From NCBI RefSeq assembly GCF_008107695.1, contig NZ_VIRG01000036.1:124001-188000 (forward strand): a stretch of 64,000 bases of DNA. The letters run 5' to 3'. Numbering within the stretch: the stretch's first letter is position 1; each line of letters starts with the position of its first letter. The translations under genes and the position numbers were made by a program. This DNA comes from Stappia sp. BW2. GTDB lineage: Bacteria; Pseudomonadota; Alphaproteobacteria; Rhizobiales; Stappiaceae. Shown piece by piece: positions 1-64,000 of the stretch. The notes beneath the pieces were generated by a model. It saw only the letters and a list, made by a program, of their open reading frames with translations, was not told where the DNA came from and did no database searches.

Positions 1-931
1 CGAATGTTCCATACGCAAAAGATGACAGTGTACTAGTGTTGCTTATTTGCTGAAAATAATCAGGAAGCATTGCGGCGTAACAAGCAAAGTTGTCACTACG
101 AGTTTTTATTATTTTGTCAATTTTTTTTAATTGAGACCTTCCTATGAACGCCTGCAAGTCCGTGGATCTAAGATTGTAACCAGGATAATAAAACGTATAC
201 AGGTTTCGAAATTCATCAATCTCATACTCAGATGTTAGAGCATCACGTCTTTCCGGAGACAAGTCCCGAGACCAACCGTGTGACCTTAAAGAAAGCATGA
301 CCTGATGCAGATCGGAATCATCCGTGACCACCATGCCGCCTTCGATCGTGGAAATGTGGTGCCCATAGTAAAAGGAAAATGAACCGGTTGCTCCAATCGT
401 ACCGAGTTTCTTGCCCTTGTACTCACTGCCGAGTGCCTCGCAGCTATCTTCCAGCAGAATGACATCATGCCGTTTACAAATGTCCAGGATTTCATTCATA
501 TGATTAGCGTGGCCAAGGACATGGCACAAAATCAGCGCGGATGGTTTTTCTTTTTCGCAAATCTCTTCGAGATGAACGAGGTTGAGGCCAAGATTAGCCT
601 CGTCACAGTCGCACAAGAACACCTCTAGGCCGAGTTGCATCAATGGAGCGATGGTTGTCACCCAGCTAACAGACGCCGCGACGACCTTATTACTCCTAAG
701 CCTGCCTGCTTCTTTGAGCGAAGCGATCATAAGTAGATTTGAAGAGGATCCTGAGTTTGTGAAGACAGCGTGCTTGCTTCCGATCCAGTCACTGAACTCC
801 TGTTCAAACTCAATTGTTTGAGCTGACTTCGTCAGCCGATTTCCTTCCAGTATCCACTCACATAATGTGCTGAGTTCTTGCTGCGAAATTGTGTCTTCCG
901 CGAGCGTGATTGGTTTGATTGCGTCCGTCAC
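1..931 (-). CDS. ColD/RfbH-like PLP-dependent sugar 3-dehydratase (partial, runs off left edge)
   Basis: About 310 codons read from a GTG at 931 to the left edge without a stop, so the C-terminal part is missing. The fold is the DegT/DnrJ/EryC1/StrS aminotransferase type. Where those enzymes carry the PLP-binding lysine, this protein reads SFYYGHHISTIEGG (about residues 186-199), with histidine instead. That His and the following LRSHGWSR segment are hallmarks of GDP-4-keto-6-deoxymannose 3-dehydratase (ColD) and the RfbH/E1 enzymes, which remove the C3 hydroxyl of a nucleotide 4-ketosugar on the way to 3,6-dideoxysugars. The start overlaps the upstream glycosyltransferase stop by 4 nt (GTGA), so the two are translationally coupled. 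The exact sugar cannot be told from the sequence; a related His-type enzyme of unknown substrate is possible. Confidence 0.85.
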   Translation of the reverse strand, partial: MTDAIKPITLAEDTISQQELSTLCEWILEGNRLTKSAQTIEFEQEFSDWIGSKHAVFTNSGSSSNLLMIASLKEAGRLRSNKVVAASVSWVTTIAPLMQLGLEVFLCDCDEANLGLNLVHLEEICEKEKPSALILCHVLGHANHMNEILDICKRHDVILLEDSCEALGSEYKGKKLGTIGATGSFSFYYGHHISTIEGGMVVTDDSDLHQVMLSLRSHGWSRDLSPERRDALTSEYEIDEFRNLYTFYYPGYNLRSTDLQAFIGRSQLKKIDKIIKTRSDNFACYAAMLPDYFQQISNTSTLSSFAYGTF

Positions 932-1719
932 CTTTTCATCAAGCCCTTCAGTCGTCGGATCTTTTTAAGGAGTTTGAGTTCTTTGTAATAACGTTTTACT
1001 TCTTTATACGCATCATTGATTTTTTGCTTTTTTTTCGGATCCGACTTTGCATCAATTGTGATCGATTGTGGATGTGCCTGAAAAGTGGCAAGCGGCTCTT
1101 TGACAAAGCCTAACTTCTCGTACTTCAACAGAGATAGCAACGTCACCAAGCAATCGGGCCCGACCCCGTGATATTCAGCTTCCGACAATGGCAATCGCCC
1201 CTGGTAAAGGGTATCAATTAAGATCTGCTTCCGGTACACAGCGGCACCTGGAGAGATAAGGGACGAGAGAATCTTTTTCTCAAGCATGCCGACGGGGTAA
1301 ACACCAGTTGTCGGCAGCCATTCATCGAACTGGATGTCGAGAACCTGTTCGGTGCCTTCCCGAACTACCCTTGCTGCGGTGAAGACGAACCCAGTCTTCG
1401 CATCAAATTGCTGTAGGCACGCTTCTACGAATGTCGGCTCAATCCAGTCGTCGTCATACTGAAGATGGACGAATTCAGAACTTGCATGCAGAACTCCTTC
1501 AAGCCAGCAAAAATGCGGGCCAAAATCACGCTCCCGACGGATATAGGTGATGGCTTCCCCGAATGATTTTGCAACGTCGGGCGTATCATCGCTTGACCCG
1601 TGATCAACGACAATCACTTCGCATTTTACTGTCTGGTCCAAAGAGGTCTGAATGGCTTTCGGCAGCAAATGGGCACGGTTATATGTCGGGATAACGATGG
1701 AAGTTCTGGCTTGGTCCAT
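928..1719 (-). CDS. Family 2 glycosyltransferase
   Basis: 263 aa. The N-terminus has the GT-A start TSIVIPTYNRAHLL, followed by VIVVDHGSSDDTPDV (nucleotide-sugar binding) and the acidic motif QYDDDW near residue 90, which would coordinate metal and the sugar diphosphate. It probably adds one sugar to a lipid-linked polysaccharide intermediate at the cytoplasmic face. No membrane segment is seen; the C-terminus is very basic (KKIRRLKGLMKR), which could give peripheral membrane contact. It sits 1 nt after the epimerase gene stop and overlaps the dehydratase gene start by 4 nt, so the three form one operon. Donor and acceptor are unknown. Confidence 0.88.
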   Translation of the reverse strand: MDQARTSIVIPTYNRAHLLPKAIQTSLDQTVKCEVIVVDHGSSDDTPDVAKSFGEAITYIRRERDFGPHFCWLEGVLHASSEFVHLQYDDDWIEPTFVEACLQQFDAKTGFVFTAARVVREGTEQVLDIQFDEWLPTTGVYPVGMLEKKILSSLISPGAAVYRKQILIDTLYQGRLPLSEAEYHGVGPDCLVTLLSLLKYEKLGFVKEPLATFQAHPQSITIDAKSDPKKKQKINDAYKEVKRYYKELKLLKKIRRLKGLMKR

Positions 1720-1720
1720 A

Positions 1721-2527
1721 TCAGTCCTGTGCCGCGCTGGAACCCAAAATAGAAGTCAGCAATCTTGTGTCGGCCACGAGTGTGTTTGAAACTCCCTTAG
1801 AAACAATTTCAAGTTTCCGTTCACTCAGGGATTGAACAAAATCGCGGATTTTCACGGCCCTGCCGGAGGCAACGTTCACGACGCCTTCAGCACGTTTCAA
1901 GACCAGTCTGGCGATCAGTTCGGCTGCGTCCTCGGCAGTAAGAAAGTCTCTTATGCTATCAGCCCCCGCCAACTCAAACGGCTTACTGAGATCCTCTTCA
2001 CGCAAGCGGCGTACTATGTTTGGGCGCAGATAGCTACCAGTTTGCTCCGGGTCATGAATGGAAAAGAGACGTCCGATGCAAAATGGAATGTCATTTGCAC
2101 AACAAATATCACGTGCAAGAATTTCGCCCATGAGTTTGGTTCTGCCGTAGACAGTATGTGGCTCGGTTCGGCTAGACTCAGAAACAGGAACTGAGCAAGG
2201 CGCATAGACATGTGATGTGGAACACTGGAAGAAATAGGGCTGTTGCTTCACTTCTATCAGGCTTCTCAGTATGTTCAAAACACCGAAAGCATTAACGAAA
2301 TACGCATTGTCGGGGCGATCTTGAACTTTCGAAACTTCAACAACGGCTGCCAAGTTTACGACGAGGTCTACTCGAGATAAGTGGCTAATTGTAGCACTAA
2401 GATCTGCGGAAGAGCGAATGTCACCGGAGAAACTCTCGCAAATAATCGAAGGAGAAAGTGCGCGAATTTTACGAATGAAGTGTCTGCCAACAATCCCATG
2501 GCCACCCAATAATAGAAGATTCGGCAT
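1721..2527 (-). CDS. NAD-dependent epimerase/dehydratase (extended SDR)
   Basis: 268 aa. A Rossmann fold begins with LLLGGHGIVGRHF (GxxGxxG, residues 4-16). The catalytic YGRTK (YxxxK) follows at about residues 127-131, with VNLAAVVEVSK and a substrate-loop segment RDFLTAEDAAELI. This architecture is that of nucleotide-sugar epimerases, dehydratases and 4-ketoreductases; it is short for the family (usually 300-340 aa). It is the first gene of the epimerase-GT2-dehydratase operon and would make or modify the activated sugar that the neighbours use. The 256-bp upstream gap is AT-rich and probably carries the promoter. The specific reaction is not determined. Confidence 0.85.
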   Translation of the reverse strand: MPNLLLLGGHGIVGRHFIRKIRALSPSIICESFSGDIRSSADLSATISHLSRVDLVVNLAAVVEVSKVQDRPDNAYFVNAFGVLNILRSLIEVKQQPYFFQCSTSHVYAPCSVPVSESSRTEPHTVYGRTKLMGEILARDICCANDIPFCIGRLFSIHDPEQTGSYLRPNIVRRLREEDLSKPFELAGADSIRDFLTAEDAAELIARLVLKRAEGVVNVASGRAVKIRDFVQSLSERKLEIVSKGVSNTLVADTRLLTSILGSSAAQD

Positions 2528-2783
2528 TTGTTATTCGTCGACAGATGCGATTTCAGAACGGATGAAAGGATATTCAATAACGGATGAGTCTTAATTAGAT
2601 GGGGAGACGATTATCGTCAACTATCTATGAGGCCAGATTCAGACACCCTGGAAATTCCGTCCCGGTGCAATCCATCATAATAGACCATCTTAAACTAAAA
2701 ATCTGCCAAATCCATAGGGATCACCTGGACACATGAAACAAATCAGTACTGATTTGATTGCATGTTTAAGAGTGCGCTACTTA

Positions 2784-3542
2784 TTATTTATTAGTGTGCC
2801 AAAAGCTCTGCCCATCAATGACTTGCTTGGTAATGCCTTTTTTAGCGCGGTGATCACGTCCAATATCGATGGCTACATGGTCTTTACGCGAACCAATAAA
2901 ATGATTTCGATACTGAGAAGTATATTCGCTAAGAGGCTGGTTAATTTTGTTGAGTTGTTTTTCTGGGTCGAGGCTTGGAGTCATTAACTGTGAGCATCTT
3001 TTAGCAAATGTAGATTTGATAAAAGATGGACTTGTCGTGAAAATGGGGCGATTTCTATCAAGTCCACGCCCAATATCGATTCCGAATATTTTTCGTCTAT
3101 TTGGCTTATAGTGATAATATGATCGAAATTTCCACATTTTCTCTTTTGTCATGAAAGAAATTTGCATTACTTTGGATTTCATTGCGGAAAATATCTCTTC
3201 TTTTTCGACTTTGCGGCTTAGAAGCCAGTCATCTTCAATGCTTAAGGCCCATTCAGTTTGAGGTTTGGACCAAAGCCATTGTACGGCCTTAGTAAACTGT
3301 GGCGATGTCGGCTTGTTTGCGTATACGTTCTTAAAGTAATTATTGCAAAGAATTTCGCATTTATTTATGTGTTCGATGCCTCCTTCGAACGGATCTATGT
3401 TTATGTAGCAGTCATTAATTTCGATATTGGAGAATAGATTTTTCTCAAAGCTGTCCAATGTAGCCTTAAGTAGTTCTGGTCGTGCCCCAGAGACAATTAA
3501 AACATCAAAAGAATTATTTTTTTCTTTGTCGATGAGTGTCAT
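2784..3542 (-). CDS. Glycosyltransferase-like protein, AT-rich
   Basis: About 252 aa from ATG 3542, which has AAAGG six bases upstream; an in-frame TTG at 3572 would add ten residues and overlap the previous gene. It starts FDVLIVSGARPELLKATLDS, a GT-A-like beta strand and helix, and contains SIEDDWLL near residue 105, a likely DxD-type nucleotide-sugar/metal site. No recognised subfamily can be named. Base composition is clearly more AT-rich than the flanking GT4 gene, with long A and T runs and AAA/ATT-rich codons, suggesting recent acquisition as often seen in O-antigen and capsule loci. It lies 13 nt downstream of the GT4 gene and is probably cotranscribed with it. Confidence 0.65.
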   Translation of the reverse strand: MTLIDKEKNNSFDVLIVSGARPELLKATLDSFEKNLFSNIEINDCYINIDPFEGGIEHINKCEILCNNYFKNVYANKPTSPQFTKAVQWLWSKPQTEWALSIEDDWLLSRKVEKEEIFSAMKSKVMQISFMTKEKMWKFRSYYHYKPNRRKIFGIDIGRGLDRNRPIFTTSPSFIKSTFAKRCSQLMTPSLDPEKQLNKINQPLSEYTSQYRNHFIGSRKDHVAIDIGRDHRAKKGITKQVIDGQSFWHTNK

Positions 3543-3555
3543 TTTTTGCCTTTTT

Positions 3556-4623
3556 TTACTTTCGGAGCTCAAAAAGTATCGAGAGATATTTTTGACAAAT
3601 GGAGTCCTCAGACCACCGTTTTAAAATTTCTTCGGTTGCGCCTCTTCGAAGACTCTTTCTTAACCTGCTGCTGCGAATTACCTCATTTATAGCTCCCACC
3701 AGCCCGTCAACATCCCCGCAGGGGGATAGCAGCCCGGTCTTGCCGTGGTCGATCAGCCAGCTTGGCCCGGGTGAGGCGGTGGCGACGACGGGGAGGTTGG
3801 CGTTCCAGCCTTCCAGGACGACATTGCCGAGTGGTTCTTCATCGGTCGGGCACAGAAGGATATCGGCGGCCTTCAGGAAAGGCGAGGGGTCGCGTTGCCA
3901 GCCGAGGAAGTGGACGCGGTCTTGAACGCCAAGGCTTGCGGCCAGTTCCTTCATGTCAGCCATCAGTTCGCCGTCGCCGATCAACCAGGCATGTACGCTC
4001 TCCGGCAGGCCGGCGACTGTCTGAATGGCAAGGTCGAAGCGCTTGCGTTCGACAAAGCGGCCGAGGTGGATCAGAACCGTAGCATCTTTCGGCGTGTTGT
4101 AATCCGCCCGGTTGACCGGTTTCAGGTCCGCGGGCAGAGGGTCGACGAAGTTGCTGATGACGTGGGCACGCTCCGCCGGCCAGCCCATTTCGATGGCCTG
4201 GCGGATGATCTCAGGCGTGTTGCCGATCAGGTCCTGAACATTGCCGTAGGTGTGAAAGCCGTCCGGCCAGTCGCCAAGCCGCAGGAACGTGCGCATGTTG
4301 GGACCAGGCTTCGGCATCCATTTGCTGGCCGGGCTCATCCACCCCATGGTGGCACGGGCTCCAAAGGAGTGGATCTGGCGGGCGATGTTCCAGCGGATGA
4401 CATGGCGTTTCAGATGTGAGCGGCTGAACGTCATTTCCCGCACATCGCAGTGTTTTGCAAGATCGTCCCGCCAGGGCCGGTCCTTTCGGATGAAGGCGAT
4501 CTGCTCCACGCCCCGCCGGGCAAGCGCCGCCGTCAGGCGCACGAAAAACCTCTCTGCCCCGCCATCGACACCCAGGTGGATATGAGCGAGCTTCTTCGGT
4601 TTTATCGGCGTGTCAGTGACCAT
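3556..4623 (-). CDS. Family 4 glycosyltransferase (GT-B fold)
   Basis: 355 aa. The N-terminal domain has HLGVDGGAERFFVRL, the glycine-rich acceptor-side loop of GT4 enzymes. The C-terminal domain has VLIHLGRFVERKRFD and the EPLGNVVLEGW segment, matching the EX7E retaining motif that contacts the NDP-sugar (about residues 272-283). It is predicted to be a retaining cytoplasmic sugar transferase in lipopolysaccharide or exopolysaccharide assembly. Its start overlaps the end of the upstream GT2 gene by 11 nt. Codon use is GC-rich, in contrast to the next gene downstream. Donor and acceptor are unknown. Confidence 0.9.
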   Translation of the reverse strand: MVTDTPIKPKKLAHIHLGVDGGAERFFVRLTAALARRGVEQIAFIRKDRPWRDDLAKHCDVREMTFSRSHLKRHVIRWNIARQIHSFGARATMGWMSPASKWMPKPGPNMRTFLRLGDWPDGFHTYGNVQDLIGNTPEIIRQAIEMGWPAERAHVISNFVDPLPADLKPVNRADYNTPKDATVLIHLGRFVERKRFDLAIQTVAGLPESVHAWLIGDGELMADMKELAASLGVQDRVHFLGWQRDPSPFLKAADILLCPTDEEPLGNVVLEGWNANLPVVATASPGPSWLIDHGKTGLLSPCGDVDGLVGAINEVIRSSRLRKSLRRGATEEILKRWSEDSICQKYLSILFELRK

Positions 4624-5560
4624 CGATCACATCGTAATAGTTATGTGCCCGGCCCAGAAGTCCGCGCAGGTTGCCCGAGCCCTTCATCAGCCGGATCAGG
4701 CCATAATAGTAAAGCTTCTCGCCGCGCTTTTTTGCAAAGGGCTTCAGCACGAAGCCGACGACTGTGGCCAGCAGGCCAAAGAACATGCGCCGCAGGCTCT
4801 TGGGAATGAAATGCAGCGCGGCCTTCAGCCGGCCTTCGCGCAGCACGATGTTGAAGGCACCTGATGTTGCGGCCATGTGCATGCGGCTCAGCAGGCGGCC
4901 GGTGGTGACGCGCGAGGCCGGAATGTCCTCTTCGACAAAGGCATCATCCACCCAGATCATCTTGGCACCGGCTGCGTGGGTGCGGCGGAAGAAATCGATG
5001 TCCTCGCTACCGAAGGTCAGCCTTTCATCGAACCGCAGACCAAGGCCGTCATTGGCGATGATGCGGCCGCTCAGCAACACGTTGTTGGTCGGGGCCTCGG
5101 TGATCAACGTTCCTGTCGGCCGGGACTTCAGCAACTGCGATTTCCACCAGTGCGGTGCCGGCTTTTCATAGATGCGGCGCACAGGTCCGTTGGCAACCTC
5201 GGCTTTGTACAGCTTGCAGGCGGCCACCAGTTTCTCGATCCAGTCGGGTTCGGCGCGTTCATCGTCGTCGATCAGCGCGACCCAATCCGGTTTGTGCTCC
5301 AGTGCGGCTTCCAGTGCCGTGTTGCGGGCAAAGGGAATGCCCTTGCGTTTTTCGTGATAGAAGAAGATCGGCAGCGACAGCCTTTCCTTCACCTCATCAG
5401 CGGCGGCGCCGGTGAAATGTGGCACGGGATCGTTTTCCACAACGACGATCGCCATTTCCGTGTTCTCGGGCTCGGCCAGATTGTCGAGGCTTTCAAGGCA
5501 CGCCTGCAGCATTTTCGGCCGCTGCGCGGTGCACACGGCGATGACCAGTTTCTGGGTCAT
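4613..5560 (-). CDS. Family 2 glycosyltransferase
   Basis: 315 aa. It starts KLVIAVCTAQRPKML, with an acidic IDDDERAEPDW motif near residues 96-106 (GT-A DxD region) and a conserved RKGIPFARNTAL loop. Residues about 250-275 (FGLLATVVGFVL) form one hydrophobic stretch near the C-terminus, so membrane association is likely. It is the first gene of the GT2-GT4-GT-like minus-strand operon. The 184-bp gap to the divergent acyl-CoA ligase gene must hold promoters for both directions. It probably adds a sugar to a surface glycan. Confidence 0.88.
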   Translation of the reverse strand: MTQKLVIAVCTAQRPKMLQACLESLDNLAEPENTEMAIVVVENDPVPHFTGAAADEVKERLSLPIFFYHEKRKGIPFARNTALEAALEHKPDWVALIDDDERAEPDWIEKLVAACKLYKAEVANGPVRRIYEKPAPHWWKSQLLKSRPTGTLITEAPTNNVLLSGRIIANDGLGLRFDERLTFGSEDIDFFRRTHAAGAKMIWVDDAFVEEDIPASRVTTGRLLSRMHMAATSGAFNIVLREGRLKAALHFIPKSLRRMFFGLLATVVGFVLKPFAKKRGEKLYYYGLIRLMKGSGNLRGLLGRAHNYYDVIDGH

Positions 5561-5744
5561 GAAGGGGTCTCAACCATTCCACTAGGGTTTGGCAGGGTTT
5601 GGCGCATGTGTCCGCCGCTGTCAAAGGGTTTCGGGACATGTCATTTGAGGAAATTGACCTTTCCAGCGCATCGACCGCACGCTAGGCTTCTCCTTTAACC
5701 CGTTGGGGGACCGTTAAAAGCGGCCGTGTTCTGGGAGGAAACAC

Positions 5745-7373
5745 ATGAAGGGAATGATGATGCATCGTCCGCTGAAAATTGCGGACCTCATCACCTTTGC
5801 AGCGGATATCTATCCGGCCAGCGAGATCGTCTCCGTGCGCACGGAAGGCGATATTCACCGCACCACCTACAAGGAAACGGCTGGCCGCATTGCCCAGCTT
5901 GCCCATGGCTTGAGGTCGCTCGGGATGGGTGAAAGCGACCGTGTCGCGACCCTCGCCTGGAACGGCTACCGGCATTTCGAACTTTATTATGCAATCTCCG
6001 GCATCGGCGCGATCTGCCACACCATCAATCCGCGCCTTTCAGCGGAACAGATGATCTACATCGTCAATCATGCCCAGGACCGGCTGCTGTTTGTCGATCT
6101 CACCTTTGTGCCGATCGTGGAAAAGCTGCGGCCGCATTTTCCGGCAGACCTGCGGATCGTCATCATGACGGACCGGGCGCATATGCCGGAGACGACGCTG
6201 GAAGGCGCCCTGTGTTACGAAGAGATCCTTGAGGGGCAGCCGGACGCGTTCGACTGGCCGGATTTCGACGAAGATCAGGCCGCCGGGCTTTGTTACACCT
6301 CCGGCACGACGGGCAACCCCAAGGGCACACTCTATTCGCATCGCTCCACGGTGCTGCATGCCTACGACATGTGCGTCACCATTCCGAGGGTTCTCAGGGA
6401 AGGCTCGCGCATTCTGCCGGTGGTGCCGCTGTTTCACGTCAACGCCTGGGGCCTGCCCTATGGCGCGCCGCTTTCCGGCTCCAGCCTGATTTTTCCAGGG
6501 GGCGCGCTGGACGGCAAAAGCCTGTTCGACCTGATGGACCGTGAAAAGGTGTTCTCCGCCTGGGGCGTGCCGACTGTCTGGATCGGCCTCATGAACGAAA
6601 TCCGCCAGCGCGGCCGTATTCCAGAGGGCTTTGGGGATGTCGTTGTTGGCGGATCTGCGGCCTCTCGCTCACTGATCGAGGCTTTCGAGAAGCAAGGCGT
6701 CAATGTCTGCCACGCCTGGGGCATGACGGAGATGAGCCCGCTCGGCACCCAGTGCAACCTGCCATCGGAGATGGCGGAGCTGCCGTTCGACCAGCGTATC
6801 GACAGGAAGCAGAGCCAGGGGCGGCGGGTGTTCGGCGTCGACATGAAGATTGTCGACGATGCCGGCAACCATCTGCCGCATGACGGCAAGACTCCGGGCC
6901 ATCTCTATGTGCGCGGCAACACCATCACCTCCGGATATTACGAGAATCCGGAAGCCTCGAAGCCGGTGTTCGACAAGGAGGGCTGGTTCTGCACCGGCGA
7001 CATTGCCGCCATCAGCCCCGACGGTTTCCTGACCATCACCGACCGCTCCAAGGACCTTATCAAGTCGGGCGGCGAATGGATCAGCTCGCTCGATCTGGAA
7101 AATATCGTCATGTCGCATCCCGGCGTCGCCAATTGCGCGGTGATCGCGGTGCCCGATGCCAAGTGGGACGAGCGTCCGCTGTTGATCGTGCAAGCCCGCG
7201 ACGATGCCCAACCGCAGAAAGCCGAAATCCTGGAGCATCTGGCCGAACATGTTGCCAAATGGCAGTTGCCGGACGAAGTCGTTTTTGTCGATGAACTGCC
7301 GATGACGGCAACGGGCAAGGTTTCGAAACTCACCTTGAGACAACAATTTCCGGAGCCCCCGCATGACGCCTGA
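5745..7373 (+). CDS. Acyl-CoA synthetase (fatty-acid--CoA ligase)
   Basis: 542 aa. ANL-superfamily adenylating enzyme that activates a carboxylate with ATP and then forms the CoA thioester. The P-loop YTSGTTGNPKGTLYSHRS is near residues 184-201, the A5-type motif HAWGMTEMSPLG near 325, the hinge region TGDIAAISPDGFLTITDRSKD near 420, and the catalytic Lys region MTATGKVSKLTLR near the C-terminus. Length matches medium/long-chain ligases of the AlkK/FadD3 type. A strong GGGAGGA lies six bases before the ATG. It is first in a tight operon with an SDR, MaoC hydratase, nitronate monooxygenase and acyl-CoA dehydrogenase (11-nt overlap with the SDR), consistent with activating an acid for beta-oxidation. 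Chain specificity is unknown. Confidence 0.93.
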   Translation: MKGMMMHRPLKIADLITFAADIYPASEIVSVRTEGDIHRTTYKETAGRIAQLAHGLRSLGMGESDRVATLAWNGYRHFELYYAISGIGAICHTINPRLSAEQMIYIVNHAQDRLLFVDLTFVPIVEKLRPHFPADLRIVIMTDRAHMPETTLEGALCYEEILEGQPDAFDWPDFDEDQAAGLCYTSGTTGNPKGTLYSHRSTVLHAYDMCVTIPRVLREGSRILPVVPLFHVNAWGLPYGAPLSGSSLIFPGGALDGKSLFDLMDREKVFSAWGVPTVWIGLMNEIRQRGRIPEGFGDVVVGGSAASRSLIEAFEKQGVNVCHAWGMTEMSPLGTQCNLPSEMAELPFDQRIDRKQSQGRRVFGVDMKIVDDAGNHLPHDGKTPGHLYVRGNTITSGYYENPEASKPVFDKEGWFCTGDIAAISPDGFLTITDRSKDLIKSGGEWISSLDLENIVMSHPGVANCAVIAVPDAKWDERPLLIVQARDDAQPQKAEILEHLAEHVAKWQLPDEVVFVDELPMTATGKVSKLTLRQQFPEPPHDA

Positions 7374-8181
7374 GCATTTGTTTGGCCTTGGAGGCAAGAC
7401 CGCACTTGTCACGGGCGGGGCAACCGGTGTCGGCCGCATGGCTGCCGAAGGTCTGATTGCGGCCGGCGCACGGGTGATGATCGCCAGCCGCAAGGAGGAC
7501 GCCTGCCATGCTGCCGCTGATGAGCTCAACGCGCTCGGCTATTCCGGCAAGGCGGAAGGCTTTGCCGGGGACGTTGCGACGGAAGAGGGCATTGCGGCTC
7601 TGGCAGCCGAGATCGGCCGTCGCACGGACAAGCTGGACATCCTGATGAACAACGCCGGCACAAGCTGGGGCCAGCCGCTTGGCGACTTTCCCTATCACGC
7701 GTGGGAGCGGGTGATGCGGGTGAATGTCACCGGCCTGTTTCAACTGACGCAAAGCCTTTTACCCCTGCTGGAAGCCGCCTCCAGTGATGATGATCCGGCG
7801 CGTGTCGTCAATGTCGGCTCAGTGATGGGGGAAACCGCGCATGGCGACCGGGCCTACAGCTATGCGGCCTCCAAGGCCGCCGTCCACCACCTGACGCGGA
7901 TCCTTGCCAAGGAGCTTGCCGACCGGCGCATCACCGTCAATGCGCTGGCACCGGGGCCTTTCGTCAGCAACATGACAGCCTTTGCAACGGCGGATGAGGA
8001 CGTGCGCTCTCGTGTCGGGGCGCAGGTGCCGCTTGGCCGGGTCGGTCGTCCGGAGGATATTGCGGCCGCCTTGCAATATCTGTGCGGGCGCGGCGGCTCC
8101 TATCTTACCGGCGCCATCCTGCCGATCAGCGGCGGCATCAACGTGGAAACAGGGCCGGACCTTTTCCAGGAGGCCTATTGA
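7363..8181 (+). CDS. SDR family oxidoreductase
   Basis: 272 aa classical short-chain dehydrogenase. It has the cofactor motif TGGATGVGRMA (TGxxxGxG) at residues 18-28, NNAG near 98, the catalytic Ser region VGSVMGE and YSYAASKAAVHHL (YxxxK) near 166. The C-terminal ITVNALAPGPF and YLTGAILPISGG segments are typical of FabG-like 3-hydroxyacyl or alcohol dehydrogenases. It overlaps the ligase gene by 11 nt and its TGA sits directly before the MaoC GTG, so it is translated in the same operon. It probably oxidises or reduces a hydroxy/keto-acyl-CoA made by the neighbours. Confidence 0.92.
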   Translation: MTPEHLFGLGGKTALVTGGATGVGRMAAEGLIAAGARVMIASRKEDACHAAADELNALGYSGKAEGFAGDVATEEGIAALAAEIGRRTDKLDILMNNAGTSWGQPLGDFPYHAWERVMRVNVTGLFQLTQSLLPLLEAASSDDDPARVVNVGSVMGETAHGDRAYSYAASKAAVHHLTRILAKELADRRITVNALAPGPFVSNMTAFATADEDVRSRVGAQVPLGRVGRPEDIAAALQYLCGRGGSYLTGAILPISGGINVETGPDLFQEAY

Positions 8182-8679
8182 GTGAGCATTGAAACCTTGC
8201 GGCGCCCCCTTGCCGCCGGCGAGTTGGAAACGCTTGTCGGAACGGAGGTTGGCGTGTCCTCCTGGCACCTGATCGATCAGGCCCGGATAGACGCTTTTGC
8301 CGAGGTAACGCAGGACCATCAGTTCATCCATGTTGACCCTGAAAGGGCGGCGGAAACACCTTTTGGCGGCACGATTGCGCACGGATTTCTGACATTGTCG
8401 CTGCTTTCCGCGATGGGCGTCGAAGCCCAGCCGAAGATCGAAGGCGCGACGATGGGCATCAACTACGGCTTCGAGAAAGTGCGGTTTCTGGCCCCGGTCA
8501 AAGTTGGCAGCCGGCTGCGCGGGCGGTTTGTTCTGGCGCGTCTGACGAGGCCGAAGCCACAAGAGGTCGATATCGTCTGGCAATCGACGGTGGAGATCGA
8601 GGGCAGCAAGCGGCCGGCACTGGTCGCGGAATGGCTGAACCGGTTCTATCTGGACGGTGAGGTGGGCACATCATGCTGA
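8182..8679 (+). CDS. MaoC family (R)-enoyl-CoA hydratase
   Basis: 165 aa, GTG start directly after the SDR stop. A single hotdog domain carries the hydratase-2 signature FAEVTQDHQFIHVDPE, with the Asp and His of the catalytic dyad, followed by FGGTIAHGFLTLSLL, which shapes the acyl tunnel. It hydrates trans-2-enoyl-CoA to (R)-3-hydroxyacyl-CoA. The length fits single-domain NodN/PhaJ-like members. It overlaps the next gene by 7 nt. With the SDR it could form an R-specific arm of beta-oxidation, while the convergent FadB-like fusion supplies the S-specific route; this pairing is inferred. Confidence 0.92.
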   Translation: MSIETLRRPLAAGELETLVGTEVGVSSWHLIDQARIDAFAEVTQDHQFIHVDPERAAETPFGGTIAHGFLTLSLLSAMGVEAQPKIEGATMGINYGFEKVRFLAPVKVGSRLRGRFVLARLTRPKPQEVDIVWQSTVEIEGSKRPALVAEWLNRFYLDGEVGTSC

Positions 8680-9659
8680 AGGCAAGATCCCTTCCCAAGG
8701 CGCTTCAGAGTTTGAGGCTTCCCGCCGTTGCGGCCCCGCTTTTCATCGTCTCCTGTCCGAAGCTGGTGATCGCCCAATGCAAGGCCGGCATTGTCGGCAC
8801 TTTTCCGGCGCTCAATGCAAGGGACGAGCCCGGTGGCCCGGTCATGCTTGAAGCCTGGCTGAAGGAAATCACCGAAGCGCTTGACCGGCACAACCAGGAA
8901 AATCCGGATCGCCCGGCCGCCCCTTTTGCGGTCAACCAGATCGTCCACCGGTCCAATGAGCGGCTGGAACGGGATGTCGAGATCTGCACAAGGTGGAAGG
9001 TGCCGATCTGGATCACCTCCATGGGTGCGCGGGTCGAGGTGAACGAGGCCGCTCATTCCTGCGGTGGCATCGCCCTGCATGATGTCATCAACAACACCTA
9101 CGCCAGGAAAGCTGTCGAAAAAGGGGCAGACGGACTGATTGCAGTCGCCGCCGGAGCAGGCGGTCATGGTGGGCCGCAATCGCCCTTTGCCCTGGTTCGG
9201 GAAATACGGGAATGGTTTGACGGCCCGCTGCTTCTGGGCGGCGCGATCTCCACCGGCGAAGCCCTGCTGGCGGCTCGCGTCATAGGAGCTGATCTCGGCT
9301 ATGTCGGGTCGCCTTTCGTGGCGACGGAGGAAGCCAATGCCGACACGACCTACAAGGACATGATGGTGGCAGGCGGGGCGGAGGATGTGCTGACCTCCTC
9401 GCTCTTCACCGGACATCCGGCCAACTATCTGAAAGGCTCCATCCGCAACGTCGGTCTTGATCCCGATCATCTGCCGGAGGAGTGGGATGTCAGCGTCATG
9501 CCGGATGACAGCCCCAAGCCGAAAGCCTGGCGGGAAATCTGGGGCGCAGGCCAGGGCATTGGGGCGATCAAGTCCGTGGCACCGGCAGCGGCCGTGGTCG
9601 AGCGTCTGGAAACCGAATACCGCGCTGCCATTGAGCGGCTGCGCGCCGATATCTGCTAG
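8673..9659 (+). CDS. Nitronate monooxygenase (2-nitropropane dioxygenase family)
   Basis: 328 aa FMN-dependent TIM-barrel protein. It has the N-terminal LPAVAAPLFIVSCPKLV strand, the AHSCGGIALHD and AAGAGGHGGPQSPF segments (phosphate and flavin binding; the glycine-rich HGG is typical), and LLGGAISTGEALLAARVIGADLGYVGSPF near the C-terminal phosphate site. The family oxidises alkyl nitronates, but many members beside acyl-CoA genes have no proven substrate and may act on other acidic carbons. It overlaps MaoC by 7 nt and precedes the acyl-CoA dehydrogenase by 6 nt, so it is an integral operon member. The exact role is unknown. Confidence 0.9.
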   Translation: MLKARSLPKALQSLRLPAVAAPLFIVSCPKLVIAQCKAGIVGTFPALNARDEPGGPVMLEAWLKEITEALDRHNQENPDRPAAPFAVNQIVHRSNERLERDVEICTRWKVPIWITSMGARVEVNEAAHSCGGIALHDVINNTYARKAVEKGADGLIAVAAGAGGHGGPQSPFALVREIREWFDGPLLLGGAISTGEALLAARVIGADLGYVGSPFVATEEANADTTYKDMMVAGGAEDVLTSSLFTGHPANYLKGSIRNVGLDPDHLPEEWDVSVMPDDSPKPKAWREIWGAGQGIGAIKSVAPAAAVVERLETEYRAAIERLRADIC

Positions 9660-9665
9660 GGGGAA

Positions 9666-10904
9666 ATGATGGATCTTGGAATGACCGACCGGGTGCGGCC
9701 GCTGATCGAGCAGGTGCGCCAGATGGTGGAAACCGAAATCGCCCCCCTCGACCGGGAATATCACGAGGACGTCGGACGCCACCCGTCCGGCGACCGTTTC
9801 CGGATGACGGACCGCCAGCTTGAAATTCTGAACAGCCTCAAGGCTACGGCCAAGGAACGCGGGCTCTGGAATTTCTGGCTGACGGACAGCGAAAAGGGCT
9901 TTGGCCTGACGACGGTGGAATACGCCTATCTGGCCGAGGAAATGGGCAAGGTTGGTATTGCCGCGGAAGTCTTCAACTGCAACGCCCCCGACACCGGCAA
10001 CATGGAGGTTCTGGAGCGCTACGGCACAGCGGCTCACAAGGAAAAGTGGCTGAAGCCGCTGCTCCAGGGCGATATCCGGTCCGCCTATCTGATGACGGAA
10101 CCCGATGTTGCCTCCTCGGACGCAACCAACATTGCGCTGACGGCCGTGCGCGACGGCGAGGGCTGGGTGCTGAATGGCGACAAATGGTGGGCAACCGGGG
10201 CCGGCGATCCTCGCTGCGCGCTTTACATCGTCATGGCCGCAACCGATCCGGAGGCCCACAAGCACAGCCGCCATTCGATGTTCCTGGTCCCGGCGGATGC
10301 CGAAGGTATCGAGGTGCTGCGGCCAATGCATGTCTTTGGCGCCGACGATGCGCCACACGGCCACATGCACATCCGCTTCACCAACGTGCGCGTGCCGCAG
10401 GAAGACCTGGTGCTGGGCGAAGGGCGGGGTTTCGAGGTTGCTCAAGGCCGCCTTGGCCCGGGCCGTATCCACCATTGCATGCGGGCCATCGGGCAAGCGG
10501 AAAAGGCACTGGAGCTCATGTGCAAACGGGCCATGGGCCGGGAAGCCTTCGGCAAGAAGTTGATGGATCTTGGCGCCAATTACGACATCATCGCCAATGC
10601 GCGCATGGAAATCGAAATGGCGCGGCTTCTCTGCCTCAAGGCGGCCTGGGTGATGGATACACAGGGCACCCGCGCCGCGCAGCCGTGGATCAGCCAGATC
10701 AAGGTGGTCGCGCCGCTCACGGCCCTGAAGGTGGTAGATGAAGCCATGCAGGTGCATGGTGCCGCCGGCATCAGTCAGGACTTCCCCCTTGCCGCCATGT
10801 GGACACACCTGCGGACCCTCAGGTTTGCTGACGGCCCAGACGCCGTCCACCGCCGCCAGGTCGCACGTACGGAGCTGCGGAAGTATTCCAACGGGAAGCT
10901 GTGA
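9666..10904 (+). CDS. Acyl-CoA dehydrogenase
   Basis: 412 aa FAD flavoprotein that introduces the alpha-beta double bond into acyl-CoA. It has the flavin/substrate segment YLMTEPDVASSDATNI, a KWWATGAGDPR beta domain, the helical C-terminal domain with RMEIEMARLLCLKAAWVMD, and the final QVHGAAGISQDFPLA loop with RTLRFADGPDAVHRRQVAR. The ACAD10/11-like type is suggested by the long N-terminus and by the downstream phosphotransferase gene, a recurrent pairing. ATG at 9666 is preceded by GGGGGAA. It is the last gene before the palindromic repeat. Confidence 0.93.
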   Translation: MMDLGMTDRVRPLIEQVRQMVETEIAPLDREYHEDVGRHPSGDRFRMTDRQLEILNSLKATAKERGLWNFWLTDSEKGFGLTTVEYAYLAEEMGKVGIAAEVFNCNAPDTGNMEVLERYGTAAHKEKWLKPLLQGDIRSAYLMTEPDVASSDATNIALTAVRDGEGWVLNGDKWWATGAGDPRCALYIVMAATDPEAHKHSRHSMFLVPADAEGIEVLRPMHVFGADDAPHGHMHIRFTNVRVPQEDLVLGEGRGFEVAQGRLGPGRIHHCMRAIGQAEKALELMCKRAMGREAFGKKLMDLGANYDIIANARMEIEMARLLCLKAAWVMDTQGTRAAQPWISQIKVVAPLTALKVVDEAMQVHGAAGISQDFPLAAMWTHLRTLRFADGPDAVHRRQVARTELRKYSNGKL

Positions 10905-10964
10905 GGATGGTCTTTCTCCGGCTTCCAACAGAGCGCGACTGCCACGAAGTCTCGCCTTCCCCAA

Positions 10965-11076
10965 CCCCCATCCTGAGGAAGCGCGAAGCGCTGTCTCGAA
11001 GGATGGGCGGCATACTCCGGAACAAGTGGCCCATCCTTCGAGACGCCACTGGCGCGGCTCCTCAGGATGAGGGGGG
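10965..11076. repeat. Interspersed palindromic element
   Basis: The arms read CCCCCATCCTGAGGA...CTCGAAGGATGGG and CCCATCCTTCGAGAC...TCCTCAGGATGAGGGGG, so the 112-bp unit is an imperfect inverted repeat with a central loop around 11008-11029. It sits in the gap between the acyl-CoA dehydrogenase and the phosphotransferase. Translated shadows give a PHPEE-type peptide that I recognise from intergenic elements of related alphaproteobacteria. As RNA it would fold into a long hairpin, perhaps ending or protecting the upstream message. Copy number in this genome cannot be judged here; no second copy is seen in the window. Confidence 0.8.
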
Positions 11077-11142
11077 AGCATGTGGCGCTACAGGTTGTGT
11101 AAAGACTGGGCAAAGCCAGGTCACCGCTGGGGCATCCCCCTC

Positions 11143-12171
11143 ATGACCCTAAACGCAGATCTCGACCTCACGGCCCTGAGCAAGTGGCTGGAAGGGACCC
11201 TTCCCGGGTTCAGGGGACCGCTGACAGCCGAAAAGTTCAACCGGGGCCAGTCAAATCCCACATTTCGCATGAGTGCCGCCTCTGGCGAATATGTCCTCCG
11301 CCGCAAGCCTCCGGGGGTGTTGCTGAAGTCCGCGCATGCCGTTGACCGCGAGTTTCGGGTGCAGAAGGCGCTGGCCGGATCGGAAGTGCCGGTCGCGCAC
11401 ATGCATGTCCTGTGCGAGGACGAGGGCGTGATCGGGTCGGCGTTCTACGTCATGGATCTCGTCCGGGGCCGCAACTTCGACGATCCGCGGTTGCCGGATC
11501 TTGATCCGCAAACCCGGCGCGGCATCTATACTGAGATGAACCGCGTTCTGGCCGCCATCCATGGCATTGATCTGGAAGCGCGGAACCTCACCGATTTCGG
11601 CCCCTCCGGAAATTACTATCGCCGCCAGATCGACCGCTGGACCAAGCAGTACCGGGCAAGCGAAACTGGCCCCATTCCCGCAATGGACGAGCTCATTGCT
11701 TGGCTCGACGCCAATGTGCCCGAAGACGACGGCCGGCGGACGCTGGTTCATGGCGATTATCGCATCGACAACATGCTGTTTGCGGAAGACGGCCCGGCCT
11801 GTGTCGCCGTTCTCGACTGGGAGCTGTCGACCATCGGCCATCCCTTTGCGGATCTGGCCGCCCTGATCATGCAATGGCAGCGCCCGCCCGGCACGGAAGG
11901 CAGAGGTCTGGCCGGGGTCGACCGGAAGCCACTCGGCATTCCGCAAGACCAGGAATTCATCGATGCTTACTGCGCCCGCATGGGGCTCACGGGCATCCCG
12001 GAGTTTGGTTTCTACCTGGCCTTTGCCTTCTTCCGCATGGGAGCGATCCTGCAGGGCGTCAAGAAACGCGCCCTCGACGGCAATGCTTCCAATCCGGAAC
12101 TCGGCCTGAAGCTGGGCGCAAGCGTGCCGGACTATGCCGCTGGCGGCTTGAAGGCAGCGCTGGAAGGCTAG
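11143..12171 (+). CDS. Phosphotransferase family protein (ACAD10-like APH fold)
   Basis: 342 aa from ATG 11143. An in-frame ATG at 11080 would add 21 residues encoded by the palindromic repeat and is less likely, because family members begin near LDLTALSKWLEG. The kinase fold shows FNRGQSNPTFRM (nucleotide loop), VLRRKPPG (ATP Lys region), the catalytic loop LVHGDYRIDNMLF and the metal-binding VLDWELSTIGHP. Relatives beside acyl-CoA dehydrogenases phosphorylate 4-hydroxyacyl-CoA or similar hydroxy-acids so that the group can be eliminated; that role here is inferred from family and context. It probably belongs to the 5745-10904 transcription unit unless the palindrome terminates it. Confidence 0.88.
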   Translation: MTLNADLDLTALSKWLEGTLPGFRGPLTAEKFNRGQSNPTFRMSAASGEYVLRRKPPGVLLKSAHAVDREFRVQKALAGSEVPVAHMHVLCEDEGVIGSAFYVMDLVRGRNFDDPRLPDLDPQTRRGIYTEMNRVLAAIHGIDLEARNLTDFGPSGNYYRRQIDRWTKQYRASETGPIPAMDELIAWLDANVPEDDGRRTLVHGDYRIDNMLFAEDGPACVAVLDWELSTIGHPFADLAALIMQWQRPPGTEGRGLAGVDRKPLGIPQDQEFIDAYCARMGLTGIPEFGFYLAFAFFRMGAILQGVKKRALDGNASNPELGLKLGASVPDYAAGGLKAALEG

Positions 12172-12375
12172 ACACCTTCCTGCAAGCCGTAAGAAGCCTG
12201 CTCAGGATCACCATGCCCCTGAGGTTACACCGGCCGACCGCAGGCAGAGCCGGAGCCCACCCATTCCAGAGAGGCTATGACGAGGTTCCGGAAGAAGCCG
12301 CGCTGCTGCTGACCTCTTCCAGACACCTCACGTCGCGGCGTGTGTTTTTACTGGGTGGCGCCTCATATGGTGTGC

Positions 12376-12393
12376 TGAGGGCTTTTGCCCTCA
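12376..12393. terminator. Hairpin between convergent genes
   Basis: TGAGGGC-TTTT-GCCCTCA, with an 18-nt span, lies just outside the stop of the FadB/FadJ-like gene (12395) and 205 nt after the phosphotransferase. There is no clear T-tract on either strand, so its function as an intrinsic terminator is uncertain. The remaining 12172-12375 gap shows no gene. Confidence 0.45.
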
Positions 12394-12394
12394 A

Positions 12395-14509
12395 TCAGCC
12401 CTTCGCATTCATCTCCGCAAAGGTTCCGCCGTTCTCGGCAATCTGCCGCAGGAGAGCCGGGACCTTCCAGTAGTAGGCGTCTTCCTTGGCATAGTCTTCG
12501 ATGCGGCGGACCAGTTCACCCGCACCGATGACATCGGCCGTGTGCAACGGGCCGCCGCGGAAGCGCGGGAAGCCGTAGCCGTTGAGGAAGACGGCGTCGA
12601 TGTCGATGGGGCGAAGGGCGACGCCTTCTTCCAGAACGCGCACGGCTTCGGAAATCATCGCGGTCATGAACCGGCTGACGATTTCCTCTTTCGTGAAGCT
12701 GCGCGGCGTCACGCCTGCCTTTTCGCGTTCCGCATCGATGATCGAAAGCGCTTCCGGGTTTGGCCGCGGGCCCTGGTCGTCATAGATGTAGAAGCCCTGG
12801 CCGGTCTTGCGGCCGAACCAGCCGTTCTCGCAGAGACGGTCGGCAATCGGAATGTAGCGTTCCTCGGCCGGGCGGGTGGCGGCGCGGCGCTTGTTGGCGG
12901 CCCAGCTGATGTCGAGCCCGGCAAGGTCGGCGACCTGGTAAGGCCCCATGGCAAAGCCGAAGCCGCGCATGGCTGTATCGATTTCCTCCGGCGAGGCGCC
13001 ATCCATCATCATGTAATCGGCGGCCTTCTTGTAGAAGGTCATGATGCGATTGCCGATGAAGCCGTCACAGACGCCCGAGCGCACGGCGATCTTCTTCAGT
13101 TTCCTGGCCAGCGCGAAACCGGTGGCGACAACGTCGGCGCCGGTCTTTTCGGCAACCACCACTTCCAGAAGCCGCATGACATGGGCGGGCGAGAAGAAGT
13201 GCAGGCCGATGACATCCTGCGGGCGCTCGGTCGTCGCCGCGATCTCGTTGATGTCGAGATAGGACGTGTTGGAGGCAAGCACGGTGCCCGGTTTGCAGAC
13301 CTTGTCCAGTGTCTGGAAAATGTCGCGCTTGACGCTCATTTCCTCAAACACGGCCTCGATGACGAGATCGGCATCGGACAGCGCGGCGAGATCCGTCGAG
13401 GTCTTGAGTTTGGCGGCCAGAATGTCGTCGCGGGCTTCACTGGAAAGTTTGCCGCGTTTGACGGCGCCTTCCAGGTTCCTGGTGATCGTTTCAACACCGC
13501 GGTCGAGGCCTCCCTGATCGCGTTCGGTCAGGGTCACCGGCAGGCCGGCCAGCAGGATAGCGGTCGCGATACCGGACCCCATGGTGCCGCCGCCGATGAC
13601 GCCAACGGCGTTGATGTCGCGCGTGGTCGCGGACGCTTCCGGGATCTTGGTGACGGCACGTTCGGAAAAGAAGGCATGGATCAGACCTGCGCGCTGCGGG
13701 CTTGCCATACATTCCTCGTACAGCCGGCGCTCTTCGGTCATGCCCTCGCGGATCGGCAGGTGGCAGGCTTCGACGGCGTCGACGCATTTGTGCGGCGAGA
13801 ACAGTAGTGGCTGGCTTTTGGCAAGCTTGGCGCGCATCGCTTCGATGGCGGCCCGGTCCGGTTCGGCGGTCAATTCGCCTGTCTTGCGGTTGGGCAGGTC
13901 GCCGGCCAGCAGATCCTTGGCCGAAGACAGTGCGATGTCACGCGGATCGCCCTCTACGATCCGGTCGATCAACCCGTTGGCCAGGGCATCGTCGGCACCT
14001 ATCGGCTTGCCGCTGGTGATCATGTCGAGGGCCACCGCGATGCCCGCAAGCCGGGGTGCGCGCTGGGTGCCGCCAGCACCCGGCAGAATGCCGAGCGTGA
14101 CTTCCGGAAGACCCACCTTCGCGCCCTTCAGCGCGACACGCGCATGGCACGACATGGCAACTTCCAGACCACCGCCAAGCGTGGTGCCGTGCAGGACACA
14201 GACAACGGGCTTCGACGCGTTTTCGATGAAATTGCACAGCTCGGGCAGCCACGGATCAAGCGGCGGCTTGCCGAACTCGCGAATGTCGGCGCCGGCAATG
14301 AAGGTGCGGCCCTTGGCATAAAGTGCGATCACCTCAACGCCATCCGTCTGCTGCAGCGTATCCACGGCCTGCCACAGTCCGGATCGGATGGCATGGGAGG
14401 CGGCGTTGACCGGCGGGTTGTCGAGGGCGATGAGGCCGACAGAGCCGTTGATCTCGATTGAGACGACGTCGTTGATACCGGTTTCGCCGGCAAGGGTTTC
14501 TGTAGGCAT
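12395..14509 (-). CDS. fadJ: Enoyl-CoA hydratase/3-hydroxyacyl-CoA dehydrogenase fusion (FadB/FadJ type)
   Basis: 704 aa from ATG 14509, chosen because GGGAGGA lies five bases upstream; an ATG at 14530 lacks this. The N-terminal crotonase domain (1 to about 190) has the oxyanion motifs FIAGADIREF and LHGTTLGGGLEVAMSCHARVA plus GLPEVTLGILPGAGGTQR. From about 297 a Rossmann domain starts VGVIGGGTMGSGIA, with VIEAVFEE, SNTSYLDI, GLHFFSPAHVM and GFIGNRI, followed by the doubled C-terminal dehydrogenase domain. It performs hydration and NAD-dependent oxidation of acyl-CoA in beta-oxidation. No thiolase partner lies next to it. It converges on the 5745-12171 acyl-CoA genes. Confidence 0.93.
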   Translation of the reverse strand: MPTETLAGETGINDVVSIEINGSVGLIALDNPPVNAASHAIRSGLWQAVDTLQQTDGVEVIALYAKGRTFIAGADIREFGKPPLDPWLPELCNFIENASKPVVCVLHGTTLGGGLEVAMSCHARVALKGAKVGLPEVTLGILPGAGGTQRAPRLAGIAVALDMITSGKPIGADDALANGLIDRIVEGDPRDIALSSAKDLLAGDLPNRKTGELTAEPDRAAIEAMRAKLAKSQPLLFSPHKCVDAVEACHLPIREGMTEERRLYEECMASPQRAGLIHAFFSERAVTKIPEASATTRDINAVGVIGGGTMGSGIATAILLAGLPVTLTERDQGGLDRGVETITRNLEGAVKRGKLSSEARDDILAAKLKTSTDLAALSDADLVIEAVFEEMSVKRDIFQTLDKVCKPGTVLASNTSYLDINEIAATTERPQDVIGLHFFSPAHVMRLLEVVVAEKTGADVVATGFALARKLKKIAVRSGVCDGFIGNRIMTFYKKAADYMMMDGASPEEIDTAMRGFGFAMGPYQVADLAGLDISWAANKRRAATRPAEERYIPIADRLCENGWFGRKTGQGFYIYDDQGPRPNPEALSIIDAEREKAGVTPRSFTKEEIVSRFMTAMISEAVRVLEEGVALRPIDIDAVFLNGYGFPRFRGGPLHTADVIGAGELVRRIEDYAKEDAYYWKVPALLRQIAENGGTFAEMNAKG

Positions 14510-14609
14510 GAATTCCTCCCAGGGCGCCAATCGCGGGCGCGGATTTTGGGCCGGATTGTCAGGTCCGGGCAGAGCTTGTCAAGGTGACCGAAGAGGGCAA
14601 GCGGTGCGG

Positions 14610-15074
14610 TCAGCCCTTGTGCGGTGCTTTTGGCGTGAAAGCGCAGCGGTCAGGCTTCAGGTCGATAAGCGGGGTGCCGTCGAGGCAGTCAAGCCCGCGT
14701 ACGATCAGATTGGGCCCATCGACGGAAACGAGTTTGGCCAGAACGGTGCCAATCGGGTTTGGCCGGACGGGCGAGCGCAGGGCGAAGGTGCCGAATATGT
14801 TTTCGCTATGAGCCGGGTTCTGGACCACCAGGTCCCGCCTGGCCTTGTCGAGCCAGTAGAGCACTTCCACACTGTCGTAGGCCTCGATGCCCTGCAATGC
14901 CGGCACCCAGGGGTCGAAAATCTGGATCCGGCATTCCGGGCCGTCCACGCTGCCCTGACGTGGGCAGTCCTTGCGCTCCTTAAAGGGGGTGTGGATCCTG
15001 CCGATGAAAAAGAGCCTGGCATCGTCCGGTTCCGTTATGGGAACCGAGATTTCGTGCGGGCGGATATCGCTCAT
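14610..15074 (-). CDS. trmO: tRNA (m6t6A37) methyltransferase TrmO/TsaA family
   Basis: 154 aa. It contains FFIGRIHTPFKERKDCPRQG near the N-terminus and FALRSPVRPNPIGTVLAKLV near residue 100, the two signature segments of the TrmO (YaeB/VirR) beta-barrel family. The family uses S-adenosylmethionine to N6-methylate t6A37 in threonine tRNA. Many alphaproteobacterial members are short single-domain forms like this one. It stands alone between the FadJ-like gene and a regulator transcribed in the same direction, 69 nt downstream of it. Short members annotated simply as SAM-dependent methyltransferase may have drifted in substrate. Confidence 0.85.
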   Translation of the reverse strand: MSDIRPHEISVPITEPDDARLFFIGRIHTPFKERKDCPRQGSVDGPECRIQIFDPWVPALQGIEAYDSVEVLYWLDKARRDLVVQNPAHSENIFGTFALRSPVRPNPIGTVLAKLVSVDGPNLIVRGLDCLDGTPLIDLKPDRCAFTPKAPHKG

Positions 15075-15143
15075 CGTGTCTTTCCTGAATGAATGCCTGA
15101 AGGAGGGCTGAATGTGCGAGGGACCGACGAGAGGCCGTTCGGG

Positions 15144-16034
15144 TCAAGCGGACAACCAGCGGACAGCGCCGTGACCGTCGAGGTCATAGCCGCCAAGCGC
15201 CGCGGCCTTGCCCTGAAACTCCGGTGTCCGCGCGAACTCGAACAGCTTTTGAACAGGCGGGGTGAAATAGGAGCGGCGGTCGATCAGAAGGTCGAAGCAT
15301 TCCTCGGCCAGTGGCACGAACGCCAGTTTGAAAGGCCTTGCCGCGGTTTCGATGCCAAGAGCGGCTTCGGCCTCGCCAGCGGCGACCGCCGATGCCGCAT
15401 CGTTTTCCGTGTGGGCGGTGGAAGGGCCCAGGGTCAGATCGGCTTCGCTCAGGCCGGCCTCGGCAAGCAGTCTGGAAAAAAGCAGGGCCGTACCCGTACC
15501 CGGCTGCCGCATGGCGACGCGTTTGCCTTTCAGGTCGGCAACGGAGCGTATCGTCGTTGCGGCCTCCCGGGAGACAAGCAGGCCGCGTTGACGCTTCGCC
15601 CACCCGATCAGGACAGCCTCCTTCGTGTTCAGGCGGCTGACCGATTCGACGTTCCAGCCGGTTTCCTCCGGTAGATGCAGCCCGGCAAGGGCCGCGTCAC
15701 CGGCGGCAAAGCGGTTCAGACCATCCGCGCTGCCATTACACAACATGGCCAGCCCGCAGCCGGACGCATGAACCGCCCAGTCCAGCAACGGATCGTGGGA
15801 GCCGGCCAGGACGCCAGGGCGTTCGCGTGCGTTGGCCGCAGTTGGCCCTTCGATCCAGGAACGGAGTTCAGCTGCGGGAAAAAGCAGCTTGCCCGTGATC
15901 CGCCGATGCGGAATCTCGTTGGCGGCGGCAAGGTCGTAAACCTTGCGCTCCTTGACCCTCAAAAGGTCGGCCACTTCCTTCGTGGTCAGAAACTGTAGGT
16001 GCTGAGTGCCGGTGTCTTGCAAAGCGTCGCCCAT
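15144..16034 (-). CDS. HTH (excisionase-type) regulator with periplasmic-binding-protein-like sensor domain
   Basis: 296 aa. The N-terminal FLTTKEVADLLRVKERKVYDLAAANEIPHRRITGKLLF (residues about 15-52, split here only for description) is a MerR/HTH_17 DNA-binding helix pair. The rest is a type-2 periplasmic-binding fold of the molybdate-binding/LysR-effector kind, with VADLKGKRVAMRQPGTGTA and HTENDAASAVAAGEAEAALG. No signal peptide is present, so it senses a small ligand in the cytoplasm. It is divergent from the ABC importer/creatinase genes across a 636-bp gap that carries palindromes, and may regulate them or itself. The ligand is unknown; proteins of this shape are often annotated as molybdate-related. 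Confidence 0.75.
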   Translation of the reverse strand: MGDALQDTGTQHLQFLTTKEVADLLRVKERKVYDLAAANEIPHRRITGKLLFPAAELRSWIEGPTAANARERPGVLAGSHDPLLDWAVHASGCGLAMLCNGSADGLNRFAAGDAALAGLHLPEETGWNVESVSRLNTKEAVLIGWAKRQRGLLVSREAATTIRSVADLKGKRVAMRQPGTGTALLFSRLLAEAGLSEADLTLGPSTAHTENDAASAVAAGEAEAALGIETAARPFKLAFVPLAEECFDLLIDRRSYFTPPVQKLFEFARTPEFQGKAAALGGYDLDGHGAVRWLSA

Positions 16035-16077
16035 GGTTGAATGACAGGACCTTACCGGAGGAACTTCCGGAGAGACA

Positions 16078-16095
16078 AGACCGTCCGGACGGTCT
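16078..16095. promoter_or_regulatory. Perfect 18-bp palindrome, candidate operator
   Basis: AGACCGTCCGGACGGTCT is its own reverse complement. It lies 44 bp upstream of the HTH/binding-domain regulator start, a good place for autoregulation by a dimeric repressor. Which protein binds it is not shown by the sequence. Confidence 0.55.
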
Positions 16096-16375
16096 TCAGC
16101 TTGATGGTTTCACGGACAGGCAAAACCGTACCGACCGGCTCGAGCACGTCTGGCGTGCATGATTGCACGGGGTGCGCAACCGGAAGTAAGCCGCAGTCGC
16201 AGCAGGTTTGCCGCTTTGCACAAGTGCCCCTCCGGGCTTTGCCGGGCGGGTTTTTCGGTGTCGGCAGGCAATCGGCTTCCATTTTGCGGCCCGTTTGGCG
16301 GATGACGCAGCCAGAGCATTCCGTGACGTAATGGGGCCACATGCGCAAGTTTGCTTGCGCGAAACTCTTCCAGAA

Positions 16376-16399
16376 GCGCAAAAACGTACGTTTCTGCGC
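16376..16399. promoter_or_regulatory. 24-bp near-perfect palindrome, candidate operator
   Basis: GCGCAAAAACGTACGT followed by TTCTGCGC is symmetric at all but one base pair of its 12 (centre AACGTACGTT). It sits 272 bp upstream of the ABC importer ATP-binding gene and 340 bp from the divergent regulator. Its length and symmetry suit a dimeric regulator. Confidence 0.5.
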
Positions 16400-16670
16400 A
16401 GTAAAGATCGACAAAACCGGCCGAAGATATTTTTTTCGCCGGATGCATCTTCGCGAGTAAAAATTCCTCCTCACTGCCGCGTTGCAAAATATTAAGTCGG
16501 CCCCTGTTCAAAAAATATCCAATTTTTTTTCATAACCCCTTTCCAAAGGGCAGTAATTTTGTTTTTCTATGCGCGTTCGCACCAAGCGATAGCTCTTTGG
16601 GGACGGAGGTTACCTGAGGGTTATTGGTCGTGCGTCTAATAATAATGATAGAACCTGACTTGGGGACACA

Positions 16671-17765
16671 ATGGCGAATACACGGGGCGCTGCTGTTAAG
16701 TATGATGGCGTTCAAAAGAGCTATGACGGGGAAACCCTGGTCGTAAAGAACCTCAATCTCGATATTCCGCCGGGCGAATTTCTGACCATGCTCGGTCCGT
16801 CCGGTTCCGGCAAAACCACCTGCCTGATGATGCTGGCCGGTTTCGAACCGGCAACGCACGGCGAAATCTATCTGAACGACCGCCCGATCAATAACGTGCC
16901 GCCGCACAAGCGCGGCATCGGCATGGTCTTCCAGAATTACGCCCTGTTTCCGCACATGACGGTGGCCGAGAACCTCGCCTTTCCGCTTCAGGTGCGTGGT
17001 GTCGGCAAGGCCGACCAGCAGGAAAAGGTCAAGCGGGCGCTGGAGATGGTTGAGCTTGGTGCCTTCGGCAATCGTCGCCCGGCCCAATTGTCCGGTGGCC
17101 AGCAGCAGCGCGTCGCCGTGGCCCGCGCCCTGGTGTTCGACCCGGAACTGGTGCTGATGGACGAACCGCTCGGCGCACTCGACAAGCAGCTGCGCGAGCA
17201 GATGCAGTACGAGATCAAGCACATTCACGAGAATCTGGGTGTCACCGTGGTCTATGTGACCCACGATCAGACCGAGGCGCTGACCATGTCGGATCGTGTC
17301 GCGGTGTTCAACGACGGTATCATCCAGCAGCTGTCGACGCCGGACGACCTCTACGAGGATCCGCAAAATTCCTTCGTTGCCCAGTTCATCGGGGAAAACA
17401 ACAAGCTGAACGGCAAGGTCGTTGAGATCAGCGGTTCGGAATGCCTTGTTGAAATCGATGACGGTACGAGGCTCAAGGCCGACAAGGTCAACGTGGACGC
17501 TGTCGGCGACAAGACGACCTTGTCCCTGCGGCCCGAGCGGGTGGAATTCGACACCGTCGACACGATGGACAATTTGGTCAATGGCCGGATCGAGGAACTT
17601 ATCTATCTCGGTGACCATATCCGCGTTCGCATGAATGTGGGCGGCAACGACGAGTTCATCGTCAAGGTTCGCAACCGCGGAGAAAAGCGCAAGCTCGCTG
17701 TAGGCGAGACAGTGCAAGTAGGCTGGGCGCTGAACGACTGTAAAGCGCTTGATGCGGTTGTCTGA
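16671..17765 (+). CDS. ABC transporter ATP-binding protein (PotA-like; creatine/guanidino import inferred)
   Basis: 364 aa. Walker [10 protein letters not shown] is near residues 42-50, with Q-loop [13 protein letters not shown], signature [15 protein letters not shown], Walker [12 protein letters not shown] and the H-loop [17 protein letters not shown]-terminal TOBE regulatory domain (about 270-360, with [10 protein letters not shown]) is typical of PotA/polyamine-type importers. It energises the two downstream permeases and heads the operon ATPase, binding protein, permease, permease. Creatinase follows the operon, so the imported compound is probably creatine or a related guanidino compound rather than a polyamine; that substrate is inferred from context only. 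Confidence 0.92.
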
Positions 17766-17773
17766 AATCGCGC

Positions 17774-17794
17774 GGCGGCCAGTCCATGGCCGCC
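17774..17794 (+). other. Intercistronic hairpin
   Basis: GGCGGCCA-GTCCA-TGGCCGCC gives an 8-bp perfect stem 8 nt after the ATPase stop. A second weak stem (AACGGA/TCCGTT, 17804-17819) follows. It has no T-tract. Such hairpins before a binding-protein gene often protect the downstream message, allowing more binding protein than ATPase. Confidence 0.55.
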
Positions 17795-17846
17795 AGCGAC
17801 TAAAACGGAAAAATCCGTTAAATCCTAAAAGAGGGAGCTAACTCAC

Positions 17847-18947
17847 ATGAAGCTCAAAACTGTAGTTCTCGCAGGCACCGCTCTGGCATTTGCCGGCAGC
17901 GCAGCCATGGCGAAAGACATGACCATCGTTTCCTGGGGCGGTGCCTATCAGGCCTCCCAGAAAGCTGCCTACGCGGACCCGTATGTTGCAGAACACCCGG
18001 ACATCAACGTTATCTGGGATGAGTCTTCGAATGAGGCTGTCGCAAAACTGCGCGCCATGAACGAAGCCGGCAACATCACCTGGGATCTGGTTGACGTGGT
18101 TGCTTCCGATGCCATCCGTCTGTGCGACGAAGGCCTGGCGATGGAAATCGACCCGGACACCGATCTTGCAGACGCTCCGGACGGCACCAAGGCTTCGGAT
18201 GACTTCGGCGACCTGCTGGTATCCGAGTGCTTCATTCCGCAGATCGTTTACTCCACCACCTTCGGCTACCGGTCCGACGTTGACGAGTGGAACGGCAAGG
18301 AGCCGGACGACATCTGTGACGTGTTCGATCTGGAAACGTTCCCGGGCAAGCGCTCGCTGGAAAAGCGCCCGATCAACAACATGGAATGGGCTCTTCTATG
18401 CGACGGCGTGCCGAAGGAAGAAGTCTACAACGTTCTTGAGACCGAAGAAGGTCAGGAGCGCGCTTTCAAGAAGCTCGACACCATCAAGGACAACGTTGTC
18501 TGGTGGTCCGCAGGTGCGGAAACACCGCAGCTTCTGGCCGACAAGGAAGTCGTGATCGGCTCCACCTATAACGGCCGCCTGTTCTCCCTGATCGAAGAGC
18601 AGAAGCAGCCGGTGAAGATGCTGTGGGACGCCCAGGTGTTCGACCTTGACGGCTGGATCATCCCGGCCGGTCTGCCGGAAGACCGCCTCGCCATGGTTGA
18701 GGACTTCGTCAAATTCGCCACCGACACTCAGCGTCTGGCGGATCAGGCGAAATACATCTCCTACGGCCCGGCTCGCAAGTCTTCGGCTCCGCTGGTTGGC
18801 AAGCATGCCGATCTCGGTATCGATATGGCTCCGCACATGCCGACCGATCCGGCAAACGCCAAGAACACCTTCCTCTATAACTACGAGTGGTGGGCTGATT
18901 ACCGTGACGACATCGACGCCAAATTCCAGGCGTGGCTGGCTCAGTAA
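17847..18947 (+). CDS. Extracellular solute-binding protein (PotD/PotF-like)
   Basis: 366 aa. A Sec signal peptide starts MKLKTVVLAGTALAFAGSA and is predicted to be cut after AMA, near residue 22. The mature protein begins KDMTIVSWGGAYQASQ, the standard opening of SBP_bac_8 polyamine-type binding proteins, and continues through a two-lobe fold. Many aromatic and acidic residues (WGG, DVVASD, YEWWADY) fit a cationic ligand. A GAGGGAGC ribosome site precedes the ATG. The gene is flanked by mRNA hairpins at 17774-17794 and 18998-19024. It would catch the substrate in the periplasm; creatine is inferred from the creatinase gene downstream. Confidence 0.92.
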   Translation: MKLKTVVLAGTALAFAGSAAMAKDMTIVSWGGAYQASQKAAYADPYVAEHPDINVIWDESSNEAVAKLRAMNEAGNITWDLVDVVASDAIRLCDEGLAMEIDPDTDLADAPDGTKASDDFGDLLVSECFIPQIVYSTTFGYRSDVDEWNGKEPDDICDVFDLETFPGKRSLEKRPINNMEWALLCDGVPKEEVYNVLETEEGQERAFKKLDTIKDNVVWWSAGAETPQLLADKEVVIGSTYNGRLFSLIEEQKQPVKMLWDAQVFDLDGWIIPAGLPEDRLAMVEDFVKFATDTQRLADQAKYISYGPARKSSAPLVGKHADLGIDMAPHMPTDPANAKNTFLYNYEWWADYRDDIDAKFQAWLAQ

Positions 18948-18997
18948 TCATCTGAAGCTGTCCGCGTTCGGATGAATGCGGCCAGATGAGAAACCGG

Positions 18998-19024
18998 TCC
19001 GGGTGGGGCAGCGCTCCACCCGGA
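18998..19024 (+). other. Intercistronic hairpin
   Basis: TCCGGGTGG-GGCAGCGCT-CCACCCGGA forms a perfect 9-bp stem between the binding-protein and permease genes, 50 nt after the stop. No T-tract follows. It probably acts as a 3' stabiliser or partial terminator that sets the high binding-protein to permease ratio. Confidence 0.6.
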
Positions 19025-19054
19025 TCTCCCAACGGATTTGCGGAAGACTGTTTC

Positions 19055-20320
19055 ATGAGCGATACCCACGCGGGCGAGGTTCTGACGACGAAAGACGGCA
19101 AGCCGCTGAAGGCATCTCTTGCCAAGGCGCTGCGCCGCGAGAAGCTGCGCGCCCTGGCGCTGATTGCGCCTCTGCTGATTTTTGTTCTGCTCACCTTTGT
19201 AGCGCCGATCGTGGACATGCTGTTCCGCTCGGTCGAAAACGGGATCGTGGAAGACACTCTTCCCAAGACCGTTGTCGCTTTGCAGGAGTGGGATCCGACG
19301 TCCGGCCAGGCGCCTGACGAAACCGTCTTCGCGGCCCTTTATGACGACATGGTTGTCGCCGTGGAAGAGAAGACCCACACCCGCCTCGGTTCACGCCTCA
19401 ACTATGAGGAAACCGGCCTCTCCAGCCTGTTCCGAAAGACGGGACGTGGCGTCAAGCGTATGGATGAAGCCGGTCCCTACAAGGAACAGTTCATCGACGT
19501 GGACAAAGACTGGGGCACCGTCGAAACCTGGCAGGTGCTCAAACGGTTCTCACCGCGTTACACGCCCGGTTATTTCCTGAATGCCTTCGACGCGCAGCAA
19601 ACCGCAAACGGTATCGAACTGAAGCCGGAAGACGAACGGATCTACATGTTCCTGTTCGGCCGCACCCTGTTCCTGTCCGTCGCGATCACCTTGTCCTGTC
19701 TGCTTCTGGGCTATCCGATCGCGTACCTGCTGTCGGCCTTGCCACTGCGCTCGTCCAACCTGCTGATGATCCTGGTGCTACTGCCCTTCTGGACATCGCT
19801 TCTGGTGCGGACGTCCGCCTGGAAGGTGCTGTTGCAGCAACAGGGGGTCATCAACGATTTCCTTGTCTGGACAGGTATCATAAGTGACGCCGGACGACTT
19901 GTGATGATCAACAACCAGACAGGTACGATCATCGCCATGACGCATATCCTGCTGCCGTTCATGATCCTGCCGCTCTATTCGGTCATGAAAACCATTTCGC
20001 CGTCCTATGTGCGTGCGGCCAAGAGCCTTGGCGCCAATGACTGGACGGCCTTCTGGCGGGTGTATTTCCCGCAGACCATTCCAGGTATCGGCGCGGGTGC
20101 CGTGCTCGTCTTCATTCTGTCGATCGGCTACTACATCACCCCGGAACTGGTGGGTGGCACGTCGGGCATCTTCATCTCGAACCGGATCGCCTACCATATC
20201 TCGTCCTCGCTCAACTGGGGTCTGGGCGCGGCGCTCGGCACGTTGCTGCTCGTGGCGGTCATGGTCCTCTTTGTTGTCTACGACAAGATCGTCGGCATCG
20301 ATAACGTGAAACTCGGATAG
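19055..20320 (+). CDS. ABC transporter permease (PotB-like) with large periplasmic insert
   Basis: 421 aa from ATG 19055, with GGAAGA upstream; the open frame extends 23 codons further upstream without a good ribosome site. The first membrane segment is ALIAPLLIFVLLTFVAPIV near residues 30-50. About 150 mostly polar residues follow before the next helix (FLSVAITLSCLLLGYPIAYLL), a long periplasmic insertion compared with E. coli PotB (about 285 aa). The C-terminal half carries the MetI-type fold with the ATPase-contact EAA loop, here AKSLGANDWTAFWRVYFPQTIPGI. It pairs with the following permease. The insert may help dock the binding protein. Confidence 0.9.
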   Translation: MSDTHAGEVLTTKDGKPLKASLAKALRREKLRALALIAPLLIFVLLTFVAPIVDMLFRSVENGIVEDTLPKTVVALQEWDPTSGQAPDETVFAALYDDMVVAVEEKTHTRLGSRLNYEETGLSSLFRKTGRGVKRMDEAGPYKEQFIDVDKDWGTVETWQVLKRFSPRYTPGYFLNAFDAQQTANGIELKPEDERIYMFLFGRTLFLSVAITLSCLLLGYPIAYLLSALPLRSSNLLMILVLLPFWTSLLVRTSAWKVLLQQQGVINDFLVWTGIISDAGRLVMINNQTGTIIAMTHILLPFMILPLYSVMKTISPSYVRAAKSLGANDWTAFWRVYFPQTIPGIGAGAVLVFILSIGYYITPELVGGTSGIFISNRIAYHISSSLNWGLGAALGTLLLVAVMVLFVVYDKIVGIDNVKLG

Positions 20321-20328
20321 GTGGCGGC

Positions 20329-21183
20329 ATGAGTGCACTTCCTCCCTACGCGTCTCCTCTCCAGCGGACCTGGTACTATTCGTTCCGGGTGATCTGTGGA
20401 CTGATCTTCTTCTTCCTGATCTTCCCGATCCTGGTGATCCTGCCGCTCAGCTTCAACGCGGAGAACTTCTTCACCTTCACCAAGGAAATGCTGGCGCTTG
20501 ACCCGGCCGGCTATTCCCTGAAGCACTACCAGGACTTCTTCACCAATCCGGACTGGCAGCAGGCGCTGACCAATTCGGTGCTGATCGCGCCGGTGGCGAC
20601 AATCCTGGCAACGGGTTTCGGGACGCTGGCGGCCATCGGCCTGTCCCAGTCCCATGTGCCTTACAAGTCCGCGATCATGGCAGTGCTGATCTCGCCGATG
20701 ATCGTGCCGCTGATCATTTCTGCGGCGGGCATGTACTTCTTCTATTCGCGCATTGGTCTTCAGGGTACCTATTGGGGGGTCGTTCTGGCCCATGCCGCAC
20801 TTGGCACGCCTTTCGTCATCATCACTGTGACGGCGACGCTGGTCGGCTTCGACCGAAGCCTTGTGCGGGCATCGGCAAGCCTCGGTGCAAACCCGGTCAC
20901 CACCTTTTTCAAGGTGCAGATGCCGCTGATCATTCCAGGTGTCGTCTCCGGTGCGCTGTTTGCCTTCATCACGTCCTTCGACGAAGTGGTGGTGGTGCTG
21001 TTCCTCGGCTCTGCCGGTCAGAAGACCCTGCCTTGGCAGATGTTCACCGGGCTGCGTGAACAAATCTCGCCGACCATTTTGGCCGTGGCATCGCTGATGG
21101 TGGCTATTTCCATCTGTCTGCTGACTGTGCTGGAGCTGCTGCGCCGCAGGTCCGAACGCCTGAGAGGTCTGTCGCCGGGCTGA
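20329..21183 (+). CDS. ABC transporter permease (PotC-like)
   Basis: 284 aa with about six membrane helices, starting VICGLIFFFLIFPILVILPL. The EAA-type loop ASASLGANPVTTFFKVQMPLI contacts the ATPase. It is the second half of the heterodimeric channel. The ATG lies 6 nt after the first permease stop, with AGGTGGCGGC as ribosome site. It is the last transporter gene before the structured leader and terminator ahead of creatinase. Confidence 0.92.
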   Translation: MSALPPYASPLQRTWYYSFRVICGLIFFFLIFPILVILPLSFNAENFFTFTKEMLALDPAGYSLKHYQDFFTNPDWQQALTNSVLIAPVATILATGFGTLAAIGLSQSHVPYKSAIMAVLISPMIVPLIISAAGMYFFYSRIGLQGTYWGVVLAHAALGTPFVIITVTATLVGFDRSLVRASASLGANPVTTFFKVQMPLIIPGVVSGALFAFITSFDEVVVVLFLGSAGQKTLPWQMFTGLREQISPTILAVASLMVAISICLLTVLELLRRRSERLRGLSPG

Positions 21184-21226
21184 TCCCGGACGGGCGTGAA
21201 GAGCGCCCCGCTGCTTTCAAATTGAG

Positions 21227-21272
21227 CCGGTGGCGGAACGCCAGTCACCGGGTGGAGACAGGGTCTCCCGGT
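21227..21272 (+). promoter_or_regulatory. Structured leader with two mutually exclusive hairpins upstream of creatinase
   Basis: Hairpin A is CCGG-TGGCG-GAA-CGCCA-GT-CACCGG (21227-21251). Hairpin B is ACCGG-GTG-GAGAC...GTCTC-CCGGT (21247-21272). Both need the bases 21247-21251, so they cannot form together. An intrinsic terminator follows 29 nt later, and creatinase starts 51 nt after that. The order alternative stems, terminator, coding start is what an attenuator or riboswitch looks like. It does not match a known riboswitch class that I recognise. Confidence 0.45.
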
Positions 21273-21300
21273 AGCATGACATTGTGAATTTGGGCCTGGC

Positions 21301-21333
21301 GGGCCGGCTTCTTCGCGGAAGCCGGCCCGTTTT
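21301..21333 (+). terminator. Rho-independent terminator between importer operon and creatinase
   Basis: GGGCCGGCTTC-TTCGCG-GAAGCCGGCCC is a perfect 11-bp GC-rich stem followed by GTTTT. An outer pair GGGCCTG (21292-21298) with CAGGCCC (21340-21346) can enclose it. It would end or attenuate transcription before creatinase, so creatinase needs either read-through or its own promoter in a very short space. Confidence 0.8.
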
Positions 21334-21383
21334 GCGTTTCAGGCCCCGGAAACCGAAACCGGACCAAACGGAAGGAGCCTTCA

Positions 21384-22613
21384 ATGAGCAACGACATGAT
21401 CCGCATTTATGAAATGAACAACGGAGAGAAGGCGTTTTCACCCTTCTCAGCCGCCGAAATGGACAGCCGCCAGGCGAAGCTTCGCAAGCTGATGGAAGAC
21501 CGGCAGATAGATGCCGCCCTGTTCACCTCCTATCACAACATCTGCTACTACTCGGGCTTCCTCTATTGTTACTTCGGCCGCAAGTACGGCTTCCTGGTGA
21601 CCCAGGACAAGGCAACCACGATTGCAGCCGGTATCGATGGGGGCCAGCCCTGGCGCAGGACCCATGGCGATACGGTGATCTATACCGACTGGCGCCGGGA
21701 CAATTATTTCCACGCCATCCAGTCACTGCTTGGCATGCCCAATCCGTCGGTCAAGCGCATCGGCATCGAGTACGATCACGTTTCCCTCGACATGCTGAAG
21801 CTTCTGGAAGCGGCGCTGCCGGGTGTGGAACTGGTCGATATTGCTGCCGATGCCATGGCGCAGCGCACGATCAAGAGCGACGAGGAGCACGTTCTGATCC
21901 GCGAGGGTGCGCGCATCGGTGATATCGGCGGGGCAGCCTTGGTAGAAGCGGTTCAGGCCGGTGTTCCCGAGCACGAAATCGCCATGGCCTCGACCAATGC
22001 CATGATCCGGGAAATCGCGAAGTCCTTTCCGTTCGTTGAACTGATGGACACCTGGACCTGGTTCCAGTCGGGTCTCAATACGGACGGAGCCCACAACCCG
22101 GTGACCAACAAGAGGGTGGAAGCGGGCGACATCCTCAGCCTCAACTGTTTCCCGATGATCTTCGGCTATTACACCGCACTGGAGCGGACGTTGTTCTGTG
22201 AATATGCTTCCGACGAACATCTGCGCCTGTGGGAGATCAACTGCCATGTTCACCGCGAGGGGCTGAAGCGCATCCAGCCGGGCGCACGCTGCTGCGATAT
22301 CGCAACCGAGCTCAACGACATCTACCGCAGCCATGATCTCCTGAAATACCGCAGCTTCGGCTACGGTCATTCCTTCGGCGTGCTCAGCCATTACTACGGC
22401 CGGGAAGCCTCGGTGGAACTGCGCGAGGATGTCGAGACCGTGCTTCAGCCAGGCATGGTCGTTTCCATGGAACCGATGATCATGATCCCGGAAGGTCAGG
22501 CCGGCGCGGGCGGTTATCGCGAACATGACATTCTGATCGTCACGGAAGACGGGGCTGAAAACATCACCGGCTTTCCGTTCGGCCCGGAGCACAACATCGT
22601 GCCAAAACGATAA
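21384..22613 (+). CDS. Creatinase (creatine amidinohydrolase, EC 3.5.3.3)
   Basis: 409 aa of the pita-bread M24 fold. It resembles Pseudomonas creatinase almost block by block as I recall it: FTSYHNICYYSGFLYCYFGR, NIDGG-like GIDGGQPWRRT, VIYTDWRRDNYF, DTWTWFQSGLNTDGAHNPVT (with the catalytic His), ILSLNCFPMIFGYYTALERT, FGYGHSFGVLSHYYGREAS and VSMEPMIMIPEG. The family lacks the metal ligands of true aminopeptidases and hydrolyses creatine to sarcosine and urea. Length agrees (about 405-410). A GGAAGGAGCC site precedes the ATG. Its place after a complete ABC importer argues for uptake and use of creatine as nitrogen/carbon source. Sarcosine oxidase and urease are not in the window. A close relative acting on another guanidino acid remains possible. 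Confidence 0.93.
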   Translation: MSNDMIRIYEMNNGEKAFSPFSAAEMDSRQAKLRKLMEDRQIDAALFTSYHNICYYSGFLYCYFGRKYGFLVTQDKATTIAAGIDGGQPWRRTHGDTVIYTDWRRDNYFHAIQSLLGMPNPSVKRIGIEYDHVSLDMLKLLEAALPGVELVDIAADAMAQRTIKSDEEHVLIREGARIGDIGGAALVEAVQAGVPEHEIAMASTNAMIREIAKSFPFVELMDTWTWFQSGLNTDGAHNPVTNKRVEAGDILSLNCFPMIFGYYTALERTLFCEYASDEHLRLWEINCHVHREGLKRIQPGARCCDIATELNDIYRSHDLLKYRSFGYGHSFGVLSHYYGREASVELREDVETVLQPGMVVSMEPMIMIPEGQAGAGGYREHDILIVTEDGAENITGFPFGPEHNIVPKR

Positions 22614-23088
22614 GACGGTAAATCTCCGCGATTGAGGCAGCGCCAGCGACAGGATGCAGGCATCTTGCCGCCGGGAGGCGCAGGTGTCTGCAAACCTATT
22701 ATCGAGGCGGGCGAAAGCTTGCGCGGGGGAAGGCTGCCTTGGTCGGCGTGTCTTTTTCAAGGTGTCCACGGCCTTGCGACGTCGTCGGCAAAAGCATGCG
22801 GCTTTGGATCAATGCGGTAATTCCTGGTCTTTGCGTTGCTCTGACCAAGGTGTCGCTACACACGTGCGGTGGAAACTCAAAGTTTAGAGTTGGGCTGCTA
22901 TGCTAATCAGGTACAATTCAGTAACCAATCGCGGTTGATATACTCTTGGCAGTGAGAGACGCCGTATTGCTAAAGACGTGACCTATCGATGACGCGAGTT
23001 CAATCGGCCAGAAATTCCAGCTTTCTCGTATAAAAACAGAAGTGCACCCTTTGCTGGTGCAATTGACCACGCCAGCGGGGGAATAAAA
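22614..23088. other. 475-bp intergenic region
   Basis: No gene is supported. It separates creatinase from the partner-switching locus and should hold that locus's promoter. AACTC-AAAGTTTA-GAGTT near 22873-22890 is a small inverted repeat. The first gene of the locus has GGGGGAAT as ribosome site just before 23089. No clear terminator is seen after creatinase. Confidence 0.5.
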
Positions 23089-23610
23089 ATGCAGGCACCT
23101 TCTGAAGGCATATCCTTGAATTCCGGTCTGCCGCAGATGATTCACCTGGATTTGGACATCAAGGACTTTTGCACCGACTGGACCCATTGCGATCTCATGT
23201 CGGGGTACATCGCCCGGATGGTCAGCCACAACCGGCTGGATTCGCTCCTGTTCTCCAATCTCTATTCGTCGGCCTTGAACGAACTGCTGGAAGCCGTCTA
23301 CCGGACGCATGGTTCGAGCGGAAAACTGCAATGCGCGGTTCAGCGCGACGGCAATGTCGACCGGATCGAACTGACCTTTCCGGTCGATGAGGAGACCTAC
23401 AAGGTCTACGAGGCGGCGATTGCCAAAGTAAACGGCGATGACGCCGAAACGCTGTATCTGGAGGCGCTTTTTGCTGACGCCGAACCGGATGCGAGTCTTG
23501 GACTTTTGGAACTCGGCGTCGATTACGGCGCCCGGCTTGCCATCGGACGGATTGAAGACGGCCGCATGAGACTGGTCGCGGAGCTTGTGCTTGAGGACGA
23601 CGCAGAATGA
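23089..23610 (+). CDS. Degenerate slr1658-type (SiaB-like) HATPase protein, predicted pseudokinase
   Basis: 173 aa. It lines up along its length with the kinase-like protein at 27170. WTHCDLMSGYIARMV matches WHHCGLTSDFIGEYF, SSALNELLEAVYR matches SYMINEILENAIK, and ASLGLLELGVDYGARL matches GSGLGLLTLMSDYEAKL. The N-box Asn that chelates Mg-ATP (LENA in the paralogue) is Ala here (LEAV), and the GSG of the G-box is lost, so ATP binding and kinase activity are unlikely. It may act as a binding partner. The stop overlaps the next start by ATGA, tightly coupling it to the STAS-methyltransferase fusion. Confidence 0.7.
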   Translation: MQAPSEGISLNSGLPQMIHLDLDIKDFCTDWTHCDLMSGYIARMVSHNRLDSLLFSNLYSSALNELLEAVYRTHGSSGKLQCAVQRDGNVDRIELTFPVDEETYKVYEAAIAKVNGDDAETLYLEALFADAEPDASLGLLELGVDYGARLAIGRIEDGRMRLVAELVLEDDAE

Positions 23611-24785
23611 TCGCTGATAATATGACACAGGCCTTTCAGTGGACCTTTAACGAGAACGATCAGGAGTTCTCCCTGCATGGCAGCTTGCGCCCCGAGCGGG
23701 CCGATGAGCTGAATGGCTGCTTTTCCGCGATGGAGCAGTCCGTCGGCAAGGTGAGCGGCAAGTTCTACGTCAATGTCAGACGCCTTGTGCGCATGAACAA
23801 CGTCGCCTTCCATGCCTTTGCCGGCAAAATTCTGGATCTTGTGCGCAACCGAAGCGACCTGAGCGTTCACGTCACGACCTCGAGCGTGGTTGGCTGGGCA
23901 ACGCGCAAGTTCGCCGTGCTTGAGACAATGTCCGACAAGATCACCGTCAGCGAATACGACAACGAATTCTATCCGGGTCAGTCGTTCGTTGAGGACAGCG
24001 AGTTCATTCATGTTCTGCGGACGCAGACCAAACTTACCTGGCGGCACGAAAAGGAACTTCTGCGCAAGCACGGCCTGAAACCGGGCATGCAGGTGGCCGA
24101 CATTTGCTGCGGCATCGGCGATTTTGCCGTGCTTCTGCAAAAGGAATTCGAGCCGGATAGGCTGGTCGCACTGGACCACTCCAGATCCAGCCTCGACTAT
24201 GCGCGCCGTGTCGCGGCCGATTTCGGTGTCAGGGGCATTGAATACGTCTTCGGCGATGCTGCGGACATGCTGCTGGAAGACAATCAGTTCGATTTCGTGA
24301 CCTGCCGCCATTCCCTGCAGGTTTTCGACCAGCCGGAGCTGATCCTGAAGGAGCTTTACCGCATCTGCAAGCCGGGTGGCCGTATCTACGTTACCAACGA
24401 AAAGAACTCGCACTGCCTTGGCGAACCGAGATCGGAAAGCATTCAGTGGACCTACAATGAGGTCGCCAAACTCTGGCACCATTTCGATATGGATATCGAA
24501 ATCGGCCCGAAGAGCCGGCGCCTCCTGATCGACGGTGGCTTTGAAAATGTGACCATCGGGTCCTTCATGGTCACCAACACGGATGGCGATCCGCAGGACT
24601 TCGCGGATGTGATTGCGTCGTGGAAAAATCTCTTTGCCGGCAAAATGGCTGAGGAACGCGGCGACAGCGCCGAATTCATCGAACGTTTCGCCAAAGGGTT
24701 CGACGACCATATCTTCGCAGCGCTCCATCCCAAGGGATATGCAGGCTGGCCGATCTGGGTTGCTTCGGGACGTAAGCCGCTATGA
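23607..24785 (+). CDS. STAS-like (slr1659-type) domain fused to a SAM-dependent methyltransferase
   Basis: 392 aa. Residues about 8-130 resemble the STAS protein at 27747: FSLHGSLRPERADELN corresponds to IHYEGTMRLSGTDAYA, and LVRMNNVAFHAFAGKI to LEFLNSSGINLLAKF. The phosphoacceptor Ser of NSSGI is missing (NNVAF). From about 140 a class I methyltransferase follows: ADICCGIGDFAVLL (motif I) near 164, ALDHSRSSLDYARR, FDFVTCRHSLQVFDQPELIL (motif IV) and LKELYRICKPGGRIYV. The UbiE/COQ5-like core would transfer a methyl from SAM to an unknown small molecule or protein. Overlaps of 4 nt on both sides show coupling to the pseudokinase and the phosphatase. I know no characterised protein with this fusion. 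Confidence 0.75.
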   Translation: MIADNMTQAFQWTFNENDQEFSLHGSLRPERADELNGCFSAMEQSVGKVSGKFYVNVRRLVRMNNVAFHAFAGKILDLVRNRSDLSVHVTTSSVVGWATRKFAVLETMSDKITVSEYDNEFYPGQSFVEDSEFIHVLRTQTKLTWRHEKELLRKHGLKPGMQVADICCGIGDFAVLLQKEFEPDRLVALDHSRSSLDYARRVAADFGVRGIEYVFGDAADMLLEDNQFDFVTCRHSLQVFDQPELILKELYRICKPGGRIYVTNEKNSHCLGEPRSESIQWTYNEVAKLWHHFDMDIEIGPKSRRLLIDGGFENVTIGSFMVTNTDGDPQDFADVIASWKNLFAGKMAEERGDSAEFIERFAKGFDDHIFAALHPKGYAGWPIWVASGRKPL

Positions 24786-27166
24786 ATGCACCTGTAACGG
24801 ATCCTCAGACCGAAAAGCAGATCGGCCGCTTTTCCATGCGAAGCTTTCGGGCCAAATTCATGCTTGTGGTCGGCGTCGCAGTTCTGTTCGATCTCGCGCT
24901 CGCCGGCGGCATCGGCATCTGGAACGTGCAGAAACTGTCCAGGGATGCGACGGAGCAGGTCGGTGAAGGTCTGACCACCGCCACGGAAGACTATCTGCAG
25001 ACCTATATCGACACCACGGCCTTCCGGGCCGACCTCCTGATTGAGCGCGTCCATTCCGAACTTGAGACGCTCGCCTCGTCGATGCAGACACTGATCGACC
25101 ACCCGCAGGTGCAGGAAGCGGTCGGAAACACCATCGAAGGCAGTCCAGCGTTTTCGTCTGACCTGGTCTATGACGAAACGGGCGGCTGGTCGCAGAATAC
25201 GGCGGGTGTTCCGTCTGCGGTCAGCGTCTGGGGTTATTTGCTGGATGAAAACAAGAACCCGGTTCCCAAGGCCGCCGAAGAGCTGAAGCACAGTTCCTTC
25301 CTCAGCCTTGTCGGTCCGTCGATGATGTCGACAGGCGCGCCTAAGCTGCAGATCTACTACGTCGGCCCCAAGGACGCGTCGATCATGCGTGCGACGCCTT
25401 ATTCGGAACAGGCGCAGACATTCGACCTCTTGTATCCCGGTCACAACGAAGGTGCGAACTTCTGGGATTTCTTCTTTCCCGGCGTCTACGAAGGCTGGCA
25501 GGACTGGATCAAGGATCCGTCCTCCAGACCGGTGGACTCCAATATCGTCACCACCGCCCCCTATATCGATGCGATCACGGGCAAGCTGATCGTCAGCTTC
25601 TTCCATCCCCTGTGGACGCAGGATCGCAAGGACGTTGCGGGCATGGTCGCGGTCGACATCACGCTTGAGCAGCTGACCTCGCTTGTCGAAAGCCTTGAGA
25701 TCTCGGAAAACGGCTTCGGTTTCCTGACGATGTCCGACGGCAATGTCGTGGCAACTCCGAAGGCCGGCGAACAGACCCTGGGTCTGGTCTCCAGCGATGT
25801 CAGCGGCCAAGGGGTGACCGGCGTGAACCGGAACCTCAAGGAAAGCAGCCAGCCGGCCATCGCGTCTCTTGAGCTGAGCGCCAAGGACGAGACCGTCATC
25901 CAGCACATCTTCCTTGAGAACGATGGCGAAGAGATCCCCTATCTTCTGGTTCTCAAGCAGCTCAATCCGACGAACCTCTGGGATGGTGCCGGTATCACCT
26001 CGGAAACGATGACGCTCGGTTTCGTCGTGTCCGAACGCGAGATCTACCAGTCGCTGATCGATGCCACCAACAACATCTCGGAAGCGACGGCCCGCATTCT
26101 GAACTATCAGCTCATTGCTTTCTGCGTCAGTATTTTCGTGGTGTTCGTCGCGGTCTATGCCATCTCCGGCCGCATCACCAAGGGCCTGTCACAACTGGCC
26201 GAAGCGGCGCGCGCCCTTCAGAACAAGGACTATTCGGTCCGCGTTGCCATTCCGACCCGCGACGAGGTCGCGGCTGTGGGGCTGGCCTTCAACCGCATGG
26301 CGGAAGAGATCAGCTATCACACCGAGAACCTTGAGAATCTCGTTGAGGAGCGCACCAGCAAGCTGGAAACCGCGAACCGCGAAATCGGCGAGCTCAACAA
26401 GCGGTTGAAGTCGGAAAACCTGCGCCTCGGGGCGGAACTGGATGTTGCCAAGCGCATTCAGGAAATGGTTCTGCCGCGCCTCAGCGAACTGGAAGTCATT
26501 CCGCAGATCGAGATTGCCGCCTTCATGGAACCGGCGGACGAGGTCGGCGGCGATTATTACGACGTTCTGTTCGACGGCAGCCGCATCAAGGTCGGTATCG
26601 GCGATGTGACCGGCCATGGTCTGGAAAGCGGCGTCCTGATGCTGATGGTGCAGTCGGTTGCCCGGGCGCTTCAGGAAAAAGGCGACAAGGACCCGATCGC
26701 CTTCCTGGATGTGCTGAACCGTGCCGTCTACAAGAACATCACCCGCACCAGATCCGACAAGCACCTGACGCTCGCCTTCGTCGATTATGAGGACGGCCAG
26801 GTCACCCTGTCCGGCCAGCATGAGGAAGTGCTGATCATCCGTGCCAATGGAGACACCGAGCGCATCGATACGATGGATCTCGGTTTCCCGGTCGGGCTAG
26901 AGGCTGATATTTCTCCCTTCGTGGCGACACTGGATCTCGCGTTCGGACCGGAGGACATTCTCATCCTGCACACGGACGGGATCACGGAGGCGGAAAACGA
27001 CAAGGGCGAGATGTATGGCCTCGACCGGCTTGCCCAGAGCGCTCATGAAAACCGCGAAAAAACCGCGAAAGGTATTGCGGCGGCGGTCATTCATGATGTG
27101 AAGTCGCATATCGGCGACTACAAGGTATTTGATGACATCACTCTTGTTGTGTTGAAGCATAGGTAA
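24782..27166 (+). CDS. Membrane sensor PP2C (SpoIIE-type) phosphatase: Cache-HAMP-PP2C
   Basis: 794 aa. TM1 is at about 26-47 and a periplasmic double-Cache sensor spans about 50-435 (ends with LVLKQLNPTNLWDG). TM2 follows near 441-464, HAMP near 465-517 (SGRITKGLSQLAEAARALQ), and a coiled coil with LVEERTSKLETANREI near 520-560. The phosphatase domain is at about 570-792. Its metal-binding motifs are intact: VGGDYYDV, GDVTGHGLESG, HTDGITEA and the final FDDITLVVL. It should dephosphorylate the Ser of the STAS antagonist in response to an extracellular ligand, as SiaA, HmpW or RsbU do. It overlaps the fusion gene by ATGA and lies 3 nt before the kinase gene, placing it at the centre of the five-gene operon. 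Confidence 0.9.
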   Translation: MNAPVTDPQTEKQIGRFSMRSFRAKFMLVVGVAVLFDLALAGGIGIWNVQKLSRDATEQVGEGLTTATEDYLQTYIDTTAFRADLLIERVHSELETLASSMQTLIDHPQVQEAVGNTIEGSPAFSSDLVYDETGGWSQNTAGVPSAVSVWGYLLDENKNPVPKAAEELKHSSFLSLVGPSMMSTGAPKLQIYYVGPKDASIMRATPYSEQAQTFDLLYPGHNEGANFWDFFFPGVYEGWQDWIKDPSSRPVDSNIVTTAPYIDAITGKLIVSFFHPLWTQDRKDVAGMVAVDITLEQLTSLVESLEISENGFGFLTMSDGNVVATPKAGEQTLGLVSSDVSGQGVTGVNRNLKESSQPAIASLELSAKDETVIQHIFLENDGEEIPYLLVLKQLNPTNLWDGAGITSETMTLGFVVSEREIYQSLIDATNNISEATARILNYQLIAFCVSIFVVFVAVYAISGRITKGLSQLAEAARALQNKDYSVRVAIPTRDEVAAVGLAFNRMAEEISYHTENLENLVEERTSKLETANREIGELNKRLKSENLRLGAELDVAKRIQEMVLPRLSELEVIPQIEIAAFMEPADEVGGDYYDVLFDGSRIKVGIGDVTGHGLESGVLMLMVQSVARALQEKGDKDPIAFLDVLNRAVYKNITRTRSDKHLTLAFVDYEDGQVTLSGQHEEVLIIRANGDTERIDTMDLGFPVGLEADISPFVATLDLAFGPEDILILHTDGITEAENDKGEMYGLDRLAQSAHENREKTAKGIAAAVIHDVKSHIGDYKVFDDITLVVLKHR

Positions 27167-27169
27167 GGC

Positions 27170-27715
27170 ATGGTCGAGGATTTTGGAGAGACGACGGCTG
27201 TGAACGGCGGAGACGCGAGACAGTTTTGTCTCACGTTGAAGGCAGAGCCGCTGGAGCTGAGCTGGCATCACTGCGGCCTTACGTCGGATTTTATCGGGGA
27301 ATATTTCAGCCGGGCCTGCGGCAAGGGCATCGACCAGGTCGATGCGCGCCACAGCATCAGTTACATGATCAACGAGATCCTTGAAAATGCGATCAAGTTC
27401 CGTCACGGCGGTGACGTCACGATTCACAGCTCGCTGGAAGAACAGACCTTCGAAATCCGGATCGTGAACTGCATCGACCACGAAACGGCCACAAGGTTTC
27501 AAGGTCACCTGAAAAGCCTACTCGAACGCGAACCGGGAGAGCTGCTTCTGGAGCGTATCGAGGAGAACGCCCTTGACCCGGATTCCTCCGGCTCGGGCCT
27601 CGGTTTGCTCACACTTATGAGCGACTACGAAGCCAAATTGGGCTGGTCTTTCGCGTCTGAGCGTGTAAGTGAAGGCGTTGAGTTGACGACATATGCGTCT
27701 TTGCGACTTTCCTGA
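27170..27715 (+). CDS. slr1658-type HATPase anti-sigma-like protein kinase
   Basis: 181 aa. GHKL ATPase fold with N-box SYMINEILENAIKFRHGG, a degenerate middle part, and G-box DSSGSGLGLLTLMSDY. These elements match the slr1658/SiaB family, whose members phosphorylate a cognate STAS protein on Ser. Unlike the paralogue at 23089, the Mg-binding Asn and the GxG are present. It sits between the PP2C phosphatase (3-nt gap) and the STAS protein (31-nt gap), giving a complete kinase/phosphatase/STAS partner switch. ATP-dependent kinase activity is inferred. Confidence 0.82.
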   Translation: MVEDFGETTAVNGGDARQFCLTLKAEPLELSWHHCGLTSDFIGEYFSRACGKGIDQVDARHSISYMINEILENAIKFRHGGDVTIHSSLEEQTFEIRIVNCIDHETATRFQGHLKSLLEREPGELLLERIEENALDPDSSGSGLGLLTLMSDYEAKLGWSFASERVSEGVELTTYASLRLS

Positions 27716-27746
27716 TCGCTGACAAATTCCAAAGGAAGATACCAAA

Positions 27747-28085
27747 ATGGAAATCAGCACGAACGATTACCGCGTTTGGACTGAAGGCTCCGACATCCAC
27801 TACGAAGGAACGATGCGGCTTTCAGGAACGGACGCCTATGCCCCTATTCTGGAGATCATGAATTCCGTTCTGGCAGCCAAGCCGGAGCTTATCACCATGG
27901 ATCTGACAAGCCTGGAATTTCTGAACAGCTCCGGCATCAACCTGCTCGCCAAATTCACGATCGAAATCAGAAAGCAGCCGGAAGTCGGCGTTCGCGTTCT
28001 CGGGTCCAAGTCCATTCCCTGGCAGTCGAAATCGCTCCGCAACCTGCAGCGTCTGCACCCGGCGCTTGAACTGACGATTTCCTGA
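27747..28085 (+). CDS. slr1659-type STAS anti-sigma-antagonist-like protein
   Basis: 112 aa. Single STAS domain: MRLSGTDAYAPILEIM, then LITMDLTSLEFLNSSGINLL, with the Ser of NSSGI as the predicted phosphoacceptor. AAAGGAAGA precedes the ATG. In characterised switches the phosphorylated and free forms bind different partners (kinase versus an output protein such as a diguanylate cyclase or sigma-factor inhibitor). No cyclase or sigma gene is present here; the likeliest local output is the upstream STAS-methyltransferase fusion, which is inference. Confidence 0.85.
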   Translation: MEISTNDYRVWTEGSDIHYEGTMRLSGTDAYAPILEIMNSVLAAKPELITMDLTSLEFLNSSGINLLAKFTIEIRKQPEVGVRVLGSKSIPWQSKSLRNLQRLHPALELTIS

Positions 28086-28509
28086 TCCTGCAGCCTGCTG
28101 CAAGCACACCGGAAATGCCCGCAAACTTCCGGCCTCGGTTTCAAGAGCGCCGGATGTTTTGTGACTGTCGTTGGGGCATGGACTGCGCTCCACCAGATGA
28201 GCGCTTAAATCTTCTGCCGAACCTGACGGCCAGCCTCCCCAGCCGTTTTGAATTCCAGAGATCTTGAAACCGAGGCGTTTCAAAGTCCGGGCCGCCGCGG
28301 TTGAAGCGCGCATTCGGTGCTTTACCCACCTACCCGCCTTCAGATCTGACAGTTCAAAAATCACTTGGCCGGCAATGCGATCCGGCTGAATATGATGCTC
28401 GCACCGCTGGCTTGTTCTCCAGGCCAACGCCCCGAACGGGTCCAGCGACATGGCTTTTGAAACGTTGCTCCCGCCCTGCTCATGTCAGCGCCATCTTCCG
28501 GAGACCTTT
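28086..28509. other. 424-bp intergenic region with a spaced inverted repeat
   Basis: No supported gene. CCTCGGTTTCAAG (28133-28145) and CTTGAAACCGAGG (28263-28275) are a perfect 13-bp inverted repeat 117 bp apart. The intervening DNA has no convincing reading frame. It may be a small non-autonomous or decayed element, or a long mRNA stem. The RraA ribosome site GGAGA lies at the end of this region. Confidence 0.4.
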
Positions 28510-29205
28510 ATGACCCTGTCTGCTGAAGCCGTCGAAATCCTGAAATCCGTCAGCACCGCGACGCTCACCACGATCCTCTTGAAAAAGGGCCTGCGCAATG
28601 TCTGGATCCGCGGGGCGATGCCGCTCGATCGCGCCAGGCCGCGGATTGTCGGACCAGCCTTCACCCTTCGCTTCGTGCCCGCGCGCGAAGACCTGGCAAC
28701 GCCCGCCTCCTGGGGCTCTCCCATTTCAACGCGGGCGGCCATTGAGGAGATGCCGGAAGGATGTGTTGCGGTCATTGATGCAATGGGCGTCCGCGATGCC
28801 GGTGTCTTCGGCGATATCCTGTGTGCCCGCATGCGCAAGCGCAATGTTGCCGGCATGGTGACCGACGGCACGGTGCGCGATCTCAGCGGCGTCCTGGCGT
28901 CGGATCTTCCGGTCTGGTGCAGCGGCGTGTCCGCCCCGCCTTCGGTGGCTGGTCTAACATTCGTCGGCTGGCAGGAAACCATTGGCTGCGGCGGTGTTGC
29001 CGTTCTTCCGGGCGATATCATCGTGGCCGACGGCGATGGCGCGGTCGTGATCCCGGCAGCCACTCTCGATGAGGTTCTGAAGGAAGCGCCGGAGCAGGAG
29101 CGGATGGAAGCCTGGATTGTCGAACAGGTCGACGCCGGTGCGCGCCTCCCGGGGCTCTACCCGATGAACGAGGAAACTCGGGCGCGCTACGAAGCCGAAC
29201 GCTGA
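28510..29205 (+). CDS. RraA-like family protein (HMG/CHA aldolase or RNase E regulator fold)
   Basis: 231 aa from ATG 28510 (GGAGA upstream); an in-frame ATG at 28450 has no site. It has the RraA fold: VSTATLTTILLKKG at the N-terminus, FGDILCARMRKRNVAGMVTDGTVRD (aldolase Arg/Asp region, quoted loosely) and PGDIIVADGDGAVVIP. Members either split 4-hydroxy-4-methyl-2-oxoglutarate/oxaloacetate into pyruvate plus product or inhibit RNase E; the longer form and absence of an RNA-decay context favour a metal-dependent aldolase or an unassigned role. An ATP-grasp gene follows 42 nt later and may be cotranscribed. Confidence 0.82.
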   Translation: MTLSAEAVEILKSVSTATLTTILLKKGLRNVWIRGAMPLDRARPRIVGPAFTLRFVPAREDLATPASWGSPISTRAAIEEMPEGCVAVIDAMGVRDAGVFGDILCARMRKRNVAGMVTDGTVRDLSGVLASDLPVWCSGVSAPPSVAGLTFVGWQETIGCGGVAVLPGDIIVADGDGAVVIPAATLDEVLKEAPEQERMEAWIVEQVDAGARLPGLYPMNEETRARYEAER

Positions 29206-29247
29206 AGGGTGCCGGTGATCTGCATTCGTTAAAGGAAGCTGACGACG

Positions 29248-30432
29248 ATGCCGCCTGCCTTCCGAGCATCCTCCGGCCAGACCATTCTGATAACCGGTGC
29301 TCGGGCACCTGTTGCCCTGCATCACGCCCGGCTGTTTCATGCGGCCGGATGGCGCGTTGTTCTGGCCGACATGCCCGCTCGGCCACTTTCCAGTTCAAGC
29401 CGTGCCTGCGCCTGCTATCAGCGCCTGCCATCGCCGAGGTTCCATCCGGAAGAATTCGCCGATGCGCTCGACGATTTGCTTGAGCGCGAAAAGCCGTCGC
29501 TGATCATCCCGACCTGCGAGGAGATCTTCTATCTGGCCGCTCTTCGGGAGAGGCGCGGGCTTGCGGTGGATCTGTTCGCACCGGGTTTCGACCTGCTTCA
29601 GGCTGCCCACAACAAGCATGACTTCATCAGGCTGTGTGAGAGGTTCGGCATCGCCGTGCCGGAAACAAGGCTGCTGACGTCCCAGGAGGATCTCACTGAC
29701 CTGCGTGCGGAAGCGAGAAACCTAGTGTTCAAACCGGTCTGGTCCCGCTTCGCCGGTCAGGTTCTCGTTTCGCCCACCGCTGGAAAGTTGCAACAGGTGG
29801 TGCCGAGCGCCGCCATGCCATGGGTTGCCCAGGAGCGGGTGCCGGGAGAGGAAATCAGCGCCTTTGCTGTGGCACGCGGCGGTAAGGTGCTGGCAGTATC
29901 GATCTACCGCTCGCTTTACCGGGCGGGAGCAGGGGCCGGGGTTTGCTTTGAACCGGTCAGGGACACAGCAGCACGGGACTTTGTCGAAACATTCGCCCGC
30001 AACAGCGGCTGGACCGGTCAGGTCTCCTTTGACCTGATGCGTCTTGAAGATGGCTCGGTGCGACCGCTGGAATGCAATCCGCGCGCGACCAGCGGACTTC
30101 ACTTTTTCAAGGACGCGGACAGCTTCGTTCGCGCGCTTGTGAAAGGTGGCGAGGAAGTCTTGCCGGACGTGGCACGTATTCAGGCCGTGCGTCTTGCCAT
30201 GTGGGTCTATGGCTTGCCCGCAGCGCTCCGCTCACGGAACATCCGGCACTTCCGCAAGGTGCTCGGCGCGGCAGAGGAGATCCTTGGAACCTCAGTCGAT
30301 CCCGCGCCCGGCCGTGCACAAATACCCGCCTTGCTGGAAATCGCGGCGGTTGCCCTTCGCAATCGCATCAGTCTTCAGAGCGCTAGCACAAGGGATATCG
30401 AGTGGAACGGGCCGGATCAAAGTTCGATATAG
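29248..30432 (+). CDS. ATP-grasp family protein
   Basis: 394 aa. The N-terminal Rossmann-like domain reads ILITGARAPVALHHARLFHAAG, as in carbamoyl-phosphate-synthase-like ATP-grasp proteins. The ATP-grasp core follows with NKHDFIRLCERFGIAVPET, LVFKPVWSRFAGQV (Lys for ATP) and the metal-binding end SVRPLECNPRATSGLHFF. The family joins a carboxylate, through an acyl-phosphate, to an amine or thiol. Substrates are unknown. It is convergent with the Rieske gene, with the two 3' ends overlapping by 16 nt, and may belong functionally to the KASIII operon. AAGGAAG lies upstream of the ATG. Confidence 0.82.
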   Translation: MPPAFRASSGQTILITGARAPVALHHARLFHAAGWRVVLADMPARPLSSSSRACACYQRLPSPRFHPEEFADALDDLLEREKPSLIIPTCEEIFYLAALRERRGLAVDLFAPGFDLLQAAHNKHDFIRLCERFGIAVPETRLLTSQEDLTDLRAEARNLVFKPVWSRFAGQVLVSPTAGKLQQVVPSAAMPWVAQERVPGEEISAFAVARGGKVLAVSIYRSLYRAGAGAGVCFEPVRDTAARDFVETFARNSGWTGQVSFDLMRLEDGSVRPLECNPRATSGLHFFKDADSFVRALVKGGEEVLPDVARIQAVRLAMWVYGLPAALRSRNIRHFRKVLGAAEEILGTSVDPAPGRAQIPALLEIAAVALRNRISLQSASTRDIEWNGPDQSSI

Positions 30433-31406
30433 GCGGTTCTGGGGGACTGCGCAGCGCCCGGTAGCTCGCCTTGTTCAATTGCCTCGATGTCCCGGCGCAA
30501 AAAGTCGAGCGGCCCGATCAGGGGCCTTGCGTCCGGAAACCGCGCTGCGTTTTCAAGCGAGGATGTCAGCACGCGGCGATCCTGTTCCAGAGCGATGCGG
30601 AACATGGGCTGGAACACCCAGGACTTGATCCGGTCGAGGACGCTCTTGTGCGGACCGATCAGGCAACCGATGCCTTCAACACGTCCATCGGCCGCCTGCC
30701 GCAGATGAAAGGTGGTTGCCAACGCGAGGCCGTTTTCGCCCCAGTATTCCAGCTCGGCGATACCGGGAAACCGATAGCGCCCGACTGTCCGCATCCGTCC
30801 GGCTTCCAGCAGCTTGCTGATCAGACCGTGCTGCCGGTCTTCTCCCGTATAGACGGCCTCGACCCAGCCCGGTCCGCCGGTGATATCGACCCGAACCCGG
30901 TGGCGCTTGCTGCTGAGGCCGCGCAGCAGGCCCTTGTGGGTGAAGTGGGTGTGGGTCGCATCGAGGATGTTTTCAGCGGTATCGATCAATGTCGACCTAG
31001 TGCTGCTGCGCACCAGTCGCACCAGCACCTTTCTGCCTTCGATCGGGTGCAGGTAAGGTTCGCCGGCCGGGTCTCCTCTGGAGAGAAAAACCACGCCGTC
31101 CTTCACGAATGTCTTGAGGCCGGGAATGCGGTATCCCGGCACGTCTCCCAGATGACCCGGAATGGTGGTGCAGCGTCCGCTGCCGTCAAACCGCCAGCCG
31201 TGATAGGGGCATTCGATCTCGCCCCCGACGACCTTTCCTTTCGACAGTTCCATCAGCCGGTGCGGGCAACGATCGGCCAGAGCCGCGATGCCGGTCCCGC
31301 TGTTGAACAGCACCACCGGTTCGCCGCCGAACTCAAGCCGCAACGGCTGCCGACTGACATCTTTCACAAGCGCGGCGGCCTGCCAGATATCCTTTGATGA
31401 AGTCAT
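30417..31406 (-). CDS. Rieske [2Fe-2S] aromatic ring-hydroxylating-type oxygenase
   Basis: 329 aa. The Rieske cluster ligands are clear: [11 protein letters not shown]...[11 protein letters not shown] (CxH-x17-CxxH, about residues 43-66). The catalytic domain has a non-haem iron motif [11 protein letters not shown], near residue 150. The size and layout match the pheophorbide-a-oxygenase/vanillate-demethylase branch rather than the alpha subunits of large dioxygenases, so a monooxygenase, demethylase or desaturase is likely. A separate reductase is not encoded nearby. It is the last gene of the six-gene minus operon and overlaps the GNAT gene by ATGA. Confidence 0.88.
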
Positions 31407-32551
31407 AGGTCGAAGGCCTCCAGAAGGGGGATGCCGATGCGCGACAGAAGCGTTTCAAGGCTCCTCACCGCCAATTGTTTGCGCCGAGAAAGGTGGCCGG
31501 TGTAGACGGCGTTGAATTCGATTTCCGGCTCTGCGCCCCGCAGATGTTTGAAGAGGCCTGCGCCCGCACTCATGTTGAAAAAGAGAGTGTGCCGTTCGGC
31601 GATCTCCTGGCCCGCTGCCATCACCAGCCGATAGAGCCCATCCTTCAGCGGCATGCGGGTATCGTATCCGACCAGCGGCTGCGTCAACGTGCGGCCGTTT
31701 GCAAAGAAACCGGCGACCGCTGCCAACTGGCCGCCCGCGTCGCGATACCCAAGCAGTTGGAACAGGCCCCGTTGGTGACATTCGCGGATGTAGGTTGCCG
31801 TGTACTGCGGATTGAGCGGGGTGTACTTGTCGAGATAGAGCATCTTGTAGAGCTCTGCGGCGCGGGCAAAATCCTGCCCGCTGAAACTGTCGTTTTCCGC
31901 GAGCCGATAAGACGTACGCTGCATCAGCTTCGCGTCATAACGGCGGTTTTGCGTCTGCTTGTCTGGCGTCTTGTCGCCCGAATAGAGATAGATCCGCCGG
32001 GCGGCCAGAAGCCTGAACCCCGCCTGCCTGAGGGCATTCATCGTTGTTCGGTCGGCCCGGCCATTGAGCGACCGGATGACGATGGCATGCTCGGGATGGC
32101 GCTGCGATAGGGTGCTGGCAATCTCGCGGGCTGCGGCCGGGTCGATCTCCGGCACGGGATTGGTCGACAGCAGCCAGTTGTTCACCTGCACCTGCCGGTC
32201 AAGCCCACTGGCCGCGATCAGCGGCGCATAGGCCCGGATCAGCGGTCGCACCAGGCGGTAGGTCAGCGGCGACTTCAGGAAGTTGCGCGTTTCCTCGATG
32301 GCATAGTCGATATAGGCGGCGCTGGGTGAGCAGATGTAACACGTCGGTGGGTGGCTCGATTCGTTGATCGTCACCGGAAAACAGCGCCCGGCAATCTCCA
32401 GCAAACTGACGCGTGTTGTGAGGTTGGCGACAAGATCCGGCATTGCAAAATCGTTGCACAAGCGCACGAAGGCGCGGACGGTCTCCGGGTCATTGCGCAC
32501 ACCTTCGCGGTCTGAAGTGGCCCGAATGGCAGGATCCTGTGCGGTCGTCAT
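31403..32551 (-). CDS. GNAT-fold acyltransferase-like protein
   Basis: 382 aa from ATG 32551, which overlaps the ligase stop (ATGA). The C-terminal half resembles the FemAB/BioF2-type GNAT fold ([35 protein letters not shown] and [16 protein letters not shown]). The N-terminal half ([23 protein letters not shown]) is shared by uncharacterised relatives only. It could transfer an acyl group from a carrier to an amine made in the pathway. I do not recognise a characterised homologue, so the function is inferred from fold and operon. Confidence 0.65.
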
Positions 32552-33819
32552 GGCCGGACCTGCCGCTTCAGCCGGCATTCCACCCGCCGCAGCTTGCGGG
32601 AGCTTTCCAGAGGCAAACGTTCCCGGCGAAGGGAAATTTCTGGTGTCAGCCCCTGTGTGCTCAGGGTCTTGCCGAGTGCCATGCGCGCCGCTTCAGCACT
32701 TGTATCCGGCAGATCGGGTGGCAGCAGCAGGGTCACCGATCCATCGTCTTCCTGCACAAGGCGAAAATCGGAAATCACGCGGGAAGCGTCCAGAACCGCA
32801 TTGCGCAGGATGTCGGGTGTGACAGGCACGTCCACTCCCGCCGCGTTGGCGAAGACAAAGATATCGTCCATCCGCCCGACCACGTCATCGAGGGCCTGAA
32901 GCGGCGAACCGCAGGTGCAGGGTTCCGAAGACAGACGCAAGAGGTCGTTCATCCGGTATCTGGCCATGATCTGGAAATCGCGGCGAAAGCCTGTCACCAG
33001 CGGGGTGACAAGACCGTTGGCAATCGGCTCGAACTCGAAAAAATTGGCATCCTCGGCAAGGTGCAGACGGCCATGGGCGCATGTGACGGCAAAAAGGCCT
33101 TCGGTTGCCATGTATATCTGTCCGAGTGTGAGGCCGAACCTCTGCTCGATGGCGACCCGATCGACAGGGTCGAGCGTTTCCGCCCCGGCATAGAGCTTGC
33201 GGGGCGAAAGGCGGTTCGATGTTTCCGCCAGATGCCGCAACACCCTGGGTGGTGCGACGATGGTCGTCGGGCCGAAGGTTTCCAGATCGTCCTGCCAGGC
33301 GGCAATGCCTTGGCGCAGATCGAAGAACCGCAACTGCAATTGCCGCAGTTTGGTCGGGCTTTCGTAAAGCGATGAGGACTGCGGCAGAAGGATAGCAACC
33401 CGTTCCGGGTGCCACAGAAAGCCGGGTAGCGTTTTGGCCAGAATGGTGCCGAGCCAGCGGAACCGCTCCGCCGCGGTAATGGCATAAAGACCCCTGTTAC
33501 CGCTGGTGCCCGTGCTGGCGCCGATGTTTATCCCGTTGATCTGGCCGCCCGTCTCCAAGGCCTGCCATCCGGCCTCTGTGGTGATCCGGGCCCTGTTGAA
33601 GGCCTCGAACCGGCTCATCACGATGGCTTTGTCGATGATAGGGAGTTGGTCGAGGCGAGGTGGCGCATCGCGGTAGAAATCGACCTTGGGAAGTGACTGG
33701 CGCAGCCAGGCATCCAGCCGTCGTTTCTGCCAGTCTTCGAAAGCCTGTCGGGATCGGCCCCGGCGGCTGGTCCAGAGCGTTTCGGCAAAGGCAACGCCTG
33801 TCTGAAAACGCCCGCTCAT
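32548..33819 (-). CDS. LuxE/PaaK-like adenylate-forming enzyme (F390 synthetase-related)
   Basis: 423 aa from ATG 33819, in ATGA overlap with the MBL gene; an upstream in-frame start at 33867 would run deep into that gene. The adenylation P-loop is [13 protein letters not shown] near residues 94-106, followed by the family segments [17 protein letters not shown] and [20 protein letters not shown], as in PaaK and coenzyme F390 synthetase relatives. It would activate a carboxylic acid as acyl-AMP and pass it to CoA, a carrier or an enzyme thiol. The product may feed the GNAT-like acyltransferase encoded next. Confidence 0.82.
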
Positions 33820-34640
33820 TTCGGAGGCCCCGGCAGGTCGTAAGGGCTGACGGACGGATCGTGGCACAACAGAACATCACCGCCTTGCTCGCGAAACGCG
33901 GCGACCCGGCGGGTGCTGGAGGCGAGCGCCCTTCGATCCGAAGAAACAAGTGCGGCGGGCAGCCCGGGTGCCTTGCCGGGCTCAAGAGCCGCCGCACACC
34001 ATTGGGCATCGACCGCATAAAGCAGCGGCATAGGCAGCTCGGCAAAGCAGATGCCGAAGTGGCCCTCGGCATGGCCTGGCAGGTCGACGGCAAGCAGGGT
34101 GCCGTCGCCAAAAAGATCGGCTCCCTGACCAAGCCCATGGGGGGCTGCCCTGACCGACAGCCTGTCGATATCGACGGTCCGAGTGGCAAGGTCGTGCGGC
34201 AGCAGCTCATCAAAGATACCGTGGCGCAGGTTCGCGAACCTGGAGCGTGCCTGGATACGCGCGAGCGTTGCTGCTTTCGCATAGACCCTCGCTTCTGGAA
34301 AAAGATGGAGCGCGGCAACGTGGTCGGCGTGAAAATGGGTCAGCACGATGGCTGTCACATCCGCTGGACGCGCGCCCAGCCGATCAAGCACACGGGCCGG
34401 CTGATGCTCTTCGACCAGCTTTGGCCGCAGCAGATTGGCATAAAGCCGAAGCGGCAGGCTGCGTCCCGGTCCTTCGGTAACCCTGGGGCCGTAACCCGTA
34501 TCGATCAGCACCAGTCCGGCTGCCGGGTGCTGATAAACGCCATAGCGTACCTTGAGGTGAAGCAGGTTCCACCCACCGCCTCGGACCACCAACCGTTCCG
34601 GCGCGGAGACGAACGCGCTGTTTGCAAACACCGGGGTCAA
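33816..34640 (-). CDS. MBL-fold metallo-hydrolase
   Basis: 274 aa from TTG 34640, chosen because it overlaps the upstream stop (TTGA), has GAAGGG upstream, and homologous folds begin about here; a longer frame upstream is the shadow of the reductase gene. Metal ligands are all seen: LTHFHADH (HxHxDH, near 106-111), PGHAEGHFG, AVDAQW and LLCHDP. The layout resembles lactonase or thioesterase members such as AiiA. In this operon it could release or lactone-open an acyl intermediate, the place that OleB holds in olefin pathways; this is inference. Confidence 0.85.
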   Translation of the reverse strand: MTPVFANSAFVSAPERLVVRGGGWNLLHLKVRYGVYQHPAAGLVLIDTGYGPRVTEGPGRSLPLRLYANLLRPKLVEEHQPARVLDRLGARPADVTAIVLTHFHADHVAALHLFPEARVYAKAATLARIQARSRFANLRHGIFDELLPHDLATRTVDIDRLSVRAAPHGLGQGADLFGDGTLLAVDLPGHAEGHFGICFAELPMPLLYAVDAQWCAAALEPGKAPGLPAALVSSDRRALASSTRRVAAFREQGGDVLLCHDPSVSPYDLPGPPK

Positions 34641-35623
34641 CGGGCTTTCCCTTCGCCGAGTGTTATTGCAAGGCCGGTTTCGAAGTCGATCTGCGGGCGC
34701 CAGCCGAGCAGCCGCGCCGCCTTGGAAATATCGAGACTCTGGCGGAAGGCGAACAGGCCGAGCGTGTAGGGCGTTACCGGAGGTTCGCCCACACCCGGCA
34801 TCATCAGGCTCGCGCGCTCCAGGAGTTTCGCGGCGAGAACTGCCGGGGCAAGCGGGCGTTTCCGCCAGCGCACGGGAACCCCCTTGGCAGCACAGACACG
34901 GTCGACAATGAAACGCACGGGCAAGGGCTCGCCGCCGGATATGTTGAATGTCTCTCCTTCGCACGCGGGAGGGGCTGCAAAGGCGGCGTCGACGGCTGAG
35001 AGCAGATCATCGACATGGGTCAGGTCAATGGAGGCGGCTCCCTCCCGGAAAAGTGGCAGGGGGCGCTTGCGGGCCGCCGTCAGCAACCGGGGCAGGAGGG
35101 TCGTGTCACCAGCACCATAAAGGCCGCGTGGGCGCAGGTTGATGGGGCCAAGGTCGGCGCGTGCAAGCACCAGCCGCTCAGCGTCCGCTTTGGTTGCCGC
35201 ATACGCATTGATGGGCGGCGGCAGCGGGTCGTCTTCCTGAAGGTTTTCCTTGTCCTTCATCTCGAAACAGACGGTGGGGGAGGAAATGTTGACGAAGCGG
35301 CGCACGCCAAGCGCACCGGCAAGACGAAGCAGGTGTTTTGTCCCGCTGACATTTGCCGCCTGAAAGGCGCTGCGCGGTCCCCAGGGCGCAGAGAGTGCTG
35401 CGCAGTGAACGATGGCGCTGACCGGGCCAAAGGGCGCGAACCGCTGTGGGTCGCAGGGTTGGGACAGATCCATGCGAACGACGTCGAAGCCCTCGGCCTC
35501 AAGCTGCTGACAGGGCACTTCGTTGCGGCCAAGTGCGATGGGATTGGAGCCTTTGGCGTGCAAATGACGGATCAGCGCGCCGCCCAGAAATCCCGTTGCT
35601 CCGGTGACCAGCAGACGGCCCAT
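34637..35623 (-). CDS. NAD(P)-dependent epimerase/reductase, OleD-like
   Basis: 328 aa from ATG 35623, 2 nt after the KASIII stop; an open frame runs further upstream inside KASIII but has no family features. It has LLVTGATGFLGGALI (GxxGxxG), HCAALSAPWGPRSAFQAANV, ISSPTVCF and NAYAATKADAERL (YxxxK). The APWGP...NV.GT and SSP.V.F segments are characteristic of OleD and 3-beta-HSD-like reductases, which reduce 2-alkyl-3-ketoacids made by OleA-type thiolases. With KASIII directly upstream, reduction of a freshly condensed beta-keto intermediate is the natural reading. Confidence 0.82.
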   Translation of the reverse strand: MGRLLVTGATGFLGGALIRHLHAKGSNPIALGRNEVPCQQLEAEGFDVVRMDLSQPCDPQRFAPFGPVSAIVHCAALSAPWGPRSAFQAANVSGTKHLLRLAGALGVRRFVNISSPTVCFEMKDKENLQEDDPLPPPINAYAATKADAERLVLARADLGPINLRPRGLYGAGDTTLLPRLLTAARKRPLPLFREGAASIDLTHVDDLLSAVDAAFAAPPACEGETFNISGGEPLPVRFIVDRVCAAKGVPVRWRKRPLAPAVLAAKLLERASLMMPGVGEPPVTPYTLGLFAFRQSLDISKAARLLGWRPQIDFETGLAITLGEGKAR

Positions 35624-35625
35624 GG

Positions 35626-36690
35626 TCAAATCTCCAGCGCCATGCCGCCAAAGGTGACGCCGGCCGATGTCCCGAGCAACAGAACACGCATGCCGGGCTC
35701 GATCCTGCCCTGACGCCAGGCAATATCGAGTGCGGTTGGCAGCGACGCTGCAATCTGGTTGCCGTGTGTGTTGCCGATGTCGACCACCTTGTCGCGGTCC
35801 ATCCCGGTTTCCCGGATCATGTGCTCCAGCGCGAGCGGGCTCGCCTGATGCGGGACGACAAGGTCGATATCCCGCCGGTCCCATCCGGCTTTCAACAGCA
35901 GTTCGTCAACAAACTGCGGAAAGTGCTTGTGCGTGACCCGGAAGAGCTCCTTGCCGTCCATGTGAAACACCGCGTGACGGGCGAAGGCTTCGAGGTCCTT
36001 GTGAAAATCGAACCGAGTGCCGCCGGCTCCGATCTCGCACGCCGCATAGGCGGAAGGGTAGGTCCGCAGCAGCGAGGCTGCAATGCCGGAACCGGTTTCA
36101 TCTGCTGTTGTCAGAACGGCTGCCGCGGCGCCGTCACCGAACAGGGCGGCAACTTCGGGCTGGTCTTCCCACGGCAAGGCCCGCGAGGCGATGTCCGCGG
36201 CAAACACCAGTACTGACGAAGCTTGCCCCAGGGCAAGCTTGCTGGCGGCAAGCTCAACAGCGCTCAGAAACGAAAGGCAGGTGGCGTTGACGTCGTAGGC
36301 TGCTGCCGTGCCATCGGCAAAACCCAGTCTCTGCATCACCAGCGGCGCGGTTGCCGGCAGCGTCTGATAGGGAATACCGCACGCGCCGAGGATGAGATCG
36401 ATGTCCTTCGGCGTTTGGCCCGCTTTTTCCATCGCGGCTTTGCAGGCCGAAACCGCCAGATCTATCTGGCTTTCCTCTGCTGCGACGAACCTGCTTGAAA
36501 CGCCTGACAAATTTTTTATTCGCCCGGCAGGGAACCCAAGCCGGCGGTCAAGCGTTACGGAAGTGATGGACTGTGCTGGCAAGGCATGCCCAGTGCCGGC
36601 AATTCTGATGGGAAGAATGGATGCGGCCTCCGTTAGCGAACCGGTCCGGACCGGCTTCAGACAAGGAACTAAGTCACGGGCGGAAGACAC
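35626..36690 (-). CDS. 3-oxoacyl-ACP synthase III (KASIII/FabH-OleA-like)
   Basis: Up to 354 aa from GTG 36690; the true start could be about 20 residues later, since the conserved part begins LPIRIAGTGHALP. The thiolase fold carries the Cys-His-Asn triad: nucleophile in DVNATCLSFLSAVE (near 140), His in VPHQASPLALEHM and Asn in DIGNTHGNQIAAS. It condenses an acyl donor with an acyl-thioester. It is the first gene of the operon, with the reductase 2 nt downstream, so it probably makes the carbon skeleton. It is not linked to fatty-acid genes, so a specialised product is more likely than housekeeping FabH. Confidence 0.85.
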   Translation of the reverse strand: MSSARDLVPCLKPVRTGSLTEAASILPIRIAGTGHALPAQSITSVTLDRRLGFPAGRIKNLSGVSSRFVAAEESQIDLAVSACKAAMEKAGQTPKDIDLILGACGIPYQTLPATAPLVMQRLGFADGTAAAYDVNATCLSFLSAVELAASKLALGQASSVLVFAADIASRALPWEDQPEVAALFGDGAAAAVLTTADETGSGIAASLLRTYPSAYAACEIGAGGTRFDFHKDLEAFARHAVFHMDGKELFRVTHKHFPQFVDELLLKAGWDRRDIDLVVPHQASPLALEHMIRETGMDRDKVVDIGNTHGNQIAASLPTALDIAWRQGRIEPGMRVLLLGTSAGVTFGGMALEI

Positions 36691-37226
36691 GCAAGACGGA
36701 TGGGAGACTGGGTAGGCTGGTAATACCCATGATCTGCGGACGCTGCACTACTTTGCGCCGCTGCCAACCGCCGGCATCGCCTATGGCGGGTCTTCTGATC
36801 ACTGCCTGGGCTTCATCGTATCGGCGCTTCTGACAAGGAGCATGTGCCTATTGTGCCACCTGGGCTTGTCCAACTGCAGACTTCCCCTTCTTTTAACGTA
36901 AAGTATTCAATGAAATCCGATTTTATTCTAAAAGAATTATTTGAGATACGTCTCAGTAGAGAAAAATATAAGATCACCACATTTTTACAGTCTTGCGAAA
37001 AGACAATATGTTACACAGCAATGCTGCTGTGCACAATATGTGGGAAGCCGTTCTAACTTAAACATTTTTTTATTCTGAATTTGTCCGAAGGGGTGGTCGA
37101 GCAGGGGTGGTTCGTGTTTTGTTATGTAAATGTCGCAAATGAGCGCCTTGGATACGAAAAAATCTCGGATGCTGTATTTGTGAAGTTGGCAAGAAACTGC
37201 TCAAGAAAGATCGAAAGGGGAGACAC
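36691..37226. promoter_or_regulatory. 536-bp divergent intergenic region
   Basis: Separates the KASIII operon (minus) from the peptide-type ABC importer (plus). No supported gene. The stretch 36890-37080 is markedly AT-rich. TGAGA-TACG-TCTCA (36942-36955) is a small inverted repeat, and a longer symmetric site is listed at 37003-37040. GAAAGGGGAG is the ribosome site of the importer's first gene. Confidence 0.55.
37003..37040. promoter_or_regulatory. Palindrome with flanking direct repeats, candidate operator
   Basis: CACAGCA-ATGC-TGCTGTG (37014-37031) is a perfect 7-bp inverted repeat, and each side carries the octamer ACAATATG (37003-37010 and 37033-37040) in direct orientation. It lies about 190 bp before the importer start. 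The arrangement suggests a regulator site, not a terminator, as no T-tract follows. Confidence 0.5.
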
Positions 37227-38837
37227 ATGACAAAGTCTAAAGACGCCGAGATGCTTGAGAGGCTTGAATCAGCGGCCCGCACGGGAGGAATCAGCAAACG
37301 TGATTTTCTTCGTTATTCCGTGTTGGCCGGACTGACAGCAAGCACCGCGACGGGCCTCTGGTCCACCAAGGCGAAAGCGCAGCCCAAGCAGGGCGGGACG
37401 TTTCGCTGGGGGATCCATGATGGCAACACCTCAGACTCCCACGATCCGGGCACCTACCTGACCCGTGTAATGATTTTCCTCGCCCATACCCACCGCAGCT
37501 ACCTGACCATGATCATGGGCGACGGTTCGCTGGGGCCGGATCTGGCCGACAGCTGGGAAGCCAGCGCTGATGCGTCCGAGTGGACCTTCAAACTCACCGA
37601 AAACGCCACGTTCCATAGCGGCAAGAAGCTGACGGCTGATGATGTTATCGCCTCGCTGAACCACCACCGTGGCGACAAGACCACATCCGCTGCCAAGGCG
37701 CTGCTGACGGATGTCACCGACATCACCAAGGATGGTGATTACACCGTTATCGTGAAGCTTTCCGGCGGCAACGCCGACTTCCCGTGGTTGATGACCGACT
37801 ATCACCTGGCAATCTGCCCGGCCAATGACGACGGCACGATTGATTGGCAGTCCGGCGATGGGACGGGGCCCTACAAGATCGACAACGGCGAATTCGGTGT
37901 CCAGTTCAGCCTCAGCCGGCATGACGGCTGGCACCGCGAAGGTGCCTACTTCGACAAGGTTGACCTGATCACGTTGAACGACCCGAATGCCCGTCAGACG
38001 GCGCTCGTCACCGGCGATGTGGACGCGGTCTCGCTGATCGAGCTGAAGACCATGGGTCTGCTGCAGCGCAATCCGAACATCAAGATCCACAACATCCCGT
38101 CCGCGGGTGCGATCACGATGCCGATGTTCTGCGACACCGCGCCGTTTGACAATCCGGACGTGCGCAACGCCCTGAAGCTGTCGATCAACCGCGACGATAT
38201 CATCGAGAAGATCACTTTCGGTGCGGCGACCAAGGGAAATGACTTCCACCATTCTCCGGCCCAGCCTTACTGGCCGGACGATATCCCGCAGCGCGACTAC
38301 GATCCGGATCAGGCCAAGTCCCTGCTCAAGAAAGCGGGTGCGGAAGGGCTTACGGTCAGCCTCAGCACAGCGGACAGTGTCTATGCGGGCGCAGTCGACA
38401 TGGCGGTTCTTTTTGCCGAGCACGCCAAGGCAGCGGGTATAAACATCAACGTCGTGCGTGAGCCGAACGATGGCTACTACTCGGACGTCTGGTTGAAGAA
38501 GCCCTTCTGCCTGGTGTCCTGGGGCGCGCGTCCGACACCCGATGTCATGTACACGCTGGCCTACAAGGACGACGCGGCCTGGAACGAGTCCCATTGGAAG
38601 AACCCGCGCTTCAACGAGCTTCTTCTGCAGGCCAAGGCCGAGCTGGACGACACCCGGCGTGCGGAAATGTATCGCGAGATGGCCATGCTTGCGCGTGATG
38701 ACGGCGGGACGATCATTCCGTTCTTCAACAACTTCGTCTACGCTAACAGCACGAAGGTGGGTACGCCGGAAAAACTGGCTGCCAGCTGGGAAAACGACGG
38801 CGCCCGCGCTGCCAGCCGCTGGTGGTTCGAGTCCTGA
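37227..38837 (+). CDS. ABC transporter substrate-binding protein (SBP_bac_5, peptide/opine type)
   Basis: 536 aa. The N-terminus has a Tat-like signal SKRDFLRYSVLAGLTASTA with KR in place of the twin Arg, cut near KAKAQP. The mature part shows the family opening GGTFRWGIHD, LADSWEASADASEWTFKL and the domain II segment FDNPDVRNALKLSINRDDII. It should capture a peptide, opine or similar ligand in the periplasm. The weak Tat motif could mean Sec export. It heads the operon with two permeases and a double ATPase. The ligand is unknown. Confidence 0.9.
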   Translation: MTKSKDAEMLERLESAARTGGISKRDFLRYSVLAGLTASTATGLWSTKAKAQPKQGGTFRWGIHDGNTSDSHDPGTYLTRVMIFLAHTHRSYLTMIMGDGSLGPDLADSWEASADASEWTFKLTENATFHSGKKLTADDVIASLNHHRGDKTTSAAKALLTDVTDITKDGDYTVIVKLSGGNADFPWLMTDYHLAICPANDDGTIDWQSGDGTGPYKIDNGEFGVQFSLSRHDGWHREGAYFDKVDLITLNDPNARQTALVTGDVDAVSLIELKTMGLLQRNPNIKIHNIPSAGAITMPMFCDTAPFDNPDVRNALKLSINRDDIIEKITFGAATKGNDFHHSPAQPYWPDDIPQRDYDPDQAKSLLKKAGAEGLTVSLSTADSVYAGAVDMAVLFAEHAKAAGININVVREPNDGYYSDVWLKKPFCLVSWGARPTPDVMYTLAYKDDAAWNESHWKNPRFNELLLQAKAELDDTRRAEMYREMAMLARDDGGTIIPFFNNFVYANSTKVGTPEKLAASWENDGARAASRWWFES

Positions 38838-38878
38838 TTGAAGGCTCGGGCGGCGGCTCATGCCGCTGCCTGCAATCT

Positions 38879-38924
38879 GGCCCTGCCCCGGTCTCGGGAC
38901 AGGGCCGTCCTGGACGGACAGGAC
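38879..38924 (+). other. Tandem intercistronic hairpins
   Basis: GGCCCTG-C-CCC...GGG-A-CAGGGCC (38879-38906) and GTCCTG-GACGGA-CAGGAC (38907-38924) lie back to back between binding-protein and permease genes. They have no T-tract and probably stabilise the upstream message or attenuate downstream expression, as at the 17847 binding-protein gene. Confidence 0.55.
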
Positions 38925-39024
38925 TCCTGCCAAAGCAAATCAAAAAAAGCTGACAGGAAACCTGCCCGATGTGTGTCCGGTGGCGCCATGAGCCGTGCCG
39001 GGCTTTCCAATTTTGGAGGGACAT

Positions 39025-39981
39025 ATGGGGGACATCCTAAAGCTGGTCCTAAAGAGACTTGGCTTAGGTGCGATCACATTGCTTGTGGTCTCTATCCTGA
39101 TCTTTTTTGCAGTCGAACTGCTGCCCGGCGACATCGCCCAGGCCGTTCTCGGACAGGGGGCAACGCCTGAAACAGTCGCCGCCCTGAGAGAGAAACTCGG
39201 CCTCGACCAACCGGCCGTCTTTCGATACGTCCATTGGCTCGGCGGTGCTCTCACCGGCGATTTCGGTGTCTCGCTCGTCTCCGGCGAACGGGTCAGCGCG
39301 GCCATTAGCGGCCGGTTCGTCAACACGCTGTTCCTGGCAACCTATGCCGCTGTCATCGCGGTGCCGGTTTCCATTGTTCTCGGCGTGATCGTCGCTTTGT
39401 TGCGCAACACCCTGTTCGACAGGGTTGCCAACGTTCTCACGCTGACATCGATTTCCTCGCCGGAATTCTTTCTCGGCTACATTCTCATCCTCTATCTGGC
39501 GGTCAAGACCAACTACTTCCCCGCCATTGCCAGCCTCAGCGCGGACATGAGCTTTGGAGATCTGTTGCATCGAACGTTCCTGCCCGCGCTGACCCTGGTG
39601 CTGGTGGTAACGGCACATATGATGCGAATGACGCGGGCCGCGATCATCAACCTTCTGGCTTCGCCCTATATCGAGATGGCGCGGCTGAAAGGGGTGCCGC
39701 CCTGGAAAGTGATCGTTAAGCACGCCCTGCCCAACGCTTGGGCGCCGATCATCAACGTGGTTGCGCTCAATCTCGCCTATCTCATCACCGGTGTGGTCCT
39801 GGTGGAAGTTGTCTTCGTCTATCCGGGCGTTGGCCAGCTTCTGGTGGACGCAGTCGCCAAACGCGATTTCCCGATCGTGCAGGCCTGTTGTCTGATCTTC
39901 GCCGCAACCTTCATCCTGCTGAACCTGGCAGCCGATGTGGGCGCGATCCTGACCAATCCGCGTTTGCGGCATCCGAAATGA
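39025..39981 (+). CDS. ABC transporter permease (DppB-like)
   Basis: 318 aa from ATG 39025, chosen for GGAGGG five bases upstream; an in-frame GTG at 38995 is less likely. About six membrane helices (first ITLLVVSILIFFAVELLPGD), with the N-terminal GATPETVAALREKLGLDQP segment typical of DppB/OppB, and the EAA loop YIEMARLKGVPPWKVIVKHAL. It forms the channel with the next permease. Confidence 0.92.
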   Translation: MGDILKLVLKRLGLGAITLLVVSILIFFAVELLPGDIAQAVLGQGATPETVAALREKLGLDQPAVFRYVHWLGGALTGDFGVSLVSGERVSAAISGRFVNTLFLATYAAVIAVPVSIVLGVIVALLRNTLFDRVANVLTLTSISSPEFFLGYILILYLAVKTNYFPAIASLSADMSFGDLLHRTFLPALTLVLVVTAHMMRMTRAAIINLLASPYIEMARLKGVPPWKVIVKHALPNAWAPIINVVALNLAYLITGVVLVEVVFVYPGVGQLLVDAVAKRDFPIVQACCLIFAATFILLNLAADVGAILTNPRLRHPK

Positions 39982-39991
39982 GGGCAGCGAC

Positions 39992-41056
39992 ATGAGCACA
40001 TTCGTTATCGGCTACTATGCGCTGCTGATCGGGGCTTCCTGCCTGGCAGCCTATTTCAACAAGCGCAATATCTTCATTCTTGTCTTCTCCCTGACGATGA
40101 TTTCCTTCATCACCGGGATCATCGGTGGTACTCCGGCCTTGCGGTTCATCACCACGGCCGCAGGCGCTCTGGCGCTCGCAGCCGGGACATCCTATGCGTT
40201 CCGTGAATTCCTGATCATCATCACCCCCGAAGGTGTCGCCAAGGAATTGCGCACAGCGCCTCTCACGGCCTCCTTCGGAATGTTCGTGATCTTCACCTAC
40301 GCTCTTGCCGGGATCTTTGCCCCTGTGATCGCCCCCTTCGGGGAAGCGGAAGTGATTTCGTCGGCCTTTGCGCCGCCGGATGAAACCATGCTTCTGGGGG
40401 CTGACCAGCTCGGACGCGACATGTTCAGCCGCATCATCTATGGGGCGCGCAACTCTGTCGGTCTCGCGCTGCTGGCAACCTTGCTGGCCTTCTTCATGGG
40501 CGCATTTGCCGGTCTGCTCGCTGCCACCAAAGGCGGTTGGTTCGATCAGTTCATCGGCCGTCTTGCCGACGTCATCATGTCTGTGCCGTCACTGATTTTC
40601 GCTCTGCTGATGCTCAGTATCTTCGGCACCAACCTGGTGGTGATCGTGATCGTGGTCGCGGTGATTTATTCTCCACGCGTCTTCCGCCTCACCCGGGCGG
40701 TTGCCGGCAACGTGGTGGTCATGGATTACATCGAAGCGGCCAAGCTGCGCGGTGAAGGCACCTGGTACCTGATCCGGCGGGAAATCCTGCCGAACTCGAC
40801 AGCGCCTCTGATCGCCGAATTCGGTCTGGAATTCTGCTTCGTGTTCCTGCTCATCGCCGGCCTGTCGTTCCTGGGCCTCGGCATTCAGCCGCCGACCGCT
40901 GACTGGGGCTCGATGGTGCGTGAAAACGCGACGCTGATCTCATTTGGCGAAATGACACCGCTGATCCCGGCAGCAGCCATCGCGCTTCTGACAGTCGCGG
41001 TGAATTTTGTCGTCGACTGGATGCTGTTCCGGTCTTCCGGTCTGAAGGAGGTTTGA
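39992..41056 (+). CDS. ABC transporter permease (DppC-like)
   Basis: 354 aa. Three extra N-terminal hydrophobic segments (LLIGASCLAAYF, IFILVFSLTMISFITGII and FITTAAGALALAAG) precede the usual DppC start (LTASFGMFVIFTYALAGIF) and make it longer than the typical 290-300 aa. The core has the LLGADQLGRDMFSRIIYGAR motif and an EAA loop YIEAAKLRGEGTWYLIRREIL. The extra N-terminal region is unusual for DppC and may anchor or sense. It lies 10 nt after the first permease. Confidence 0.9.
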   Translation: MSTFVIGYYALLIGASCLAAYFNKRNIFILVFSLTMISFITGIIGGTPALRFITTAAGALALAAGTSYAFREFLIIITPEGVAKELRTAPLTASFGMFVIFTYALAGIFAPVIAPFGEAEVISSAFAPPDETMLLGADQLGRDMFSRIIYGARNSVGLALLATLLAFFMGAFAGLLAATKGGWFDQFIGRLADVIMSVPSLIFALLMLSIFGTNLVVIVIVVAVIYSPRVFRLTRAVAGNVVVMDYIEAAKLRGEGTWYLIRREILPNSTAPLIAEFGLEFCFVFLLIAGLSFLGLGIQPPTADWGSMVRENATLISFGEMTPLIPAAAIALLTVAVNFVVDWMLFRSSGLKEV

Positions 41057-41058
41057 GA

Positions 41059-42711
41059 ATGGTGCCGAGAAAAGACGTTCTGCTTCGGGTCTCCGATCTC
41101 CGGATCGAGGGTTATTCCGACGAGAAATGGGTCGAGATCGTCCATGGCGTCGATCTCACCCTTCACAAGGGCGAGGTGCTGGGGCTGATCGGCGAGTCCG
41201 GCGCCGGTAAGTCGACCATCGGTCTGGCCGCCATGGGCTTTGCCCGCGATGGCTGCCGGATTTCCGGCGGCTCCATCGAGTTCGACGGCATGGAACTGAC
41301 AACGACGCCGGAAAGCGATCTCCGGGCACTGCGCGGATCGCGCATTGCCTATGTCGCCCAGTCGGCGGCCGCCTCGTTCAATCCGGCACACCGGATCATC
41401 GACCAGCACACGGAAGCGCCGATCCAGTACCGCATCCAGAAGCGGGTCGAGGCGCAGGAAGACGCCATGCAGCTTTATGAGCGGCTGCGTCTTCCCAACC
41501 CGGGTGAAATCGGCTTCCGCTACCCGCACCAGGTCTCCGGTGGCCAGTTGCAGCGCGCCATGACCGCGATGGCCATGGCCTGCCGGCCGGATCTGATCAT
41601 CTTCGATGAGCCCACAACCGCCCTCGACGTGACAACACAGATCGAGGTTCTGGCAGCGATCCGGGACATTGTCGACCAGTTCAACACCGCGGCAATCTAC
41701 ATCACCCACGATCTGGCGGTCGTGGCGCAGATGGCCGACACCATCAAGGTGCTGCTGAAAGGCGAGGAGGTCGAGGAAGCGCCGACCGAACAGATGCTCG
41801 ATTCGCCCAAGGAGGACTACACCAAGAGCCTTTGGGCGGTTCGCAGCTTTCAGCGGCCGCAGAAGCAGCGGCCGTCGGAGCCTGACACGCTCCCGATCGT
41901 CTCTGTTCAGGGCATCGACGCTGCCTATGGCAAGACCAAGGTTCTGGACGATGTCTCCTTCGACATCTATCCGGGCATGACGGTTGCCGTCGTTGGTGAA
42001 TCGGGTTCCGGCAAGTCGACGACGGCGCGCTGTATCACCGGTCTGTTGCCACCGACGAAGGGGCAGATCCTGTTCAAGGGTGAACCGCTGCCGCCGCGCT
42101 ATCAGGACCGCAGCAAGGATCAGCTCCGCCAGGCGCAGATGATCTATCAGATGGCCGACACCGCTTTGAACCCGAAGATCCGGATCAGCGAGATCATCGG
42201 CCGGCCGGCCCAGTTCTATGGCGGGCTGCGCGGTGCCAAGCTGAAAAACCGTGTCGATGAATTGCTCGACCTGATCGAGCTGGAGCCCTCAAAGTTCTAC
42301 AATCGCTATCCGCCGGAACTTTCCGGTGGCCAGAAACAGCGTGTGGGCATTGCAAGGGCGCTTGCGGCCGATCCCTCCTTCATCATCTGCGACGAGGTGA
42401 CGAGCGCGCTCGACCAGCTTGTGGCGGAAGGCATTCTGAAGCTGCTCGACAGACTGCAGCAGGAGTTCAACCTGGCCTATATGTTCATCACCCACGACCT
42501 GGCAACAGTGCGCTCCATCGCGGACGAAGTGGTGGTGATGCAACGAGGCAAGGTGGTGGAGCAGGGGCCGAAGGACGAAATGTTCACGCCGCCGCACCAC
42601 CCCTATACGGATCTGCTTCTGTCTTCGGTTCCCGAAATGGATCCGAATTGGCTGACGACACTTCTGGAAGAACGCGGCACCGACGCCATCGGCGAAGCGG
42701 CCGACGTCTGA
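41059..42711 (+). CDS. Double-domain peptide-type ABC ATPase (DppD-DppF fusion)
   Basis: 550 aa from ATG 41059, with GAAGGAGG in the correct place. Two complete ATPase domains: GESGAGKST, VSGGQLQRAMTAMAMA, IIFDEPTTALD, then GESGSGKST, LSGGQKQRVGIARAL, IICDEVTSALDQ. In the second domain the Walker B has DEV for DEP. It powers the peptide/opine importer and completes the operon. The C-terminal HHPYTDLLLSSVPEMD is the usual oligopeptide-type tail. Confidence 0.93.
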   Translation: MVPRKDVLLRVSDLRIEGYSDEKWVEIVHGVDLTLHKGEVLGLIGESGAGKSTIGLAAMGFARDGCRISGGSIEFDGMELTTTPESDLRALRGSRIAYVAQSAAASFNPAHRIIDQHTEAPIQYRIQKRVEAQEDAMQLYERLRLPNPGEIGFRYPHQVSGGQLQRAMTAMAMACRPDLIIFDEPTTALDVTTQIEVLAAIRDIVDQFNTAAIYITHDLAVVAQMADTIKVLLKGEEVEEAPTEQMLDSPKEDYTKSLWAVRSFQRPQKQRPSEPDTLPIVSVQGIDAAYGKTKVLDDVSFDIYPGMTVAVVGESGSGKSTTARCITGLLPPTKGQILFKGEPLPPRYQDRSKDQLRQAQMIYQMADTALNPKIRISEIIGRPAQFYGGLRGAKLKNRVDELLDLIELEPSKFYNRYPPELSGGQKQRVGIARALAADPSFIICDEVTSALDQLVAEGILKLLDRLQQEFNLAYMFITHDLATVRSIADEVVVMQRGKVVEQGPKDEMFTPPHHPYTDLLLSSVPEMDPNWLTTLLEERGTDAIGEAADV

Positions 42712-42741
42712 CCGCAAGCGGCCAATTGGCCGCAAAAACGA

Positions 42742-42770
42742 AATCACCCCCGGAAAATCCGGGGGTGATT
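42742..42770. terminator. Bidirectional hairpin terminator
   Basis: AATCACCCCCGGA-AAA-TCCGGGGGTGATT is a perfect 13-bp stem with a 3-nt loop, 30 nt after the ABC ATPase stop and 36 nt beyond the convergent small membrane gene. The A/T ends of the stem give short U-rich tails in both directions. Confidence 0.75.
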
Positions 42771-42805
42771 GAAACGCTGCGGTGTGTTCCGTCAGGCGTG
42801 CGGGA

Positions 42806-42928
42806 TCAGCCGACCATAAGGTAGCCGGAAAGAGCCATCGCACCCACGATAACAGCATACACACCTACCAGTGCCGGCCAGGAGCCGCTCTGTGACTTGT
42901 ATTCGCGAATGAGATCGTCCCGGGTCAT
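42806..42928 (-). CDS. 40-residue single-span membrane protein
   Basis: ATG 42928 preceded by a strong GGAGG seven bases upstream, reading 40 codons to TGA. The N-terminus is charged (MTRDDLIREYKSQSG), then one hydrophobic helix from WPALVGVY to GYLMVG fills the rest. It ends cleanly before the bidirectional terminator. Small proteins of this shape include subunits of respiratory or transport complexes (for example bacterial aa3 oxidase subunit IV), but no specific family is recognised. Strength of the ribosome site and sensible hydrophobic pattern are the support. Confidence 0.65.
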   Translation of the reverse strand: MTRDDLIREYKSQSGSWPALVGVYAVIVGAMALSGYLMVG

Positions 42929-43318
42929 ACCGACCTCCAGAAATGCACGCTACTTGAGCGGACTGGTGAATATTTGATCTGCCGGACAAATACGGGAAGA
43001 AAGTTAAGAATTCAATGAGTCGAAACACTAATCTGCCTCCTATTTTTGCATAACTGTTCTGCGCCCTATTCACACATGGCATAGCAGGCTGGCCGAACGC
43101 CCTGCTGCAGGCTCCTTCCGTGAGGCGGCAGCGCCAGGAAAGACACTTCAGGCCCTTGCAAGGCCGTGCCGGGAAACGGTATCCGTCACGCGCGCAGCGA
43201 AGCTGGACCGCCTGTCGGTGGACCGGCCGGTCCGGATAACCGGAGTTACCGCAATCGCTCCCAATCACCTGTCCACGTGGCCTCCACCGGCTGCGGGCAA
43301 CGACGGCGACAGACTGAG
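42929..43318. promoter_or_regulatory. 390-bp divergent intergenic region
   Basis: Holds promoters for the small membrane gene (minus) and the polyamine genes (plus). An open frame upstream of the nspC ATG continues to 43166 but shows no family features. GGACCGGCCGGTCC (43220-43233) is a perfect 14-bp palindrome about 86 bp before nspC. The 42960-43075 part is AT-rich. Confidence 0.5.
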
Positions 43319-44416
43319 ATGATCGACACACCCTATTATTTGATCGACAAGGCAAAGCTGCTCCGCAACATGGAGAAGATCGCCTATGTACGCGAGAAGT
43401 CCGGCGCCAAGGCCCTGCTGGCGCTCAAGTGCTTTGCCACCTGGTGTGTGTTCGACTTCATGCGCGACTACATGGATGGCACCACCTCGTCCTCGCTGAA
43501 CGAAGTCCGTCTGGGGCACGAGCGCTTCGGCAAGGAGACCCATGCCTACTCCGTGGCCTATGCCGATTACGAGATCGATGACGTGATCTCCCACGCTGAC
43601 AAGATCATCTTCAACTCCATCAGCCAGCTGGAACGGTTTGCCGACAAGTCCTCCGGCATCGTGCGCGGCCTGCGTCTCAATCCGATGGTCAGCTCGTCCA
43701 GCTTCGACCTTGCCGATCCAGCCCGGCCGTTCTCCCGCCTCGGCGAATGGGATGTCGACAAGATCGAGAAGGTCATGGACCGGATCAGCGGTTTCATGAT
43801 CCACAACAACTGCGAAAATGCCGATTTCGCGCTGTTCGACCGCATGCTCGGCGATATCGAGACAAAGTTCGGAGCGCTTCTGCACCGGGCGGAATGGGTC
43901 AGCCTTGGCGGTGGCATCCACTTCACGGGAGACGACTACCCGCTCGACCTTTTCGCAGACCGCCTCAAGGCTTTCGCCGAAAAATACGGCGTTCAGGTTT
44001 ACCTGGAACCGGGCGAAGCCTCGATCACCCGCTCGACAACGCTGGAGACCACCGTGCTCGACACGCTGTTCAACGGCAAGAACCTCGCCATCGTCGATGC
44101 GTCCATCGAGGCACATATGCTGGACCTGCTGATCTACCGGGAAACAGCGAAAGTGACGCCGAACGAAGGTCCGCACAGCTACATGATCTGCGGCAAGTCC
44201 TGCCTTGCCGGCGACATATTCGGCGAGTTCAACTTCCCTGCCGAACTCAAGACCGGTGACCGGGTTTCCATTCAGGATGCGGCGGGTTACACGATGGTCA
44301 AGAAAAACTGGTTTAATGGCGTGAAAATGCCCGCGATTGCGGTCAAGGAAGTGGACGGAACGGTCCGCGTTGTTCGTGAGTTTTCATACCAGGACTACGA
44401 ACAAAGTCTGTCTTGA
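43319..44416 (+). CDS. nspC: Carboxynorspermidine/carboxyspermidine decarboxylase
   Basis: 365 aa from ATG 43319. A PLP enzyme of the alanine-racemase fold: YYLIDKAKLLRNME at the N-terminus, LLALKCFATW with the PLP Lys, EWVSLGGGIHFTGDDYP (phosphate loop), VYLEPGEASITRS and SYMICGKSCLAGDIFGE with the catalytic Cys region. This matches NspC. It decarboxylates carboxyspermidine or carboxynorspermidine to spermidine or norspermidine. The next gene encodes the matching dehydrogenase, so the window carries the aspartate-semialdehyde route to triamines used by organisms without AdoMet-type spermidine synthase. Confidence 0.93.
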   Translation: MIDTPYYLIDKAKLLRNMEKIAYVREKSGAKALLALKCFATWCVFDFMRDYMDGTTSSSLNEVRLGHERFGKETHAYSVAYADYEIDDVISHADKIIFNSISQLERFADKSSGIVRGLRLNPMVSSSSFDLADPARPFSRLGEWDVDKIEKVMDRISGFMIHNNCENADFALFDRMLGDIETKFGALLHRAEWVSLGGGIHFTGDDYPLDLFADRLKAFAEKYGVQVYLEPGEASITRSTTLETTVLDTLFNGKNLAIVDASIEAHMLDLLIYRETAKVTPNEGPHSYMICGKSCLAGDIFGEFNFPAELKTGDRVSIQDAAGYTMVKKNWFNGVKMPAIAVKEVDGTVRVVREFSYQDYEQSLS

Positions 44417-44465
44417 GACTTGAACCCTTAACACCCCGAAGGTCCAAGGAAGGTATCTTTATCAA

Positions 44466-45704
44466 ATGAAAAAGACTGTTCTCATCATCGGCGCCGGAGG
44501 TGTCGCTCAGGTGGTGGCGCATAAGTGCGCACAGAACAACGATGTTCTCGGCGATATTCATATTGCCTCGCGCACCAAGTCAAAATGCGACGACATCATC
44601 GCAACCGTGCATGCCAAGAAAGCCCTGAAGCAGCCGGGTGTTCTGGAAGGACATGAACTCAATGCGCTGGACGTTGCCGCCACCTGCGCCCTGATCCGCA
44701 AGACCGGCGCGCAGATCGTCATCAACGTCGGCACCGCTTTCTTGAATATGTCCGTTCTCAGCGCCTGTCTGGAGACGGGAGCCGCCTATATCGACACAGC
44801 CATTCACGAAGAGCCGGGCAAGATCTGCGAAACCCCGCCCTGGTATGCGAACTACGAATGGAAACGGACTGAGGAATGCGCCGCCAAGGGCGTTACCGCC
44901 GTTCTCGGTGCCGGTTTCGACCCGGGCGTCGTCAACGCCTATGCGCGCCTTGCCAAGGACGACTATCTCGACAAGGTGACCGACGTCGACATCGTCGACA
45001 TCAATGCCGGCAGCCACCAGCGCTATTTCGCCACCAACTTTGACCCGGAGATCAACTTCCGCGAATTCACCGGAACGGTCTATTCCTGGCAGGAAGGCAA
45101 GTGGCAGGAAAACAAGATGTTCGAGATCGGCAAGGAATACGACCTGCCGGTCGTCGGCAAGCGCATGGCCTATCTGTGCGGCCATGACGAAGTGCATTCC
45201 CTTTCAAAGAACATGGACGGCGCGGACGTCCGCTTCTGGATGGGCTTCGGCGAGCATTACATCAACGTCTTCACCGTTCTGAAGAACATCGGCCTTCTGT
45301 CCGAGCAGCCGGTCATGACGGCTGAAGGGCAAGAGGTCGTGCCGCTGAAGGTGGTCAAGGCGTGTCTTCCGGACCCGTCTTCGCTGGCTCCTGAATATAC
45401 CGGCAAGACCTGCATCGGCGATTTCGTCAAGGGCACCAAGGACGGCAAGGACCACGAGGTCTTCATCTACAACGTGGCAGACCACAAGGAAGCCTATGAG
45501 GAAGTGGGCAGCCAGGGCATTTCCTACACCGCCGGTGTTCCGCCCGTCGCGGCCGCCATGCTGATCGCCACCGGCGAATGGGACGTGAAGAAGATGGCCA
45601 ACGTGGAAGAGCTGCCGCCGCATCCTTTCCTCGCCATTCTCAACCGCATCGGCCTGCCGACCCGCATCAAGGATGCCGACGGCGACCGGGCGCTGGAGTT
45701 CTGA
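44466..45704 (+). CDS. Carboxynorspermidine/carboxyspermidine dehydrogenase (saccharopine dehydrogenase family)
   Basis: 412 aa. Rossmann start VLIIGAGGVAQVVAHKCAQ, then IASRTKSKCDDI, ETGAAYIDTAIHEEPG and VTAVLGAGFDPGVVNAYARL, as in the LYS1-like CANSDH/CASDH enzymes. It condenses aspartate beta-semialdehyde with putrescine or diaminopropane and reduces the imine with NADPH. It lies 49 nt downstream of nspC in the same operon and is followed by a terminator. Product size (spermidine versus norspermidine) is not decidable from sequence. Confidence 0.92.
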   Translation: MKKTVLIIGAGGVAQVVAHKCAQNNDVLGDIHIASRTKSKCDDIIATVHAKKALKQPGVLEGHELNALDVAATCALIRKTGAQIVINVGTAFLNMSVLSACLETGAAYIDTAIHEEPGKICETPPWYANYEWKRTEECAAKGVTAVLGAGFDPGVVNAYARLAKDDYLDKVTDVDIVDINAGSHQRYFATNFDPEINFREFTGTVYSWQEGKWQENKMFEIGKEYDLPVVGKRMAYLCGHDEVHSLSKNMDGADVRFWMGFGEHYINVFTVLKNIGLLSEQPVMTAEGQEVVPLKVVKACLPDPSSLAPEYTGKTCIGDFVKGTKDGKDHEVFIYNVADHKEAYEEVGSQGISYTAGVPPVAAAMLIATGEWDVKKMANVEELPPHPFLAILNRIGLPTRIKDADGDRALEF

Positions 45705-45736
45705 ACCAGCCTGTTTTGAAGACCGTTAAATTGCTC

Positions 45737-45766
45737 AGCCCCGGTCATCACCGGGGCTGTTTGCTT
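45737..45766. terminator. Shared terminator of convergent genes
   Basis: AGCCCCGG-TCATCA-CCGGGGCT followed by GTTTGCTTTT. The stop codon of the convergent TetR gene (45748-45750) lies in the loop, so the left arm sits just beyond it and the right arm is coding for its last residues. Confidence 0.8.
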
Positions 45767-46371
45767 TTGGTGGCGTCTTCATGGAGCGCTGTCAGACCAG
45801 CCAGCTGGAAGCGCCAGAACATGGAAACCGCGGCGGTGATATCCGCCTCTTCCTCAAAGCGCATGAGAATGCTGGAGAGTGTCGTCAAAGTGTTGGTGAA
45901 GATCTGTTCCAGAAGCATCCGCACATGAGGCCCGTTGTCCGCCGCGCCGCTATTGGCCAATGTGCTTTCGACCATCATCGAGACCATGCGCGCGCCGAAT
46001 GCTTCGTAGGCCGTTCCACCCCCGCGGCTCATCAGGATGACGGCAACATGACGATGAGCTATCCAGAAATGCAGAAGATCTGCCGCATCGCGTGAGCCTG
46101 TGTGGGTCAACGCTTGCCAGTCGGGCCGCCCCGAAAATTCGGACACCCGTCGTTCCAGGATGCCGGCATACCGCTCGGCGAGCGCCTTCGGAACGACCTG
46201 ATCGAACAGGGCCGCCTTGTCCTTGGCATATTTGTAGAGATTGCTGGTGCTTGTGCCGGCGCGCGCTGCAATGTCGGAAAGGCGTGCATCCTTGAAGCCC
46301 TGTTCGGCGAAGACCTCTCCTGCGCTTTTCAGAATAGCCTCGCGCAGCTCTTCCTTGAGGACCTGAACCAT
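45748..46371 (-). CDS. TetR family transcriptional regulator
   Basis: 207 aa from ATG 46371, in TGATG overlap with the amidase stop; the frame stays open upstream inside the amidase gene but the TetR domain starts here. The N-terminal HTH reads LSDIAARAGTSTSNLYKYAKDK (about residues 28-49), followed by a helical ligand domain. It is cotranscribed with the amidase and very likely represses the operon through the 35-bp palindrome at 47799-47833. The inducer is probably an amide or its product. Confidence 0.88.
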   Translation of the reverse strand: MVQVLKEELREAILKSAGEVFAEQGFKDARLSDIAARAGTSTSNLYKYAKDKAALFDQVVPKALAERYAGILERRVSEFSGRPDWQALTHTGSRDAADLLHFWIAHRHVAVILMSRGGGTAYEAFGARMVSMMVESTLANSGAADNGPHVRMLLEQIFTNTLTTLSSILMRFEEEADITAAVSMFWRFQLAGLTALHEDATKSKQPR

Positions 46372-47786
46372 CAGCCGAGCTTTCGAAACAGGCTTTGCAG
46401 GCGCGGCGCCCACGGACGGGCCTTTTCCAGTTGAAACGCCAACTGGAAAAGAAGGGCGTCCTGATCCTTCCGGGCCACGAAATGGCTTCCTATCGGAAGC
46501 CCGGAGCGCCCTTCGAACAGCGGCACCGACATCGCCGGACATCCGCTTAGCGAGGCCGGCGCCGTATAGGCCGCCGATCGTTGGAAAAGCTGTTTCAGTC
46601 GCTCAACAGGCGCGTCCGGCGCATAGGTATCCAAGGGAAATGCGGCAAACGGAACGGTCGGGCTCAGGAGCACATCGACATCGTTCAGCGGTTGAGCCGC
46701 CAAGGCCCCCAACTCGGCCAGTGTTTTCTGCGCGGCGATCATGCTGCGCGTATCAAGCGTCTCTCCTCGCTCCGCGAGCATCCGTGTATAGGGCTCGAGT
46801 GCCTCTAACGGAGGTTTGGCTCCGGTCATTTGCTCGATCTTCGCCAGGATCCCGAAAACCGACGCGGACATGAGATCGAGGACGGCTTCCACACCGGCCC
46901 CGTCAGGTTGCTGGGGCATTTCGACAGGCACGATTTCATGACCGAGCGAGGCGCAGAATGCGCTCGCCTGCTCGAAGACCTCAAGAACCTCCTTCTCGGC
47001 GTATTGTCCGAAACAATCACGGGCGTGGACACCAATTCGCAGTCTTGGGCAATTTTCGCGCAGCTCTTCATTGGAATTCAGCCTGTGTGCCTCGGTCTCG
47101 GTGACGCGCAGCCAGGCAGCGCTGTCGCGAACGCTTCGGCTGACGCAATGCTCGCTAAGGATGTTCCACGTCGGCGCTTCGGGAGGGACATCGGCCTGCA
47201 CCGTTCGCCCCCTGCTTGGCTTGAACCCGAACAGACCGGTATGGGAGGAAGGACCGCGGATCGACCCACCGCCATCCGAAGCTTGCGCGACCGGCACGAT
47301 GCCTGCGGCGACCGCAGCGACCGCACCGCCGGATGATCCACCGGTTGAACGGGTTGGATCCCACGGATTTCGTGTGGCACCAGTTGCCAGACTTTCGGTG
47401 GTCCCCATCAAGCCGAACTCGGATGTCGTGGACTTGCCGAAGACGACCAGGCCGGAGGCCTTGAGTGCATTGATGTAAGGCGAGGCCGTCTGCGCCACGT
47501 AGCCCTGAAACAAGCGTGATCCATATCCGCAAGGCAGGCCGGGATATGCACTCAGATCCTTCACGAGCGTAGGTACCCCGGCAAAAACACCACTCCGGTC
47601 GCACTGCTGCGCTTGCTCTTGAGCGAGCTGAAAGTCGACGGATGCCAGCGCATTCACCAACGGGTTGACCCGTTCCACCCTGCGCCTGACAGCTTCAAGC
47701 AATTCCCTCGGCTCCACCTCACCTGAACGGACCAGTTCAGCCTGGCCGGTGGCATCAAGATCAATATCGAGAGACGCATCTGACAT
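46371..47786 (-). CDS. Amidase (amidase-signature family)
   Basis: 471 aa. The Ser-cisSer-Lys triad is visible: LVKDL (Lys), GSSGGAVAAVAAG and ASDGGGSIRGPSSHTGLFGFKPSRGR, the amidase signature. The C-terminus has ALLFQLAFQLEKARPW. It hydrolyses an amide bond; relatives act on linear or cyclic amides and indoleacetamide. It is the first gene of the amidase-TetR operon, 12 nt downstream of the operator palindrome. Substrate unknown. Confidence 0.9.
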   Translation of the reverse strand: MSDASLDIDLDATGQAELVRSGEVEPRELLEAVRRRVERVNPLVNALASVDFQLAQEQAQQCDRSGVFAGVPTLVKDLSAYPGLPCGYGSRLFQGYVAQTASPYINALKASGLVVFGKSTTSEFGLMGTTESLATGATRNPWDPTRSTGGSSGGAVAAVAAGIVPVAQASDGGGSIRGPSSHTGLFGFKPSRGRTVQADVPPEAPTWNILSEHCVSRSVRDSAAWLRVTETEAHRLNSNEELRENCPRLRIGVHARDCFGQYAEKEVLEVFEQASAFCASLGHEIVPVEMPQQPDGAGVEAVLDLMSASVFGILAKIEQMTGAKPPLEALEPYTRMLAERGETLDTRSMIAAQKTLAELGALAAQPLNDVDVLLSPTVPFAAFPLDTYAPDAPVERLKQLFQRSAAYTAPASLSGCPAMSVPLFEGRSGLPIGSHFVARKDQDALLFQLAFQLEKARPWAPRLQSLFRKLG

Positions 47787-47798
47787 CGGAGCTATCCA

Positions 47799-47833
47799 AT
47801 CTTAAAAGAGAATCGTAAATTCTCTTTTAAGAT
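47799..47833. promoter_or_regulatory. 35-bp palindromic operator of the amidase-tetR operon
   Basis: ATCTTAAAAGAGAAT-CGTAA-ATTCTCTTTTAAGAT: a perfect 15-bp inverted repeat with a 5-bp spacer, ending 12 bp before the amidase ATG. Its location, length and the neighbouring TetR gene make it the likely repressor site, and it probably covers the promoter or the transcription start. The rest of 47834-48059 shows no gene. Confidence 0.75.
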
Positions 47834-48059
47834 AACGTCACCGCCTCGTCAAATCGAAGACGAACGACCGAAGAAAAACACTCGATCAAGGAAAGGGAGG
47901 AGGAAACCTGGCCGATCAGCGTTTCGAGTTCTGATCTGGCAAACATCAACGCGGAGCAAAGAACACCACAGACAATCGACACCCCGTTCAGCACAAGGTT
48001 GAACCCATGTCTCCGGCACTAACCGCTATCTACGTATCTGGGTCGGACAATGAGGAAAA

Positions 48060-48105
48060 TGGCGCACCCGACAGGATTCGAACCTGTGACCTCTGCCTTT
48101 GGAGG
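48060..48105 (-). repeat. tRNA 3' fragment, element attachment site (attR-like)
   Basis: Read on the minus strand, the last 46 nt of a tRNA are present: CTCCAAA loop, GGCAG anticodon-stem strand, AGGTC, a full T arm ACAGG-TTCGAAT-CCTGT, CGGGTGC acceptor strand, G and CCA. The 5' half is absent: the bases before the loop (CACAATC) cannot pair with GGCAG. Acceptor GCACCCG/CGGGTGC with discriminator G resembles alphaproteobacterial tRNA-Arg; the loop as it stands would read CCA. It lies 27 nt beyond the integrase gene end. Element DNA is to the right and host DNA to the left. Confidence 0.85.
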
Positions 48106-48132
48106 ATTGTGTAAACCCATAAGATATTGAAT

Positions 48133-49290
48133 TTATGCGATTTCTCGATTTTCTTTGTTCTCGAAATTTTCCGATTTTTCCCGGATTTCTCTTTCCCTGG
48201 ATTTGGTTCCGCGAGCATTTCGCGAACGTCCTAATCGCTGCGCCATGTCACGAATATGGTCCGTATTGAAATGGGAATAGACCTTCTCCAGGGTCTGGAA
48301 GCTCATCGCCATGTACTCTGAGACGTCGGAGATTTTCTCGCCCGCCTGAACCAGAAGACTCACACGGGTATGGCGAAGGGTGTGCGGGGTGACCTGCTTC
48401 AAGCCTGCTTTTTTGGCGGCTTGCCGAAAGCCTTTGTCGATGCTTTTGACGCGTCTGGCCGGATCATGTTTTTGATGAAAGACGAAGTTGGTCTTGCCGC
48501 CATAAAGGTCGAACCTGCGTTTCAGATGCCGCGATAGCTCCGGTGGCATCGGGATATGAGACCGAGGTTTGCCACCTTCGGAATCATCTTCCTCATCGAA
48601 CTCCGCCCCGTCCTTATTGAAATTCAGCATCCCCGCCTCAAAATCAATTTGCGACCATTCCAGCTCCATGATCGCGTTCTTACGGGCTCCCGTGTAGTAG
48701 GCGATCATCAGAAACAGCCGCAAAGTGAATTTGCTCCGGTACTCATCGCCAGCGGCCCAAAACAGGCGGACATATTCGGATTGTGTCAGCCATCGTTTCC
48801 TGGGTTTGCTGTCCTTTGGCAGTTCAGGAAAGCGAAACTCCTGCAAGCGGTTCATTCGAATTGAATGATTGACTGCAGATCTCAGGTCCGTGAGCTCGCG
48901 ACGGCAGGTCGACCGCTTGCGAGAACTCGACCTCCAATACTGCTCGACCGTCTCCGGGTTGATCTGATCAACGGTTTTATCCTGCCAGAAGGTCAGGAGA
49001 TTGGATAACGAGTAGCTCAAGCGTTCTGCCGCTTTCTTTCCCATTTTGAAGTTTGCGTAGTCGTCCAACGTTTGAGCAATCTTCATTTTGTGCGGCGGAA
49101 CGGGGCGCCCTGTTCGTTGGGTACGCCTATCCCTCAGGAAGTCTTCGAGCTTTTCCTCAGCTTCGTCACGGTTCGAAGTACCTGTTGAACACTCACGTCT
49201 TTTTCCAGTCTCGGGATCGTGGAAGACAATGAAGTAGAATGGCCGGTTCTTGCGCTTTTTGAGTTTTGGTGGGTCTGCGGGTCTTGGCAT
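48133..49290 (-). CDS. Tyrosine recombinase/integrase
   Basis: 385 aa. The C-terminal catalytic domain has Arg in YYTGARKNAIMEL, the box TPHTLRHTRVS (HxxR), and the nucleophile Tyr in LEKVYSHF. The N-terminal part (KKRKNRPFYFIVFHDPETGKRREC) is an arm-type DNA-binding domain and about 70-160 is the core-binding SAM-like domain. The final 35 residues are highly charged (KSREREIREKSENFENKEN). It ends 27 nt from the tRNA fragment and catalyses integration and excision there. Its first 157 nt are shared, in another frame, with the excisionase gene. Confidence 0.93.
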   Translation of the reverse strand: MPRPADPPKLKKRKNRPFYFIVFHDPETGKRRECSTGTSNRDEAEEKLEDFLRDRRTQRTGRPVPPHKMKIAQTLDDYANFKMGKKAAERLSYSLSNLLTFWQDKTVDQINPETVEQYWRSSSRKRSTCRRELTDLRSAVNHSIRMNRLQEFRFPELPKDSKPRKRWLTQSEYVRLFWAAGDEYRSKFTLRLFLMIAYYTGARKNAIMELEWSQIDFEAGMLNFNKDGAEFDEEDDSEGGKPRSHIPMPPELSRHLKRRFDLYGGKTNFVFHQKHDPARRVKSIDKGFRQAAKKAGLKQVTPHTLRHTRVSLLVQAGEKISDVSEYMAMSFQTLEKVYSHFNTDHIRDMAQRLGRSRNARGTKSREREIREKSENFENKENREIA

Positions 49291-49457
49291 GGCTCAATCG
49301 TGTTTCGTTCAATCAACTCTTCAATTGCTCCTTCTGGAAGGAACAGGCTCCCATCGATCCTCACGTGCCGGATCTTGCCCTGGCTGATCCAGGCACGGAT
49401 GCGTTTCTCGGTGAAGATTGTGCGTTCAGCGGCTTGTTTCGGGGTTTCTAGATTCAT
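49134..49457 (-). CDS. Excisionase-like HTH protein
   Basis: 107 aa from ATG 49457, with AAAGG seven bases upstream; a longer frame from 49517 is possible. The N-terminal half is an HTH_17/AlpA-type winged helix: TPKQAAERTIFTEKRIRAWI, then KIRHVRIDGSLFLPEGAIEE. The C-terminal 50 residues are low-complexity, Ser/Thr/Lys-rich, and lie in the region shared with the integrase start. It would direct excision at the tRNA att site or regulate the integrase. The overlap of 157 nt implies translational coupling, as in the lambda xis-int pair but longer. Confidence 0.75.
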   Translation of the reverse strand: MNLETPKQAAERTIFTEKRIRAWISQGKIRHVRIDGSLFLPEGAIEELIERNTIEPCQDPQTHQNSKSARTGHSTSLSSTIPRLEKDVSVQQVLRTVTKLRKSSKTS

Positions 49458-49528
49458 TTCAGCCTTTCCCTTGAACGGAATAGGTGGGCGTGGCACCATA
49501 CAGCGAATATGGGTCAATAAAGGCGAAA

Positions 49529-49548
49529 ATAGACATAATTCGGTCTAT
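49529..49548. promoter_or_regulatory. Inverted repeat between divergent xis and XRE genes
   Basis: ATAGAC-ATAATTCG-GTCTAT lies 14 bp before the XRE ATG and 72 bp from the excisionase start. Spacing and position suit a phage-type repressor controlling both directions. Confidence 0.5.
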
Positions 49549-49562
49549 ATGCAAGGCGAAAA

Positions 49563-49958
49563 ATGGATTTACACAACCGGCTACGGGAGTTCCGCGTTCG
49601 CGTTGGAAAGAGCCAGCTCCAATTTGCCAAAGAGCTTGGGGTCTCGGGCACTGCATATAAAAACTACGAAAGAGGGGCCACGCCGATCCCGAGCACTGTG
49701 GTTTTGGCGCTATGTCATGACTTTGACGTTTCCCCAGCGTGGCTGTTTTTGGGAGACGGAGACCCCACGCGAGAAGCTGCAACACAAATCGTCAAATCGG
49801 CAGTCTTGGCTGCTCGCACCTTTGCGGAAGAATGCGGACTAGATTTGACCGCAGATCAAGAGGTGCAGCTAATTTGTAAGATGTTCGATCAGTTTTATTT
49901 CCATGAACTGAAGCAGAAAAAATTGGAACAAAAAGAAAGTTTCGCAGGCAATGGCTGA
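49563..49958 (+). CDS. XRE-family (Cro/CI-type) transcriptional regulator
   Basis: 131 aa. The N-terminal HTH_3 reads LREFRVRVGKSQLQFAKELG with YKNYERGATPIPS (residues about 7-46), typical of CI-like repressors. The C-terminal part is helical and charged (FYFHELKQKKLEQKES). It is divergent from excisionase and integrase, so it is the likely element repressor, acting at the inverted repeat 49529-49548. It overlaps the next membrane protein gene by 8 nt. Confidence 0.87.
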   Translation: MDLHNRLREFRVRVGKSQLQFAKELGVSGTAYKNYERGATPIPSTVVLALCHDFDVSPAWLFLGDGDPTREAATQIVKSAVLAARTFAEECGLDLTADQEVQLICKMFDQFYFHELKQKKLEQKESFAGNG

Positions 49959-50445
49959 CTTGTCGGGTGAAGATTCGATTTATTACGAAGCAATGTTGGC
50001 ACTACATCGCAAGAAAATTGCCGAAATGTGTGCCATGCATGGGGTTCCATTTGAAAATGGCCAAGTTTCCTTTCCACGAGAAGACATGGAAATGATCCGA
50101 GCACATATTTCGATGAGCCATTTCGAGCGGTTTTGGAAGAGAAACGCCTTAAAGGTTAAACTTCTTATCGTTTTAGGTTTTATTTGTTCCTTGTTGATGT
50201 TGATGGGTCGCGTATTCAACGTAATCGAAATTTCAATCTATGGAACTGTGAGTAATGCGATCGTTCTTATATTGTCACTGATCATGTTGTATTTTCTGGA
50301 GTCACTAGAACAGCATTTCGGACTGTGGAAACGGCCTGCGGTTACTGGGCCAGATGGCTTGTCGAATAAAAAGTGGATGTTCGTTCCCGCTGATATCGGC
50401 CGCTTTGTTAAAGCACGCCATGATGCTCCCGGACCAAGATCCTGA
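49951..50445 (+). CDS. Two-span membrane protein of unknown function
   Basis: 164 aa. A polar N-terminus (about 1-65, helical and acidic), two membrane helices (KLLIVLGFICSLLMLMGRVF and SNAIVLILSLIMLYFLESL) and a C-terminal cytoplasmic tail of about 45 residues. No family recognised. It overlaps the XRE gene by 8 nt, so it is probably coexpressed with the repressor and could be an exclusion or immunity-type membrane protein of the element, or a toxin-like component; none of this is shown. AT-rich compared with the host genes. Confidence 0.7.
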   Translation: MADLSGEDSIYYEAMLALHRKKIAEMCAMHGVPFENGQVSFPREDMEMIRAHISMSHFERFWKRNALKVKLLIVLGFICSLLMLMGRVFNVIEISIYGTVSNAIVLILSLIMLYFLESLEQHFGLWKRPAVTGPDGLSNKKWMFVPADIGRFVKARHDAPGPRS

Positions 50446-50482
50446 CCAGCCGCTGTTTTCAGCAATTTAATTAGTGGTGGAA

Positions 50483-50519
50483 CTTAATTAACGAAATTGG
50501 CATTTCCTTAATTAACGAA
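50483..50519 (+). promoter_or_regulatory. Tandem direct repeats upstream of fic
   Basis: CTTAATTAACGAA occurs twice (50483-50495 and 50507-50519), 24 bp apart, with partial relatives at 50466-50473 (TTTAATTA) and 50547-50556 (ACTTAACGCT). Repeat spacing of about two helical turns puts the copies on one DNA face. They lie 46 bp before the fic GTG and could be the binding site of the Fic protein's own C-terminal winged helix. Confidence 0.6.
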
Positions 50520-50564
50520 CTCCGTTATTTAAATCGCCGCACTTAACGCTTTGGAGGCTCTTAC

Positions 50565-51734
50565 GTGCCCGAAATCCGCGAACTGGACGGACGCTTGGGA
50601 AAGTTTGTCGAGACGTCGGTAGCCGGTGAACGCGTGCGTTCCTTTGTGCCCCCGCCGCTGCCGCCGAAGCCTCCCATTGACCTCTCAAACCTTCTGACAC
50701 GCCTGAGCGCGGCAGAGCGGGCACTGGGGCGGTTGGACGGGGTTTCGGTCCTTCTGCCGAACAAGGAACTCTTTCTCTACATGTACGTCCGCAAGGAAGC
50801 GGTTCTGTCTTCGCAGATCGAAGGAACGCAATCGACGCTGTCCGATCTCTTGCGGTTTGAAACGGAAGCAGTCGCCGGCGCGCCGCTCGATGACATTCGG
50901 GAAGTTTCCAACTACGTCGATGCAATGATGTACGGCCTTGACCGGATGGCCACGTTACCGATTTCCCTTCGCCTTATTCGCGAGATGCATGGAAGGCTGC
51001 TCGACAGTGGTCGAGGCGCCACACAAAACCCTGGTGAATTTCGCAGCTCGCAAAACTGGATCGGCGGAACGCGCCCAGGCAACGCAATGTTCGTTCCCCC
51101 ACCTCCAAATGAGGTGATGAGCTGCCTTGGAGATTGGGAGCGTTTTCTGCACTCCGACGCTCAGAACATCCCCCCGCTCATCAAGGCGGGATTGCTCCAT
51201 GTGCAATTCGAGACGATCCATCCGTTCCTGGATGGCAACGGCAGACTGGGCCGTTTGTTGATCACGCTGTTCCTTTGCGCCGAGGGTGTTCTGCGACAAC
51301 CGCTTCTCTATCTCTCGCTTTATCTGAAGACCAATCGTACCGACTATTACCGCCTATTGCAGGAAGTGCGCGAGCACGGCGCTTGGGAAGCCTGGCTCGA
51401 ATTCTTCCTGGATGGTGTCGCGGAAACCGCCAACCAGGCGTTTGAAACCGCAAACCGGATCGCTTCCCTACTAGCAGAGGACCGCGAGCGGATTGTTGCG
51501 GAAGCGGACCGGACCGGTTCGGTTCTCCAAGTCCACGACCTAATGCGTACGCGCCCATTCCTAACAGCAGCCGCTGCAGTTGAACAAAGTGGGCTCACAA
51601 TGCCAACGGTCAATGCAGCCCTGGCGCAGTTGCAATCACTTGGGTTGGTTGATGAGGTAACAGGCCGGAAACGTGGCCGCGTATTCGCCTATCGAGCCTA
51701 TTTGAATATCTTGAGCGAAGGGGCGGCACTGTAA
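50565..51734 (+). CDS. Fic/DOC family AMP-transferase with winged-helix C-terminus
   Basis: 389 aa, GTG start with GGAGG eight bases upstream. The Fic_N part includes SSQIEGTQSTLSDLLRFE (about 84-100), which matches the autoinhibitory [ST]xxxE[GN] helix. The core motif is HPFLDGNGRLGRLL (HxFxDGNGRxxR, near 220). The C-terminus (VLQVHDLMRTRPFLTAAAAVEQSGLTMPTVNAAL) is a winged helix that can bind DNA. The family transfers AMP to protein Ser/Thr/Tyr when inhibition is released. Direct repeats before the gene suggest autoregulation. It stands alone in the element; no separate antitoxin gene is seen, as expected for the self-inhibited class. Confidence 0.88.
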   Translation: MPEIRELDGRLGKFVETSVAGERVRSFVPPPLPPKPPIDLSNLLTRLSAAERALGRLDGVSVLLPNKELFLYMYVRKEAVLSSQIEGTQSTLSDLLRFETEAVAGAPLDDIREVSNYVDAMMYGLDRMATLPISLRLIREMHGRLLDSGRGATQNPGEFRSSQNWIGGTRPGNAMFVPPPPNEVMSCLGDWERFLHSDAQNIPPLIKAGLLHVQFETIHPFLDGNGRLGRLLITLFLCAEGVLRQPLLYLSLYLKTNRTDYYRLLQEVREHGAWEAWLEFFLDGVAETANQAFETANRIASLLAEDRERIVAEADRTGSVLQVHDLMRTRPFLTAAAAVEQSGLTMPTVNAALAQLQSLGLVDEVTGRKRGRVFAYRAYLNILSEGAAL

Positions 51735-52076
51735 CAAGCTTGGCAAGATGAGTTCGTTTCCATTGTCTTGAGAAACAACTGCTCTTGCGGCCGTTTTACG
51801 CCCCCATTTCTGCCGTTTGAACTTCTGGGGTAAGCCCGATAGCGGACACGATATTGCATGCATTATGCATCTGTTCCACTCGGGTATTCTATGAGCCGCG
51901 CTATCGATACACACGGCGAGTATTCTAAAAATTATTTGAATTAATCTCCCGTTTCGAGGCAAGTTTTGGCAGCATCTCTCGAGATGAAGTTGAATTTCAC
52001 AGCCGGACACATTTATTATTTTTTTCAACCCTTGGTGGTTTGTCCTTGATTCGAGAATGAACGTTAGTTCCTGATA
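51735..52076. other. 342-bp intergenic region
   Basis: AT-rich, without a supported gene; a minus-strand open frame over it has no ribosome site and no family features. ATGCATTATGCAT (near 51858-51870) is a short palindrome. It should carry the promoter of the large NTPase gene. Confidence 0.5.
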
Positions 52077-55000
52077 ATGACAAATTTTGAAATTCAAAAA
52101 GCACTTAATGAATTCGAAACTCGGATAATTGACCGGGATTTGGTTGCTGCTCGTAAGGTGCTGCGGACGCTTTTATTCGGCCTTGCAAACATTCCACCCG
52201 AAGGGTCGGTAGGAGATGCTGTGAATGTGTTGGCTGGCCTAACCCAGCCCCCAAATACTGCGGCGTCAATCTTACTTCGTGCGATCGCGATTGATGATTT
52301 TATCGAAACAAACAACGTGAACAATCTCGCTAGGAATACAGTAGTCTTGGCTGAGAAAGGACTCCCTGGATTGTGCGGTTTTCTCAAGCTCCATGAAAAG
52401 AGTCAAACTTACGAGAAGTTTGATGTACTGAGAGGCGTTAAATCATGGGTGGATGGACAATTAGCCCCCCTCAGTAGGAGCTATACGACATTTGGATCGC
52501 TTCTATCGGCACGCAATACAATTCGTAGCTCGCTTTCGCATGGACGACTGCTCGAGTTCGGCGCTGTCTATAAAATTCCAGAAGTCAGGGACGCGGTTGA
52601 AGCCGTATTCTCTAGCCTTGAGCAAGTTTCAAATATTGCCACGACGCTCGTCGCCGATGTGGAGACGTGTGAGAACACTATAAATGATACAATGAGTTTG
52701 GTGACGAATGACCCGTCTTTTGTCACCGTTGATTATCTTAAGCCGTTCTTGGTGGGTGCTTCAGAACGGCTACGAGAGTTCATCGACTCGCAGCAGGGGC
52801 GGTTTACTGCGTTCGTCGATCAAGATTGGTCCGGGGCGACGTTACCTAAGCATTATCCGTTACTCGAGGTTGGCCGCGATTTACGCATTTTAGTGCCGTT
52901 CAGTAGCAAAGGTCGAGGCGCCGCGATTGATGTGCGCGTTAACGTCTTGAGTGATAGCCAAGAAATCATGTTCCTTAATGAGGAAATTGTAGTCGGGAGC
53001 GTGTCACCCGGAAAGTTTTCAGTTGCACTCGACATTCACGTTGTTGACCCAAGCACAGAGGTCTCTGCAATTTTGGAGATGGAATGGGGTGAAGTTGGCA
53101 CTGCTGCGCGAAAGAAAGCCGATTTTGAGGTGCGCGTTCTCGCGCAGGCATCCAATATCGAATGGGACGCATATACCTACGCGGATCCCTATGGTACGGG
53201 GCCGGCAGAAGGGGAACAGTTTGTTGGGCGGCGCGAGCAAGTGCAAATACTGGTGGCGCGAATGCTGCGGCGACCTATGGAGCCATCTTACATCACTGGT
53301 CAAAAACGGGTTGGAAAAACCTCGCTCGCCACTGCCTCGGTAACGCAGGCGCGTATGCGAGACCCAAAGGAAAAACTCTCCTGGCATTATATTTTGTGGG
53401 GTCAGATCGCTCATGAGGATCCCCGTGTTTCCTTACGCCAACTAGGCGAGCAGATTGAGGAATTTATTTTCAGTCAACTTCCAAAAAACGTCGAGGTACC
53501 TAAAGGAAACTTCGAAGGTTCGCTCTCCCCGCTAATCAAACTCTCGGCTACGGCGAAAACGTTAGATCCAGATCATCGCTTTGTGGTCATTGTCGATGAA
53601 TTCGATGAAATGCCGCAAGACCTTTATCTGCAAGGAAATTTGGCGGACACTGTTTTTGGAAATATTCGTGCGTTAACAGCTACATACAATATTTGCCTGC
53701 TACTTGTTGGTGGGGAAAATATGCCTTTTGTCATGGATCGACAGGGACAGAAACTCAACAAGTTCTCGCGCGTGAATTTGACATACTTTGATCGTGCTTC
53801 TGAGTGGGATGATTATGTTCGGCTGATCCGCGAGCCCTCTGATGGTTTTTTGGAATGGCATGATGACGCCATCTATGAAGTGTACGACCTTACCAACGGG
53901 AACCCATATTTCAGTAAAATCATCTGCTCGAAAGTTTTCGCGCGCGCCTTGAGAGAACGCGACGTTGACATCACGAGAGAAGAAGTTAGGGAGTCGGTCA
54001 CCGCTGAAATTTCACGCTTTGACGACAATCTGTTCGCCCATCTCTGGCAGGATGGAATATTTGCACCAATTGATGAGCGCGAGCCCATTGTACTAAAGCG
54101 AAAGCGCGCGCTCGCGGCCCTCGCCCGATGTTTCAGGACTAGCCGGCCAGCAACTTTCGCCGAGATTTACGAACAGAGAAGTGGCTCTGATCTGTCAGAA
54201 GCTGAACTTAAAAGCGTGTTGGCCGACTTTGTAAGTCGTGAAGTGCTGTTCGAAGAAGGGGGGCTGTACCGTGCAGTCCTGCCTATCTTTGAGCTGTGGC
54301 TCGTCGATGTTGGTCTGACCAGACTGGCTGCCGATGCTTTATCTCAGGATCTGGCTGCTGTTACACAACGCGCGGAAGACGACGCGCGTGTTCTTTCTGA
54401 GGAACTAGTTTCTTTGACCCGCGAATGGCCCACCTACAGAGGTAGGCATGTCGGCGCAGAGGAAGTTCGCGCATGGCTAAACCAGCGTCCCAGTAATCGC
54501 GATCAGCGGGCACTATTCAACATCCTTAAGGCCACGCGATTTTTGTCCGAAGCAGATGTTCTGGAGCGCATACGGGGTGCCCGCCTCACAATGCTCGGAA
54601 TGATCGATGCAGCGGTACGACGGAAAGCATCAGAACGGCGCAATGACGTCGTCATAACCTACGTCGACGGAGAGGGGAAAAGCGGACAAAAGTATGCGTC
54701 CTTGTACGCTGAGGAGAACCTCATTGCCGCCACCGCCATATTGCCTCCTTCAAACTTTGAAGAAGCCTATCGGCAGCACGAGGAGCGGCACGGCGTGCCA
54801 AAGTTGATCGTAATTATAGATGATATGGTTGGTACGGGCCAATCCCTTGCTGCGAATATGAAAAAATTCCACGATTCTCACTTGGACTTGCTTAAAGATG
54901 GTAGGCCTCTAGTTCTGGCATTTGCGTTGCTCACGACTGTTGAAGGCCAAAAGGTGCTGCTGCGTGAGCTGTCCGAACTGAGCTACGATCGGATAGATTT

Positions 55001-55271
55001 CCGTGCTGGCGAAACCCTGGACGAGCACTCATCAATTTTCCATGGTGAAAAAGGTATCTTTACGACGGTTGAAGAACGGGACAGGGCAAAGGCGTTGGCT
55101 ACTGATATCGGCGCAACAATCTATAAGAATGCACCTTTGGGATATGGTTCTCAAAGCCTCAATGTGGTCTTTCCGACAACTGTACCCAACAACAGTCTTC
55201 CGCTTCTACACTCACGAGGCAAGGGAGCAGCACCTCAATGGCGCCCGCTTTTCGAAAGGCTGATAAACTGA
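52077..55271 (+). CDS. Large P-loop (STAND-like) NTPase with C-terminal phosphoribosyltransferase-like domain
   Basis: 1064 aa. Residues 1 to about 260 are helical, unassigned. About 265-365 is a beta-rich domain (LRILVPFSSKGRGAAIDVRV). FVGRREQV then starts an AAA/STAND NTPase with Walker A ITGQKRVGKTSLA near 405-417, Walker B VVIVDEFDEMP near 500-511, GENMPF sensor and a helical/winged-helix region to about 750. The C-terminal third holds DVVITYVDGEGKSGQKYA and VIIDDMVGTGQSLAANM near 910-926, the PRPP-binding signature of type I phosphoribosyltransferases. Such sensor-NTPase-effector layouts are typical of anti-phage or conflict proteins. It is convergent with the restriction cassette. Substrate and trigger are unknown. 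Confidence 0.8.
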   Translation: MTNFEIQKALNEFETRIIDRDLVAARKVLRTLLFGLANIPPEGSVGDAVNVLAGLTQPPNTAASILLRAIAIDDFIETNNVNNLARNTVVLAEKGLPGLCGFLKLHEKSQTYEKFDVLRGVKSWVDGQLAPLSRSYTTFGSLLSARNTIRSSLSHGRLLEFGAVYKIPEVRDAVEAVFSSLEQVSNIATTLVADVETCENTINDTMSLVTNDPSFVTVDYLKPFLVGASERLREFIDSQQGRFTAFVDQDWSGATLPKHYPLLEVGRDLRILVPFSSKGRGAAIDVRVNVLSDSQEIMFLNEEIVVGSVSPGKFSVALDIHVVDPSTEVSAILEMEWGEVGTAARKKADFEVRVLAQASNIEWDAYTYADPYGTGPAEGEQFVGRREQVQILVARMLRRPMEPSYITGQKRVGKTSLATASVTQARMRDPKEKLSWHYILWGQIAHEDPRVSLRQLGEQIEEFIFSQLPKNVEVPKGNFEGSLSPLIKLSATAKTLDPDHRFVVIVDEFDEMPQDLYLQGNLADTVFGNIRALTATYNICLLLVGGENMPFVMDRQGQKLNKFSRVNLTYFDRASEWDDYVRLIREPSDGFLEWHDDAIYEVYDLTNGNPYFSKIICSKVFARALRERDVDITREEVRESVTAEISRFDDNLFAHLWQDGIFAPIDEREPIVLKRKRALAALARCFRTSRPATFAEIYEQRSGSDLSEAELKSVLADFVSREVLFEEGGLYRAVLPIFELWLVDVGLTRLAADALSQDLAAVTQRAEDDARVLSEELVSLTREWPTYRGRHVGAEEVRAWLNQRPSNRDQRALFNILKATRFLSEADVLERIRGARLTMLGMIDAAVRRKASERRNDVVITYVDGEGKSGQKYASLYAEENLIAATAILPPSNFEEAYRQHEERHGVPKLIVIIDDMVGTGQSLAANMKKFHDSHLDLLKDGRPLVLAFALLTTVEGQKVLLRELSELSYDRIDFRAGETLDEHSSIFHGEKGIFTTVEERDRAKALATDIGATIYKNAPLGYGSQSLNVVFPTTVPNNSLPLLHSRGKGAAPQWRPLFERLIN

Positions 55272-55435
55272 AATAAGATGTACTTGCAATCAACTGCCTT
55301 TCTGGTGTGTTGCTTAGAAGCTGCGTCTCGGTGGGGAGGCAGTTCATCCCATTAGGTCAATGCCTCGCGACCCCTTTCTGCTTCGCAAAGCGTCATCTAC
55401 TCAACGAATCTCTATCAGCCGTCAGCCTACGCACA

Positions 55436-58324
55436 CTAATCAGCATTGTTAGTCTCCTCGACGCTATTCAGGTCGATCAGCGCATCGAACGGTTGCGCAG
55501 GCACATGAACAGTAAAACCGACGGCATTCCGAATTTTGTTCGGGGGGAAAAGCAACGTGAAGCCAACTGTTATGCTTTGCGTCTTCCCGCGGCCCTTTTT
55601 CTCAGTAATCGGATAGAGCAGCATCACTCCGGTGCGAGGTGCCTTCAATGTCTCAAATTCTTTTGAAGCATCTTCGAGTTCAGTAGGGCCTGCGATATGT
55701 CGCGCGAAGGCTCGATGAACTTTATCGTTGTAGGTGTTGAATCGCGACGACGATTGCCGCGAACGATACACCACGTGGAGTTTCTCGCCTGCCAGACGAA
55801 AGGTGGATTGAGGTGTCGATATTTTCGGGCTCAAGATTAACCACCGATCGATACCGGGGTCACCCGCCGAGCCCTCCAGAAACTCGAGCTGCAGGTGAAG
55901 CGGGTTTCCGAACTTTCTTTCCGGAGATTTATCGTCATACCATTTGTATGCCTTCAGGAAAGTGATCACCTTTTCGTTCGAAGTCTCGAAAACGAAGGCT
56001 GAGAAAGACTTTGTTGCCTTCTCATATTTTGCAGATGCATTGAAATGCGTCGGAGTACATCCCACGATCAGAGCTTGTAGCGCTTCAATGTTGTGATGCT
56101 TCGCTGTTGCGTCATTTGGTGCGTAAGTAGATTCTGACAACTCACCCCCAAAGTTGCGGAAAGTGATCCTAGCATTTCGCATCTTGTTTGGGGCCGTGGG
56201 GCGCAGCATGTGCGCTGGCACTAAAGGCGGTATCGCCGCAGGAATGATATCCGGATCCTCGGCATAGCGAGCAAGCTCGCGACGGAACATCTCCTCGTCT
56301 CGGCAGATTGCGCCGAATGCCTCGTAAAGATTAATCCGCTTTTTCGACTTCGGGCCGCCGTCAATCTCATCCGTACCGATAAACAACCGCACTAGATCCT
56401 GATATCCCTTTCGGAAGCCGAACCAGCGGCCCATCTGCATAAGTGTATCGGATGCCCCAGCACGTCGCCGATAATAGCTGATAGTCAGCCCCTCGACGGT
56501 ATAGCCCCGCGAGAGTTTTGCGCCGCCGACGAGTATCTTCCAGACACGTTCACGATCGAAATCAGGAGTGTTCTTTTTATGCTCGGTGTTAATGATGCGG
56601 ATAGCCTGTGATGGTTCTCCTATCTTTTGTAGGCATTCGGCGATAAAAGGTGTCAATTCTTCGAAGTCTGCTGGGAACGGCAGATCCCCGCCGCGTTCCT
56701 TGTAAACAGGGAGGAAGTCGCGTTTGAATAGCTCCTCGAGGCGCGGCAATCCCATGCCACCTTCATACCCAGATTTGCCATAGATGCTCTGCACTTTTCT
56801 GGCAAGATCCTTGTGGTCAGCTTGCAGCTGGGAGACGTGCACCAGCATAGTGTGGTGCTTAAACTTAAATATTGGATTTGCGTTAGCTCGGAAAAGTTTG
56901 ACGGCGCCGGACAGCACATAACTGTCTATTGCTTTGCGCAAATTACTCTCGTCTTCGTCCTCACCTGTAACGCTTCGCACGAAGTCGCGCTGATTGGGAC
57001 CAATGGTGCCATCAGACGGTAAATCAAGGTCATAGAAATCTGCTACACCCATATAGCCGACGGGTCGCGGCAGAGAAATGAGGAAATCTTTCGGGAAGAT
57101 GTCCTCAGCGGCGCCGGGATCGATGAGTGCATTTGCTGAGGGTGTCGCGGTGAACCCAACGTATTGTGATCGTGGAAGCTGCGAAAGCAGCCCAACTATT
57201 GCCTTGTTGGTTTTCGTCCGGTCGATCACCTCACCAGACGGCGACGGTGCTGCAGTATTGATTGATGCCTGATCGCTCTCATCGTCAATGATGAGCACCG
57301 GCACTTGGTCGAGTGGTGCTCCGAGATTATCGCGAGACAATGAGCGCAAATCTGCTGCGAGTTTCTGGAGGATCGCTGGATGCTTTTTGACGACTGCAAT
57401 TCGAGCGGTCGACGGGTGGAGGTTTTCTTCGGCCCAGAATGGAAGCGACATATCTTTGCGGTCGAATTTTAGCGCCTCTTTTCCGTAAGCTAAACTCTTA
57501 TAATCCGTATCCGGCCCGGTGAGTCTATAGATATCGAAAGCAGACAATTCACTCGGCCGCTTTCCGTGCGATACAAATTCATCATAGTCAGGATCGGTCT
57601 GATATTCGTCCTGTAGCAGTTCGCGACCGATTAGTTCCTTATCGATCCTCCGCTGGGTTTGAGAACGAAGCACATCCAGCAAGCCCGCCATCACGATGAT
57701 TAGTCTGTAGCCAGCATCCACGGCTTTCGCGATTAAGCCGGTGAAATTGGCTGTCTTTCCACTCTGAACATAGCCGACTACCAATCCTTTGGACTGGTAC
57801 GCCGCCCTGGCCTTCGGGTTGGCCAGTTTCTCAACGATTCTATTGGTATTCTGATCTAGCTGGTTGACAGCGTCGTCGTCCCAGTTATTGGCCCGGAGCT
57901 GACGCTCATAAGCATTCCAATAAAAGGACCGCGCCGCACGAACTTCGGGCGTGTACCAGGGAGTATTTTTTACTGCGATCACGGTTGCTTCTTCGAGAGG
58001 GTGGAACTGTAGGCGCTCCTCGCAGAGCGCAGTCCAGTCCTTATCCAGCGAGAGTAGCTGATAGATGACCTCTCGACGGGCCTGGGAATTGCGTGGCGAG
58101 CCTTTTGCCCATTCGCCATCGGCATTGTCCCATAGCGCTAGCCGATGCCGCAATGCGCTCAACGCGTCATCTGTAGCGGGACACGTCTTGAGGTGATCGA
58201 GCAGAGTGGCGGCTTCGAAATTTTCAACATCTCGCTGTTCGGCAGCAAACTCGAGCGCACGAAAGAGCCTTTTTGGAATGTCCGTCATTCCAGCCAGGGC
58301 ACTGTGTAGAATATCGAACATCAT
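55436..58324 (-). CDS. Z1 domain-containing SF2-type helicase/ATPase
   Basis: 962 aa. Walker A is VGYVQSGKTANFTGLIAKA near 179-197 and Walker B VLIIDDESDQAS near 342-353. Then FTATPSANALIDP (motif III-like) and GAKLSRGYTVEGLTISYY with MQMGRWFGFRKGYQDLVR (motif VI) near 610-645. The Z1 domain lies in the middle. In the MutL-linked R-M neighbourhoods described by Iyer, Abhiman and Aravind, this protein is the putative DNA translocase/helicase. It overlaps the PD-(D/E)XK gene by ATGA. It is the last gene of the ATPase-nuclease-Z1 operon; no AIPR gene follows. Confidence 0.9.
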   Translation of the reverse strand: MMFDILHSALAGMTDIPKRLFRALEFAAEQRDVENFEAATLLDHLKTCPATDDALSALRHRLALWDNADGEWAKGSPRNSQARREVIYQLLSLDKDWTALCEERLQFHPLEEATVIAVKNTPWYTPEVRAARSFYWNAYERQLRANNWDDDAVNQLDQNTNRIVEKLANPKARAAYQSKGLVVGYVQSGKTANFTGLIAKAVDAGYRLIIVMAGLLDVLRSQTQRRIDKELIGRELLQDEYQTDPDYDEFVSHGKRPSELSAFDIYRLTGPDTDYKSLAYGKEALKFDRKDMSLPFWAEENLHPSTARIAVVKKHPAILQKLAADLRSLSRDNLGAPLDQVPVLIIDDESDQASINTAAPSPSGEVIDRTKTNKAIVGLLSQLPRSQYVGFTATPSANALIDPGAAEDIFPKDFLISLPRPVGYMGVADFYDLDLPSDGTIGPNQRDFVRSVTGEDEDESNLRKAIDSYVLSGAVKLFRANANPIFKFKHHTMLVHVSQLQADHKDLARKVQSIYGKSGYEGGMGLPRLEELFKRDFLPVYKERGGDLPFPADFEELTPFIAECLQKIGEPSQAIRIINTEHKKNTPDFDRERVWKILVGGAKLSRGYTVEGLTISYYRRRAGASDTLMQMGRWFGFRKGYQDLVRLFIGTDEIDGGPKSKKRINLYEAFGAICRDEEMFRRELARYAEDPDIIPAAIPPLVPAHMLRPTAPNKMRNARITFRNFGGELSESTYAPNDATAKHHNIEALQALIVGCTPTHFNASAKYEKATKSFSAFVFETSNEKVITFLKAYKWYDDKSPERKFGNPLHLQLEFLEGSAGDPGIDRWLILSPKISTPQSTFRLAGEKLHVVYRSRQSSSRFNTYNDKVHRAFARHIAGPTELEDASKEFETLKAPRTGVMLLYPITEKKGRGKTQSITVGFTLLFPPNKIRNAVGFTVHVPAQPFDALIDLNSVEETNNAD

Positions 58325-59313
58325 GATGCGTATACCGCCAGTGGAATAACAGCTAGAAATTGATCAGAGCCGTCAGTGACTCCGAGGTTGGTAACATCGA
58401 TGTCGTAGGTAACTGAACCAATACGTTCGGTTGCATAGCTGGAAGGTAGTGCCGCAAGGCATGCTGCGGTTAATCTAGGCATACCGTCCTCGACCGTAAT
58501 CAAAGCCATCTCGCTTCTGAGGCGACGCCGTCGCGTGTAGTGTGCCGCGTGACGTGCCTCATATCCCGAGGTCTGAAGCCGTGCATCATACTGTGCGATA
58601 TCTGTAGCGGGCATAACAGTTTTCAAACCATCCACTAGTTCCGGAAGGCTTCGACCACCTGTGCCCGCGTCGGTGAGTTGCATCGAGATCAAGAAGAGTG
58701 TGCAGCCAGTACTCGGCTGCAACTGGTCTAGCCCGTTTATCGTGTGCACGCGTTTCGCGCTTGACGTCGTTTTCACTTCAAATTCCTGAACCCCTACGCG
58801 AAAGTCGTGCGGCTGACGATCGGGGCCAACCCATGAGGCTACCGCATCAGACGTGCCGTTCAGCAGCAACCTTTCGAGGAGCAATAGCTCGCCGAATAGA
58901 CCAGCTTGGCGCTCCTCGGACAGGAGCGAGATTTCCTCGACGAGACTGTCCCACAGACCGACCGCCTGTTCGAGCCCTACATGGGGTGCCGTGCCGCTCA
59001 AGACCGCATTCGTAATTTGGGTGATCAACCGGTAGAAGCTTTCGAAAAGCCGCGGAACTGAAGTCGAAATCTCAAGCCATCTGCGCCCGTCAGTGCTGAC
59101 GTCGTTCACCTCGATCTGTTCAAGCTTAGATTTCGGCGCCGCTGGGGCTTCCGTCGTCAGTTCAAATCTGGCGCCGATGCGTGAGGCAGAGGCGTCGGTA
59201 AAAATGTGAATTCCAGGCGCGGTTCGTACAGTCAACCGGTGCGGCAGTCCTGGTTCGACATAGTTGCTCAGCATGTCCTCCCAGGGCGGAAGCATCGAAA
59301 CTTCGGTTGTCAT
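58321..59313 (-). CDS. PD-(D/E)XK motif protein (DUF4420 family)
   Basis: 330 aa. The nuclease core is GLFGELLLLERLLLNG (Glu), HDFRVGVQEFEVKTT (Asp then E-x-K) near residues 150-190, giving E..D..ExK. The surrounding domains match DUF4420, which is regularly placed between MutL-like ATPases and Z1 proteins. It would be the DNA-cutting effector of the cassette. It starts directly after the ATPase stop and overlaps Z1 by 4 nt. Confidence 0.88.
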   Translation of the reverse strand: MTTEVSMLPPWEDMLSNYVEPGLPHRLTVRTAPGIHIFTDASASRIGARFELTTEAPAAPKSKLEQIEVNDVSTDGRRWLEISTSVPRLFESFYRLITQITNAVLSGTAPHVGLEQAVGLWDSLVEEISLLSEERQAGLFGELLLLERLLLNGTSDAVASWVGPDRQPHDFRVGVQEFEVKTTSSAKRVHTINGLDQLQPSTGCTLFLISMQLTDAGTGGRSLPELVDGLKTVMPATDIAQYDARLQTSGYEARHAAHYTRRRRLRSEMALITVEDGMPRLTAACLAALPSSYATERIGSVTYDIDVTNLGVTDGSDQFLAVIPLAVYAS

Positions 59314-60804
59314 TTATATGCCTATTGCTTCGAGGAGCAGCGCATTGCACGCTTTGAGGTACGCGTTACGTTTCGCTGAAAACCGAAATCGCTCGAAATC
59401 GTCCTTAAACAGAAGAAATATCAGTATCTTGATGATCGGAGCGTCTGTGGCGGACGCGGAGGCCTCACCCAAGATCTCGCGACGATAGTTTTTGTTGAGC
59501 AAAACACGGGTTTCTGCGAGGTCCAGGCGAAATAATTCTTCCTGATCCAACACTTGCCAAACAAAATCCAGTTCCTGATGCGGCCCACTGCTGGCTAAAA
59601 TTTTCTGGGCAGTTCGTCGCACTGGCATTGGAATGCCTTGACCAGGTACTAATGGGACGTTTTTCGGCGCCTTGTTCGCTCGTCGGGCGGAAGTGCAAAC
59701 CTTGCGCGCCTCCTCTAGGTATTCCTCGAATGTAATGCCATCGCCTTGGGCACCGAGAAACGCCTGCTCTTGCGCAGCGGTCACCTGCAACGCTGATTTC
59801 TGCACGTTCATTTCCAATCCGCCTGGCGGGAGTTCGATGCTTACCCGAGCAAGCGCTAGATCGTTATCCGGCTCGTTGCGGACAACGCCGTTCCACCCGC
59901 CCGCCTGAATAATGCGGTGGTTGCGATAAAAGTAGAACCCCTGCCATCGAAGGCCGCTTTTGGCACCCAGCAGATATCCGTCCGCGAGCGATCCCGCTGG
60001 CCAGATATGCGCTTCCATATTTAGCGTGCCAACGCCTGGCAGTTCGGTGATCAGCTTCTTCGGCCAGCCTTCCGATCCCGAGCGGCGATAGTCAAACGGG
60101 TCGCGAGGTTTAACCGTTCGTGGCAGGGCAAGGCTGCGACGCTCGTGCTTTACCACAATCGTTAGGATCAGCGAGCCCGCGGTTAAGAAGCGATGGAACA
60201 CAAGGCCAAGATGCGCTTCGATGATGGCCACTTCGTTGGCGAGAAACTCGTCAAGATCGTGATCACCGCTTCCGACGGCAAGCCGCGTCAACCTGTCCCA
60301 CACGACAATAGTACCAGTCACGGGTCGCTTTGCTGGAATACAGAGTCTACGAAACTCAGCTTCAGAGGCGGCGCTCTCCAAAAGTTCGCACTTCCAGTCT
60401 TTGCCGATCTGCTCGACGGACCAGCGCGCTGCCGCAGTGGTGCCGGCTTTACGGGAGATGACGGTCAAAGTTTCGCACTGACTAAATGATGCCGATTTTA
60501 GTCCCAAACCGAATGCACCAAGATCGTTCGGATTGTGATCGGTACGTGCTGCGAATTGCATACCAATCCGCAGTTCCGCATCGCTCATGCCTCGTCCATC
60601 GTCTGCGATAGTCACCGAGGTAACCTCGTCATCGCTCCGGTATATTGTGATTTCCGCTCTGCTCGCGCCCGCATCAATCGAATTGTCGATCAGGTCCGCC
60701 AACGCGTCAGAAAGGTCATATCCGATCCTCGACAATGCTCGGATGGTACCATCCCCTTCCGGGGGGAGATTGGTGCTGTCGACAGCCTTCAAACCTTCAA
60801 GCAT
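59314..60804 (-). CDS. GHKL (MutL/MORC-like) ATPase
   Basis: 496 aa. N-terminal ATPase motifs: LSDALADLIDNSIDAGAS (motif I, Asn for Mg), IADDGRGMSDAEL (motif II), LGAFGLGLKSASFSQC (motif III). The rest includes a transducer-like middle region and C-terminal extension. This is the MutL/MORC-type of the Z1-associated R-M systems and resembles the ATPase of the MZA defence group. GGGGGAGGAA stands right at the ATG. It leads the ATPase-nuclease-Z1 operon and is divergent from the 236-aa protein/methyltransferase/Vsr operon, sharing an about 95-bp promoter gap. Confidence 0.9.
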   Translation of the reverse strand: MLEGLKAVDSTNLPPEGDGTIRALSRIGYDLSDALADLIDNSIDAGASRAEITIYRSDDEVTSVTIADDGRGMSDAELRIGMQFAARTDHNPNDLGAFGLGLKSASFSQCETLTVISRKAGTTAAARWSVEQIGKDWKCELLESAASEAEFRRLCIPAKRPVTGTIVVWDRLTRLAVGSGDHDLDEFLANEVAIIEAHLGLVFHRFLTAGSLILTIVVKHERRSLALPRTVKPRDPFDYRRSGSEGWPKKLITELPGVGTLNMEAHIWPAGSLADGYLLGAKSGLRWQGFYFYRNHRIIQAGGWNGVVRNEPDNDLALARVSIELPPGGLEMNVQKSALQVTAAQEQAFLGAQGDGITFEEYLEEARKVCTSARRANKAPKNVPLVPGQGIPMPVRRTAQKILASSGPHQELDFVWQVLDQEELFRLDLAETRVLLNKNYRREILGEASASATDAPIIKILIFLLFKDDFERFRFSAKRNAYLKACNALLLEAIGI

Positions 60805-60899
60805 TTCCTCCCCCTAACCGGATGCAATCGTCTACCAATACGTCGAACAATTGAGCAACACGGTAGCGATGGGCGGTCACATGCTGTATTCAAGTGATC

Positions 60900-61604
60900 A
60901 TGACTCCGCGCGTAAAGAACTACGATATAGAATCGCTCCATTCCAGACTAATCGAAGTGCTGAGCGATTTGCCTAATCGACTAAAGCATGGCTCGGTCGG
61001 AGAGCAGGTCGGTGAGCTGGTGCAGGTACACCATATCCTAAGGGATCTCGGTGCATCCATCGGTGCATCGCTCGCGCCGGACGACTCGGACTCAGGGCGC
61101 GCTCGTATGATTGCTTATTTACGTGTGCAAACTGGACGTATCGTTCACACTGATGAGTTAATGGTTGTCTCCGGCATTGGCGACTATCCACGCCGCATTC
61201 GCGAAGCTCGAGCAGACCATGGTTGGCCGATCATATCTGGAATGGCGGTTCGCGACCTTCGAACCTTGAGTGCGTCTCGGGACGTTTTGAAACGTGTGCC
61301 GGGCGGCATGGCGACTGACGAATATATTCTGTTGGAGGACCGTAGAGATGCTCTAGCACCCACGCGATGGAGCGCCACCAAGATTATGCGGACGTCAAAG
61401 GAACCTGTGCGAAATCTGGTGCGAGAATACTTCGAACGTTTCCCTAACCAGCGGATCACAGCCGAGGAACTTCGCTATCTCGTTGGTAACAAATCCACGT
61501 GGACGCTCGGTGTCGCGGAAATGGCGGCGAGCGGCTGCATGATCAGGGGCGCTGATCTAACCGCCGCCGATGTACCCCCAGGTATTTTTTTATTGGAGAC
61601 TTGA
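60900..61604 (+). CDS. R-M cassette companion protein of unknown function
   Basis: 234 aa from ATG 60900 (in-frame GTG at 60894). Helical N-terminus (YDIESLHSRLIEVLSDLPNR), then RMIAYLRVQTGRIVHTDELM and DYPRRIREARADHGWPI, which look like a winged-helix DNA-binding module, and a second similar module near 170-230 (REYFERFPNQRITAEELRYL). No catalytic motif recognised. Its position directly before the methyltransferase suggests a controller or specificity-type role in the cassette. It starts the methyltransferase-Vsr side of the divergent pair. Confidence 0.75.
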   Translation: MTPRVKNYDIESLHSRLIEVLSDLPNRLKHGSVGEQVGELVQVHHILRDLGASIGASLAPDDSDSGRARMIAYLRVQTGRIVHTDELMVVSGIGDYPRRIREARADHGWPIISGMAVRDLRTLSASRDVLKRVPGGMATDEYILLEDRRDALAPTRWSATKIMRTSKEPVRNLVREYFERFPNQRITAEELRYLVGNKSTWTLGVAEMAASGCMIRGADLTAADVPPGIFLLET

Positions 61605-61676
61605 TGCCTAGTTTTTTGACCGCCATTAATCTACATTCTGTCCCGTAAATCGAAGAAAAGGCAGTCAGATTTTTAC

Positions 61677-62726
61677 ATGGCCTATTGCCTTATTGACCTG
61701 TTTTGCGGTGCTGGTGGCATGTCGCTTGGCTTTCGCAGCGAGGGTATAGAACCGCTCCTGGCAGTCGATAACGATGCGTCTGCGGTTAGAACGCATGAAC
61801 TTAATTTTTCCGGCCAAGCATATTGCGGCGACATAGATGCGTGGTTGAAAACAGCCGAAATCCCAGAGGCTGACGTAGTGATTGGTGGGCCGCCTTGTCA
61901 AGGATTTAGTTTGCTCAACAAGAAGCGTGACGGCGATAGTCGGCGTGCTTTGTGGGAACCTTATCTTGAGATCGCCCATCGTTCCAATGCGCGTGTGTTC
62001 GTGATGGAGAACGTTGCCGAACTGCTTCGTTCACCCGAACTCGTCGCGATTCGAGCAAGGGCGGCTGAATATGGCTTCCTAACCAAGGCGGCGATCGTAA
62101 ACGCGGCGGACTATGGCGCGCCTCAAAACCGAAAGCGGACTATCGTCGTCGGTTGGCGTCGTGTCGCCGAGCCACATTTTCCGCCACGTCCTACCCACGC
62201 TGACCCAAGTAAGAAGCTGAATCTGCCCCCTTGGCGCACGGTCAAGGAAGCCATCGGTGATCTACCAGAACCGGTCGGTACCGAGATCGGCGTCGGCTCC
62301 CCAATCGATCTGCACTTTGGTCGCCGTCCGACCGAACTCAGTATCGCGCGATATAAAGCCGTTCCGAAGGGGGGAAATCGCTTCGACCTTCAGCGTAACG
62401 CGCCAAATCTGACTCCAGATTGCTGGGTGAGGAAAACATCCGGTGGTACCGATCTGTTCGGTAGGCTCTGGTGGGATCGGCCGTCGGTTACCATCCGCAC
62501 AGAATTCTTCAAACCTGAGAAAGGCCGCTATTTGCATCCCGAACAGCACCGTCCGATCACACATCGGGAAGCCGCGCGGTTGATGGGGTTCCCAGACGAT
62601 TTTCGGTTCAGCGGCAATAAGACTGAAATTGCGCGTCAAATCGGTAACGCCGTGCCTCCTCCACTTGCTGCAGAACTTGGGCGTATGGTGGTGCGCATGT
62701 TGAAGCCGATGAAATTGACAGCCTGA
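61677..62726 (+). CDS. C5 DNA cytosine methyltransferase
   Basis: 349 aa. All key motifs are present: DLFCGAGGMSLGFRSEGI (I), GGPPCQGFSLLN with the catalytic Cys (IV), VFVMENV (VI), APQNRKRTIVVG (VIII) and RQIGNAVPPPLAAELGRMV (X). The target-recognition domain lies about 210-300; the recognised sequence cannot be read from it. It modifies the element's DNA against the linked nuclease and belongs with the Vsr gene downstream (23-nt gap). Confidence 0.94.
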   Translation: MAYCLIDLFCGAGGMSLGFRSEGIEPLLAVDNDASAVRTHELNFSGQAYCGDIDAWLKTAEIPEADVVIGGPPCQGFSLLNKKRDGDSRRALWEPYLEIAHRSNARVFVMENVAELLRSPELVAIRARAAEYGFLTKAAIVNAADYGAPQNRKRTIVVGWRRVAEPHFPPRPTHADPSKKLNLPPWRTVKEAIGDLPEPVGTEIGVGSPIDLHFGRRPTELSIARYKAVPKGGNRFDLQRNAPNLTPDCWVRKTSGGTDLFGRLWWDRPSVTIRTEFFKPEKGRYLHPEQHRPITHREAARLMGFPDDFRFSGNKTEIARQIGNAVPPPLAAELGRMVVRMLKPMKLTA

Positions 62727-62749
62727 CCTCTCGGGCAGTCGGAGGGATT

Positions 62750-63172
62750 GTGGACAAGCTCGACCCTGAACGCCGCAGTCAGAATATGGCCCGCGTTCAC
62801 GGTAAAAACACAGAGCCAGAAATGCGAGTGCGTCGTATCGCGCATCGGATAGGCCTTCGTTTCCGGTTACACCGCGCTGATCTGCCGGGTCGGCCAGATT
62901 TGGTGTTTCCGCGCTATCGTTTAGCCGTATTCGTGCACGGGTGCTTCTGGCATCGTCACACCGATTGTAGCCGCGCCTCAATGCCTGCGACGCGTCGGGA
63001 ATTCTGGAAAGCGAAATTCGAGGCAAATGTTGCGCGGGATCGGACGCAGCAGGCTGCACTTTTGGCTTTGGGCTGGACCGTACTCGTCCTGTGGGAATGT
63101 GAGCTTAAGGACGAGAGCAGTATCGAAAAGAGGTTACGTGCGGCGATCGATAGGTTGTGTCCATCTAACTGA
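62750..63172 (+). CDS. vsr: Very short patch repair endonuclease (Vsr)
   Basis: 140 aa, GTG start with GGAGG upstream. It carries the Vsr signature: RRSQNMARVHGKNTEPEMRVR, GLRFRLHRADLPGRPDLVFPRYR with the catalytic Asp, and VFVHGCFWHRHTDCS (His/Cys zinc and active-site region). It nicks next to T:G mismatches left when 5-methylcytosine deaminates, protecting sites of the linked methyltransferase. In MutL-type cassettes a Vsr-like nuclease may also serve in restriction. Confidence 0.93.
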   Translation: MDKLDPERRSQNMARVHGKNTEPEMRVRRIAHRIGLRFRLHRADLPGRPDLVFPRYRLAVFVHGCFWHRHTDCSRASMPATRREFWKAKFEANVARDRTQQAALLALGWTVLVLWECELKDESSIEKRLRAAIDRLCPSN

Positions 63173-63388
63173 CAAATATATCTCTATGCGTTTCTTGCCT
63201 TTCCTCTCTAGTCCAACCAAGCGGCCGACGCGCAGCTTATTTCGCAGACTCAACGAGCGTCTGTTTCATCGATTTTCAAACTGAAACCCGCCAATCCGCT
63301 TGCGGCTCATTCACGTCATTGGCTAGGGCGCGAGTATTTACTGCCTTTGCGCAATGCTAACGTTCCAGCGCAGTCTGGCGTCGCGTCT

Positions 63389-63721
63389 TCATCGCTCTTG
63401 ACGCAGAATGGCCTTGATTTCGCCCGAGGCCTTGCGAAGCTCTTCCACCGATCTGCCTGAGGAGTCCTGCGCATTGAGCAAGTCGAGCAAAGCCTCGTCG
63501 AAGGCCCGCTGCGAGCTGATGGACCTGTCGAGCAACGTTTCGAGTTCGGTCAGCCGTTCTTCCAGCAAGCCGGTCGAGCGCCTTTCCAAATGCTCCAGCT
63601 GAGCGGTCGAATGCTCGAAGGCGTTGGTCAAGCGTTCGACCATGCTCAGCAATCCGCGCTCGAGCGGCGTCAGCGTTTGTTGGGATGGCAGGTTCGGTGC
63701 TGAGGGATTGGTGTCTGTCAT
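63389..63721 (-). CDS. Coiled-coil protein, possible mobilisation accessory (MbeD/MobD-like)
   Basis: 110 aa. After a short Pro/Ser-rich start, residues about 18-108 form one long amphipathic helix (LTPLERGLLSMVERLTNAF, HLERRSTGLLEERLTELETL). LTPLERGLL resembles the start of small mobilisation coiled-coil proteins. It ends 216 nt after Vsr, in the opposite direction. The membrane protein gene upstream lies 6 nt away, so both are one operon continuing to the right. Assignment to mobilisation is tentative. Confidence 0.55.
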   Translation of the reverse strand: MTDTNPSAPNLPSQQTLTPLERGLLSMVERLTNAFEHSTAQLEHLERRSTGLLEERLTELETLLDRSISSQRAFDEALLDLLNAQDSSGRSVEELRKASGEIKAILRQER

Positions 63722-63727
63722 GGGGCT

Positions 63728-63979
63728 CTACTCGGTTAGTTGGCAAGAGAATTGTCCGGCTGCGTCCCGGCAACGCTGGTATGTCCCGGTTTTCGTGTCG
63801 AAGATCAGGATCGGAAATTCTGTGTAGGTCGTCTGATTGAAGGCCGAGGTAATCAGAGCCCATCTCAGCTGATGGTTCAGGAACAGGACCCCGCCAAGCG
63901 TCAGGACGGCTGACATCAGGGCCGCCGCTGACAGTTTCAGAAGGCGGTTCTTCGTGGCCAATCTCTCTTTTTCCGCCAT
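63728..63979 (-). CDS. Small single-span membrane protein
   Basis: 83 aa. A charged start (MAEKERLATKNRLLK), one helix LSAAALMSAVLTLGGVLFLN, then a periplasmic-like tail with two Cys (CRDAAGQFSC). No signal cleavage site is obvious. It lies 6 nt upstream of the coiled-coil gene. Just before its ATG, another minus-strand frame ends at 63988 (TGA) with only four codons in the window, so the operon continues past the right edge. Function unknown; a role in the element's transfer region is possible. Confidence 0.6.
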   Translation of the reverse strand: MAEKERLATKNRLLKLSAAALMSAVLTLGGVLFLNHQLRWALITSAFNQTTYTEFPILIFDTKTGTYQRCRDAAGQFSCQLTE

Positions 63980-64000
63980 GCTGATTTTCAGCTGATGGAT

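Follow-up and report, generated by a model that had tools for sequence, protein, structure and literature searches.

A bgr-type partner-switch locus with an old, apparently inactive kinase/STAS pair and a probable adenylate cyclase effector encoded at a distant site

The window, a 64,000-nucleotide stretch of Stappia sp. BW2 DNA, includes a cassette of five genes transcribed in the same direction, which are referred to here as S, T, U, W and V.

23089-23610, + strand: S, pseudokinase with the SiaB/SpoIIAB fold, slr1658 superfamily below cut-off, 173 amino acids
23607-24785, + strand: T, STAS-like N-terminal domain (approximately residues 1-118) fused to a class I SAM methyltransferase (approximately residues 137-392)
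24782-27166, + strand: U, Cache-HAMP-PP2C (SpoIIE-type) sensor phosphatase, 794 amino acids
27170-27715, + strand: W, apparently intact kinase, slr1658 superfamily (NF047703, 178.6 bits), 181 amino acids
27747-28085, + strand: V, stand-alone STAS protein, slr1659 superfamily (NF047705, 142.1 bits), acceptor motif NSSGI

The pairs S/T and T/U overlap by 4 bp each, while gaps of 3 bp and 31 bp separate U from W and W from V, respectively. These measurements bear out the coordinates and the order pseudokinase, STAS-methyltransferase, Cache-HAMP-PP2C, kinase, STAS given in the original prediction, as well as its statement that the genes overlap or nearly touch. The region ahead of the cassette (18986-22613) contains genes that, from reading of the sequence, we take to code for ABC transporter permease-like and M24 peptidase-like proteins, and similar neighbors are found in several other loci.

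A scan of a genome contig collection with T identified 64 loci, nine of which (L096-L104) matched the methyltransferase domain only and were dropped, leaving 55 with a full-length T. T is present in these 55 loci by construction; S, U, W and V are not. The order S-T-U-W-V, with all genes on the same strand, was found in the window and in all 55 loci, which answers the survey of gene order that the original prediction had proposed. According to the titles of the records the loci belong to Roseibium/Labrenzia, Rhizobium, Sinorhizobium/Ensifer, Mesorhizobium, other Alphaproteobacteria, and one Chloroflexi-labelled MAG (L095, 36% identical), the taxon of the latter being that of the record label only. 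A search seeded with W, which avoids the bias toward T, detected W in 28 genomes among 121 relatives, and S in the same 28. Among 398 genomes of the phylum W was above cut-off in seven: S and T accompany it in the genome of the window, G095, G221, G366 and G386; G285 has an S-like match 4 kb upstream; and neither S nor T was found within the 14 kb read in G173. The five-gene feature is therefore confirmed as conserved and general rather than the product of local decay, and its conservation across 55 loci rules out a local oddity.

A Sinorhizobium meliloti operon, reportedly described by Baena et al. in 2019, is said to carry the six-letter name bgrRSTUWV. Plasmid pSymB of S. meliloti 1021 has six genes, GGDEF-EAL, S, T, U, W and V, in an order that fits R-S-T-U-W-V, and the letters used here were assigned by gene order and by the reported roles of U, W and V. 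In the available portions of two reports BgrSTUWV is described as a partner switch that modulates the diguanylate cyclase BgrR, with BgrU and BgrW setting the phosphorylation of BgrV (PMC8457831, PMC7647112). The bgr operon and the window have the same order and strand of S, T, U, W and V, and the T proteins are 65.5% identical. On the other hand, bgrR adjoins the operon whereas the window lacks bgrR and has a different gene upstream, and L041, with 93-99% identity to the window over its five genes, likewise gave no BgrR match. As judged by gene content and order, the cassette in the window is a bgr-type locus consisting of the five-gene core S-T-U-W-V without an adjacent bgrR. The locus type was already known as bgrSTUWV, a fact that the original prediction missed together with the probable main output, which lies outside the locus. 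The accessible portions of PMC10315480, PMC3616915, PMC8457831, PMC7647112 and PMC8546604 contain no description of a function of BgrS or BgrT or of a cyclase output, the main bgr paper being beyond reach. The GGDEF-EAL gene bgrR is adjacent to the cassette in 26 of the 55 loci, and all 26 proteins read AGDEF at the signature motif instead of GGDEF; BgrR is nevertheless reported as a diguanylate cyclase (PMC8457831, PMC7647112).

The two kinase/STAS pairs were compared at the following positions.

27386-27388, + strand: W Asn73, N-box Asn, conserved in 56/56 copies
27927-27929, + strand: V Ser61, predicted phospho-acceptor, within NSSGI in 56/56 copies
23293-23295, + strand: S residue 69, Ala instead of the N-box Asn, which is lost
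23488-23508, + strand: S DASLGLL at the G2-box place, where W has GSGLGL (56 cassette copies, 66 proteins)
23799-23801, + strand: T residue 65, Asn where a STAS phospho-acceptor Ser would be expected
24093-24125, + strand: T SAM-binding motif I, VADICCGIGDF

U matches the SpoIIE (E=2.8e-37), HAMP (E=7.2e-12) and dCache_1 (39.1 bits, below the cut-off of 45) models, and its PP2C Asp motifs are invariant in the 56 copies (window plus 55 loci). The scores of W against slr1658_superfam and of V against slr1659_superfam are both over the cut-offs of 100. W has the N-box Asn, the G1 Asn and GSGLGL in the window; both Asn residues are present in 56/56 copies, and the exact GSGLG in 50/56, the other six reading ASG, SSG or GSS. 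The position of the V acceptor at Ser61 is one that we assume by analogy to SpoIIAA-type proteins. Comparison with the PDB sequences rendered only weak STAS matches for V (best E=0.001). The residues needed for control of V phosphorylation by U and W are intact in the 56 copies.

The relationship of S and T to this pair was established with profiles. S scored 85.5 bits (E=3e-24) against slr1658_superfam (NCBIfam) and the T N-terminal domain 25.9 bits (E=9.4e-6) against slr1659_superfam, in both cases under the curated cut-off of 100. Profile-profile comparison (hhalign) gave 97.8% for S with W and 95.8% for the T N-terminal domain with V, the control of the T N-terminal domain with W being 0.2%. 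The original prediction depended on both members of the first pair being homologous to the slr1658/slr1659 families, and these values make that homology clear. The STAS assignment of the T N-terminal domain is a profile-based one, as the list of folds barely covered the STAS half of the T model. As for SiaB, the link of the cassette to this protein rests on the fold of S, since the W profile did not reach SiaB and a search of the PDB sequences with W found no useful match. Several public records title S homologs 'ubiquinone biosynthesis methyltransferase UbiE'; the domain search found no methyltransferase match in S, and the title probably comes from the neighboring T.

The original prediction also held that W keeps the N-box Asn and GSG while S has lost both, and this description proved correct well beyond the window. 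In the window S has no N-box Asn, no G1 Asn and no GSGLGL, with DASLGL at the G2 place, and neither the N-box Asn nor the exact GSGLG was found in any of the 56 S copies, compared with 56/56 N-box Asn residues in W. When the window and 65 aligned sequences out of 78 S proteins found were considered (66 rows), residue 69 was Thr in 54, Ala in 10, Ile in two, and Asn in none. Judged by these residues (N-box Asn 0/66, GSGLG 0/56), S does not have the catalytic GHKL protein kinase signature. The same applies to the claim that V keeps the phospho-Ser (NSSGI) and the fusion protein reads NNVAF: NSSGI is found in 56/56 copies of V versus 0/56 copies of T. The T site reads NNVAF in the window and NN[VTIL]A[FY] in 55/56 copies, with NAEGI in the Chloroflexi-labelled L095. 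Among T homologs (best 120 of 968) NN[IVTL][AG]F is found in 120/120, and the acceptor Ser is absent from all 120. The methyltransferase site fused in T is intact, with the Asp and both Gly residues of motif I and the Asp of the following LDH conserved in 56/56 copies. These comparisons support the notion that the double loss in S/T, of nucleotide-site residues on one side and of the phospho-acceptor on the other, is fixed and old.

S and T could also be regarded as duplicates in decay that regulate nothing by themselves, in line with the long branch of S and with its variability, which is the highest among the five proteins (mean distance 0.54). S is nevertheless maintained by purifying selection because its dN/dS values are low, ranging over 0.02-0.09 when close pairs are compared and reaching 0.28 among wider ones, partly at high dS. 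It is also present in 56/56 copies and has 19 invariant columns over 66 sequences. The dN/dS values and the fixed residues rule out decay, a most improbable explanation. Glu65 of S (23281-23283), near the lost N-box Asn, is the likely catalytic base by analogy to SpoIIAB; since it is invariant in 66/66 pseudokinase rows, part of the old S active site seems to be still under constraint.

A tree built from 23 loci places S and W on either side of a branch with 99/97 support, and each L095 copy falls with its own kind. The same separation, again with matching L095 copies, is seen for the T N-terminal domain and V (SH-aLRT 95, quick tree). The branches leading to S are of great length, and this topology is subject to long-branch warnings. 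The most economical interpretation is that the kinase/STAS pair was duplicated once, long ago, and that one copy then lost catalysis and was long conserved. A role of S/T as a second, phosphorylation-independent output is plausible, and the idea of the original prediction that S and T may dock on each other and read out the state of W/V is a reasonable one. It could be argued instead that S, rather than pairing with T, acts as a decoy that titrates free V or as a heterodimer partner of W and thereby tunes the W/V switch, with T, held directly by W, substituting for a sigma factor. SpoIIAB-fold proteins are dimers, and the partial correlations of distance matrices (30 dereplicated rows) for S-V (0.49) and W-T (0.42) are as strong as that for S-T (0.38), with W-V at 0.24 and T STAS-V at -0.17. 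These values are noisy, and they are weak evidence because an implausible pair, U and the T methyltransferase, scores as high (0.46); furthermore, the 4-bp overlap of S and T is found in 51 of the 55 loci, with starts chosen mechanically. We consider this alternative somewhat unlikely. The positive correlations of all four kinase-STAS combinations and the negative one between T STAS and V fit a competition, and they do not single out the S-T pair.

The genes upstream of the cassette define three classes among the 55 loci: bgrR immediately precedes the cassette in 26, a divergent PP2C gene is present in 21, and eight, namely seven Roseibium/Labrenzia loci and L095, have neither. The divergent PP2C (17 loci by a first ORF clustering, 21 by direct search) is located upstream on the other strand and has an N-terminal coiled coil that reads approximately LLYEATIEHGEAVEDQL. 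No locus has both bgrR and the divergent PP2C, with the partial exception of L093, which is counted in the PP2C class and also has two weaker GGDEF-EAL matches (38% and 34%) further upstream. Extra STAS and RsbW-like genes, which we name from reading of the sequence, are found near the coiled-coil PP2C upstream of the cassette in L045, L050, L052 and L092, and downstream of the cassette in L057, with an extra STAS gene only in L046. This arrangement suggests a second partner switch linked to the first.

The coil is not restricted to PP2C. In L095 the next gene after V (12459-13445) codes for a class III cyclase with a related coil. In the genome of the window the coil query gave a single match, in the gene of a class III cyclase located on a different contig (G000:C17, at about 1073 kb). 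The catalytic domain of this protein matches PF00211 (E=1.2e-25), and the metal Asp, substrate Lys/Asp and Asn/Arg signatures are visible in its translation. Such signatures are taken to denote an adenylate rather than a guanylate cyclase. Among 37 listed cyclase relatives 32 match all three patterns and five miss one or more.

The distribution of this cyclase within the genus follows that of the cassette. The coil-cyclase is found in 27/27 cassette-positive and 0/18 cassette-negative genomes, four of the latter having matches to the cyclase part without the coil, and in two of the 27 a PAS-like insert lies between coil and cyclase. The gene is located between the same two flanking genes, presumably RarA-like and patatin-like, in 25 of the 27 genomes, and the flank differs in the other two. 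In all 18 cassette-negative genomes the stretch analyzed includes both flanking genes and shows no cyclase match at E 1e-5; the gap between the flanking genes varies up to about 1.2 kb. A tree of the patatin-like gene from 43 of the 45 genomes, the two rearranged ones being excluded, requires nine or more changes of the trait, seven of them forced by starred branches. All seven independent pairs agree (sign test, p = 0.016), an agreement that is forced because the cassette and cyclase traits are identical in all 43 rows. The coil-bearing PP2C is present in 17 of the 27 cassette-positive genomes and absent from that of the window.

Outside the genus, a search for the coil in 5.8 billion proteins, which admitted lengths of approximately 183-583 residues and relatives sharing short words, yielded 96 proteins, all of them either cyclases (37, including one with a PAS domain) or PP2Cs (59); the GGDEF form described below was not listed. 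One of these proteins, P0271, is a coil-bearing PP2C from a eukaryotic protein set with 93% identity over half of the coil, and probably represents bacterial contamination. The coil is found in two of 398 sampled genomes of the phylum, both with W and one being that of the window. Among 44 genomes reached through the loci, it is present in 17 of the PP2C class and in that of L095. The 17 genomes, all from outside the genus, have the coil only in PP2C, and for this reason the cyclase is not the general output. Since 0/26 genomes of the BgrR class have the coil and BgrR itself lacks the motif, the coil marks one effector class only and is not a universal dock for V. Partial matches to the coil-cyclase in seven BgrR-type genomes (from position 14 or later) were rejected, all eight being ordinary cyclases without the coil, and the one partial match in a genome of the PP2C class is likewise an ordinary cyclase without it. 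A third type of coil-bearing gene, coding for a GGDEF protein with a related coil, was found in a distant proteobacterium (G173); it adjoins a W/V-type pair, a PP2C gene is nearby, and S and T are missing from the 14 kb read. This locus (L196, G173:C96) is a Sia-like set of coiled-coil GGDEF, W, V and PP2C genes, and its W is over the slr1658_cyano cut-off (253 bits versus 200). A weak slr1658-like match (37 bits, below cut-off) near PP2C-like and GGDEF-like matches in L199 (G368:C161) is possibly another such switch.

We propose, with a probability of about 0.6, that the window harbors a bgr-type core in which the second-messenger effector has been exchanged, with a distant coil-bearing adenylate cyclase placed under V and with S/T relaying the signal to a methyltransferase. 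U, a predicted membrane sensor phosphatase, and W, its kinase counterpart, would set the phosphorylation state of V, as orthology to BgrU/BgrW/BgrV indicates. V would then dock on an effector, which in this genus would most likely be the distant class III adenylate cyclase with its short conserved N-terminal coiled coil. A docking role is suggested for the coil because coil-bearing genes adjoin the switch in three settings. A model for this contact, on the coil of the cyclase and also on that of the PP2C, is offered by Pseudomonas aeruginosa SiaABCD, in which the STAS-like regulator SiaC is reported to grip the coiled-coil stalk of SiaD. The divergent coil-bearing PP2C would be a second likely effector in 17/27 genomes, that of the window not being among them. 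S and T would be an old duplicate of W/V that has lost the phosphotransfer site and the acceptor and carries an intact methyltransferase site. As their anatomy suggests, S most likely binds STAS domains without phosphorylating them, and the T methyltransferase would follow the same switch. The cassette in this genus may thus be a partner switch that controls cAMP. A more general proposal is that the core swaps effectors (BgrR GGDEF-EAL, coil GGDEF, coil PP2C, coil adenylate cyclase) while the dead relay copies the signal to a methyltransferase, rendering one phosphorylation-dependent and one independent output and, in this genus, control of cAMP; we regard it as tentative, at close to even odds.

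The cyclase and the cassette might be inherited together because both serve one process, V making no contact with the cyclase. In this genus the cyclase gene is far from the cassette and the contact of its product with V is putative; bgr-type loci elsewhere have a different adjacent effector, and the tree behind the co-inheritance was built on a single gene that adjoins the cyclase, which is a weakness. Against this explanation, which we consider unlikely, the coil is found on genes adjacent to the switch as the divergent PP2C in 21/55 loci, as the cyclase after V in L095, and as the GGDEF gene beside W/V in G173.

BgrR has no coil, whereas for the window the likely effector, encoded at a distance, is a class III cyclase that bears one. 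HAMP-PP2C proteins are common to the cassette and to SiaABCD, U scoring 127 bits (E=6.8e-37) against a SiaA model with a cut-off of 700. SiaB-fold proteins are also found in both, although W reaches only 18.9 bits against the SiaB model (cut-off 85). SiaC belongs to DUF1987, whereas V matches STAS/slr1659 with no DUF1987 match listed, and SiaD is a diguanylate cyclase encoded in its operon, while the cassette codes for no GGDEF protein. To our knowledge a pseudokinase/STAS-methyltransferase pair is not part of Sia. The SiaC-SiaD stalk is likened to the contact of V with the coil by analogy; the coil has no significant match among the PDB sequences and none to SiaD, the three matches obtained being at chance level, to a eukaryotic protein and a fusion construct. 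Switches of the RsbU/RsbV/RsbW type are sigma-factor switches, and they share with the cassette the fold and the presumed chemistry of the three-part switch. They differ in that no sigma factor is encoded among the five cassette genes, whose likely outputs are second-messenger enzymes and a methyltransferase.

What would be new is the fixation of the dead pair and, to a greater degree, the exchange of effectors, here probably in favor of an adenylate cyclase. If this is true, a former kinase and its former substrate have been kept as a binding pair over long evolutionary distances with a methyltransferase attached, and the same switch has been rewired between c-di-GMP and cAMP through a short coil that different enzymes carry for docking. 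For a symbiont operon already under study, the S and T genes would then become directly testable, and the coil would be a motif for finding effectors of partner switches encoded far from their switch.
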